A stretch of DNA of 35,834 bases from contig CADABS010000029.1 of NCBI GenBank assembly GCA_902786245.1, positions 1-35,834 on the forward strand, given 5' to 3'. This document shows positions 1-35,834 of the stretch, piece after piece. Within the stretch, counting starts at the first letter, position 1, and every line of letters starts with the position of its first letter. The DNA is from an uncultured Erysipelotrichaceae bacterium. Lineage in GTDB: Bacteria > Bacillota_I > Bacilli_A > Erysipelotrichales > Erysipelotrichaceae. A model generated the notes under the pieces. The model was not told the DNA's origin. It did no database searches and saw only the letters and a list, made by a program, of their open reading frames with translations. The position numbers were made by a program, and so were the translations under genes.

Positions 1-215
1 ATACATAAGTCAGGGCACCTCCACAGCCCTCACCTTCAGATCTGGCCGCGAAGCGGCCCGAAATTACCTGTATCTGTCAACCTTTTCAGCGAAAAATTCT
101 GAAAAAAAGATCCCCATATCATTTGAGGATCTATCAGTAAATAATACTACATCCGGGAAATCCTTAACTTACCAGCATTGCGCAATACCGCGGTTTTTTC
201 ATATGAATCGGAGGA
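1..215. other. Left-edge intergenic sequence with two small hairpins
   Basis: No credible gene was seen. Two short hairpins occur near the edge: AGGGC at 12-16 with GCCCT at 26-30, and GGCCGC at 44-49 with GCGGCC at 53-58 around a GAA loop. They may belong to a structured RNA or a terminator of something left of the window, but too little is present to say. The rest holds the ltaS terminator (102-132) and featureless sequence up to the ltaS stop codon. Confidence 0.4.
102..132 (-). terminator. Intrinsic terminator of the LtaS-type gene
   Basis: Read on the minus strand, a 9-bp stem (108-116 with 124-132, one G-U pair) is followed by seven T (102-108). It lies about 85 bases past the stop codon of the lipoteichoic acid synthase-like gene. 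Confidence 0.8.
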
Positions 216-2312
216 TTAGGAACCGGCACCGAACAGATGACCGAAATAATCCGTATTGTTGAAGCCGGTACAGAAATTCATCTTGTTGCGGACGATGGTG
301 CGGATCCGCTCCGCATAGCCTTCATCAACAGTGACGCCTTCGGCCGGGGTGAATGTGCCTGTATCTGCCAGATACGTTCCCTTATCGGTTTTCCAGTCAT
401 AATTGATATTGAATACCAGCGGCTGTGCATCGGAGAATACATCTCTGCCGGCATAGAGCCTGGAATCCCATTCCACATCAAACAGATTGCACAGGGTCGG
501 AAGAATATCCAGAGAGGATACCGGTGTATCCACAACAATGGGTTCTTTATCTTCCAGACAGCCTGACCAGATGAGAAGGGTATTCCGGTCTCTGTCCAGC
601 AGATTGTCAACATGGAATCCGTACAGTTCATCAAGATACGGCGTCGCTCCGAGCGGTGCGCCGTAATCCAGACCATAGGGGAAATGGTCGGCGGAAAGAA
701 CAATGACCGTATCATCGGCGATGCCTCTGTCTTCCAGTGCCTGGATCAGATATGCCATTGCGTTTTCCAGTTCCAGATTGGCGGCGATGTAGCCTTTGAC
801 CGTTTCGGAATACGGCAGATCCTGTACCTTTTCCCAGTTTTTCGCGCTCATTGCGTTATTGCCGGGATCATATCCGTTATGGCCGGAGACGGTCATGTAA
901 TAGACATTGAAGGGCTCTGCATCGGCGTAGAGGGGGAAGGTTCCTTCGATCATTTCCAGATCGCTCTCGGGCCAGACGAATGAAACATATTCTTCCATCC
1001 CTGTGCCGTATCCCATAAAGCCATGCGAGTAGCCGAGAGTGTTGTGGGTGATATGGCGGTCGTAGAAATCCGCCCAGTTGTTATGGAATGCCCAGCCTTC
1101 ATATCCTTCTTTGGAAAGCAGGGAGGCAATGGTCATGGAATTGGTATAATTGGACATCAGTTTCAGAGAACTGCCGCCGTTTACCGGCAGGGCACCGAAG
1201 AGAATTTCATATTCGCCGCCGGTCGTTCCGGCACTGGCAGGCTGATAGTAATCCTCAAAATGCATGCCCTTTGAAGCCATACGGTACAGGGCCGGGGTCA
1301 GAACGGGATCGATGATTTTTCCGCTGAATGCTTCCGCAGTCACGAGAATCAGATTCTTTCCTTTGAAGAGACCTGTATATTCATTTTCCCTGGATGCCTT
1401 CAGGGAACTGACATAACTGTCCAGCATCTCATCGGTTTCATTGCCCGTCAGTGCATCAAAGTCGAAGTCGAGACGGTTATAGCCGTAGATGACCGGTCTG
1501 TCTTTTCTGCCTTTGCGTTTGAGTTCTTCTACTTCTTCAAAAGAAACAGAAGCGGTATCTGCCGAGGCATACCGGAGGTCCAGACGCAGACCGGTAAGGA
1601 GACCGAAGGAACGGACCGCCTTTTCAAAACTGTATTCGCTGCTGTATGCGGCAGAGACAGCAGTGTCATGCGTGACAGCGGTGTGTGAGAGCATAAACAC
1701 AAGACAGGCAGACAGAACGGAAATGAATACGGGTTTTTTCCGGACCTGCGTATCTTTGATGAACCGGGAGAGAAGGATATATCCGGCCGGCATGCACATA
1801 TACAGTACAATTGCCAGGATACCATGGAAGCTGAAAATCAGTTTCCATGCCAGATCGCTGAACTGACCGAATGCATCAGAGGCACCCGCCAGCATCGTTT
1901 TGAGATCATAGAATACCTTGAACTGCCGGTAGACAAAGCATACGGCAATATACAGGACGGAAATGGCAGCCATCAGAACTGCCCGGATGGCGGTGCGTGC
2001 GGTTCCGTTCCGGCAGATCAGACCGCACATATACAGCAATATGCCTGCGGGAATGCTGAAAAGGACTGTATAAGGCAGGGAAGAACCATTGATACCGGCG
2101 GTAAAGATTTTCAGCAGGATCTCGGCCATAATAAAAAACAATACGGAATATGCGCAGTGGATGAGCGCATTCTTCCATCCAGATTCCCGCACCGTTTCAG
2201 CCTGTTTCTGTACAGGTGCAATCGGGGCTGCAGGGACAGCCGGCGCAGCCGGGCGGGGCCGGTATGTCTTATATGATTTCTGTTTCCGGAATTTATTCTT
2301 TCTTTTGGACAT
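216..2312 (-). CDS. ltaS: LTA synthase family protein (membrane phosphoglycerol transferase)
   Basis: Predicted 698-aa polytopic membrane enzyme of the LtaS/sulfatase superfamily. These enzymes transfer glycerol phosphate from phosphatidylglycerol to a growing lipoteichoic acid chain (or a related phosphoglycerol acceptor) outside the membrane. A basic N-terminus is followed by five hydrophobic segments within about residues 48-215, then the extracellular sulfatase domain from about residue 318. Expected active-site residues are visible: Glu in LILVTAEAF (about 327), the catalytic Thr in AGTTGGEYE (about 363), a His in TVSGHNGY and the Asp-His pair in LSADHFPYG. An upstream ATG at 2351 would add a sixth membrane segment before the basic KRKNK stretch, so the ATG at 2312 fits the family topology better. 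There is no Shine-Dalgarno before it; a promoter -10 lies 7 nt upstream (see findings). Exact polymer product is inference. Confidence 0.88.
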   Translation of the reverse strand: MSKRKNKFRKQKSYKTYRPRPAAPAVPAAPIAPVQKQAETVRESGWKNALIHCAYSVLFFIMAEILLKIFTAGINGSSLPYTVLFSIPAGILLYMCGLICRNGTARTAIRAVLMAAISVLYIAVCFVYRQFKVFYDLKTMLAGASDAFGQFSDLAWKLIFSFHGILAIVLYMCMPAGYILLSRFIKDTQVRKKPVFISVLSACLVFMLSHTAVTHDTAVSAAYSSEYSFEKAVRSFGLLTGLRLDLRYASADTASVSFEEVEELKRKGRKDRPVIYGYNRLDFDFDALTGNETDEMLDSYVSSLKASRENEYTGLFKGKNLILVTAEAFSGKIIDPVLTPALYRMASKGMHFEDYYQPASAGTTGGEYEILFGALPVNGGSSLKLMSNYTNSMTIASLLSKEGYEGWAFHNNWADFYDRHITHNTLGYSHGFMGYGTGMEEYVSFVWPESDLEMIEGTFPLYADAEPFNVYYMTVSGHNGYDPGNNAMSAKNWEKVQDLPYSETVKGYIAANLELENAMAYLIQALEDRGIADDTVIVLSADHFPYGLDYGAPLGATPYLDELYGFHVDNLLDRDRNTLLIWSGCLEDKEPIVVDTPVSSLDILPTLCNLFDVEWDSRLYAGRDVFSDAQPLVFNINYDWKTDKGTYLADTGTFTPAEGVTVDEGYAERIRTIVRNKMNFCTGFNNTDYFGHLFGAGS

Positions 2313-2319
2313 ATACTGT

Positions 2320-2348
2320 ATTATCAGAAAAACCAGTAAAAAAAACAA
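2320..2348 (-). promoter_or_regulatory. Promoter of the LtaS-type gene, abutting its start codon
   Basis: Minus strand: -35 TTGTTT (2348-2343), 17-bp spacer, -10 GATAAT (2325-2320). Seven nucleotides separate the -10 from the ATG at 2312, so transcription should begin at or one base before the start codon. The -35 overlaps the T-tract of the upstream terminator. Confidence 0.5.
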
Positions 2349-2370
2349 CATGCACTGGTATGCACGTTGT
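2338..2370 (-). terminator. Intrinsic terminator between the 67-aa gene and ltaS
   Basis: Minus strand: 10-bp stem (2370-2361 with 2354-2345, one G-U pair), 6-nt loop, then eight T (2345-2338). It separates the 67-aa gene from the LtaS-type gene, so ltaS needs its own promoter. Confidence 0.75.
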
Positions 2371-2397
2371 CAGGTAAAATGGCAGTTTTTGTACTTC

Positions 2398-2601
2398 TCA
2401 GTGAAGCATCATTGTTGTATAGCCCGGCTGTGTGGATGAGGTCATCGGATGGATCTCATATTTGCCCAGGCCATTTGTATATTTGTTCTCCTTGGTATAG
2501 TCATAATGCTTATTGGCGGAATACTCCAGCTGAACAAATCTGTTAGGCAGGAATGTCTTGATCATTTTCTTTGAAGCTGTTAATACGTTTCTGTTTTCCA
2601 T
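2398..2601 (-). CDS. Small hypothetical protein, 67 aa
   Basis: Unrecognised 67-residue, basic and Tyr/Asn/Lys-rich protein with no signal peptide or membrane segment. The start at 2601 is chosen because GGGGAG sits 8-9 nt upstream; the in-frame extension to 2706 has no such site and translates poorly conserved-looking sequence. It is divergent from the 59-aa gene at 2719 and is followed by its own terminator (2338-2370). An extended -10 (TGC then TATGGT) is visible upstream at about 2650-2658 on the minus strand, which makes it a self-contained unit. Function unknown. Confidence 0.55.
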   Translation of the reverse strand: MENRNVLTASKKMIKTFLPNRFVQLEYSANKHYDYTKENKYTNGLGKYEIHPMTSSTQPGYTTMMLH

Positions 2602-2682
2602 TTCTTTATCTCCCCGATACTGTGTATCTTTATCTGTCTTCTGACACTTTAACCATAGCACCGCAAAATTCAAAAAGATACG

Positions 2683-2700
2683 GATTTTACGCATAAAATC
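2683..2700. promoter_or_regulatory. Perfect inverted repeat between two divergent small genes
   Basis: GATTTTA at 2683-2689 and TAAAATC at 2694-2700 with a 4-nt CGCA centre. It lies in the 117-bp gap between the 67-aa gene (minus) and the 59-aa gene (plus), where a shared operator would be expected. No regulator is identified. Confidence 0.35.
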
Positions 2701-2718
2701 ACACATTTCGGAGATTTT

Positions 2719-2898
2719 ATGTGCAAAGTTTTTAGGCTTTTCAAAGGGTCTGAAAAGACATATATGAGACTTTTCGAAACATGTTTGAAAAGTTTTCAGA
2801 GAAAGTTTTCAGCACAGATCTGTTCCATCCCGGATGATCTGTATCAGGTATCGGAAATCCGCGAATATGCCGTGTACAAAGGGCTTTCGCAAAAATGA
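2719..2898 (+). CDS. Small hypothetical protein, 59 aa
   Basis: A 59-codon frame (MCKVFRLFKG... to ...YKGLSQK) preceded by CGGAG about 6 nt before the ATG. The C-terminal half, with DDLYQVSEIREYAVYKGL, has the look of a normal folded protein; the N-terminal half is basic and Phe-rich. It has three Cys and no membrane segment. It is divergent from the 67-aa gene, and its TGA stop forms the first three bases of a perfect 14-bp palindrome (2896-2909). The region is AT-rich with several TTTTC/GAAAA inverted repeats (for example 2769-2793), so a non-coding regulatory reading is also possible. Not recognised. Confidence 0.4.
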   Translation: MCKVFRLFKGSEKTYMRLFETCLKSFQRKFSAQICSIPDDLYQVSEIREYAVYKGLSQK

Positions 2899-2909
2899 AA
2901 ATATTTTCA
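2896..2909. repeat. 14-bp perfect palindrome, copy 1
   Basis: TGAAAATATTTTCA; an identical copy is at 19291-19304 upstream of the peptide-binding protein gene. Possibly a shared regulator-binding site. Confidence 0.5.
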
Positions 2910-2958
2910 TTTCATCCGGGATCTGCTGTACCGTCCTTTGATCCGTGTCAAAAGAAAG

Positions 2959-2989
2959 AAAAACCGGCGGAGGAATGAACCGCCGCCGG
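2959..2989 (-). terminator. Intrinsic terminator of the GH32-type gene
   Basis: Minus strand: CCGGCGG (2989-2983) pairs with CCGCCGG (2970-2964), followed by a T-rich tract. It lies about 22 bases past the stop of the glycosidase gene. Confidence 0.7.
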
Positions 2990-3011
2990 CTTCAGGAGAA
3001 AGGAGCCGGAA

Positions 3012-4538
3012 TTATTCGATCCCGGCTGTGTATACAGCAAGATCATTGAACGTAACTGCCGCATGATCGGCATAGAGGCTGACTTTCTTTCCGCCGGTGC
3101 CGTAGACTCTCACGGCAAGAGAAGAGATGCCGTCCACATAGAATGCACCGCAGGAACCTTCCTGGATATAGGTGAACGTATATGTTTCTCCTTCTTTGAG
3201 TTCGGCCTGTGTACCGGTGATGGGGACATCGCCGCCGGAGAGATCGAAACGGATATAGCTGTCGGAAGGAGAAACTGCGATTACTTTCTGTTCTTCCTGA
3301 TCGCCGTCGGAATGGATGATCAGTCCGAATTCTCCGCCGGAAGTATACGTGAAGGAACCGGTGATCATATAGCGCTCATATGCGGCGGTAAGTTCGCTCT
3401 GTTTCATCGCATCTGCTTCTTTGAATGTTACAGAGGAGCGGGAGAGCAGAGGCCTCCGGTCTGCAAACAGATTTCTGATTCCGTCCGGAACCGAAAGGTA
3501 CAGACTGCCGTCCGCAGCGGCGTGGAGTTCCTGTACCATGAGATTGCCTGCCCAGGCAGATACTTCATCTGTCGAGAAGGGAGTATCGGATCTTCTCAGC
3601 CAGCCGACCATATAGGAATGACCGCTGCCGTCTTCCACATGCTTGGCCGCATAGAACAGTTTGTCATCGATCCGTCTTGGCACATCGTAGGGACCGTATC
3701 TCTGATCGGAAGAAGCGTACCACAGGGTATCGTCCTGTCCGGAATAGGTAATATACCATCTGCCGCCGAGTCTGAATGTATCGCTGCATTCGAGATTCCA
3801 GAATGCCTCGAGAGGATCGGCCAGGATTTCCCCCTGATATACAGCCTCTGACAGATCGGGAGAAAGGGTGAAATGATGGAGTTTCGCAACACCGCTGACC
3901 GATGCGGTCACGGTGATATCCATGAGATCTTTTTCTGCATCATAGTAGACCTGCGGATCGCGGAAATCGGTTTTCTGTTTGATTTCCGGCGGCGGAACGA
4001 TCTCCCAGCCCTCAATCTTTTCAAAAGCGAAAGGGGTATCTCCTTTTGCGGCCATAATGGTTTCCTTGTATTCCGTATTGCCGTTGGAGTGTCCGGTATA
4101 GAAGAGGTAGTAGGTGTCTTTGATTTTGACAAGAGAACCGGTGCCGATCCACGCATCCTGCTTTCCTTCTTCCGCTTCCAGTACCGGTGCATCATATTCT
4201 TTGTAATGGACAAAATCTTCGGTCGTCGCAAGGTAGACGGAGTGATGGAAGGAATCGCCTCCTTCTTTCAGATAGTAGATATAATAAACGCCGTCTTCAT
4301 AATAGGGCATCGGATCGCCGACAAAGGGCTGGTAGCCGCCGTCTTCTTCCGGCACATAGAACAGATGATAGCGACAGGAAGCCTCCATCATTGCCGGATT
4401 GTTCAATTCGGCATAATCCACATCGTACGTGACATTTGCGTACTGGACGGATGCGTCTTCTTTTCCCGGTCTTAAGAAGACCACCGCCAGAATGACTGCC
4501 AGGAGTAAGGCCAATACTGAAACAATTGTCTTTTTCAT
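3012..4538 (-). CDS. Membrane-anchored GH32-family glycosidase (fructan/sucrose-active type)
   Basis: 508-aa protein with an N-terminal signal/anchor segment (about residues 3-23, no lipobox Cys), a five-bladed propeller-type catalytic domain (about 45-360) and a C-terminal beta-sandwich (about 370-505). The three GH32 acidic motifs are present: the nucleophile in VGDPMPYY (Asp 75), the RDP motif in DFRDPQ (193-195), and the acid/base Glu in LECSDTF (Glu 250). GH32 enzymes hydrolyse beta-fructosidic bonds in sucrose, inulin or levan; the anchor implies extracellular action. Start chosen by GGAG about 9 nt upstream. The gene stands alone with its own terminator and a dyad operator upstream (4600-4645), so it is probably locally repressed. 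Substrate is not decidable from sequence. Confidence 0.8.
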   Translation of the reverse strand: MKKTIVSVLALLLAVILAVVFLRPGKEDASVQYANVTYDVDYAELNNPAMMEASCRYHLFYVPEEDGGYQPFVGDPMPYYEDGVYYIYYLKEGGDSFHHSVYLATTEDFVHYKEYDAPVLEAEEGKQDAWIGTGSLVKIKDTYYLFYTGHSNGNTEYKETIMAAKGDTPFAFEKIEGWEIVPPPEIKQKTDFRDPQVYYDAEKDLMDITVTASVSGVAKLHHFTLSPDLSEAVYQGEILADPLEAFWNLECSDTFRLGGRWYITYSGQDDTLWYASSDQRYGPYDVPRRIDDKLFYAAKHVEDGSGHSYMVGWLRRSDTPFSTDEVSAWAGNLMVQELHAAADGSLYLSVPDGIRNLFADRRPLLSRSSVTFKEADAMKQSELTAAYERYMITGSFTYTSGGEFGLIIHSDGDQEEQKVIAVSPSDSYIRFDLSGGDVPITGTQAELKEGETYTFTYIQEGSCGAFYVDGISSLAVRVYGTGGKKVSLYADHAAVTFNDLAVYTAGIE

Positions 4539-4599
4539 GATTTTTCTCCGTTAGAATTCCTGTTTCTTTCATTTATTCTATAATGATTCCGGCGATTCA

Positions 4600-4645
4600 T
4601 GAACAGTTTCATGAAATATATCGTTAAATTTCATGAAACTGTTCA
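4600..4645. promoter_or_regulatory. Dyad operator: two TTTCATGAAA palindromes 21 bp apart inside an 18-bp-arm inverted repeat
   Basis: Arms 4600-4617 and 4628-4645 are perfectly complementary, with a 10-nt centre. Each arm contains the palindrome TTTCATGAAA, and the two palindrome centres are 21 bp apart, two helical turns. The element lies 62-107 bp upstream of the GH32 start codon, next to a -10-like TATAGA on the minus strand. This is the arrangement expected for a cooperatively binding repressor. Confidence 0.65.
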
Positions 4646-4749
4646 CGCGAACTGCCTGTATTCATTCCCGGATCGGTGTTCCGGTGTGTGTCCGCAATAA
4701 GGAAACTGTATGGAGAAATGAATATAATTGATTTTTTTCGTAAAACCTA

Positions 4750-4778
4750 TTGCAATATCCCAAATGCCGTGATAGTAT
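4750..4778 (+). promoter_or_regulatory. tRNA operon promoter
   Basis: -35 TTGCAA (4750-4755), 17-bp spacer, -10 TAGTAT (4773-4778), ahead of three tRNA genes on the plus strand. Confidence 0.75.
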
Positions 4779-4815
4779 AACTAAGCGCTGAAAAAACAAG
4801 ATGCGCTTGGCAGAT

Positions 4816-4906
4816 GAGGAAATACTCAAGAGGCCGAAGAGGTGCCCCTGCTAAGGGCATAGGTCGGGAAACCGGCGCGAGGGTTCAAATCCCTCTTTCC
4901 TCGCCA
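4816..4906 (+). tRNA. tRNA-Ser(GCT)
   Basis: 91-nt class II tRNA with acceptor stem GAGGAAA/TTTCCTC, discriminator G and encoded CCA. The anticodon loop CTGCTAA is closed by TGCCC/GGGCA, so the anticodon is GCT. The long variable arm fits serine. First gene of a three-tRNA operon. Confidence 0.93.
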
Positions 4907-4911
4907 TCAAT

Positions 4912-4988
4912 GGTCCCGTGGAGTAGTGGCTTATCTCGTCTCCCTGTCACGGAGAAGATCGCGAGTTCGAATCTCGTCGGGACCGCCA
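4912..4988 (+). tRNA. tRNA-Asp(GTC)
   Basis: 77 nt with acceptor stem GGTCCCG/CGGGACC, anticodon loop CTGTCAC (anticodon GTC) and encoded CCA. It starts 5 nt after tRNA-Ser. Confidence 0.95.
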
Positions 4989-4993
4989 TTACT

Positions 4994-5064
4994 GCGAGTG
5001 TAGTTCAATGGTAGAACGCCACCTTGCCAAGGTGGACACGGCGGTTCAATTCCGCTCACTCGCT
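4994..5064 (+). tRNA. tRNA-Gly(GCC)
   Basis: 71 nt with acceptor stem GCGAGTG/CACTCGC and anticodon loop TTGCCAA (anticodon GCC). The 3' end reads TCCT, so CCA is not encoded and must be added after transcription, unlike its two neighbours. Confidence 0.93.
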
Positions 5065-5072
5065 CCTGAAAG

Positions 5073-5096
5073 AGAATCCGCAAGGATTCTTTTTTT
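5073..5096 (+). terminator. Terminator of the tRNA operon
   Basis: AGAATCC (5073-5079), GCAA loop, GGATTCT (5084-5090), then seven T. Confidence 0.9.
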
Positions 5097-5162
5097 GTTT
5101 TTCACATCGGAAGGCTTTTCATGGTATCTTTAAATTAAGCAAGCAATGAAGGAGATATCATT

Positions 5163-5834
5163 ATGTTCTGTAAGAAATGCGGCCAGGAAATCCCTGATCT
5201 TTCAATGTACTGTCCCGAATGCGGTGCTTCGCAGTTCGGGGTGGAAACGAAAACACCTGAATTGATGACAGAAGGTTCACATACGGCAAAGGTCGTCGTC
5301 AAAGGCTATGACAATATGACCAATGCCATTACCATTGTCCGTGACGTTACCGGACTTGATTTTGTCGGCGCCCGGAAAGCAATCAGCGAACTGCCGGCAG
5401 TGCTGTTCACCAGTCTTTCCAATGAAGCTGCAGAAGAGTATGTCCGGCAGCTGAAAGAATGCGGCGTACAGGCAGAAGTGGAAGGCGGCGTTCCGTCAGA
5501 GCCTGTTTCGGTCGATGATGCACCGGCAGATCCGGAATTTGACAAAGAACTGGAAGCCTATGAAAAGGAACAGGAACTGATCATGCCGATGCCGAAGGAA
5601 GAACCTGCACCGGAACCTGAACCGGAACCGGAGCCTGCACATGCACCGGCTGAAGAACCGGCCCCTGCAGCGGAACCGTCCTTTGAAGAACAGATGGACG
5701 CATTCCTCAATACGCAGGAAGAAAAGAAAGAAGAACCGGAAATCGTGCTGACCCTGCCGTCGGAACCGGAAAAGAAATCCGACGAAGATTTCGATAAGGA
5801 AATGGCAGCCTTTCTGGCAGATCATAAAGAGTAA
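5163..5834 (+). CDS. Zinc-ribbon protein with an L7/L12 C-terminal-like domain and acidic tail
   Basis: 223 aa in three parts. Residues 1-25 form a zinc ribbon with Cys at 3, 6, 17 and 20. Residues about 42-107 match the ribosomal protein L7/L12 C-terminal fold (ITIVRDVTGL, GARKAISELP, AAEEYVRQL and GVQAEVEGG correspond to its helices and strands). From about 115 to the end is a Pro/Glu-rich low-complexity tail (EPEPEPEP type) ending in two related EEKK/FD(K)EMAAFL segments. The L7/L12 fold binds translation factors in the ribosome; whether it does so here is unknown. AAGGAG lies 8 nt before the ATG. No membrane segment. Confidence 0.65.
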   Translation: MFCKKCGQEIPDLSMYCPECGASQFGVETKTPELMTEGSHTAKVVVKGYDNMTNAITIVRDVTGLDFVGARKAISELPAVLFTSLSNEAAEEYVRQLKECGVQAEVEGGVPSEPVSVDDAPADPEFDKELEAYEKEQELIMPMPKEEPAPEPEPEPEPAHAPAEEPAPAAEPSFEEQMDAFLNTQEEKKEEPEIVLTLPSEPEKKSDEDFDKEMAAFLADHKE

Positions 5835-5840
5835 AACAGA

Positions 5841-5867
5841 ATGAAACCGCCGGACGGCGGTTTTCAT
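5841..5867 (+). terminator. Probable terminator after the zinc-ribbon gene
   Basis: Hairpin with CCGCC/GGCGG core at 5847-5851 and 5856-5860, flanked by ATGAAA and TTTTCAT that also pair with a one-base bulge. The T-tract is only four long, so some readthrough is likely. Confidence 0.5.
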
Positions 5868-5887
5868 GACGGGGGGGGAGGTAAGGT

Positions 5888-6586
5888 ATGTATTATGCGA
5901 TGAGCGATATTCACGGATGCTATGAAGAATATATCAGGGCTCTGAATACGGTGCACTTCAGCAGCAGAGACAGTCTGTTTGTGCTCGGAGATATTGTCGA
6001 CAGAGGTCCCCAGCCCATCCGCGTTCTGCAGGATATGATGTACCGGGACAATGTATATCCCATTCTCGGCAATCATGAATTCAGCATGATGACCGTCGTG
6101 CGCAGACTCGGTGTTGAGATCACTGATGCATCGATTGCGACGCTGACCGGAGAAGACCTGGAAAGCGCCAGACTCTGGCTCAATGACGGCGGCATGACTT
6201 CGCTGAAAGGATTTCTGGCACTGTCAGAAGACGAACGGGAGGGACTGCTGGAGTATCTCGGCGAATTCGCGCTGTATGAAGAAGCAGAAGCCGGCGGAAG
6301 GGAATATGTTCTCCTCCATGCCGGTCTGGACAATTTCTCGCCGGAGCGGGATCTGGATTCCTATTCCGTCGATGAAATGATATTCCATGCCCCGGATTAT
6401 GACCGGGTGTATTTCCCGGACCGGTATCTGGTCAGCGGCCACCGGCCGACACTGGCGGAAAAGACACCAGGCAGAGTTCTGGAAAAGAACAATCATATCG
6501 CGATCGACTGCGGCTGCGTCTTCGGCGGACGCCTGGCAGTCTATTGTCTGGATACAGGGAAAACGGTCTACATCGATAAAATATGA
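5888..6586 (+). CDS. PPP-family metallophosphatase (serine/threonine phosphatase or ApaH-like)
   Basis: 232-aa cytoplasmic phosphoesterase with the complete PPP signature: DIHG (7-10), GDIVDRG (34-40) and GNHEF (61-65), plus the later metal-ligand histidines in LLHAGLDN and SGHRPT. The family removes phosphate from phosphoserine/threonine proteins or splits dinucleoside tetraphosphates; sequence alone does not decide which. Length is close to bacterial PrpA/PrpE-type enzymes. The ribosome binding site GGGGGAGG includes an 8-G run (5871-5878). Confidence 0.82.
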   Translation: MYYAMSDIHGCYEEYIRALNTVHFSSRDSLFVLGDIVDRGPQPIRVLQDMMYRDNVYPILGNHEFSMMTVVRRLGVEITDASIATLTGEDLESARLWLNDGGMTSLKGFLALSEDEREGLLEYLGEFALYEEAEAGGREYVLLHAGLDNFSPERDLDSYSVDEMIFHAPDYDRVYFPDRYLVSGHRPTLAEKTPGRVLEKNNHIAIDCGCVFGGRLAVYCLDTGKTVYIDKI

Positions 6587-6592
6587 AACCGG

Positions 6593-6620
6593 AAAAAGGA
6601 GGCTGCTCAGGCAGCCTCCT
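6593..6620 (-). terminator. Terminator of the LysR gene, containing its stop codon
   Basis: Perfect 10-bp stem (6597-6606 with 6611-6620) with a TCAG loop; on the minus strand it is followed by five T. The stop codon (6609-6607) and last codons of the LysR gene lie inside it. Confidence 0.85.
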
Positions 6621-7476
6621 CTTCACTGATGACTGTTTTCAGCTGCTGTATGAACAGCTCTGATGCCGGTGAGAACACCTGGTATTTTTTCCATATCACC
6701 GTACCTCTGACCGAAATCTCCGGTGTCAGGGGACGGAAACACAATGCACTGTCTTTGCCGGTGTGGACCAGCTGATCGAAAGCCAGGGCATATCCTCCGG
6801 CATCTTCCGCCAGCAGGGAAGCGTTGAATACAAGGTTGTATGTGCCGGCGATCTGCAGATTCCAGCTGTCAAGGAAGGGAAGGGAGGCTCTCGATACGGT
6901 CAGCGGTATTCCTTCCAGATCGGCAGCGGATATTTCTTTTTTTTCGGCCAGAGGCGCATCTTTGCGCATGAGAATGCCGAAGACATCTTTCTGCGGCAGT
7001 TCGGTTCCCTGGTACAGGGAATGGTCATAGTCATTGAAAATCAGGGCAAAGTCGACCAGACCCCGGGAAAGCAGATCCATCAGGTCTCTGGTATCGCCGG
7101 ATATGATATGGAAGCGGATGTCCGGATACAGACGGCGGATGTTTCCGGCTGCTCTGGAAACATAATGAAACGCGCTGGATTCGCCGGCGCCGATATATAC
7201 ATCGCCGCTGACGCTGTTGCGTACTTCGGTCACTTCTTTTTCGGTCTGGTGCACCAGCCGGATGATTTCTTCCGCCCGTTTCCGCAGGATCATGCCTTCT
7301 TCGCTCAGAACGATTCTCCGGTTTCCTCTTTCAAACAGGGTCACGCCCAGTTCTTCTTCCAGATCTTTCAGCTGCCTGGACAGGGCGGGCTGGGATATAT
7401 GCAGGGTCTGGGCAGCGGCAGAGATGTTTCCTTCTCTGACGACGGCCAGGAAATATTCAATGATCCGCAGTTCCAT
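6607..7476 (-). CDS. LysR-family transcriptional regulator
   Basis: 289 aa, normal LysR length. The N-terminal winged helix-turn-helix (residues 1-60) contains the signature AAAQTLHISQPALSRQLKDLEEELG; the substrate-binding-like effector domain follows from about residue 90. AGGAGG precedes the ATG. It is divergent from the MFS gene at 7580, so it probably controls that operon (MFS, 75-aa protein, lipoprotein, DUF3737). Effector unknown. Confidence 0.9.
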   Translation of the reverse strand: MELRIIEYFLAVVREGNISAAAQTLHISQPALSRQLKDLEEELGVTLFERGNRRIVLSEEGMILRKRAEEIIRLVHQTEKEVTEVRNSVSGDVYIGAGESSAFHYVSRAAGNIRRLYPDIRFHIISGDTRDLMDLLSRGLVDFALIFNDYDHSLYQGTELPQKDVFGILMRKDAPLAEKKEISAADLEGIPLTVSRASLPFLDSWNLQIAGTYNLVFNASLLAEDAGGYALAFDQLVHTGKDSALCFRPLTPEISVRGTVIWKKYQVFSPASELFIQQLKTVISEEEAA

Positions 7477-7505
7477 CGTTTTATCCTCCTATTCGATATT
7501 AGCAT

Positions 7506-7517
7506 AGATAAGTATCT
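7506..7517. promoter_or_regulatory. Candidate LysR operator
   Basis: AGATA-AG-TATCT dyad in the 103-bp divergent gap between the LysR and MFS genes. It is the only clear dyad there; LysR proteins typically bind such sites in divergent gaps. Assignment is inference. Confidence 0.4.
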
Positions 7518-7579
7518 GTTATAAGCATTTGTGCATATACGGCATTCTTCCTACAATAACGGTACAGGAGGAACCGCAC

Positions 7580-8728
7580 ATGGAAAAACTCTGGAACAGG
7601 GATTTTATTCTGCTCAATCTATGCGTGATCTTTGCGTCATTCACAAACTTTGCGCTGATCTATCTTCTGCCGGTGCATGTTCTGAACATCGGCGGGACAA
7701 ATGCCGCAACCGGACTGATGACGACCGGACTGACGGTCACCTATCTGATCACCGCACTGGCGACGGCGCCGCTGATCGACCGCTGGGGCAGAAAGAAAAT
7801 GATCGTACTGGGTGCGGTGCTGTATACACTCAATGCGTTCGGCTATGTGCTGTTCGGAAACAGCCTTCCGGCAGTGACTGTGCTGCGTATCCTCAACGGC
7901 GTTACCCAGGGTATTTTCTTCCCGGCACCGCCGACGGTCGCAGCGGATGTTTCCCCGAAGGAAAGACTGGTCGAGGCAATCGGATATTTCGGCATTGCCG
8001 GATCTCTGCCGGCGGTATTCTCTCCGGTTGTCGGTCTGTGGGTCTACGAACATCTGTCATCTCAGGCATTCTTTCTGATGGCAGCCGCATCTTCCGCAGT
8101 TTCGGTGGTATTTGCCTGCCTCATGCATGAGCACTATCATCCTGCCGCAGCGGAAGGCCGGAAGAAAGGATTCTCCATTCATACGATCCTGGAGATGTCG
8201 GTCATCGTTCCCTGCATTGCCGCATTTCTCGTATATACCGGAAACAGTGCCGTCAATAACTTTGTCCTGACAGCCGGCATGGAACGCAATATCGCAGGCA
8301 TCTCTCTGTTTCTGAGCGTAAACAATATCGCAATGATCGTCACCCGGCTGGCTGCCGGAAGACTGTCCAGGCATTTCTCCATCCGGACCCTGATCACGGC
8401 AGGCATTCTCATACTTGCACTGGGAAATCTCTTGATCGCGTTTGCCTATGGCATGGTACTGATGATGACCGCTTCGGTACTGATCGGTATCGGAATTACG
8501 CTGTTTATCCAGCTGACCCAGTCGTATGTGCTTTCCTCGGTGGATAAAAGCAGACGCGGTGTAGCCGGCAGTACGCTCATGCTGTTTCAGAATACCGGCA
8601 ACGGTTTCGGAGCGGCACTGTTCGGCAGTACATCGGAAACGCTGGGCTATGCAGTAACCTATATCATCTCCGCTGCAGTGACCGCTGCTGCGCTGCCGTT
8701 TCAGCCGAAGGAAAAGAAAAGCATATGA
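7580..8728 (+). CDS. MFS transporter (drug/sugar efflux type)
   Basis: 382-aa integral membrane protein with about 12 hydrophobic segments. The loop between TM2 and TM3 carries the MFS motif DRWGRKKMI. The ATG at 7580 is preceded by AGGAGG at the right distance, whereas an upstream frame extension lacks one and adds hydrophilic residues. Under likely control of the divergent LysR gene; its stop codon overlaps the next start. Efflux is the usual role for this subgroup, but the substrate is unknown. Confidence 0.85.
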   Translation: MEKLWNRDFILLNLCVIFASFTNFALIYLLPVHVLNIGGTNAATGLMTTGLTVTYLITALATAPLIDRWGRKKMIVLGAVLYTLNAFGYVLFGNSLPAVTVLRILNGVTQGIFFPAPPTVAADVSPKERLVEAIGYFGIAGSLPAVFSPVVGLWVYEHLSSQAFFLMAAASSAVSVVFACLMHEHYHPAAAEGRKKGFSIHTILEMSVIVPCIAAFLVYTGNSAVNNFVLTAGMERNIAGISLFLSVNNIAMIVTRLAAGRLSRHFSIRTLITAGILILALGNLLIAFAYGMVLMMTASVLIGIGITLFIQLTQSYVLSSVDKSRRGVAGSTLMLFQNTGNGFGAALFGSTSETLGYAVTYIISAAVTAAALPFQPKEKKSI

Positions 8729-8952
8729 TCACGGAAGAGGAAATGCGGCAGAATCTGACCGCAGCCGGATGCGAAGAACAGGATATTGCGAAGATCCTGT
8801 GCTGTTTCAGAAACGGCGACAATGAGCAGGCCATGCGCAGTGTACAGCGTCTGCGGCAGGTGCTTCTGGATGAAATGCATGAAGAACAGCGGAAGATCGA
8901 ATGCCTCGATTATCTGACCTATACGGTCAGCGGAAAGAAGAAGAGAAGATGA
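8725..8952 (+). CDS. Small helical hypothetical protein, 75 aa
   Basis: Predicted to be mostly alpha-helical, charged, with no membrane segment. Its ATG overlaps the MFS stop (ATGA) and its TGA overlaps the next ATG in the same way, so translation is coupled to both neighbours. The C-terminal LDEMHEEQRKIECLDYLTY helix is a pattern seen in small Firmicutes proteins, but I cannot name the family. Function unknown. Confidence 0.7.
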   Translation: MITEEEMRQNLTAAGCEEQDIAKILCCFRNGDNEQAMRSVQRLRQVLLDEMHEEQRKIECLDYLTYTVSGKKKRR

Positions 8953-9425
8953 AGAAAACGGCAGTTACCGCTGCGGTGCTGGCATTGCTGTGGGGATGTG
9001 CGGCAGCGCCGCAGGAACAGGAAACAGCTGAGTCAGTCACGGAAGAAACCGCAGAAGAAAAACAGGAGGAGACGATGATCAGAATGATAATCAATGACAC
9101 GGAAGTGTCCGTTGCGTTTGAAGACAATGAAGCAGTATCCATGCTGAAGCAGAAAGCCGCAGAAAAGGATATCCATGTGAATATGCACATGTACGGCGGC
9201 TTTGAACAGGTAGGCCCGCTCGGATTTGCGCTGCCCGCCGATGATGTGCAGATGACGACCGAAGCAGGGGATATCGTGCTGTATTCATCCGATCAGATCG
9301 TCGTATTCTACGGATCCAATACATGGGCATATACAAAACTCGGCAGGATCACGGATAAAACACAGCCGGAACTGAAACAGCTTCTGGGCAGCGGCGATGC
9401 AACTGTCACATTTACAGCAGAATGA
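8949..9425 (+). CDS. Cyclophilin-like fold lipoprotein
   Basis: 158 aa. A signal peptide ends in a lipobox (LLWGC, Cys 17), followed by an acidic Glu/Thr linker (18-42) and a domain from about residue 43 (MIRMIINDTEVSVAFEDN) that matches the small bacterial cyclophilin-like fold family, which keeps the beta-barrel but lacks known isomerase residues. Exported and lipid-anchored. The start overlaps the stop of the 75-aa gene. In other Firmicutes this fold often occurs near DUF3737 and flavodoxin/aldo-keto reductase genes; here DUF3737 follows. Confidence 0.75.
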   Translation: MKKTAVTAAVLALLWGCAAAPQEQETAESVTEETAEEKQEETMIRMIINDTEVSVAFEDNEAVSMLKQKAAEKDIHVNMHMYGGFEQVGPLGFALPADDVQMTTEAGDIVLYSSDQIVVFYGSNTWAYTKLGRITDKTQPELKQLLGSGDATVTFTAE

Positions 9426-9439
9426 GGATTTAACAGACA

Positions 9440-10275
9440 ATGAAAACAATTGAAAACCGGACAATGGACGAAGAACGGGCACTGTACGGAAGCGAAGGCA
9501 TTCTTGTGAAAGACTGCCGGTTCGACGGGCCCGCAGACGGTGAAAGCGCACTGAAGGAATGCACGGATGTACAGGTGGAAAACAGCTATTTCAACCTGCG
9601 CTATCCGCTCTGCATGATACGCATCTGAAAATCGAAAACAGCGAAATGACGGAGCTGTGCCGGGCAGCGCTGTGGTATTCCAGGGATCTTGAGATACTGG
9701 ATTCAAAACTGCATGGAATCAAAGCACTGCGTGAGTGCGCGGATGTCCGCATGCGCGGCTGCGATGTGCATTCCGCTGAATTCGGCTGGTCGGTGCACGG
9801 CATCCGGGTACAGGACAGCAGCTTTGCCGGTGAATACTTCATGATGTGCTCCGATCATCTGCAGTTTGACAATGTCACGCTCAGCGGAAACTATTCGTTC
9901 CAGTATATAGAAGATTCGGTATTTGAAAACTGTGTATTCGACACAAAGGATGCCTTCTGGCATGCCCGCAATATCACGGTCAGAAACAGTACCATCAAAG
10001 GTGAATACCTGGCCTGGTACAGCGAAAATATCACGTTTGAAAACTGCGTGATCTCGGGTACCCAGCCGCTGTGCTGCTGCAGAGGACTCAGACTGATCAG
10101 CTGCCGGATGGACGGTGCCGATCTTGCATTTGAGAAATCAGATGTGGAAGCGGTCCTGACAGCACCCATCATCAGTATCAAGAATCCCCGTAGCGGATCG
10201 ATCAGCGTACCGTCTGTATCGGAAATCATCATGGATGATCCGGCGGCAGAAGGAAAGGTCATTGTTATAGGATAA
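9440..10275 (+). pseudogene. DUF3737-family protein, interrupted by a single-base deletion
   Basis: The first frame (9440-9628) encodes the family N-terminus (ERALYGSEGI, FDGPADGESALKEC, FNLRYPL) and stops early. The second frame, in phase from 9613 to 10275, continues with HLKIENSEMTE, CRAALWYS, LHGIKALREC and KDAFWHA. At 9611-9613 the sequence reads CTCTGCATGAT where the family motif RYP(F/L)WH would need CTCTGGCATGAT: one G of a Trp codon is missing. Restoring it gives 837 nt, a 278-aa frame. DUF3737 proteins are right-handed beta-helix-like repeat proteins of unknown function. Last gene of the LysR-linked operon. Either a recent lesion or a sequencing error. Confidence 0.85.
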
Positions 10276-10300
10276 AAGACTTCACGGAAGTCTTTTTCTT
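10275..10300 (+). terminator. Terminator after DUF3737
   Basis: AAAGACTTC (10275-10283), ACG loop, GAAGTCTTT (10287-10295), then T-rich. The first stem base is the last base of the stop codon. Confidence 0.85.
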
Positions 10301-10305
10301 CAGGT

Positions 10306-10335
10306 AAAAAGAAAACCGGCCTGTTCAGGCCGGTT
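10306..10335 (-). terminator. Terminator of tRNA-His
   Basis: AACCGGCCTG/CAGGCCGGTT stem (10314-10323 with 10326-10335); on the minus strand it is followed by TTTTCTTTTT. It lies just 3' of tRNA-His. Confidence 0.8.
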
Positions 10336-10342
10336 CACGCAG

Positions 10343-10417
10343 GGCGACTAGTGGGACTCGAACCCACGAGTGCTGGAGCCACAATCCAGTGTGTTGACCA
10401 ACTTCACCATAGCCGCC
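10343..10417 (-). tRNA. tRNA-His(GTG)
   Basis: Minus strand, 75 nt including the extra 5' G(-1) paired with discriminator C, the hallmark of tRNA-His. The anticodon loop holds GTG within TTGTGGC, and the T-loop is TTCGAGT. CCA is not encoded (CTG follows). Acceptor stem GCGGCTA/TAGTCGC has one G-U pair. Confidence 0.95.
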
Positions 10418-10518
10418 ATGTGCTAAAAAAGCATAGCATAAACACAAAATGAAAACAACCGCTTTTTTTCTGTACTGTATTCATAACCGAAACTGATGCA
10501 TGAAGTGATGATTTGCGA

Positions 10519-10547
10519 TTTATCGATTGCCTTCATTCTTTTATAAT
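10519..10547 (+). promoter_or_regulatory. Probable promoter of nfnAB
   Basis: Consensus -10 TATAAT at 10542-10547; the -35 position (10519-10524, TTTATC) is weak with 17-bp spacing. Confidence 0.4.
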
Positions 10548-10569
10548 TAGTATAGATTTGGAGGATACC

Positions 10570-11445
10570 ATGTTCAGAATACTCAAAAAAGAATGTCTGG
10601 CGCCCAATATCTATCTGATGGATGTTGAAGCGCCGAGAACCGCTAAACATGCATTGCCCGGACAGTTCCTGATCGTCCGCACGGATGCAGAGGGAGAAAG
10701 AATTCCTCTGACGATCTGCGATTATGACAGCGAAGCCGGTACGGTACAGATCGTTTTTCAGGTCATCGGCGGTGAAACATACAGAATGTCGCAGCTGAAT
10801 GAAGGCGACTGTTTCGCGGATGTCGTCGGTCCCCTGGGCAGACCCAGCGATCTGACGGAAATTCCGCTGGATGAACTGAAGAAGATGAAAATCTGCTTCA
10901 TCGCCGGCGGTGTCGGAACCGCACCTGTCTACTGTCAGCTGAAATGGCTGAAGAAACAGGGCGTCACCGTTGACTGCATCCAGGGTGCAAGAACAAAAGA
11001 TATCATCATTCTCGAAAAAGAAATGAGTGAAGTATCCGATCTGCATATCTGCACGGATGACGGATCATACGGCATTGCCGGCAATGTATGCGTTGCCCTG
11101 CAGAAACTGATCGATGAAGGAAAAACCTTTGACAGAGTCGTCGCAATCGGACCGATGATCATGATGAAATTCGTATGTCAGCTGACGAAGGAACTCGGCA
11201 TCGAAACGATTGTCAGTATGAACCCGATCATGGTCGACGGAACCGGCATGTGCGGTGCCTGCCGTCTGATGGTTGACGGACAGGTGAAATTCGCCTGTGT
11301 CGACGGACCGGAATTCGACGGACATAAAGTCGACTTTGCCCAGGCAATGCAGAGAATGGCACAGTACAAAACCGAAGAAGGACGCCTGTATCTTGCGGCA
11401 AAAGAAGGCAGCACGCATCATGGCGGATGCGGAAACTGCAATTGA
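10570..11445 (+). CDS. nfnA: NfnA-type FAD/NAD-binding subunit (NADH-dependent ferredoxin:NADP oxidoreductase, small subunit)
   Basis: 291-aa flavoprotein of the dihydroorotate dehydrogenase electron-transfer subunit/NfnA group. The FAD-binding barrel has RIPLT (44-48), the NAD domain has AGGVGTAPV (112-120), and the [2Fe-2S] cluster ligands are in GMCGACR with a later Cys (228, 231, 243). The GGCGNC C-terminus is typical of NfnA. Paired with NfnB, the complex bifurcates electrons between NADH, NADPH and ferredoxin in the cytoplasm of fermentative anaerobes. The start at 10570 has GGAGG upstream; the longer frame from 10513 does not. The gap to nfnB is 17 bp. Confidence 0.9.
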   Translation: MFRILKKECLAPNIYLMDVEAPRTAKHALPGQFLIVRTDAEGERIPLTICDYDSEAGTVQIVFQVIGGETYRMSQLNEGDCFADVVGPLGRPSDLTEIPLDELKKMKICFIAGGVGTAPVYCQLKWLKKQGVTVDCIQGARTKDIIILEKEMSEVSDLHICTDDGSYGIAGNVCVALQKLIDEGKTFDRVVAIGPMIMMKFVCQLTKELGIETIVSMNPIMVDGTGMCGACRLMVDGQVKFACVDGPEFDGHKVDFAQAMQRMAQYKTEEGRLYLAAKEGSTHHGGCGNCN

Positions 11446-11462
11446 GAACAGGAGGAATGATC

Positions 11463-12851
11463 ATGGCAATTGATATGATGAAAAAAGTACCTGTTCGTGA
11501 ACAGGATCCGAAAGTCAGAGCGAAGAATTTTGAGGAAGTCTGTCTCGGCTATAACAAAGAAGAAGCGGAAGCGGAGGCACAGCGCTGCCTGAACTGCAGA
11601 AATCCGCTCTGTGTAAAGGGCTGCCCTGTATCCATTGATATTCCGGGCTTTATTGCAAGAGTGAAAGAAGGGGATGTGGCCGGTGCCTATGAAGTCATTT
11701 CCCGTGCTTCGGCTCTGCCGGCGGTATGCGGCCGGGTCTGCCCGCAGGAATCGCAGTGCGAAGGCAAATGCGTCCGCGGCATCAAAGGCGAGGTGGTTTC
11801 CATCGGCAAGCTGGAGCGCTATGTAGCGGATACTGCCAAGGAACTCGGACTCAAGCCTGCAGTCACTGCTGAAAAGAAGAATAAAAGAGTCGCGGTCATC
11901 GGTTCCGGTCCTTCCGGACTGACATGCGCCGGCGATCTGGCCAAGATGGGCTATGACGTAACGATCTTCGAAGCACTGCATAAGGCCGGCGGTGTACTTG
12001 TCTACGGCATTCCGGAATTCCGTCTGCCGAAAGATGCGGTCGTCGAAAAAGAAATCGAAAATGTCAAAGCGCTCGGTGTAAAGATTGAAACCGATGTCGT
12101 TATCGGCAAATCCACGACCGTTGACGGACTGCTGAAGGAAGAAGGCTTCGATGCGGTATTCATCGGCTCTGGTGCCGGTCTGCCTAGATTCATGAATATT
12201 CCGGGCGAGCAGGCAATGGGTGTCTTCTCGGCCAATGAATATCTGACCCGTTCCAATCTGATGAAATCCTTCCGCGATGATTCGCGCACTCCGATCATGA
12301 AGGCGAAGAAAGCCGTCATCGTCGGCGGCGGAAATGTAGCCATGGATGCGGCCAGAACCGCGCTGCGTCTGGGGGCGGAAGTCCATATCGTCTACCGCCG
12401 TTCCGAAGCGGAACTGCCCGCAAGAGCAGAGGAAGTCGAACATGCAAAGCAGGAAGGCATCATTTTCGATCTGCTGACAAATCCGGTCGAGATCCATACG
12501 GATGAAAAAGGCTGGGTCAGCGGCATTACCTGCATCCGCATGGAACTGGGGGAACCGGACGCTTCCGGCAGAAGAAGCCCGGTACCGGTCGCAGGCTCTG
12601 AGTTTGATATCGAATGCGACTGCGTCATCATGGCTCTGGGCACATCGCCGAATCCGCTGATTTCCTCGACAACGAAGGAACTGGAAATCAACCGCCGCAG
12701 ATGCATCGTTGCGGATGAAAACGGCAGAACGACGAAAGAAGGCGTTTATGCCGGCGGCGATGCGGTCACCGGTGCGGCAACGGTCATTCTGGCAATGGGC
12801 GCAGGCCGGGCAGCCGCCAAAGGCATTGACGAGTATCTCAGCGCGAAATAG
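11463..12851 (+). CDS. nfnB: NfnB / GltA-type NADPH-binding iron-sulfur flavoprotein
   Basis: 462 aa, the usual length of homotetrameric GltA/NfnB. The N-terminal domain has the two [4Fe-4S] cysteine clusters (CLNCRNPLCVKGCP, then CGRVCPQESQCEGKC). The FAD Rossmann motif GSGPSGL is near residue 148 and the NADPH motif GGGNVAMDAARTA near 288. With the adjacent NfnA-type subunit the pair is best read as NfnAB rather than glutamate synthase, because no large GltS subunit is nearby. ATG 11463 is chosen over 11457 by distance to AGGAGG. Confidence 0.9.
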   Translation: MAIDMMKKVPVREQDPKVRAKNFEEVCLGYNKEEAEAEAQRCLNCRNPLCVKGCPVSIDIPGFIARVKEGDVAGAYEVISRASALPAVCGRVCPQESQCEGKCVRGIKGEVVSIGKLERYVADTAKELGLKPAVTAEKKNKRVAVIGSGPSGLTCAGDLAKMGYDVTIFEALHKAGGVLVYGIPEFRLPKDAVVEKEIENVKALGVKIETDVVIGKSTTVDGLLKEEGFDAVFIGSGAGLPRFMNIPGEQAMGVFSANEYLTRSNLMKSFRDDSRTPIMKAKKAVIVGGGNVAMDAARTALRLGAEVHIVYRRSEAELPARAEEVEHAKQEGIIFDLLTNPVEIHTDEKGWVSGITCIRMELGEPDASGRRSPVPVAGSEFDIECDCVIMALGTSPNPLISSTTKELEINRRRCIVADENGRTTKEGVYAGGDAVTGAATVILAMGAGRAAAKGIDEYLSAK

Positions 12852-12868
12852 CAGAAACATTCCGTCTC

Positions 12869-12877
12869 TGCTATAAT
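12869..12877 (+). promoter_or_regulatory. Extended -10 promoter of the small RNA
   Basis: TGC-TATAAT, an extended -10 with consensus hexamer (12872-12877), no clear -35. Expected start near 12884. Confidence 0.6.
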
Positions 12878-12883
12878 ATAAAT

Positions 12884-13078
12884 AGGGTAATGAATGACAG
12901 GTTCATTCGCCTGTCAGGTCAGACATTCTCAGTATGAACATGCAGTCTGTCTTAGCCGGACGGCATGTCTCTGTGGAAGGAGGCTGAGGGTGTGCGTGCA
13001 GCTGCCGCATCCGTGCGGAATGCACGCCGGTTCCTGTATCATCTGTTTTGAGGCATCCGGTCATTTCCGGATGCTTTT
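12884..13078 (+). ncRNA. Candidate stand-alone small RNA, about 195 nt
   Basis: A consensus extended -10 and a terminator (13053-13078) bracket about 195 nt with no convincing coding frame. Structure visible by eye: a hairpin GACAGG/CCTGTC near the 5' end; ACATGC/GCATGT in the middle; and a strong hairpin GCGTGCA/TGCACGC with inner CCGCA/TGCGG and a TCCG loop at about 12992-13027. The 5' ATGACAGG can alternatively pair with CCTGTATCAT near 13032, closing the molecule, which is 6S-like in outline. I do not see the SRP, tmRNA or RNase P signature sequences. No downstream plus-strand gene exists within 2 kb, so it is not a riboswitch leader. Confidence 0.55.
13053..13078 (+). terminator. Terminator of the small RNA
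   Basis: GCATCCGG (13053-13060), 6-nt loop, CCGGATGC (13067-13074), then four T. Confidence 0.8.
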
Positions 13079-13079
13079 A

Positions 13080-13274
13080 CTATACGGTGCGGGCAAGATC
13101 GAACATCACGGCAAAATTGTGCAGCGCCCTGTCTCTGTCCGTGAATTCCCCGTAATAGGACGGGCGGCTGTTTCTGTGAATCGATACGGCATAATACGGC
13201 TGATCCGGGCAGCGGTACATTTCTTTCCTGACGCATCCGGAAACGTGGCAGTCTGAGCGTTCTGTAATGATCAT
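13080..13274 (-). CDS. Small hypothetical protein, 64 aa
   Basis: Unrecognised 64-aa protein with three Cys. The C-terminal half (PYYAVSIHRNSRPSYYGEF, then DRDRALHNFAVMFDLA) looks like real folded protein. AGGAGG lies 9 nt before the ATG at 13274, while the frame extending to 13340 has no such site. It follows the CpaB-like gene by about 70 bp on the same strand and probably shares its transcript. It converges on the small RNA terminator, ending 2 bp from it. Confidence 0.5.
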   Translation of the reverse strand: MIITERSDCHVSGCVRKEMYRCPDQPYYAVSIHRNSRPSYYGEFTDRDRALHNFAVMFDLARTV

Positions 13275-13343
13275 ATTCTGTTTCCTCCTGGATGCAGAAT
13301 ACATCATTTTCTGTTTTTTACTGTGCTTCATGGTGTACACTGC

Positions 13344-14081
13344 CTAATCTTTTGTTTTGGATTCCCGGCGGCTGCTGAGCCATTGCATGACTTCTGAATC
13401 TTCATCGGCCTGTGCTTCCTGGTCTGTACCGTAAGGATCGGCGGAGGCAAACAGACGCAGACTGCCGCATGTTTCGGCAAAGGACAGCAGTTCGACATCT
13501 CCGGCAGAGACCGCCAGTTCTGCCATGACCGGTATGCCGGAACTCTCCGGATCATTGATGTCCACCCCGCGGGCGTCCCGGATGGAAGCGATGCAGGCAT
13601 GGCGGATCAGACACCCGGTCAGCGCCGGCTCGTTTTTCCGCTCGGCGGTAAAATGGATATCTGCGCGCATTCCTGCAATCAGACTGCTGAGCGAAGCCGC
13701 ATCCGGCTTTACGGTGTACAGGGTCTGTCCCGGCTGCAGCTGACGGATGGCATGATCAGGTATTTTTTCCGGATCAAACAGCATTGTTTTATAGAAGACA
13801 GAGCCGGCCGGGATCTTGCCCTGGATGTCCGTGATCCGGCCGAGAATATCCTTTCTGTCCGTCAGGGCATGATCCATCAGATATGCTCCAGGCACGCGGA
13901 TGGAAGTCATGTCTTTTTCTTTGATGACGGTCCGGGGCGGAATATCCCGGGAAGCGATCCATACGGTCCGCATGTCCATTTTCACCTGCACATAGAAATG
14001 AAAGAGAATACAGTTCAGTCCGAGAAGACAGATCAGGCAGAGCAGACACTGCACTGTCGTCCGGACATTCTTTTTATCCAT
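13344..14081 (-). CDS. CpaB/SAF-domain protein (Flp pilus assembly-like)
   Basis: 245 aa. One N-terminal membrane segment (about residues 10-32) is followed by an SAF domain beginning WIASRDIPPRTVIKEKDM, the typical CpaB/RcpC and FlgA-type start, and a C-terminal domain with PGQTLYTVKPDAASLSSLI. CpaB proteins act outside the membrane in tight-adherence (Flp) pilus assembly. None of the partner genes (cpaA, C, E, F or pilin) are in the window, so this one is an orphan or serves another envelope role. AGGAGG before the ATG at 14081 supports this start over a longer frame. Confidence 0.7.
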   Translation of the reverse strand: MDKKNVRTTVQCLLCLICLLGLNCILFHFYVQVKMDMRTVWIASRDIPPRTVIKEKDMTSIRVPGAYLMDHALTDRKDILGRITDIQGKIPAGSVFYKTMLFDPEKIPDHAIRQLQPGQTLYTVKPDAASLSSLIAGMRADIHFTAERKNEPALTGCLIRHACIASIRDARGVDINDPESSGIPVMAELAVSAGDVELLSFAETCGSLRLFASADPYGTDQEAQADEDSEVMQWLSSRRESKTKD

Positions 14082-14142
14082 GGTAAAACCTCCTGCTGTA
14101 TTGTGTATACGCACGCATCCGCAGAAATGACCATGAAAAAAT

Positions 14143-14169
14143 AAAAAAACCGTTCCTGTGAAAGAACGG
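14143..14169 (-). terminator. Terminator of the second MFS gene
   Basis: CCGTTC/GAACGG stem (14150-14155 with 14164-14169); the minus strand then reads seven T. It lies 8 bases past the stop. Confidence 0.85.
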
Positions 14170-14176
14170 CAGATGC

Positions 14177-15343
14177 TCAGACAGATTTTTTTGCTTCTAT
14201 GATCATGCTTACAAGAGACATGATGACCGGAATGATCATGATGAAGGAACCGAGAAGGGCAGCGCTTCTGGCCCCGAAAGCATCCATCAGGGAACCGCTG
14301 TAGAGCAGGGCAATGATTCCGGCAAAGCTTCCGAAGGTCGCATCGCACATCGCATGGGCGGTGTTTTTCAATGTGCCGGAGACGGTGCTCTCCGTGATCT
14401 GACGCATTGTCGGCAGCAGCAGACCGTAGCCGATATTGTTCATGACCGTGCCGAGAATGATCATCAGCGGATTGACAGCCAGGAAAGTCAGGACGGCTGT
14501 GATCAGCGTGCACAGACTTGCCAGAAACAGACGGACATAGGGCGGCAGGCGGCGCAGGCTTCCGGAGATGAACAGCAGACATGCCTGCAGCATGACACCG
14601 GCAAACGCATCCATGCCCAGATTCGATACATCGCCGCCGACGCTTTCCAGGATGACGATCTTCAGATTGTTGATCGGGGAAATGGCCAGACCGGACAGAA
14701 AGAGAATGATGATCATATACATGTAAGGACGGATCTTCAGCAGATCCTTCGGACTGCCGCCTGCCCTGGAACGGATATTTTCATAGGGCTCTTCTCTGGT
14801 CAGAAAGGCAATAAGCAGTACGATTGCCGCAAAGAACAGGGAAGCTGCCGGAATCACCATGTAGCCGAAGACGGTGATCAGCTGTCCGCATACAAGCATG
14901 GCAACGGCATAGCCGGCCGATCCGACTGCCCGGGCTCTTCCGTAGACCGCAGCACTGCGGTTGAAGCTCCGCAGCATCCAGGAATCCAGATTGGATCCCA
15001 GCGGTGCCGAGAGGAAGCCGAACAGGGGATACAGCAGAGCGGAAATCATATAATTCTTTTCCGCCAGGAAATAGATGGCCATGGCGACAAGGATGGCGGC
15101 GGCGAACTCGGGAATGAATATCTTCCGGTTTGTACCGGCTTTGTCGCAGCGGCTGCCCCAGAAGAAGGAACCGATGAACGACATGCCCATGAATGCCGCA
15201 AGGGTCAGGCTCAGTACCGCACTGCTCATGCCGCAGCTTAATAAATAGGTTGTGATATATCCCGCAAATGCCGCATAGAAGGCCCAGTAGAGACTGTCCA
15301 GAAGACTGAAACTGAGAAATGTCCTGCCGCTGATCTGATCCAT
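14177..15343 (-). CDS. MFS permease (LacY/nucleoside-type symporter-like)
   Basis: 388 aa with about 12 hydrophobic segments and a short cytoplasmic loop after TM2 containing WGSRCDKAGTNRK, a degenerate MFS motif. The pattern is closest to the MFS_1-like group of sugar or nucleoside:H+ symporters; the substrate is not readable. The start at 15343 has GGAGGG upstream; an in-frame extension to 15379 lacks one. Monocistronic, with its own terminator, divergent from the YgjP-like gene. Confidence 0.8.
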   Translation of the reverse strand: MDQISGRTFLSFSLLDSLYWAFYAAFAGYITTYLLSCGMSSAVLSLTLAAFMGMSFIGSFFWGSRCDKAGTNRKIFIPEFAAAILVAMAIYFLAEKNYMISALLYPLFGFLSAPLGSNLDSWMLRSFNRSAAVYGRARAVGSAGYAVAMLVCGQLITVFGYMVIPAASLFFAAIVLLIAFLTREEPYENIRSRAGGSPKDLLKIRPYMYMIIILFLSGLAISPINNLKIVILESVGGDVSNLGMDAFAGVMLQACLLFISGSLRRLPPYVRLFLASLCTLITAVLTFLAVNPLMIILGTVMNNIGYGLLLPTMRQITESTVSGTLKNTAHAMCDATFGSFAGIIALLYSGSLMDAFGARSAALLGSFIMIIPVIMSLVSMIIEAKKSV

Positions 15344-15384
15344 AGCGTACCCTCCTTCAAACAGACGTGCGGCTATCATACCAT

Positions 15385-15413
15385 TTCTGTATAAGAATAA
15401 AAACTGATATAAT
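15385..15413 (+). promoter_or_regulatory. Promoter of the YgjP-like gene, abutting its start codon
   Basis: Extended -10 TGA-TATAAT (hexamer 15408-15413), weak -35 TTCTGT (15385-15390), 17-bp spacing. Six nucleotides separate the -10 from the ATG at 15420, placing +1 on the A of the start codon. Confidence 0.65.
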
Positions 15414-15419
15414 CATGCC

Positions 15420-16112
15420 ATGAGTGTTTTTGCGGCCGGAAAAGAAAGAAACGTACTGATTGAATATAAAAGGAACAGAAATATGTATCTGCGGGTCATG
15501 GATAACGGCGACCTGCATATTACCTGTCCCCGCCGGGTCTCAAAAGCGCAGATCCTTGCGTTTATCAGAGAAAAGGAAGACTGGATCCGGAAGACAGAGC
15601 AGAAGGAAAACAGAAGACAGGAACATACCCTGTGCGGTGAAGACGGAAAGACAGCCTGCTGGCTGGGCAGAAGACTGCCGGTGATCATTGAAAAGGGGAA
15701 TGAGTGCATCATGATCGCGGAAGAGGACTGTATCCGTTTCATCATACCCGACAGCAGTCCCGATACCATCCGCAGCGTATTCTATGAAGCTGCCGCGCAG
15801 CAGCTGCGCATCATGATCACAGACCGCCGGAACGAATGGGATGAAGCAATCTGCCGGGCAAACGGAAAACCGCTGCCGAAGATCACGCTGCGCTGGATGA
15901 CGAGCCGCTGGGGTTCCTGTACACCGGCAAAAGCATCCATCCGCATCTCGCTGCGGCTGATCCATTATCCGCCGGTGTGCCTGGACTATGTGCTTCTGCA
16001 TGAATATGCCCATATGCTCATCGGCGATCATTCCCGCCGGTTCTATGCCCTGATCGGAACCCATATGCCGGATTACCGGGAAGCGGTGCGTATATTGAGG
16101 GAACAGCGCTGA
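15420..16112 (+). CDS. YgjP-type zinc metalloprotease domain protein (DUF45/M48-like)
   Basis: 230 aa, usual family length. The zinc site HEYAH (His 194, Glu 195, His 198) is followed by a third ligand, probably His 204 in GDHSRRF. Upstream RWMTSRWGSC is the conserved YgjP signature. The N-terminal beta-sheet region starts at IEYKRNRNMYLRV, so homology demands the upstream start at 15420 rather than the internal ATG 15483, even though only the latter has a purine-rich AAAGGA before it. No Shine-Dalgarno lies before 15420, and an out-of-frame ATG-CCA-TGA at 15415 overlaps it. Cellular role unproven in this family. Confidence 0.85.
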   Translation: MSVFAAGKERNVLIEYKRNRNMYLRVMDNGDLHITCPRRVSKAQILAFIREKEDWIRKTEQKENRRQEHTLCGEDGKTACWLGRRLPVIIEKGNECIMIAEEDCIRFIIPDSSPDTIRSVFYEAAAQQLRIMITDRRNEWDEAICRANGKPLPKITLRWMTSRWGSCTPAKASIRISLRLIHYPPVCLDYVLLHEYAHMLIGDHSRRFYALIGTHMPDYREAVRILREQR

Positions 16113-16147
16113 AAAACTTTTCAGAAATTTTCTTTGAAAAGTTTTTT
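16112..16147 (+). terminator. Terminator of the YgjP-like gene
   Basis: Perfect 12-bp stem AAAAACTTTTCA/TGAAAAGTTTTT (16112-16123 with 16135-16146). The first base is the last base of the stop codon. Confidence 0.85.
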
Positions 16148-16173
16148 CTGAGAGAAAGAATCGGGTTTATCTA

Positions 16174-16201
16174 TTGAAGAATTGTCTGTTTCGGGTACAA
16201 T
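16174..16201 (+). promoter_or_regulatory. Promoter of the leader ORF and ank/EF-G unit
   Basis: -35 TTGAAG (16174-16179), 16-bp spacer, -10 TACAAT (16196-16201). It is the only promoter-like sequence seen ahead of the ankyrin and EF-G-like genes. Confidence 0.6.
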
Positions 16202-16247
16202 AAGAACAGATATATTTCCAGAACAAAAAGATCGGAGTTGATTAATA

Positions 16248-16352
16248 ATGGTTCGGGTAGAATTGCTTTTTGCTATACAGAACAACAGCGAAAGCCAGGA
16301 GGCATACGGTCTTTTCAATGGGTTTGTATCTGACATTTCACATGTTTTTTAA
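16248..16352 (+). CDS. 34-aa leader peptide candidate
   Basis: Frame MVRVELLFAIQ...DISHVF, 34 codons, with GGAG about 10 nt upstream of the ATG. It lies 46 nt past a good promoter. Its TAA (16350-16352) overlaps the first two bases of a strong terminator (16351-16379), and the next gene starts 38 nt after that terminator with no promoter between. An internal AGGAGG within codons 17-19 could slow ribosomes. This is the arrangement of a translated attenuator leader, though an independent small protein is possible. The peptide is not recognised. Confidence 0.55.
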   Translation: MVRVELLFAIQNNSESQEAYGLFNGFVSDISHVF

Positions 16353-16379
16353 GATGGATGCGGTGCGTCCATCTTTTTT
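16351..16379 (+). terminator. Terminator/attenuator between the leader ORF and the ankyrin gene
   Basis: 11-bp stem (16351-16361 with 16365-16375, one G-U pair) followed by a run of six T (16374-16379). A ribosome finishing the leader peptide would cover the 5' arm. Confidence 0.8.
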
Positions 16380-16416
16380 ACAGCATGGAATCTGATTGAT
16401 CACAGGAGGTATAAGT

Positions 16417-17085
16417 ATGGATCAGACAAATCAGGAATTCTTCGACGCAGCGGCAAGCGGTGATTTTGCCAAGGTCTGCAGCCAGGTTTCCAAAGGCGCT
16501 GATGTCAACGTGGCAAGCGGCGACGGCCGTACAGCACTGATGCGCAGTGCGAAGCGCGGCTATGAAGATATTGTCCGGTATCTGCTTGATAACGGCGCGG
16601 ATCCCAGACAGCGGGACAGAAACAATAAAACAGCTCTGATGGGAGCTGCCAAAAAAGGACATGTAGAAATCTGCAGAATGCTGGTACATGCCGGTGCAGA
16701 TGTCAATTCGCATGATAACAGAGGAAGAACAGCGCTGATGCGTGCTGCGCTTCTCGGTGAAGACGAAGTCGTTGAATATCTCGTTTCCAAAGGCGCGGAT
16801 GTCAACGCAGTCGACGAGCAGGGCAGAACCGCTCTGATGGAAGCGGTCAACGGCTACAAGACAGATATCATCAATTATCTTCTCGACCATGGCGCAAATA
16901 TCAATGCCCAGGATCTCAGAGGCTGCACAGCTCTGATGAGAGCTGCATATATCGGCTATCCGAGTCTTGTCAACCAGCTGCTCGAACACGGCGCAGACAA
17001 GGAAATCAAGGATAACAATGCCAATATGGCGATCCATTATGTCCGCAAGGAATGCCTCGCGGATCTGAAGGATATTCTGAAATAA
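16417..17085 (+). CDS. Ankyrin-repeat protein
   Basis: 222 aa built from about six ankyrin repeats (repeated pattern TALMxAAxxGxxxIVxYLLxxGADxN), starting with a capping helix FFDAAASGDFAKV and ending with a degenerate repeat. No signal peptide or membrane segment, so a cytosolic protein-binding scaffold is likely. ATG 16417 is supported by AGGAGG 7 nt upstream. It is 14 bp upstream of the EF-G paralogue and evidently co-transcribed. Partner unknown; the neighbour is the obvious candidate. Confidence 0.88.
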   Translation: MDQTNQEFFDAAASGDFAKVCSQVSKGADVNVASGDGRTALMRSAKRGYEDIVRYLLDNGADPRQRDRNNKTALMGAAKKGHVEICRMLVHAGADVNSHDNRGRTALMRAALLGEDEVVEYLVSKGADVNAVDEQGRTALMEAVNGYKTDIINYLLDHGANINAQDLRGCTALMRAAYIGYPSLVNQLLEHGADKEIKDNNANMAIHYVRKECLADLKDILK

Positions 17086-17099
17086 TCTGAGGTGAAATG

Positions 17100-19172
17100 A
17101 TGAGAGACTATTTAGCAAATGAAGTAAGAAACGTAGTGGTAATCGGCCACTCCGGCGCAGGCAAGAGTTCTTTGATCGAAGCATGTCTGTATTTCAATAA
17201 GCAGATCGAACGTTTCGGAAAAGCGGCTGACGGTACGACCGCACTGAATTTCGATCCGGAAGAAGGCAAGCGCGGACTGTCCGTATACTGCCATCTGGCA
17301 CCGGTTGAATGGAAGAACAGAAAGATCAACTTCATCGATACACCGGGGTACATGGACTATGAAGGTGAAGAAATCACCGGTCTGAATGTCGGCGACAATG
17401 CCCTGATCGTTGTCAACGGCAAGGAAGGCATCGAAGCGGGAACCGAAAGAGCCTGGAAGGAAGCTGTCAACAAGAGAAAGCTGCCGACCATCTTCTTCAT
17501 CAATAAGATGGATGATGAACATGCGCATTTCGACAAGGTATTCAATGAGCTGCGCGACAAGTTCGGCAAATCCGTCATTCCGTTTGAAATGCCGATCGTT
17601 GAAAACGGCAAGCCGGTAGGCTCTGTCAACATCCTCCGCAAGAAGGCATGGTATTTCAACAACCGCACCCAGCCCCAGGAAGTTCCGGCGGAACTGGCTG
17701 ACCAGGTCGAAGAATACTATGCGGAAATCGCTGAAGCAATCGCTTCGACAGATGATGAACTGATGGAAAAGTTCTTCATGGAAGAACCGTTCGATGAGCA
17801 CGAAATCGCCAAGGGACTCCGCATCGGTGTCCGCAGCGGCGAAATCCGTCCGGTATACTGCGGAAGCGCAGCAGATCAGATCGGTGTCGAAAGACTGATG
17901 GACCTGATCACCGAATACTTCCCGAGCTATGCGGAAAAGGGCCGTGTCAAGGCACTGAATGCCAAGGATGAACCGATTGACATGGAAACGAATGAAAATG
18001 AAGCAATGTCCGCATTCATCTTCAAGACGATCGTCGACCCGTTTGTCGGCAAGGTTTCCTATCTGAAAGTCATGAGCGGCGTTCTCAGCTCTGACTCGCA
18101 GGTATACAACTCCCGCAAGGATACAAATGAAAAGATCAACCAGATCTATGTCATCAACGGCAAGTTCCAGATCGGTGTCGGAAAGCTGTTCACCGGCGAT
18201 ATCGGCGCAGTCGTCAAGCTGCAGTCGACAGAAACCAATGATACGCTCTGCACAAAGAACAGAGTCGTTCACTATCCGGCAATCGAATATCCGGAGCCGA
18301 TGCTCGGATATGCGATCAGCCCGAAGACAAAGGCTGACGAAGACAAGCTGTCTGTCGGTATCAAGAACCTGATGCAGGAAGACGGAACGATCCGTCTCGA
18401 CAATAACGCAGAGACACATGAGCAGGTGCTCTACGGTCTGGGCGACCAGCACATCGATCTGATCGTTTCCAAGCTGAAGTCCAAGTACAAGGTTGAAGTT
18501 GAAACAAAGACACCGACCGTCCAGTACCGTGAGACGATCCGCGGCAAGGCAGAGGCACAGGGACGCTTCAAGAAGCAGAACGGCGGCGCCGGCCAGTACG
18601 GCGACGTATGGGTCCGCTTCGAACCGTGCGATTCCGAAGAAATGGTCTTCGCAGAAGAAGTCTTCGGCGGTGCCGTACCGAAACAGTACTTCCCGCCGAC
18701 AGAACAGGGACTCAGAGACTGTATGGAACACGGTGTCCTGGCCGGATACAAGGTTGTCGGTGTCAAGGCAACGCTGTATGACGGATCCTACCATCCGGTA
18801 GACTCCAAGGAAGTCGCGTTCAAGGAAGCAGCCCGTCTGGCATACAACAAGGCGATGCCGATGGCAAAGCCGACCCTGCTCGAGCCGATCGGAAAAGTCA
18901 CGATCACAGCACCGGAAGAATATACCGGCACGCTGATGGGCGACATCACAAAGAGACGCGGCATGATCATGGAGATGGAGATGAATGACGAGGGCGACCA
19001 GGTCATTCAGGCAGAAGTTCCGGTTGCGGCAATGCTGACATATGCAAACGAACTGCGCGCAATGACGCAGGGCAGAGGCAGATATGTCATGAAGTTCGAC
19101 CGCTATGAACCGGCTCCGAACGATGTTGCCGAGAAGGTCATCGCAGAAGCAAAGGCAAAAAAAGAAGCCTGA
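17100..19172 (+). CDS. EF-G-like translational GTPase (EF-G paralogue)
   Basis: 690 aa with the whole EF-G domain set: G domain (about 1-270), domain II (about 300-390), III, IV (about 480-600) and V. G1 is GHSGAGKS, G3 DTPGY, G4 NKMD. The switch I motif is GLSVYC instead of the canonical RGITI, and G1 differs from GHVDAGKT, both typical of the EF-G-like paralogue group rather than housekeeping FusA. Domain IV includes the GGAGQYGDVWV segment. Paralogues in this group are linked to translation under special conditions or ribosome recycling; the role here is unknown. Start 17100 is preferred over 17097 by spacing from GAGGTG. Confidence 0.88.
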   Translation: MRDYLANEVRNVVVIGHSGAGKSSLIEACLYFNKQIERFGKAADGTTALNFDPEEGKRGLSVYCHLAPVEWKNRKINFIDTPGYMDYEGEEITGLNVGDNALIVVNGKEGIEAGTERAWKEAVNKRKLPTIFFINKMDDEHAHFDKVFNELRDKFGKSVIPFEMPIVENGKPVGSVNILRKKAWYFNNRTQPQEVPAELADQVEEYYAEIAEAIASTDDELMEKFFMEEPFDEHEIAKGLRIGVRSGEIRPVYCGSAADQIGVERLMDLITEYFPSYAEKGRVKALNAKDEPIDMETNENEAMSAFIFKTIVDPFVGKVSYLKVMSGVLSSDSQVYNSRKDTNEKINQIYVINGKFQIGVGKLFTGDIGAVVKLQSTETNDTLCTKNRVVHYPAIEYPEPMLGYAISPKTKADEDKLSVGIKNLMQEDGTIRLDNNAETHEQVLYGLGDQHIDLIVSKLKSKYKVEVETKTPTVQYRETIRGKAEAQGRFKKQNGGAGQYGDVWVRFEPCDSEEMVFAEEVFGGAVPKQYFPPTEQGLRDCMEHGVLAGYKVVGVKATLYDGSYHPVDSKEVAFKEAARLAYNKAMPMAKPTLLEPIGKVTITAPEEYTGTLMGDITKRRGMIMEMEMNDEGDQVIQAEVPVAAMLTYANELRAMTQGRGRYVMKFDRYEPAPNDVAEKVIAEAKAKKEA

Positions 19173-19185
19173 TCATCTGATACAG

Positions 19186-19215
19186 AAGGGGACATGAATG
19201 CATGCCCCCTTTTTT
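19186..19215 (+). terminator. Terminator of the ank/EF-G operon
   Basis: AAGGGG/CCCCTT with an inner CATG/CATG pairing (19186-19211) and six T (19210-19215). Confidence 0.85.
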
Positions 19216-19281
19216 ATATTGAACGCAGTTCAAAAACAGGTGTTTCCGTTTTGAATACAGAGATTTTGTGAAAAGCAACTG

Positions 19282-19304
19282 AATATTTCGTGAAAATATT
19301 TTCA
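19282..19304. promoter_or_regulatory. Overlapping dyads upstream of the peptide-binding protein (palindrome copy 2)
   Basis: The 14-bp palindrome TGAAAATATTTTCA (19291-19304) is identical to 2896-2909. It overlaps a second dyad, AATATTTC-GT-GAAAATATT (19282-19300), which resembles the CodY consensus AATTTTCWGAAAATT with a one-base longer centre. CodY represses peptide transport in Bacillota; its action here is inference. Confidence 0.45.
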
Positions 19305-19357
19305 TAAAAAATTGTAAAACATTCAATAATTATTCATGCAAAAAAGAAAAAAGGCTT

Positions 19358-19384
19358 TTGTTTCACGCATGACTTGTTTATAAT
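19358..19384 (+). promoter_or_regulatory. Promoter of the oligopeptide transporter operon
   Basis: Consensus -10 TATAAT at 19379-19384, with TTGTTT at 19358-19363 as a 15-bp-spaced, suboptimal -35. A short CGAAC/GTTCG dyad follows in the untranslated leader (19394-19409). Confidence 0.5.
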
Positions 19385-19425
19385 ACCTGTATTCGAACAT
19401 GTAAGTTCGTAAGAAAGGGAAAGAT

Positions 19426-21075
19426 ATGAACAAGAAACTTATGACAACTGCTCTCAGTTCTGTTCTCGCTATGTCTGCTCTGGCAGGATGCAGCGGTTCA
19501 GGCGGAGATGCAAAGCAGATCCTTCGTTTCGGTGTTTCCGGATTCGAAGGAGCCTTCAACCCGATCATTTCCAGTAACGTTTATGACGCCTGGGTATGCG
19601 ATCTGATCTTCGAAGGTCTGGTCAATGTTGATCCGGAAGGCGGTTATGTCGGCGAACTGGCGCAGGACGGCTGGGTCATCGATGAAGACAAGCATTCCTA
19701 CACATTCACACTGAAAGACGGCATCAAGTTCTCCGATGGCACTGATCTGACAACAGCTGACGTCGAGTTCACTTACAACACAATCAAAGAAGCTGACTAT
19801 GCAGGTCCTCGTACTGCTGTCGGTGCAGCTATTGAAAAGATGAACGTTATCGATGACAAGACAATCGAATTCGTTATCACACCGAATGATTTCGGTCCGG
19901 CTGCGATTGAAAACTTCACATACGGCATCATCTCCAAGGAACATTATCAGCACAGTGACTGGCAGAGTCTGAACATGCTGAATGAAAAGCCTCTGGGCTC
20001 CGGTATCATGACTCTGGACAGCTGGGCTGCTAAGCAGAACGTCATCCTCGTCAAGAACGAAAACTACTGGGATGCTGCAAATGCTGCAAAGATCGACGGC
20101 GTCAACTTCGTAAACATTGAAGAAGATGCTACACTGCTGGCTTCCCTGGCAAATGGCGAAATCGATTTCTGCCAGCTGCAGGCAAAGAAGGAAAACGTTG
20201 AAGAAGTCGGCAAGACAGACGGCATCCACCTCGTTTCCTACCTGGCTAACGGCTACACATACATGGCATTCAACACTGCAAGACCGCAGCTGAACCAGAA
20301 AGAAGTACGTCAGGCTCTGCTGTATGCTCTTGACAGACCGAGCTTCCTGAAGCAGGAATACGGCGCAGATGAACTGGCAGCTCTCGGTATGGCTCCGATC
20401 TCCAAGACATCCTGGGCATATCCTGGTGACGATGAACTGAATGCTTACAGCTATGACCTCGACAAGGCTAACAAGCTCCTGGACGATGCAGGCTGGACAG
20501 AGCGTGAAACAGTTACAAGAACAGACGGTTCAACAATCGAATGCAGAAAGAACGCAAACGGCGATCTGCTGCAGGTTGAATGGCTGGTTTATCCTGAAGC
20601 TACATGGCCGACAACACTGTCCGGACTGGCATTCGACAGCTGGGGACAGATCGGTGTTAACCTGATCGTTAAGCAGATGGACTTCAACACAGTTTCTGCT
20701 ACAACAAAGGCTGGCAACCACGGCGAAAAGAACTTCGACATCTACACAATGGGCTTCTCCCTCAGTGTTGACCCGGATCCGACGGGCGGACTGTTCGATG
20801 GCGACTCCATTGATGAAGGTTCTTACAACTGCACAAGCTGGAGAGATGAACGTTCTCAGGAACTCATGATCGCCGGCAAGCAGGAATTTGATCAGGCTAA
20901 GCGTGCAGAAATCTACAAAGAGTGGGCTAAGATCCAGAACGAAAACGTTCCGACAGCGATCGTTGCTTACCGTGCAGAGATCTGGGGCATCAGCGACAAG
21001 GTTTCCGGACTGGATGACATCGGCGTCTACACAGACTGGACATCACTGGTCAAGAACGTTACAATTGCTCAGTAA
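19426..21075 (+). CDS. Peptide ABC transporter substrate-binding lipoprotein (OppA/DppA type)
   Basis: 549-aa extracellular family 5 solute-binding protein. Signal peptide with lipobox ALAGC (Cys 22), then the family start LRFGVSGFEGAFNPI, and the usual two-lobe length. AAAGGGAAAG precedes the ATG. Codons are visibly biased compared with flanking genes (Thr almost always ACA, Ala GCT/GCA), which suggests high expression. A strong intercistronic hairpin (21108-21143) separates it from the permease genes, so it is probably made in excess over them. Confidence 0.92.
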   Translation: MNKKLMTTALSSVLAMSALAGCSGSGGDAKQILRFGVSGFEGAFNPIISSNVYDAWVCDLIFEGLVNVDPEGGYVGELAQDGWVIDEDKHSYTFTLKDGIKFSDGTDLTTADVEFTYNTIKEADYAGPRTAVGAAIEKMNVIDDKTIEFVITPNDFGPAAIENFTYGIISKEHYQHSDWQSLNMLNEKPLGSGIMTLDSWAAKQNVILVKNENYWDAANAAKIDGVNFVNIEEDATLLASLANGEIDFCQLQAKKENVEEVGKTDGIHLVSYLANGYTYMAFNTARPQLNQKEVRQALLYALDRPSFLKQEYGADELAALGMAPISKTSWAYPGDDELNAYSYDLDKANKLLDDAGWTERETVTRTDGSTIECRKNANGDLLQVEWLVYPEATWPTTLSGLAFDSWGQIGVNLIVKQMDFNTVSATTKAGNHGEKNFDIYTMGFSLSVDPDPTGGLFDGDSIDEGSYNCTSWRDERSQELMIAGKQEFDQAKRAEIYKEWAKIQNENVPTAIVAYRAEIWGISDKVSGLDDIGVYTDWTSLVKNVTIAQ

Positions 21076-21107
21076 TCGAACTGAAGTCTAAAGTAACATA
21101 ATCAATT

Positions 21108-21143
21108 ATCGGCAGCGTACGCACATGCGGCGGCGCTGCCGAT
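21108..21143 (+). other. Intercistronic stem-loop between the binding protein and permease genes
   Basis: Perfect 10-bp stem ATCGGCAGCG/CGCTGCCGAT with a 16-nt loop, no T-tract. Likely an mRNA-stabilising or processing element that lets the binding protein accumulate above the membrane subunits. Confidence 0.7.
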
Positions 21144-21223
21144 TGCTTAGTTAAAATCTCATGCACAGCTGCCTGTGTTCGGGCAGATGACGTTACGAGA
21201 TTCTACGGAAAGGAAGGTATCCT

Positions 21224-22189
21224 ATGAAAAATTATCTGATCCGGCGGATTCTGCAGATCATTCCTGTCTTTCTTGGAATTCTGTTTATACTGTTCTTTAT
21301 TATAAGTAAAGCGCCAGGTTCCATTACAGACAATATTATGGATCCCCGAATGACTCCGGAAATGCGCGCTGCGCTTCAGGAAAAACTGGATCCGAATCTG
21401 CCTTTTTATGTAAAATTCTGGAACTGGATCGTTGAGGCGCTGCACGGGAATTTCGGATTCTCCAACCAGCACTACAAACCGGTCGTTGACGTTATCGGCG
21501 CGAACATCGGATGTACATTTGCTCTTGCGCTGACTGCTATGATCCTGTCGATGCTGATCGGCATTCCGGCAGGTATCGTCAGTGCCACCAGGCAGTATTC
21601 GGCAGTCGATAATGTACTGACTGTATTCTCACTGGCAGGTCTTGCATTCCCGACATTCTTCCTGGGACTGCTGCTGCTGAAGGTATTCGCAATCGATCTG
21701 CGCTGGTTCCCGATTTTCGGATTATCCAACGCTACACTGGCGCATGCGCCGTTCTTAACAAGACTCGGCGATATGGCATATCATCTGATTCTGCCGGCAA
21801 TCGTTCTCGGTCTTGCCGAAACTGCAAGCTTCATGCGCTATACCCGTTCCAGTATGCTGGAAGTTATCCGTTCCGACTATATCCGTACCGCAAGGGCGAA
21901 GGGTCTGAACGAAAAGGTAGTTATTTACAAACATGCATTCAGAAACGCGATGATTCCGATCGTTACACTGCTCGGATTCCGTATTCCCGGTCTGATCTCC
22001 GGTGCTCTGATGACTGAAACAGTCTTTTCTCTGCCGGGCGTCGGCAAACTGTCGGTAGAAGCGGTCAACACCAGAAACTATCCGCTGCTGCTTGGAATCA
22101 ACGCAATGCTGACAATGACAACGCTGATTGCTACACTCGTAGCCGATGTACTCTACGCGGTCGTTGACCCGAGAATCCGTTATGACTGA
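21224..22189 (+). CDS. Peptide ABC transporter permease, OppB/DppB type
   Basis: 321-aa membrane protein with six hydrophobic segments. The ATPase-coupling loop is RSDYIRTARAKGLNEKVVIYKHAFRN, the standard EAA-like motif of this family, at about 220. AAGGAAGG precedes the ATG. First permease of the operon, 11 bp before the second. Confidence 0.92.
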   Translation: MKNYLIRRILQIIPVFLGILFILFFIISKAPGSITDNIMDPRMTPEMRAALQEKLDPNLPFYVKFWNWIVEALHGNFGFSNQHYKPVVDVIGANIGCTFALALTAMILSMLIGIPAGIVSATRQYSAVDNVLTVFSLAGLAFPTFFLGLLLLKVFAIDLRWFPIFGLSNATLAHAPFLTRLGDMAYHLILPAIVLGLAETASFMRYTRSSMLEVIRSDYIRTARAKGLNEKVVIYKHAFRNAMIPIVTLLGFRIPGLISGALMTETVFSLPGVGKLSVEAVNTRNYPLLLGINAMLTMTTLIATLVADVLYAVVDPRIRYD

Positions 22190-22200
22190 GAGGTGAAATC

Positions 22201-23094
22201 ATGACAACATTAGACCGTAATGAAATTATCAAACAGTCTGCGAAGAAAGATTCGTATTGGCGCGGTGTCTGGAGACGTCTGAAGAGAAACAGACTTGCAA
22301 TCGTCAGTGCAATTATTCTGATCATCATTGCCCTGGCATGCATTCTTGTTCCGATGTTCTCCAAATATTCTGTCTCGGCAACAGATGTTGCGGCAGCCGA
22401 TTCTCCGCCTACAGCAGAGCATCTGCTCGGTACCGACAATATCGGCCGTGACCTGCTGGTCCGTCTGTTCTACGGCGGACGTATCTCTCTGGGTGTTGCG
22501 ATTTCGGTTACAGCGCTTGAATGTGTGATCGGTATTGTTCTCGGTGCTGTATCCGGTTTCTTCGGCGGTATCGTTGATACGATCATCATGCGTATCAGTG
22601 AAGTATTCATGTGCTTCCCGTTCCTGATGATCTGTATTACACTGCAGTCGATCTTCGGCACATCCGTAAAGGTTCTGATTTTCATCCTTTCCATACTTTC
22701 CTGGCCGTCGATCGCACGTATCATCCGCGGACAGATTCTGTCCCTGCGTGAAATGGATTATATGGAAGCCTGCCGGGCGCTTGGCATTTCCAATTTCAGA
22801 CAGATCTTCAAGCATCTGTTCCCGAACGTTCTGGCATATGTCATCGTTTATGTCACACTGTCCATGGCAAGCGTTATTCTGACAGAAACATCGCTGAGCT
22901 TCCTCGGACTGGGCGTTTCCCCGCCGACTCCGACCTGGGGCAACCTCATTCAGGCAGCGCGCAACCTGCTGATCCTGAAGAGCAAGTGGTGGTACTGGGT
23001 TCCACCCGGAACAATGATCTTCCTGTCGATCCTGTGCTTCAATATTCTCGGTGACGGTCTGCGTGACGCAATCGACCCGAAGATGCAGTTATAA
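22201..23094 (+). CDS. Peptide ABC transporter permease, OppC/DppC type
   Basis: 297 aa. A cytoplasmic N-terminus with WRRLKRNRLA before TM1 is the OppC hallmark; then a periplasmic-type loop with HLLGTDNIGRDLLVRLFYGGR, and the coupling loop MDYMEACRALGISNFRQIFKH. GAGGTG upstream of the ATG. Forms the heterodimeric channel with the preceding permease. Confidence 0.92.
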   Translation: MTTLDRNEIIKQSAKKDSYWRGVWRRLKRNRLAIVSAIILIIIALACILVPMFSKYSVSATDVAAADSPPTAEHLLGTDNIGRDLLVRLFYGGRISLGVAISVTALECVIGIVLGAVSGFFGGIVDTIIMRISEVFMCFPFLMICITLQSIFGTSVKVLIFILSILSWPSIARIIRGQILSLREMDYMEACRALGISNFRQIFKHLFPNVLAYVIVYVTLSMASVILTETSLSFLGLGVSPPTPTWGNLIQAARNLLILKSKWWYWVPPGTMIFLSILCFNILGDGLRDAIDPKMQL

Positions 23095-23106
23095 GGAGTG
23101 ATGAGT

Positions 23107-24102
23107 ATGACAGAAATGAATGAAAGAAAACCGCTTCTTGAAGTAAAGAATCTGAAGACATACTTCCACAGCAACGGCAATACCGTCAAAGCTGTCGATG
23201 ATGTTTCCTTCGAAGTATATCAGGGTGAGACGCTCGGCATCGTCGGCGAATCCGGATGCGGAAAGTCCATCACCTGCATGTCGCTGGCCAGACTGGTCGA
23301 AACGCCTCCGGGAAAATACGAAGGCGGCGAGATCCTGCTGGAAGGTGAGGACATGCTCAAAATCTCTGATGCGAGAATGAGAGAAATCAGAGGCAACAAG
23401 ATTTCCTACATTTTCCAGGAACCGATGACATCCCTGAACCCGGTCTTCCGGATCGGCATGCAGATTGAAGAAGTACTGATGCTGCACCAGGGTCTGTCCA
23501 AAGAAGAAGCACATGCAAGAGCGATCGAAGCACTTGATATGGTACGTATTCCGAATCCGGAGCGTATTGTCAATGAATATCCGTTTGCTCTTTCCGGCGG
23601 TATGCGTCAGCGTGTCATGATCGCCATGGCCCTGGCATGTTCGCCGAAGATCCTGGTTGCGGACGAGCCTACTACAGCGCTCGACGTTACGATCCAGGCA
23701 CAGGTTCTTGACCTGATGAACGATCTGAAGAAAAAGATCGATACATCGATTCTGTTTATTACCCATGACCTTTCGGTTATTGCTGAAATGGCTGACCGCG
23801 TCATGGTCATGTATGCAGGAAAAGTTGTTGAGCTTGCTGATGTTGAGACGATCTTCGGAAATCCTCTGCATCCGTATACACGCGGTCTGATCTCATCCAG
23901 ACCGGATATGAGCACAAGCTCTACCCGTCTGAATGTTATTCCGGGCAACGTTCCTGACCTGTCTGACCTGCCGGTCGGATGTGCATTCCAGAGCCGCTGC
24001 GGCGTTGTCTGTGACAAATGCAGACAGGGCACAGCAGAGCTGGTTGAAGTCGAACCGGGACACTTTGTCCGCTGCTTCGTAACAGGAGGTAAGAAAGAAT
24101 GA
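23107..24102 (+). CDS. Peptide ABC transporter ATPase, OppD/DppD type
   Basis: 331 aa. Walker A GESGCGKS, signature LSGGMRQR, Walker B ILVADEPTTALD and H-loop FITHDLS are all present. The C-terminal oligopeptide-transport domain carries a Cys-rich segment (CAFQSRCGVVCDKC) of the type that in some DppD/OppD proteins binds an iron-sulfur cluster. Among the nearby starts (23098 GTG, 23101 and 23107 ATG), 23107 has the right distance to AAGGAG. Its TGA overlaps the next ATG. Confidence 0.92.
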   Translation: MTEMNERKPLLEVKNLKTYFHSNGNTVKAVDDVSFEVYQGETLGIVGESGCGKSITCMSLARLVETPPGKYEGGEILLEGEDMLKISDARMREIRGNKISYIFQEPMTSLNPVFRIGMQIEEVLMLHQGLSKEEAHARAIEALDMVRIPNPERIVNEYPFALSGGMRQRVMIAMALACSPKILVADEPTTALDVTIQAQVLDLMNDLKKKIDTSILFITHDLSVIAEMADRVMVMYAGKVVELADVETIFGNPLHPYTRGLISSRPDMSTSSTRLNVIPGNVPDLSDLPVGCAFQSRCGVVCDKCRQGTAELVEVEPGHFVRCFVTGGKKE

Positions 24103-25115
24103 CAACAGAAGATAAAAACCTTATTGAAGTTCGTCATCTGAAGAAATACTTCCCGATCAAAGGCGGCGTCTTCTCAAGAAAGATCGGCGATGTCAAAGCG
24201 GTCGATGATGTATCCTTCAATATCCGCAAGGGTAAGGTCATGGGCCTCGTCGGCGAGTCCGGCTGCGGCAAATCCACGACCGGACGTACCATGCTGAAAC
24301 TGCTGGATCCTACAGCCGGTGAGATGGTTTATGACGGTGTTGATATTTACAAGCTCAGCAATGCTGAACTGAAGAAATACCGCACAAAGATGCAGATCGT
24401 CTTCCAGGACCCGTATTCTTCACTGAATCCGCGTCTGCCGGTTTATGATATCATCGGTGAAGCGATGCTTGAGCACAAGGTCGTTGCCAACCGTGAAGAA
24501 ATGATGAACCGCGTATTTGAACTGATGGACAAGTGCGGTCTGTTCCCGGAACAGGCAGGACGCTATCCGCACCAGTTCTCCGGCGGTCAGAGACAGCGTA
24601 TCTGCATTGCCAGAGCTCTGGCAGTCAATCCTGAATTCGTTGTCTGCGACGAAGCCGTATCGGCGCTGGACGTTTCGATCCAGTCGCAGATCATCAACCT
24701 GCTGAAAGACCTGCAGGAAGACATGGGACTGACATATCTGTTCATCTCTCATGACCTTTCTGTCGTTAAGTTCATCTCTGATGACGTAGGCGTTATGTAT
24801 CTCGGTGAAATCGTTGAGATCGGTTCCAAGGAACAGATCTTCACGCATTTCGCGCATCCGTATACAGAGGCTCTGCTCTCAGCGGCACCTTCCTTCGACC
24901 CGACCAAGCGGAACAATGCCAACCGCATTATTCTGCAGGGCGATCTTCCGTCACCCAGCAATCCTCCGAGCGGCTGCCGTTTCCATACACGGTGCCCGTT
25001 TGCGACGGATAAGTGTTCACAGGAAGTTCCGCCGAATGTCGAGATTGAAAGCGGCCATTTCGTCCGCTGCCATTATGCGATGGAACGTGCTGAAAAACGG
25101 ACCAGCAAACAGTAA
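24099..25115 (+). CDS. Peptide ABC transporter ATPase, OppF/DppF type
   Basis: 338 aa with Walker A GESGCGKS, signature FSGGQRQR, Walker [13 protein letters not shown] and H-loop FISHDLS. C-terminal Cys cluster [13 protein letters not shown] as in its partner. Starts by ATGA overlap with the previous gene, with AGGAGG about 10 nt upstream. Drives transport as a heterodimer with the preceding ATPase. Confidence 0.92.
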
Positions 25116-25118
25116 AGA

Positions 25119-25382
25119 ATGTTTTTCATAAACAAAAAGAAGGTTGATGAAGACGTTGAGAAAATCCGCCAGTACAGTATCGGTTCGGATCAGCTCCGGG
25201 AAGAACTGGAGCGCGAAAAGAAAGAACAGGACAGAATAAAGCAGAATCTGGAAGGTTTCGGATTCAAGGATGTCGTCGCAATGACGATTGCGATCATCGA
25301 AGTTATTCTTCCGTTTATGCTTGTATTCATCGGAGTCATGGTACTTGTATATCTGTACTTCTGGTGGATGGCGCATCGTTGA
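25119..25382 (+). CDS. Small membrane protein, 87 aa, at the end of the opp operon
   Basis: Starts 3 bp after the OppF-type stop with no clear Shine-Dalgarno, so translation is probably coupled. Residues about 6-46 are highly charged (QLREELEREKKEQDRIKQ) and likely coiled-coil; residues about 54-83 form one long, or two short, hydrophobic segments. Not recognised. The position before the operon terminator suggests an accessory subunit or regulator of the transporter; this is inference. Confidence 0.7.
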   Translation: MFFINKKKVDEDVEKIRQYSIGSDQLREELEREKKEQDRIKQNLEGFGFKDVVAMTIAIIEVILPFMLVFIGVMVLVYLYFWWMAHR

Positions 25383-25395
25383 TCTCAGATTGCAT

Positions 25396-25430
25396 ACGGG
25401 GACGGATCAGAAATTCCGTTCCCGTTTTTT
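25396..25430 (+). terminator. Intergenic terminator between the opp operon and pepF, possibly leaky
   Basis: 11-bp stem ACGGGGACGGA/TCCGTTCCCGT (25396-25406 with 25415-25425, one G-U pair) and six T (25425-25430). The pepF ribosome binding site starts on the next base, so no promoter fits between. Confidence 0.85.
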
Positions 25431-25447
25431 AAAGGAGAAAGATAACC

Positions 25448-27148
25448 ATGGATGTATTTAAGAATCTTGCCTACAGCCGCCCGGATGGGGAAAAGGTCAA
25501 ATCCGATCTGCATGCACAGCTCGAAGCCCTGAAAAATGCCGGATCCTACGAAGAAGCGAAAGCTGCTTTCTTCAGACGGCAGGATATCATGACCGAATTC
25601 AGAACGATGAATGTCATCGCATCGATCCGTGCCGACATCAATACCGCGGACGAATTCTATGCCGGAGAAATGAAGTTTTTCCATGATCTGACACCGCGTC
25701 TGTCCGTTATTCTCAAGGAATTCAATGAAGCGCTGGCGGCTTCCCCGTACAGAGCTGACTTTGAAAAGGAATACGGCGATCTGCTGTTCAAGATCCTTGA
25801 TGCGGATATCCGCACCAACAGCAAGGATATCATCGATGAGAAGATTGCTGAAGCAGGACTGGTAACGGAATACTCCAAGACAGCCGCTTCCTGCAAGACA
25901 ATGTTCAGAGGAGAAGAATGCAACTTCTACGGTCTTCTGAAGCATATGCTCTCCACTGACCGCGAAGAAAGAAAAGAAGCGATGATGGCCTGGGCAGATC
26001 TGTATGAAGGCGCATCGGCACGGCTGGAAGATATCTACGGCCGCCTGTGTGAACTCAGACGCACCGAAGCTGCCAAGCTCGGCTTTAACAATTTCATTGA
26101 GATGGCATATCTCAGCCGCCACCGCTTTGACTATACTTCTGCGGATATCGAGAAGTTCCGCAATGCAGTCCAGAAGTACATTGTTCCGGCTGCCGCAAAG
26201 ATCAGAGCTGCGCAGAAGGCACGTCTGGGCGTTGAGAACTTTGAATACTATGATGAGCAGATGTTCTTCCCGGGCGGAAACTCCACACCGGATAAAGATA
26301 CGGCAGGCATGATTGCGGCCGCAAAGCAGATGTATGAAGAACTCTCTCCGGAAACAGGCGAATTCTTCGACTTCATGTGCGAACACGAGATGTTCGATCT
26401 GGAGACACGTCCGAACAAGCGTCTGGGCGGCTACTGCACAAGCCTGGCCAAATACAAGTCTCCGTTCATCTTCTCCAACTTCAATAAATCCAGTGCGGAT
26501 ACCGAAGTTCTGACACACGAAGCAGGCCATGCCTTTGAAGGCTATGTTGCTTCCCGCTGCCAGGAACTGCAGGAATACATGCATTCCACATCCGAGATCA
26601 ATGAGATCCATTCCATGGGTATGGAATTCTTCACGGAGCCTTGGTACAAGCTGTTCTATCCGGAAGGAGAGGACAGAAGATATACCTATGAACACCTGGC
26701 AGACAGCCTGGCAAATATCACATATCTTGTCAGCGTCGATGAATTCCAGCACCGTGTATTTGAAGGCGAACAGCCGGATGCGGCAGGTTTCCGTTCCATC
26801 TGGAAAAAGATCGAAGAGATCTATCTGCCGTGGAGAAGCTATGACGGCAATGCATTCCTTGAAAGCGGCGCCTTCTGGATGCAGAAACAGCACATCTTCA
26901 TGTATCCGTTCTATTATGTAGACTATGCCCTGGCAATGATCTGCGCTCTGCAGTTCTATCTGAAGATGCAGAATGACCGTACAGCCGCATGGGCAGATTA
27001 CATGCATCTGTGCAGACTGGGCGGAAGTCTGGGCTACTTCGATCTGCTCAAGGCAGCGAATCTGAAGAATCCGTTCCAGGAAGAAACAATCAAAGAAGTC
27101 GCAGACGGTGTCATGGCCGTTCTGGACAGAATGGAATCTGAACTGTAA
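25448..27148 (+). CDS. M3-family oligoendopeptidase (PepF type)
   Basis: 566-aa cytoplasmic zinc peptidase. The active site is LTHEAGHAFEGY (His 357, Glu 358, His 361) with the third ligand in TSEINEIHSMGMEF about 25 residues later, as in M3B oligoendopeptidases. These cleave imported peptides of roughly 7-17 residues, which fits the transporter operon directly upstream. AAAGGAG precedes the ATG. Confidence 0.9.
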   Translation: MDVFKNLAYSRPDGEKVKSDLHAQLEALKNAGSYEEAKAAFFRRQDIMTEFRTMNVIASIRADINTADEFYAGEMKFFHDLTPRLSVILKEFNEALAASPYRADFEKEYGDLLFKILDADIRTNSKDIIDEKIAEAGLVTEYSKTAASCKTMFRGEECNFYGLLKHMLSTDREERKEAMMAWADLYEGASARLEDIYGRLCELRRTEAAKLGFNNFIEMAYLSRHRFDYTSADIEKFRNAVQKYIVPAAAKIRAAQKARLGVENFEYYDEQMFFPGGNSTPDKDTAGMIAAAKQMYEELSPETGEFFDFMCEHEMFDLETRPNKRLGGYCTSLAKYKSPFIFSNFNKSSADTEVLTHEAGHAFEGYVASRCQELQEYMHSTSEINEIHSMGMEFFTEPWYKLFYPEGEDRRYTYEHLADSLANITYLVSVDEFQHRVFEGEQPDAAGFRSIWKKIEEIYLPWRSYDGNAFLESGAFWMQKQHIFMYPFYYVDYALAMICALQFYLKMQNDRTAAWADYMHLCRLGGSLGYFDLLKAANLKNPFQEETIKEVADGVMAVLDRMESEL

Positions 27149-27150
27149 TG

Positions 27151-27178
27151 AAAAGGATGCCCGCAGAGGGCATCTTTT
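27151..27178 (+). terminator. Terminator of pepF
   Basis: GATGCCC/GGGCATC stem (27156-27162 with 27168-27174), GCAGA loop, then TTTT. It begins 3 bases past the stop. Confidence 0.8.
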
Positions 27179-27206
27179 GTTTTACACTGAGTAGGGGGAT
27201 TTGCCT

Positions 27207-28169
27207 ATGAAATATATTGAAGAAATATCACTGGACGCATTTAACGGTTTCCGCGTCGGCAATGCGGAATACACGGAATCCGGAACCGGATGCACGGTAA
27301 TCCTGGCAGAAAAAGGTGCCGTCACCGGCATCGATATCCGGGGCGGTGCGCCTGCTTCAAGAGAAAGCGGTCTGCTGAATCCGCTGGCAGCCAATGACGG
27401 CGTGCATGCGGTCATACTCTCCGGATCAAGCGCATTCGGTCTGCAGACGGCAGAAGGCGCAGTACGCTGGCTGGAAGAAAGAAATATCGGCTTTCCGACC
27501 GGATTCGGCGTCGTGCCGATCGTCTGTGCATCCTGTCTGTTTGACCTTGGCGCCGGTACCTCCGAACGGCGGGCAGACGCAGATCTGGCCTATGAAGCCT
27601 GTGTTCATGCCGGAAATTTCCGCGAAGGTAACTACGGTGCCGGATGCGGTGCGACCGTCGGAAAGGTGCTGGGCGGTCAGTATGCCATGAAATCCGGTAT
27701 CGGCTATGCAGGCTATCAGTGCGGCGGTCTCAAAGTCGGTGCAATCGTCGCAGTCAATGCGGTCGGCGATGTCTATGATCCCGATACGCACCGCAAAACT
27801 GCCGGCATGTATGACCGAGATGCGAAGACATGGCTGAGTGCCGAAGAAGCGATATACGGCCTGTGCGCAGAGAAGCCGGATCTGTTTCAGAAGAATACGA
27901 CGATCGGCGTGATCCTGACAAACGGCAGCTTCAATAAAACCGAACTGACAAAGATCGCCGGGATGGCGCATGACGGCTATGCCCGCAGTATCGTTCCGGT
28001 ACATACGCAGTTTGACGGCGATTCGATCTATGCCATGAGCAGCGGCGGCGTCAGCGCGGATCTCAATGCGGCAGGTACGCTGGCAGCCCGCTGCATGGCG
28101 GAGGCAATCGTCTCTGCCTGTACCCATGCCAATAGCGCCTACGGTTTCCCGTCCTGTTCAGATCTGTAA
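27207..28169 (+). CDS. P1-family peptidase (DmpA-like, MEROPS S58)
   Basis: 320 aa. Family signatures are present: NAEYTESGTGCTVI near the start, LSGSSAFGLQTAEGAVRWLEE, GNYGAGCGATVGK and GGLKVGAIVAVNAVGDV. The NTTIGVILTNGSFNKTEL segment (about 231) holds the autocleavage site and new N-terminal nucleophile (Thr here) of this N-terminal-nucleophile hydrolase. Members remove N-terminal amino acids or act on D-amino acid esters and beta-peptides. The ATG at 27207 is preferred over TTG 27201 by distance from AGGGGGA. It continues the peptide-use theme of its neighbours. Confidence 0.85.
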   Translation: MKYIEEISLDAFNGFRVGNAEYTESGTGCTVILAEKGAVTGIDIRGGAPASRESGLLNPLAANDGVHAVILSGSSAFGLQTAEGAVRWLEERNIGFPTGFGVVPIVCASCLFDLGAGTSERRADADLAYEACVHAGNFREGNYGAGCGATVGKVLGGQYAMKSGIGYAGYQCGGLKVGAIVAVNAVGDVYDPDTHRKTAGMYDRDAKTWLSAEEAIYGLCAEKPDLFQKNTTIGVILTNGSFNKTELTKIAGMAHDGYARSIVPVHTQFDGDSIYAMSSGGVSADLNAAGTLAARCMAEAIVSACTHANSAYGFPSCSDL

Positions 28170-28193
28170 AAAAAAGCTGCCTTTTCAGGCAGC
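28168..28193 (-). terminator. Terminator of deoD, overlapping its stop codon
   Basis: GCTGCCT/AGGCAGC stem (28176-28182 with 28187-28193); the minus strand then reads eight T. The deoD stop codon is in the loop. Confidence 0.85.
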
Positions 28194-28901
28194 GATGCGG
28201 GCTGTTTCCAGAGCCAGCTTGATCATGTCATTGAAGCTTCTTTCCCGCTCTTCGGGAGTTGTATCTTCATGGGTGACCATACTGTCGGAAATAGTAACCA
28301 GACATGCGGCGTTTCTGCCGCATGTTTTTGCGTTTGCAAACAGGGCAAAGCTTTCCATCTCGACAGCTGCGCAGTGATGTACATTGATCACTTCATCCAT
28401 GTAATCCTTTGTCTCCCGGTAGAAGACATCGGAACTGTGGATCGTGCCTTCATGCAGGGTGATGCCGCATTCCGCAGCCGCCTGCTTAATCAGTCCGTTC
28501 AGGGATTCGCTCGGGTAAGTGGTATCTCCCTCATATCCGCACTGTGTCTTTGCGAATGTCGATTCCGACCATGCCGCATCTGCGAGCACGACATCATAGA
28601 TATGCAGATCGGGATCATAGGCACCGGCACTGCCGACCCGGATGATATTTTCCACATCATAGAATTTATAGAGTTCATAGGAATAGATGCCGATACTGGG
28701 CATACCCATGCCGGAAGCCATGACGGTTACCGGAGCGCCTTTGTATGTACCGGTATAGCCGCCGATGCCGCGGACATTATTGACAAGCACCGGATTCTCG
28801 AGGAAATTCTCGGCGATGTACTTTGCGCGGAGCGGATCTCCGGGCATTAATACGGTTTTTGCGATCTGACCTTTTTCAGCACTGTTATGCGGTGTGGACA
28901 T
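28185..28901 (-). CDS. deoD: Purine-nucleoside phosphorylase, DeoD type
   Basis: 238 aa, standard for hexameric PNP-I. Conserved regions: VLMPGDPLRAKYIAE (phosphate loop), NNVRGIGGYTG, ASGMGMPSIGIYSYEL, RVGSAGAY, VEMESFAL and the catalytic Asp in TISDS. It splits purine nucleosides to free base and ribose 1-phosphate for salvage. GGAGGG precedes the ATG. Divergent from butyrate kinase, no operon partners. Confidence 0.95.
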   Translation of the reverse strand: MSTPHNSAEKGQIAKTVLMPGDPLRAKYIAENFLENPVLVNNVRGIGGYTGTYKGAPVTVMASGMGMPSIGIYSYELYKFYDVENIIRVGSAGAYDPDLHIYDVVLADAAWSESTFAKTQCGYEGDTTYPSESLNGLIKQAAAECGITLHEGTIHSSDVFYRETKDYMDEVINVHHCAAVEMESFALFANAKTCGRNAACLVTISDSMVTHEDTTPEERERSFNDMIKLALETARIAA

Positions 28902-28971
28902 AATGTTCCCTCCTTGTTGTTCTTATACAGTATATCATTGAAGAGTATTGAAAATATGCATGGAAATGCCT

Positions 28972-29000
28972 TTGTTTTTATACGGAAAAAGTGATATTTT
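28972..29000 (+). promoter_or_regulatory. Promoter of butyrate kinase, abutting its start codon
   Basis: -35 TTGTTT (28972-28977), 17-bp spacer, extended -10 TGA-TATTTT (hexamer 28995-29000). Seven nucleotides separate the -10 from the ATG at 29008. Confidence 0.5.
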
Positions 29001-29007
29001 ATACACT

Positions 29008-30117
29008 ATGAAAACATATAGAATATTTGTGATCAATCCGGGTTCTACATCGACAAAGCTGGCGATGTTTGAAAACGATGAAAAGCAGTTTGACTGCGAT
29101 GTCTTCCATGATTCGACAATACTCCGTCAGTTTCCCTCGCTGAATGACCAGGTGGACTACCGCATGGAGGTCATTCAGGAGTTCCTGAAGGATAACGGCA
29201 TCGACCTGAGAGGCATTGATGCGATTGCGGCAAGAGGCGGCGGATGCTACAGCGTTGTCAGCGGCACCTATGAAATCACGGATCTGCTGATTGAGGATGC
29301 CAAAGCCTGCAAGGGAAAACTCTACCATGCGTCGATGCTCGGTGTGCAGCTTGCCCAGAGGGTACAGCAGCTCTACGGCGGAAAGATGTACATGATCGAT
29401 CCGACCGTTACCGATGAACTGCAGGATCTTGCCCGCGTGACCGGTGTGAAGGGGTGCTACAGACATGCGGCTTCCCATCCGCTCAATCTGAAGGCAACCT
29501 GCCGCAAATATGCGGAATCAATCGGAAAGAAATATGAAGATCTGAACCTGGTCGCCTGTCATATCGACGGCGGCATCTCGGTCACTGCCCACAGAAAGGG
29601 TGTCATGATCGATGCCATTGACGGTGCCGGCGGCGAAGGTCCGTTCACACCGACCCGCATGGGCGGTATGGCAGTGACGGATGTACTCCGTTTCCTCTAT
29701 GGAAAACCGGAGAAGGAAATCAGAGACCTCTGTTCTGTTACCGGCGGCTTCTCTTCCTGGTTCGGCACATCCAATTCGGATACCGTACATGCCATGGTTG
29801 AAGAAGGCGACAGAAAAGCCAATCTCATATGGGATGCCATGATCTACCGCATTGCCAAGTGCATCGGCGAAATGACAATGGTTCTGCACGGCAAAGTCGA
29901 TGCGATTATCCTGACCGGCGGACTGATGCGGTTTGAAGATATCCATGCACAGCTGCAGGACTACTGCGGATGGCTGGCACCGATTGCCGTCTATCCCGGT
30001 GAATGCGAAATGGAAGCACTGGCAAAAGGCGTTCTGCGGGTGCTGAAAGGCGAGGAAGAAGCGAAGATCTACAGCGGCAAACCGGTCTGGGACGGCTTCG
30101 GATTCGAAGACGAATAA
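29008..30117 (+). CDS. buk: Butyrate kinase
   Basis: 369 aa of the ASKHA acetate/butyrate kinase family. The N-terminus INPGSTSTKLAMF binds phosphate; ARGGG and HIDGGISV follow; DAIDGAGGEGPFTPTR and LTGGLMR are family signatures. It makes butyrate and ATP from butyryl phosphate (or the reverse, or related acyl phosphates). The family begins exactly at MKTYRIFVINPGS, so the start at 29008 is firm although no Shine-Dalgarno lies before it. The usual partner gene ptb is not adjacent. Confidence 0.93.
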   Translation: MKTYRIFVINPGSTSTKLAMFENDEKQFDCDVFHDSTILRQFPSLNDQVDYRMEVIQEFLKDNGIDLRGIDAIAARGGGCYSVVSGTYEITDLLIEDAKACKGKLYHASMLGVQLAQRVQQLYGGKMYMIDPTVTDELQDLARVTGVKGCYRHAASHPLNLKATCRKYAESIGKKYEDLNLVACHIDGGISVTAHRKGVMIDAIDGAGGEGPFTPTRMGGMAVTDVLRFLYGKPEKEIRDLCSVTGGFSSWFGTSNSDTVHAMVEEGDRKANLIWDAMIYRIAKCIGEMTMVLHGKVDAIILTGGLMRFEDIHAQLQDYCGWLAPIAVYPGECEMEALAKGVLRVLKGEEEAKIYSGKPVWDGFGFEDE

Positions 30118-30123
30118 GAAATG

Positions 30124-30167
30124 AAAAAGAATCACTGCCATCAAAGGCACGGGTCGTAAGACAGTTT
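30124..30167 (+). repeat. Left 44-bp inverted repeat
   Basis: Outer block AAAAAGAATCACTGCCA (30124-30140) and inner block TAAGACAGTTT (30157-30167). Compared with the reverse complement of 33097-33140 it matches 15 of 17 and 11 of 11 with identical 16-nt spacing. It begins 7 nt after the buk stop. Confidence 0.7.
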
Positions 30168-30299
30168 TATATTGTTTTGCAGGGACGGCATGACTATCGG
30201 TGCCTTCTCGTTTAGACGTATTTCACTGACTTTGCGTAAGATCCTGTTTTTTCTCCTTCGGTTTATTATCTTTATGCTATCATGGCGCTTGAATTACTT

Positions 30300-30930
30300 C
30301 TAGGCGCTGATCTCTCCGCTGCCCTTGCTTGCACTAAACCAAGAATGGTATATTTGGGGCTGAATTGTTATCATAGACGCAAACGAGATAATGCAAAACA
30401 GAAGTAATTCGTTCCTGCATTGAGCACCGTCGATTTGCAGAGACTTAATCCATGATTTTGGGATAAGTCTGCAAAGGTACTTCGAGATGAAGAAACCCAA
30501 ACATGCGCCAAGGGTGTTCGTTATCAAATCATTTATGTCTGTGGCTCCACATTCGAACATTTGAACCAGTTCAATGGACAATGAAATAAGAAGCCTATCA
30601 ATATAACTTTTTTGATGCAGTTATACCTTTTATACAGTATCGGGAGAAAAACTCCAAGCGGAATAAAAAGAAGGATATTTAGTACGGTATCGACCGGTCC
30701 GCTTATCATATCCCAAAAAGGAATAAAAACAATTCTTGGAGCAAATGATTCAAGATGCCATATCCCTGTCATTGTAAGAATCCCGATAAGATAAAAGCAA
30801 AACACGAACGAAGCTATGATATGACTTTTGGATAGTTTTTTTTGCTTGTTAGTACAAAGTATACTACCAAAGCAAGGAATACAGGAATATAACCACATAT
30901 AAGATGTCGAATACTCAATTCCCAATCCAT
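30300..30930 (-). pseudogene. VanZ-family membrane protein gene with two single-base deletions
   Basis: Three frames join into one VanZ-like protein: MDWELSIRHLICGYIPV... to ...FVLTSKK, then KLSKSHIIAS... with IVFIPFWD and NILLFIPLGVFLPILY (the VanZ core), then SLSIELVQMF, ATDINDLITNTLGACLGF. The breaks are at an A8 run on the minus strand (30843-30836, nine A expected) and at 30586-30584 (one T short in TTATTTCATTG). Restoring both gives 633 nt, 210 aa. VanZ homologues are linked to teicoplanin tolerance, but most relatives have no known role. The start has AAAGGAG and the promoter is near-consensus. Decay or indel sequencing errors are both possible. Confidence 0.8.
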
Positions 30931-31003
30931 GTATAACTCCTTTGTTTTGCAATCAGTAGATTCCAATTTGACTGAAACAGAATGATGCTTATCTTGTCGA
31001 CTG

Positions 31004-31032
31004 ATTATAGTTGATTTCCTTAGTCTTTTCAA
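31004..31032 (-). promoter_or_regulatory. Promoter of the VanZ-family gene
   Basis: Minus strand: -35 TTGAAA (31032-31027), 17-bp spacer, -10 TATAAT (31009-31004). Near-consensus. Confidence 0.75.
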
Positions 31033-31196
31033 GTTGGTGAGTTCTTAAGGTCGCATTAAGATATGATTAATAAACGATATTTGTGTCGAGGTTCCTTTTT
31101 GCTTGATTATCAGCATGTGTTCTCACCTGGTCAATTTCTCGAACTAAAATATATCAAAAACGCAAAATAAATAGGATCAAAAAAGCAAAACGGTCG
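31033..31196. other. AT-rich divergent gap in the cassette
   Basis: No gene or clear structured element seen between the VanZ promoter and the ATPase promoter. Confidence 0.4.
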
Positions 31197-31225
31197 TTGG
31201 CCTAATACAAAGGAAGGGGTATAAT
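31197..31225 (+). promoter_or_regulatory. Promoter of the DUF4143 ATPase
   Basis: -35 TTGGCC (31197-31202), 17-bp spacer, consensus -10 TATAAT (31220-31225). Confidence 0.75.
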
Positions 31226-31259
31226 CTGATTAGAAGTTTTTTCTCGGAGGTATTTTACT

Positions 31260-32552
31260 ATGCCAGAATATTTACCAAGAGTTGTAGACAAAGAACTTGC
31301 CTTAAGGCTCGAAGCATTTGGCGCAACATTGATCGTGGGACCGAAATGGTGCGGAAAAACTACAACGGGAGAGCAGCAAGCGAAAAGCATTTTGCGGATG
31401 CAGGATCCCGACCGCAGAGAGGGGTATATGGCCACGGCCAATACCAAGCCCTCTTTGCTCCTGCGCGGAGAAAACCCACGTCTGATTGACGAGTGGCAGG
31501 TCGCTCCCGTATTGTGGGATGCCGTGCGTACGGTGGTAGATCAGCGGCAGGAAGAAGGTCTGTTTATTCTCACGGGCTCGACTTCTGTTGACAACAGCAA
31601 GATCATGCACTCTGGTACCGGACGAATCTCCCGCATGAAAATGTATCCAATGAGTTTGTTCGAGTCAAAAGAATCCAACGGCGGCATTTCGCTGAAATCT
31701 TTGTTCAATAATCCATCATTGGACATTGATGGGATCACATCAAGTCTGACAATTGAAAAACTGATCTTTGCAGCCTGCCGCGGCGGCTGGCCGGGTGCAC
31801 TGCGCAGGAAGAGCGACGCCGCCAAGCTGTTGATTGCCCGCGACTATATCAACAACATCTGCGAATCAGATATTTCCACGGTGGATGGGGTTCAGCGGAA
31901 TCCTGTGTGGACGAACATGATCCTACGATCTTATGCGCGGAACATTTCGACGCTTGCTAAGAAAACGAACATTTTCAAAGATGTTTCTGCCAATGCGGAC
32001 AGCATGACCTCAGCCACGATGGATAATTACCTGAACGCCTTGGAAAAGCTCTTCGTGATTGAAGATGTCGAGGCCTGGTGTCCGGCGATCCGTTCTGCGA
32101 CGGTGATCCGCTCCGGCAAAAAGCGCGAGTTTACCGATCCTTCCATCGCTGTGGCTGCTATGGGCCTGACGCCTGAATATCTGCAGACCGATTTCAAGAC
32201 CTTCGGCTTCATCTTTGAATGCCTCTGCATCCGGGATCTGAAGGTTTATTCACAGGCCCTCGGCGGGAAGTTGTCCTATTATCATGACAGGTATGATCTT
32301 GAGGCGGATGCCGTACTCCATTTGGACGACGGCCGCTATGCGCTGATCGAGTTCAAGCTGGGAAGTAAAGAAATAGAAGAGGGCGCGACTCACCTTCTTC
32401 AGCTCAAACAGCTTATCAAGAAATACAACGAGAAAGAAACACAAGTCCCACTCCGCGAGCCGGATCTGCTCATGGTTATCACTGGTGGAGAAATGGCCTA
32501 TACGAGAGGTGACGGGGTCAAGATCATCCCAATCGGGACTTTGAGGGATTAA
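31260..32552 (+). CDS. AAA-family ATPase with DUF4143 (PD-(D/E)XK-like) C-terminus
   Basis: 430 aa. The N-terminal AAA domain has Walker A GPKWCGKTT (27-35), Walker B-like RLIDEWQ (about 74-80) and sensor-like FILTGSTS. The C-terminal DUF4143 domain ends in a restriction-endonuclease-like core (LEADAVLHL, then YALIEFKLG), giving the D-(E)xK pattern. This widespread family is poorly characterised and is often found in accessory regions. CGGAGG precedes the ATG. It is the only intact gene in the cassette. Confidence 0.88.
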   Translation: MPEYLPRVVDKELALRLEAFGATLIVGPKWCGKTTTGEQQAKSILRMQDPDRREGYMATANTKPSLLLRGENPRLIDEWQVAPVLWDAVRTVVDQRQEEGLFILTGSTSVDNSKIMHSGTGRISRMKMYPMSLFESKESNGGISLKSLFNNPSLDIDGITSSLTIEKLIFAACRGGWPGALRRKSDAAKLLIARDYINNICESDISTVDGVQRNPVWTNMILRSYARNISTLAKKTNIFKDVSANADSMTSATMDNYLNALEKLFVIEDVEAWCPAIRSATVIRSGKKREFTDPSIAVAAMGLTPEYLQTDFKTFGFIFECLCIRDLKVYSQALGGKLSYYHDRYDLEADAVLHLDDGRYALIEFKLGSKEIEEGATHLLQLKQLIKKYNEKETQVPLREPDLLMVITGGEMAYTRGDGVKIIPIGTLRD

Positions 32553-32564
32553 GGGGCCTGTGCG

Positions 32565-32851
32565 ATGAATCAAGGAATAAAGGAGCGAACATACTGATTA
32601 GAACTGCGCTAGAAAGGTATTCTAATGATGATTTATCACGCAGTATAGCTTTCGAATGGTTGTATTCGCGCGGTGCTCGTTTTGTTCAGGATGGACTAAA
32701 CGAAAGAAAAAAAGAGTTGCAGTATCGGGAGTATGCGCGAAAAATGGAACTGGATTTTCCACAAACTGCAAAAGTTTTATTGATAATCGCGGACGACTAC
32801 CATTGGGAAGCAAAGCATGACCAGCTGGATTCAGAATTGTTCCCGCAATAA
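32565..32851 (+). pseudogene. Small hypothetical gene with a one-base deletion
   Basis: ATG 32565, with AAGGGG 8 nt upstream, opens MNQGIKERTY and stops at once at 32595. In the frame beginning at 32594 the sequence runs on as LIRTALERYS... to ...DSELFPQ, ending at 32851. One inserted base near 32594 joins them into a 95-aa protein (288 nt). Highly charged and helical (ERKKELQYREYARKME). Alternatively the second part could start at a non-AUG codon near 32594, where AAAGGAG stands at the right distance. It is 12 bp downstream of the ATPase and probably an accessory of it. Family not recognised. Confidence 0.5.
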
Positions 32852-32985
32852 AAGACATTGACTGGTGGGAAACTGTTTTAATCCCGAGCTAATTCGATAT
32901 GATGAAAAGAGATTGATTAATCGCTGGAACAACTCATTTAGATATTGTAACTGCACTTGATTGACCGATTCCCACAAATAATAAC

Positions 32986-33022
32986 AAGTCCCAAAGCTCG
33001 TCAAAAACTTGCTTTGGGACTT
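32986..33022. other. Perfect 12-bp stem-loop
   Basis: AAGTCCCAAAGC (32986-32997), 13-nt loop, GCTTTGGGACTT (33011-33022). No proper T-tract follows on either strand. It may end the ATPase transcript or be part of the cassette end. The remaining sequence from 32852 to 33096 shows no gene. Confidence 0.55.
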
Positions 33023-33096
33023 CGCTTTCCTTATGATTCTTTTTTGAATGCTTATTTTACCACCCTGTCAGACAGATGCCCAAATCAGTTTTCTTC

Positions 33097-33140
33097 AAAC
33101 TGTCTTATGAGCACCGCGCTCACTGACAATGATTCTTTTT
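33097..33140 (-). repeat. Right 44-bp inverted repeat
   Basis: On the minus strand: outer block AAAAAGAATCATTGTCA (33140-33124), inner block TAAGACAGTTT (33107-33097). Two nt from the ddl stop codon. Confidence 0.7.
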
Positions 33141-33142
33141 TC

Positions 33143-34366
33143 TTACATCTTTGCGCCTTTGGCTCCCTTGGCTGAAGAAGCGCTGTATGTTTTCAGCAGA
33201 TCTGTATCATAGGAGAATGTCATGCGTTCACGGACCCGCTGTCTGTCCAGTGCCAGATCAACCAGCCTGTCCATCAGCTGCGGGAATGTGACGCCGCTGG
33301 CTTCCCAGAGATAGAAGGCAAGCGATCCCGGAATCGTATTGATCTCATTGACATAGACTTTCTTCGTCTCGGCATCCATCATGAAGTCAATCCGGCAGAC
33401 ACCGGAAGCGCCGAGAACCCGGAAGGATTTCAGGGCCAGATCCTGGATCAGCTTTGTCTGTTCATCGCTAATCGGGGCAGGAACGATTCTTGCGGCAGAA
33501 GCCATGCCTTCCGAACCCTTGGTTCCGCCCTTGGAACCTTTGGATCCGCCGCTGCTCTGGTATTTGTCTTTGAAGCTCAGCAGCTCATCCGCAGATGCGT
33601 GGCCGACCTGTTCAAGTACAGATGCCTTTGCATTTTCGGAATTGCCGAGAACCGAGCAGTTGATTTCGACCATCGGCTTGACGACTTTCTCGGTGATGAC
33701 CTTTTCATCATACTGACTTGTTTCATTGAAGCAGGCAATATATTCTTCATCATTGTGGGCAATCGAAATGCCGACAGAGGAACCCGTACGGGCAGGCTTG
33801 AGGATGACCGGATAGATCAGCTTGTGCACCTTGGCCAGGATTTCATCCTGGTGTTCATCCATTTCCCAGCTGTAAGCCCAGAACCAGTTTGTCAGCGGCA
33901 GACCGTTGTCATGCAGGATATGTTTCTGCATGACCTTGTCCTGACCGATCGCGGCACCGAAGATATCGCATCCCGCATAGGGAATCTTCATCATTTCCAG
34001 GAATCCGTGAATCGTTCCGTCTTCGCCGTTTGTGCCGTGCATGACCGGGATGGCGACGTCCACTGCCGAAATTTCTTTCTGGCCGAACAGCTTTGATTTC
34101 ACCGGACGCATGATGGTGCGGCTTCCTTCCGGAACGAATTCGATCTGTTCCGAAGCGGCGCATACCTCTGCCAGCGATCTGCCGGTGAAGAAATGAATAT
34201 CCTGCATTTCTTCCGACCAGTACATTCTGCGGTCTTTTGCGACATAGACGGGAATCACATTATATTTACTGCGGTCGAGTGCTTCGATTGCCTGATGGGC
34301 TGAAATGATCGAGACTTCATGTTCAACCGATTCACCGCCGAAGAATACTGCTACATTCAGTTTCAT
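33143..34366 (-). CDS. ddl: D-alanine--D-alanine ligase with low-complexity insertions
   Basis: 407-aa ATP-grasp ligase that makes D-Ala-D-Ala for peptidoglycan. FFGGESVEHEVS (N-terminal Glu), KPARTGSSVGIS and NEINTIPGS are diagnostic. The omega-loop LLSFKDKYQ keeps the Lys-Tyr pair, with the Tyr marking D-Ala rather than D-lactate specificity. It is longer than usual because of a Gly/Ser/Lys insertion right after that loop (GGSKGSKGGTKGSEG) and a C-terminal SAKGAKGAKM tail. GGAGG before the ATG at 34366 supports the start. Confidence 0.93.
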   Translation of the reverse strand: MKLNVAVFFGGESVEHEVSIISAHQAIEALDRSKYNVIPVYVAKDRRMYWSEEMQDIHFFTGRSLAEVCAASEQIEFVPEGSRTIMRPVKSKLFGQKEISAVDVAIPVMHGTNGEDGTIHGFLEMMKIPYAGCDIFGAAIGQDKVMQKHILHDNGLPLTNWFWAYSWEMDEHQDEILAKVHKLIYPVILKPARTGSSVGISIAHNDEEYIACFNETSQYDEKVITEKVVKPMVEINCSVLGNSENAKASVLEQVGHASADELLSFKDKYQSSGGSKGSKGGTKGSEGMASAARIVPAPISDEQTKLIQDLALKSFRVLGASGVCRIDFMMDAETKKVYVNEINTIPGSLAFYLWEASGVTFPQLMDRLVDLALDRQRVRERMTFSYDTDLLKTYSASSAKGAKGAKM

Positions 34367-34390
34367 ACTAACCTCCAAACTCACTGACTC

Positions 34391-34399
34391 ATTATATCA
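34391..34399 (-). promoter_or_regulatory. Extended -10 promoter of ddl
   Basis: Minus strand TGA-TATAAT (34399-34391), no good -35. Transcription should start near 34384, giving an 18-nt leader with GGAGG. Confidence 0.55.
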
Positions 34400-34421
34400 A
34401 AGTTCATGCCTGCTGAACGAT

Positions 34422-34447
34422 AAAAGAGAACCTTTTCAGGCTCTCTT
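34422..34447 (-). terminator. Terminator of the acidic repeat gene
   Basis: AAGAGAACCT/AGGCTCTCTT stem (34424-34433 with 34438-34447, one G-U pair or mismatch), T-rich on the minus strand. It overlaps the stop codon. Confidence 0.75.
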
Positions 34448-35655
34448 CAGTCTTCTACAACAGATGTGAAGGCGATGGTCGGCAGTTCCAGATCTTCCGG
34501 GTTTTCCGGATCGAAGAGCTCCGACTTTTCTTTCAGCGAGGAAAGAAGTTCACCGATGACATGTCCGTCTTCTTCTTCTTCGTCATCATCGTCATCATCT
34601 TCGTCCATGGAAGTTTCCGAGACGATGTCATAGCTTCCGGTCAGTTCATTGACCAGTTCACTGAGACGTTCGATATCATCATCGTCATCTTCTTCGACCC
34701 GCGGATCATCCGCCAGCAGGGGTGCTGTGAATGTATGCGTATCGGTTTTTCTTTCCTGCGGTTCCGGTTCAGGAAGTACGAGTTCATCATCGTCATCGTC
34801 TTCCGGTTCTTCTGCAGGTGTTTCTTCAATCAGAACAGGTTCCTCCGGTGCAGCTTTCTCAGCAGGTTCGCTGTCCTCCGTCAGTACCGGTATTTCTTCA
34901 AGTTCTTTTTCATCGAAATCAAGGGCGAAGACAGCAGCTTCTCTGGCCCGCTCTTCTTCTTCCTCATCGATCTTCTGGAGACGCATCGTGACCGTGTTTT
35001 CGTTCTCTTCTGCCTGGGCGATCGCACCGCTCAGTTCATCAAGCAGGAAGTCATCCAGCAGATCTTCCGGTTCTTCAGCGACAGGTTCCTCAATGACAGG
35101 TTCTTCGATGACAGGTTCTTCGGTAACCGGTTCTTCAATGACAGGCTCTTCGTCCTGCACTGCAGGTGCTTCGCTGCGGGCATGGCGGGGAATGTATTCC
35201 TCCTCAGCCGGTGCTTCTTCTGCAGCCGGTGCTTCCGCCTGCGGTTCTTCGACAGCCGGTTCTTCCGTAACAGGCTCTTCCTGTACGGGAACTTCCGGTT
35301 CCTCTGCGGCCGGTTCTTCAATTTCGAAGTATTCAGGATATTCGTCTTCGTCTTCCAGACGGACCTGATAAGCCGGCAGTGTTTCTTTTTCCACCATGCC
35401 CTTTGGCAGCAGGCGGTATATGGTCCGGTACAGATGGCCGTCGGTTTCTGTTTCCTCCAGCATCATGCACGGGTTTTCTGTTTCTTCTGCATTGACGAAT
35501 GCCGGCCTGCCGATGTACGGCGGTTCCGGATCTTCGGAACCGAGCCATGCGTTCCAGTCAATGTACTTGCTTGCTTCTTTGGTAATCAGCGAGCGGATGA
35601 ATGAACTCATCTGTTTCTGCGAAAGTCCCAGAAGCATTTCATAATTTGTGGACAT
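34447..35655 (-). CDS. Acidic Glu/Pro repeat protein
   Basis: 402 aa. Residues 1-110 look globular (YEMLLGLSQKQMSSFIRSL, YIDWNAWLG), of unknown family. From about 115 the protein is extremely acidic: tandem EEPVIEEPVTEEP-type pentapeptide repeats (about 120-205), then long Asp/Glu runs including several DDDDD stretches. No signal peptide or membrane segment is seen, so it is probably cytoplasmic and largely disordered. Start 35655 is chosen by GGGGGA upstream; longer frames run into the repeat edge sequence. Function unknown. Confidence 0.7.
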   Translation of the reverse strand: MSTNYEMLLGLSQKQMSSFIRSLITKEASKYIDWNAWLGSEDPEPPYIGRPAFVNAEETENPCMMLEETETDGHLYRTIYRLLPKGMVEKETLPAYQVRLEDEDEYPEYFEIEEPAAEEPEVPVQEEPVTEEPAVEEPQAEAPAAEEAPAEEEYIPRHARSEAPAVQDEEPVIEEPVTEEPVIEEPVIEEPVAEEPEDLLDDFLLDELSGAIAQAEENENTVTMRLQKIDEEEEERAREAAVFALDFDEKELEEIPVLTEDSEPAEKAAPEEPVLIEETPAEEPEDDDDDELVLPEPEPQERKTDTHTFTAPLLADDPRVEEDDDDDIERLSELVNELTGSYDIVSETSMDEDDDDDDEEEEDGHVIGELLSSLKEKSELFDPENPEDLELPTIAFTSVVED

Positions 35656-35755
35656 ACAAGTTCCCCCTGACAGATATTCCATTCTATTATGCCATAATCT
35701 GCCATTAAAGGGCATATTTTGTTTTATCCGCAGGAATTGCAAACGCCGGAACGGC

Positions 35756-35834
35756 GGAGCTACCAAGTCGGCGAAATCGGATCCATCGTGGCGGAACGTC
35801 GGATCCATCATGACGGAATGTCGGAACCATTAAG
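35756..35834. repeat. Degenerate 22-bp tandem repeats at the window edge (possible IS21-type end)
   Basis: Units 35778-35799 and 35800-35821 are 22 bp long and match at 18 of 22; a third begins at 35822 and runs out of the window. A weaker copy precedes at 35756. The core is G(N)CGGAA(C/T). Multiple subterminal direct repeats of this sort are known at IS21-family ends. The transposase would be outside the window. Confidence 0.5.

Follow-up and report, generated by a model that had tools for sequence, protein, structure and literature searches.

The ygjP-like gene of an uncultured Erysipelotrichaceae bacterium as a candidate for a minor class of predicted leaderless genes in its genus and family

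The DNA analysed here (the window, 35,834 nucleotides, contig CADABS010000029.1 of assembly GCA_902786245.1) originates from an uncultured Erysipelotrichaceae bacterium and carries a ygjP-like gene whose features are collected in Table 1. The translated product matches PF01863 (YgjP-like metallopeptidase) with 154.6 bits, for a cut-off (gathering score) of 26, and contains the sequence HEYAH, which we take to be an HExxH motif; we regard it as a putative metal-dependent peptidase. The gene lies back to back with an MFS transporter gene, whose likely start leaves about 76 bp between the two start codons. Inspection by eye revealed an extended –10 element belonging to the MFS gene (TGG-TATGAT, minus strand, within 15344–15419), and two extended –10 promoters would thus share this short interval. 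At the other end of ygjP, a hairpin of –12.8 kcal/mol (z of only –1.6) is consistent with, and not proof of, a single-gene transcript. Elsewhere in the window, a second EF-G-like GTPase of 691 aa is encoded downstream of ygjP (17097–19172, plus strand), and a 223-aa protein featuring a zinc ribbon and a ribosomal L7/L12 C-terminal-like domain is encoded at 5163–5834 (plus strand).

Table 1. Features at the ygjP locus, in window coordinates
Feature	Position	Strand	Basis or status
ygjP-like metallopeptidase gene, 230 aa, PF01863	15420–16112	+	
Extended –10 promoter element TGA-TATAAT	15405–15413	+	sequence reading
6-nt discriminator CATGCC, –10 box to ATG	15414–15419	+	sequence reading
Predicted transcription start (+1), A of the ATG	15420	+	inferred from the –10-to-+1 distance
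Out-of-frame ATG-CCA-TGA	15415–15423	+	probably chance
In-frame ATG of residue 22, weak SD (AAGGA)	15483–15485	+	rejected as main start
Hairpin at the ygjP stop codon, A/T-rich and with a 3' arm rich in T; possible intrinsic terminator	16111–16147	+	
Divergently oriented gene for an MFS transporter, probably starting at 15343, with GGAGGG before the start	14177–15343	–	

Positions 15400–15425 read ...CTGATATAATCATGCCATGAG... and include a TGA (15405–15407), the hexamer TATAAT (15408–15413) and the ygjP start codon ATG (15420–15422). With k defined as the number of nucleotides between the –10 box and the ATG, the spacing at ygjP is k = 6. Extended –10 promoters of the housekeeping type have the consensus TGn-TATAAT and do not need a –35 match. 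The sequence at 15405–15413 has this consensus and is a predicted promoter of that type; its best –35 match reaches 2/6 (spacers of 15–19 nt were checked), and a promoter scan requiring 4/6 in the –35 hexamer returned no site at 15405. No Shine-Dalgarno (SD) sequence was found before ATG 15420, the duplex energy being +0.6 kcal/mol with an anti-SD string not taken from this genome. An earlier note on this DNA had claimed both an extended –10 ending 6 nt ahead of the ATG and the absence of an SD, and both claims are borne out. A single copy of the extended pattern TGNTATAATNNNNNNATG is present in the window, and none of 100 window shuffles contains it. The looser TATAATN{6,7}ATG has a chance expectation of 0.52 per window and is unremarkable by itself; because of this expectation, a proof of significance from the window alone was dropped and significance is carried by the comparative data.

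The search for ygjP covered 60 relatives, of which 55 matched, and upstream regions were examined at 30 places including the own locus. These 30, together with one further uncultured Erysipelotrichaceae bacterium (L031; Bacillota, Erysipelotrichia), constitute the 31 orthologs considered, a distant Clostridium match (L032) being left out of the count. A –10-like box was defined as a match of at least 5/6 before an in-frame ATG. Such a box stands at k = 6–7 in 10 of the 31 orthologs, or nine after dropping L026, whose box lies inside the preceding gene (L001, L003, L007, L008, L009, L016, L022, L023 and L031 remain), and at k = 9–10 in three more (L002, L004 and L018). The other spacings predict about 1.0 ortholog at k = 6–7, giving a Poisson p of about 1e-6 that is nominal, the orthologs not being independent. 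As controls, the rsmE and ddl genes were searched, as was buk, in 35 relatives, 20 of them of the same genus, and 4 rsmE and 3 ddl loci were skipped, their alignments starting far from residue 1. The k = 6–7 arrangement was found in 0/27 ddl and 1/26 rsmE loci, and the ygjP excess is significant against each (Fisher p of 0.002 and 0.016, respectively).

The nine k = 6–7 orthologs differ in their discriminator sequences and in their upstream neighbours, and they are scattered over a ygjP tree of poor support (6 of the 28 inner branches starred). The leaderless label is not significantly clustered on this tree, 69 of 500 shuffles being as low, and a single origin of the state was rejected on account of both the poor support and the unclustered label. 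The arrangement within k = 6–10 at a plausible start is missing in 19 of the 31 orthologs, several of which are SD-led or directly behind a gene. In six relatives (L012, L015, L021, L025, L026 and L029), ygjP follows an upstream open frame by no more than about 13 nt, and the gene therefore appears to have moved between predicted leaderless and operon-like settings. In these same six loci, the gene ahead of ygjP has a conserved C-terminus.

The earlier note had also suggested a genome-wide count of –10 motifs 6–7 nt before starts, and this count reveals an excess. The own-genome sample amounts to 835,834 bases (30% of the genome, 51% GC), in which a simple codon-usage caller produced 717 gene models. 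TATAAT stands at k = 6–7 before the ATG in 10 of them and at k = 8–10 in six, for three in the ten flanking spacings (0–5 and 11–14), so the excess at k = 6–7 has a p of 2.9e-6. Most other TATAAT boxes lie 15–36 nt away, where SD leaders fit. An SD of –5 kcal/mol or better accompanies 3/16 genes at k = 6–10 vs 71/84 at k = 15–40 (p 5e-7). A pyrimidine directly before the ATG was rejected as a mark of the start site, the two classes being alike (14/16 vs 64/84, p 0.51). In G115, which belongs to a second genus of the family, the box stands at exactly k = 6 in 14 of 252 gene models and at k = 7 in three, for eight in the ten flanking spacings (p 1.6e-8). The k = 6–7 peaks of the own genome and of G115 support A15420 as +1. 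ORF-based counts gave three genes at k = 6–7 vs three in the flanks in G034 (same genus, 48% GC; p 0.06, not significant), where 3/6 genes at k = 6–10 have an SD of –5 or better, and 4 vs 5 in G041 of the sister family (p 0.05, weak). The signal is thus beyond chance genome-wide and weak in G034 and G041.

Whole genomes were then counted by pattern, as TATAAT before an ATG directly preceded by a pyrimidine. Across the 36 genomes of the genus (own included), 1949 sites were found at k = 6–7 for 811 at k = 12–13 and 695 at k = 2–3, a 2.4-fold excess; k = 6–7 exceeds both controls in 36/36 genomes. The sister family (24 genomes) yielded 2958, 2670 and 1876 sites, respectively, which is 1.1-fold over the k = 12–13 control, with 21/24 genomes above that control. 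In a class-wide draw, the 56 genomes outside the family gave 3653 vs 3347. Among the three genomes drawn from other genera of the family, the excess is present in G115 (145 vs 60) and G094 (60 vs 35) and absent in G106 (30 vs 41). Four small genomes from other families of the class (G076, G084, G099 and G109) also display an excess of TATAAT 6–7 nt before ATG; the trait is therefore not unique.

In the own genome, TATAAT lies 6–11 nt before the ATG of genes assigned by Pfam to the MnmA, TruB, RsmE-type methyltransferase, MiaB-like radical SAM, RecG, HolA and biotin ligase families and of an EF-G-like/NYN fusion, the gene names used for leaderless-type members being our reading of these Pfam families. 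The fusion gene (L037:16441–18936, minus strand) encodes an EF-G/ribosomal-protection-type GTPase with a C-terminal YacP-like NYN nuclease domain (PF05991, 3e-39), and its TATAAT ends 8 nt before its own ATG. Within the window, the earlier note had attributed the geometry of ygjP to buk and ltaS as well. Both do have a box near the ATG, but neither is an exact match: buk has TGA-TATTTT (4/6) and ltaS has GATAAT without TG and without SD, each 7 nt before its start (ATG 29008 and ATG 2312, respectively). By eye, the buk orthologs L191 (TGA-TATTGT, 7 nt) and L194 (TAAAAT, 7 nt) are similar to buk of the window, the spacing in L189 and L192 is 9 nt, and SD-like sites are seen in some further orthologs. 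For rsmE, two orthologs of the genus (L115 and L125) have k of 8–10; rsmE was rejected as a second gene with a conserved leaderless state because only the one locus out of 26 has k = 6–7.

Recognition of an extended –10 by a housekeeping-type sigma factor is usually followed by initiation at a purine 7 nt past the box. At ygjP, the housekeeping-sigma RNA polymerase would recognise TGA-TATAAT without a –35 element, RNA synthesis would start at A15420 or within 1–2 nt of it, and the AUG of ygjP would be the first codon of the mRNA. It is established that leaderless mRNAs are translated from an AUG at their 5' end in the absence of an SD, and the ygjP message would be read in the same way, through the 70S or the 30S-fMet-tRNA route. 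We therefore predict, with a probability of roughly 0.85, that the ygjP mRNA is leaderless or nearly so (leader of 0–3 nt), as the earlier note had proposed. Its start codon, the distance to the –10 and the recurrence of the spacing in orthologs, genome, genus and family support this reading, from which we infer the 5' end of the message and the route of the ribosome. We regard the gene as a candidate for the minor class of leaderless genes predicted in genus and family.

This reading depends on the start codon, and ATG 15420 is secure. The nearest in-frame stop upstream lies at –15 and is the promoter's own TGA, and the interval between this stop and the ATG holds no alternative start codon. 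Were translation to begin at Met22, with the first 63 nt of the gene as a leader, it would profit from the AAGGA site (–5.8 kcal/mol with the same anti-SD string vs +0.6 at 15420), and the Pfam match begins only at residue 20. However, residues 2–21 are conserved nearly as well as residues 22–60 (40% identity, 224/554 aligned residues, vs 45% in the same 30 orthologs), the alignments begin by residue 5 in 26/30 of them, and translation of the orthologs L005, L006 and L011, which have an SD, begins at the position of residue 1. A main start at residue 22 would forfeit this conserved sequence and is for that reason barely credible; the claim that family homology starts upstream of residue 22 holds, both by this conservation and by the Pfam match from residue 20 on. 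The ATG-CCA-TGA announced as overlapping the start out of frame is present, but it is not conserved among the ygjP orthologs and would not be transcribed whole with a +1 at 15420, so it is probably due to chance; its role as a regulatory mini-ORF was rejected for want of conservation.

Other explanations concern the promoter. The polymerase might start a few bases upstream of 15420 and leave a leader of about 3–5 nt, giving an SD-less, near-leaderless message. The 8–10 nt spacings of the six own-genome models and the 9–10 nt spacings of three orthologs indicate that the class tolerates short leaders; the box of ygjP, however, is at 6 nt and G115 peaks at exactly this value (14 vs 3 at k = 7), which fits a +1 at the A of the ATG and makes such a leader unlikely. 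A leadered mRNA from a promoter further upstream, translated without SD, is highly improbable: leadered genes without SD do exist, and TATAAG at 15390–15395 (plus strand) is a weak –10-like match by eye, but it is without the final T, the space behind the divergent gene is only about 76 bp, no SD precedes 15420, and the recurrence of the 6–7 nt spacing in orthologs would be left unexplained. As for the TATAAT having arisen by accident in A+T-rich intergenic DNA, the expectation of the loose pattern would allow it, yet the extended form is absent from all shuffles, the excess extends to all 36 genus genomes counted and the box recurs in ygjP orthologs within different surrounding sequence, which renders this explanation close to negligible.

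The predicted leaderless ygjP mRNA has published counterparts. A survey of bacterial genomes reported leaderless ('TA-led') genes in 56/209 Firmicutes genomes, at a mean of 4.2%; within Firmicutes, most belong to Lactobacillales and Mycoplasma, the signal is TAtAAT, and a preceding TG peak is found in several low-GC genomes (Zheng et al. 2011, PMC3160421). TA-led genes lack an SD and have a Pribnow-like box some 12 bp ahead of the start codon (PMC3160421); ygjP shares both traits and, with its box 6 nt before a secure start codon, is a predicted member of that class. In the available part of the survey, Erysipelotrichia are not named, and the clade studied here also differs in GC content (51% in the own genome, 48% in G034). 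The view that leaderless mRNAs are uncommon in the phylum is right insofar as they are a minority; the implication of an oddity did not stand, since the class is recognised in that many Firmicutes genomes and predicted leaderless genes form a genus-wide class here.

In Deinococcus-Thermus, experiments demonstrated leaderless mRNA driven by a –10 motif that lies a few bp ahead of the ORF and is subject to a spacing requirement (PMC12340547). A –10 region adjoining the ORF is common to both systems, here as a prediction from sequence; it concerns about 30% of ORFs there (PMC12340547) vs about 1–2% of gene models in two samples of the genus and about 7% in G115, the class being counted here mainly with exact TATAAT. 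C. difficile has 15 potentially leaderless genes (PMC7438776) and B. methanolicus none with a 0-nt leader (PMC4342826). The two species resemble what is predicted for the genus studied here, SD-dominated genomes with few genes whose transcription starts at or near the start codon; a difference is that the genus has a distinct 6–7 nt excess over the 12–13 nt control. For leaderless translation, a role of fMet-tRNA-loaded ribosomes and IF2 has been described (PMC10783764). Leaderless genes of Erysipelotrichia were the subject of none of the papers listed in a literature search that had most subscription journals outside its scope.

The ygjP gene is thus a predicted example, in a new clade and a new gene, of a published minor class of Firmicutes genes and implies no new mechanism. 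It offers a clean comparative case, a probably leaderless gene within a Bacillota lineage where SD-led genes dominate. Gene finders that require an SD may place the start of such genes downstream of the true one, which for ygjP would mean residue 22. A broader idea, possible although we rather doubt it, is that genes of this uncultured Erysipelotrichales-type family inherit leaderless initiation individually, as a regulatory state, and that ygjP and a set of housekeeping genes would keep or regain an AUG-abutting –10 while their surroundings turn over. Several of the candidate housekeeping genes are, by protein family, RNA-modification or translation genes (mnmA, truB, rsmE and miaB), and, if the idea is true, ygjP and the whole set could be translated jointly under conditions that limit SD-dependent initiation. 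The signal is clear in the genus and part of the family and slight in the sister family, and ygjP switches among predicted leaderless, SD-led and gene-behind-gene arrangements in its relatives; a single genus should therefore suffice to test how leaderless initiation is gained and lost and what it does.

Follow-up and report, generated by a model that had tools for sequence, protein, structure and literature searches.

The leader described here lies in the window (the whole stretch of DNA analysed, 35,834 nt, a single contig, C29), which comes from an Erysipelotrichaceae genome whose closest named relatives are Solobacterium-like bacteria and other members of the family from the gut. It precedes an operon encoding an ankyrin-repeat protein and a paralogue of elongation factor EF-G. 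The features are as follows (window coordinates).

16111–16147: terminator-like 15-bp hairpin directly 3′ of the upstream YgjP-like metallopeptidase gene (predicted fold).
16174–16201, + strand: leader promoter of sigma-70 type, TTGAAG (16174–16179), 16-nt spacer, TACAAT (16196–16201); read from the sequence, the −10 TACAAT being aligned in relatives.
16208–16379, + strand: predicted attenuated leader RNA of ~170 nt, its start placed from the −10 box.
16208–16234, + strand: 5′ side of a putative long-range helix enclosing the leader ribosome site (predicted fold and family-wide complementarity).
16234–16237, + strand: GGAG, ribosome site of the leader ORF (sequence; frame of the SD-chosen ATG open in 69/72 leaders).
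16248–16352, + strand: leader ORF, ATG at 16248, 34 codons, MVRVELLFAIQNNSESQEAYGLFNGFVSDISHVF, stop TAA at 16350–16352 (family-wide frame conservation).
16297–16302, + strand: AGGAGG inside the leader ORF (sequence; SD-like motifs enriched there across the family).
16307–16331, + strand: 3′ side of the putative long-range helix, a conserved CTTTTC...GGGTT block within the ORF (predicted fold, alignment and swap test).
16345–16350, + strand: T run immediately 5′ of the hairpin, a possible RNA polymerase pause element (TTTT enrichment).
16351–16379, + strand: intrinsic terminator, an 11-bp hairpin (16351–16375) and a T run to 16379 (folding and arm swap test).
16417–17085, + strand: operon gene 1, ankyrin-repeat protein of 222 aa, ribosome-binding site AGGAGG at 16404–16409 (translation and homologues).
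17097–19172, + strand: EF-G paralogue of 691 aa, switch-II DTPGY instead of DTPGH (profile and domain matches).

An initial annotation had read, ahead of the ankyrin gene, a promoter, an ORF of 34 codons preceded by a ribosome site, and a terminator, and we recovered all of these at or near where it had put them. Its further proposal, that the stop codon falls inside the 5′ arm of the terminator, agrees with a TAA (16350–16352) overlapping the first bases of the hairpin. The gap between the T run and the ankyrin ATG, which it took to be free of promoters, spans 37 nt and gave no promoter-like pair in the promoter scan. Judged from the sequence, the promoter is 5′ of the leader, with hardly any space for another 3′ of it. 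The generic promoter scan is by itself non-significant (3 found versus 2.2 expected). Since the YgjP-like gene has its own hairpin at 16111–16147, the leader appears to be transcribed as a unit of its own; this separate hairpin, with the leader promoter in between, rules out the leader terminator as that of the YgjP-like gene. The generic terminator scan missed the hairpin at 16351–16375, probably because the T run partly pairs into the hairpin base. Folding nonetheless gives that hairpin −15 to −16.5 kcal/mol (z −4.5), with 0 of 200 shuffles as stable; the whole window leader folds with z −2.3.

Of 196 family genomes sampled, 171 contain a match to the ankyrin protein at E ≤ 1e-20; outside the family, the class sample has none at E ≤ 1e-30. 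Across the family, orthologues of the EF-G paralogue lie directly 3′ of the ankyrin gene. The paralogue scores 873 bits against NF009381 (cut-off 583) and contains all five EF-G domains; the canonical EF-G of the same genome is located elsewhere, on contig C19. It misses the NCBIfam cut-off for tetracycline ribosome protection proteins (315 versus 775 bits) and scores below that of the Bacteroides EF-G2 model. Our motif search covered 30 family copies (L204–L233), one of which was read in the wrong frame (L206) and two of which were unmatched (L217 and L218); the 27 copies with a readable motif all have DTPGY in switch II, not DTPGH. Substitution of tyrosine for the catalytic histidine suggests that GTPase activity is impaired or altered; the H92A variant of E. 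coli EF-G is highly deficient in GTP hydrolysis (PMC12775393). The genome also encodes a third EF-G-domain-IV protein (C1:97431–97772, L123; ~832 aa) that has DTPGH and is perhaps a ribosome protection protein.

To compare the arrangement between species we drew on two overlapping sets of upstream regions, 90 taken within the family and 77 belonging to named GTDB genomes; their leaders are related sequences, hence statistically non-independent. The order SD, ORF (~20–47 codons) and terminator recurs in 86 of the 90 family loci. In all 86 the leader stop lies at −16 to +15 nt from the hairpin start, in a search that accepted stops at −17 to +17 only, and in 47 it lies at exactly −1. Upstream of 111 of 124 distinct leaders is a sigma-70-like promoter scoring at least 8/12 (a raw count). 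Three Holdemania loci (L054, L055 and L056) keep the leader and have ~215 nt inserted between the terminator and the ankyrin ribosome-binding site; the insert is similar in the three species and has no Rfam match. The leader likewise matches no curated Rfam covariance model, which rules out a known RNA family as its identity. Two loci, L080 and L113, have neither leader ORF nor terminator, with promoter-like sequence or a ribosome-binding site directly before the ankyrin gene; they are natural controls for expression without attenuation.

In the ten EF-G paralogue copies read from other families of the class, promoter-like sequence immediately precedes the gene and no leader terminator was seen. 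The leader and the ankyrin gene therefore seem to be features of the Erysipelotrichaceae. An exact-pattern search for the terminator across the family returned five genomes only, all at known ankyrin loci; no second use was seen, an exact pattern being a poor test of this. L275 and L276, from another family of the class, encode EF-G paralogues with DTPGY behind promoter-like sequence and no attenuator.

Whether the short ORF is translated was judged with the ATG picked by its ribosome site alone, ignoring the frame; one passed in 72 of 85 leaders. The frame so chosen is open up to the terminator in 69 of these 72, compared with 4 and 11 for the other two frames, which rules out a chance ORF. 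In 21 of 26 closely related pairs, the lengths differ by a net number of nucleotides divisible by three (a stricter 26-pair set, adopted after gapped-pair indel statistics were discarded for their many poor alignments). The leader thus very likely contains a translated short ORF, and the conservation of leader and terminator in relatives, which the initial annotation had named among its checks, is borne out; the loss of the ORF in relatives that it would have counted as a refutation was not seen. Its peptide behaves differently. In 21 ungapped pairs, substitutions fall evenly over the three codon positions (91/92/104) and 36% of single-change codons are synonymous; this equality indicates that translation is kept and the peptide is not. 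Leader peptides of different genera are unrelated, sharing almost nothing, and together with the codon-position rates this divergence rules out a conserved small protein. By these patterns, what selection preserves is the travel of a ribosome to the terminator, not a peptide.

One alternative would have the ribosome stall inside the leader, owing to a drug, amino-acid shortage or the nascent chain, and thereby alter readthrough in the manner of ermC, bmrB, vmlR or hflXr, the paralogue being a protection or rescue factor. One ribosome factor, HflXr, does lie downstream of an attenuator of this sort (PMC6310831), and NCBIfam places the paralogue near the tetracycline protection proteins, if far below their cut-offs. 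Also in favour of stalling, the leaders of the window clade share VFxVQ and LFGGV motifs at a near-fixed distance from the stop. Yet the glycine in the motif is nearly always encoded by GGG, and the stretch that encodes it also belongs to the SD-complementary RNA described below. No conserved leader peptide of the kind known from erm-, cat- or rli80-type arrest leaders was found, these short motifs of the window clade being the only ones. With peptides that diverge between genera, substitutions equal over codon positions and no hairpin alternative to the terminator arms, we consider stalling unlikely.

Pairing was examined by comparing the complementarity of true segment pairs with that of pairs swapped between 98 dissimilar leaders. 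As the positive control, the two terminator arms covary strongly (z −20). Pairing of leader segments with either arm does not exceed chance (z +1.6 and −0.4), the segment matrix agrees, and on these swap tests we reject an RNA antiterminator. The classical design, in which antiterminator and terminator hairpins exclude each other, is common among translated attenuators in Bacillota; given leader windows no more complementary to either arm than swapped ones, it is highly improbable here. As nothing in the RNA points to an antiterminator, the ribosome itself is likely to be the switch.

A second complementarity emerged from the same test, between the ribosome-site region and the ORF segment 20–65 nt before the hairpin (z −7.8 to −7.9; native −12.5 versus swapped −10.4 kcal/mol). 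Reversed-sequence controls give z −0.1 and 0.4. The signal is present both in the window clade (z −6.9) and in other genera (z −3.6). Pairing between ribosome site and ORF has a probability of 0.555, compared with 0.350 for leaders with shuffled codons (p 1e-10), and in the predicted fold of the window, 16208–16234 pairs with 16307–16331 around the ribosome site. RNAalifold found no consensus structure among 41 aligned leaders, which rules out a single alignable conserved RNA structure and implies that the SD complementarity lacks a fixed register; we accordingly claim complementarity and not a defined fold. The masked site and the conserved CUUUUC-GGGGUU block could instead be a site on the leader RNA bound by a protein (the EF-G paralogue, the ankyrin protein or one of the ribosomal proteins) that governs leader translation or termination. 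With neither an alignable consensus structure nor an Rfam match to speak for it, such autoregulation is very unlikely.

T runs are a further recurrent element. TTTT occurs within the 12 nt 5′ of the hairpin in 75 of 98 leaders (7.2 expected), and further T-run peaks lie near −85 and −40 from the hairpin. The NusG pause motif TTNTTT is present in 21 of 98 (2.3 expected); at that frequency we reject the strict motif as a general feature, the T run itself being enriched. These T runs could be pause elements, and NusG pausing has been described in the vmlR leader (PMC9226507). Bacillota are classed as a phylum with runaway transcription (PMC13323073), so that, over 170 nt, a ribosome may seldom draw level with a polymerase that does not pause; in so short a leader, pausing is needed if the ribosome is to catch up (compare PMC4824070). 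The AGGAGG inside the ORF, which the initial annotation had suggested might add pausing, is not conserved as such, but an SD-like GGAGG at −60 to −50 from the hairpin is modestly enriched, about twofold (33 of 98 leaders versus 15 expected).

How much weight the overlap of stop and terminator can bear was gauged from a genome control of ~430 kb (the window and twenty 20-kb stretches). Stop and hairpin overlap or lie at the edge in 33 of 166 terminator-bearing ORFs (~20%; median distance 13.5 nt), counted in a mechanical ORF set of which some are not genes. Such a share is to be expected in a phylum with runaway transcription, and overlap alone is therefore weak evidence for regulation, which weakens it as proof of function. 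The initial annotation's central idea, a ribosome at the stop acting as the switch, keeps in its favour a stop codon on the first arm and the absence of an antiterminator, but loses the overlap as an argument sufficient by itself. The case rests on a frame conserved without its peptide, on tight clustering of the stops and on the masked ribosome site.

The control also bears on a reading with no translational regulation, in which a partial terminator works constitutively, the overlap reflects a compact layout and the only effect of translating the ORF is to protect or stabilize the RNA. Both the genomic frequency of overlap and the runaway transcription assigned to Bacillota (PMC13323073) fit this. 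What it leaves to be explained is a family-wide open frame without peptide constraint, which needs a reason, and a ribosome site that is specifically masked; moreover, leader stops lie ≤16 nt from the hairpin in nearly all loci, whereas genome-wide distances spread to 75 nt. We regard it as quite unlikely.

Our preferred reading, which we hold to be the probable one, is a ribosome-gated transcription attenuator of pyrBI-like type, in which a ribosome at the stop would block the terminator and no RNA antiterminator would take part. RNA polymerase would start at the promoter (16174–16201), transcribe the leader and by default terminate at 16351–16379. A ribosome reaching the end of the ORF in time would cover the first hairpin arm with its footprint at the stop, the hairpin would be blocked, and the polymerase would read through into the ankyrin and EF-G-paralogue genes. 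The deciding factor would be translation of the leader with a ribosome close behind the polymerase, irrespective of the peptide made, and leader translation is thus expected to promote operon expression. Precedents exist for that sign: in E. coli, termination fell from ~90% to <10% once a stop codon had been relocated to 5 bp ahead of a terminator (PMC4824070), and in the B. subtilis bmrB leader, blocking translation increased termination (PMC4191407).

Within this scheme, the complementarity between ribosome site and ORF may shut off late initiation, such that only an early-loading ribosome can act, and the T runs located some 85, 40 and 5 nt before the hairpin may slow the polymerase while the ribosome catches up. 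Readthrough would rise if the polymerase moved slowly compared with the ribosome, or if ribosomes dwelt at the stop codon. Conditions that may tip this balance in the cell are a polymerase slowed by low nucleotide supply, slow termination or recycling at the stop, and the abundance of free ribosomes. Speculatively, and prompted by a paralogue without the GTPase histidine, the operon might come on at low nucleotide supply or with slow recycling at stop codons. A broader version is possible, though we advance it only tentatively: the leader may be a family-wide sensor of ribosome–polymerase coupling, by which the histidine-less EF-G paralogue is made only when ribosomes keep up or linger, the peptide serves as a ruler, the ribosome acts as the antiterminator and self-masking of the SD limits the decision to the first ribosome.

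Among the closest known systems is pyrBI of Escherichia coli and Salmonella, where the translated pyrL leader ends at the terminator, a following ribosome blocks the hairpin without any antiterminator and U-rich stretches are present. Those pyrBI-type features that can be read from sequence, a stop at the hairpin and no alternative pairing of its arms, are found here, as are a short translated leader ending at an intrinsic terminator and U-rich leader stretches. The systems differ in the gene controlled (an EF-G paralogue, not pyrimidine synthesis), in a ribosome site complementary to its own ORF and in the setting, a phylum with runaway transcription; UTP dependence belongs to pyrBI. Ribosome–polymerase coupling has been noted for pyrBI attenuation (PMC4824070).

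The bmrB leader of bmrCD in B. subtilis is also a translated leader with a terminal intrinsic terminator whose readthrough needs translation; it differs in its predicted antiterminator and anti-antiterminator, structures not found here, and in its response to lincomycin and chloramphenicol (PMC4191407). The Listeria rli80-hflXr (PMC6310831) and B. subtilis vmlR (PMC9226507) loci, like ours, place a factor that acts on the ribosome downstream of a small ORF and a terminator, but work with antiterminator hairpins and antibiotic-stalled ribosomes; rli80 also encodes an RLR peptide motif (PMC6310831), whereas the peptide here is unconstrained. A ribosome factor so placed points to a possible loop from the state of the ribosome to the factor. 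In tet(M)-type leaders, an EF-G-like ribosome protection protein lies behind a translated leader with a terminator. The window operon resembles these in placing an EF-G-like protein behind such a leader, and differs in a protein that scores 315 bits where tetracycline protection requires 775.

Like Bacteroides EF-G2 (fusA2), the window protein is an EF-G paralogue beside a canonical EF-G; to our knowledge, no translated attenuator is known for EF-G2. Bacteroides EF-G2 is reported to lack GTPase activity (EMBO J 2023, as cited in PMC12775393) and is under transcription-factor control by BT4338 (PMC6989115), a mode of control that sets it apart from our locus, as does the window protein's score below the cut-off of the EF-G2 model. 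In the literature searched, we came across no EF-G gene described as being under the control of an attenuator.

Runaway transcription in Bacillota is generally taken to weaken ribosome–polymerase coupling. A leader that, across a whole family, ends its ribosome on a terminator would offer a natural means of finding out if coupling still determines expression in this phylum. A feedback loop through the EF-G paralogue, as initially envisaged, is possible, and the leader would reveal how a cell tunes an alternative translocation factor to its translational state. Should it indeed sense coupling, nucleotide or energy shortage, or slow ribosome recycling, would be linked to a GTP-sparing or recycling factor.
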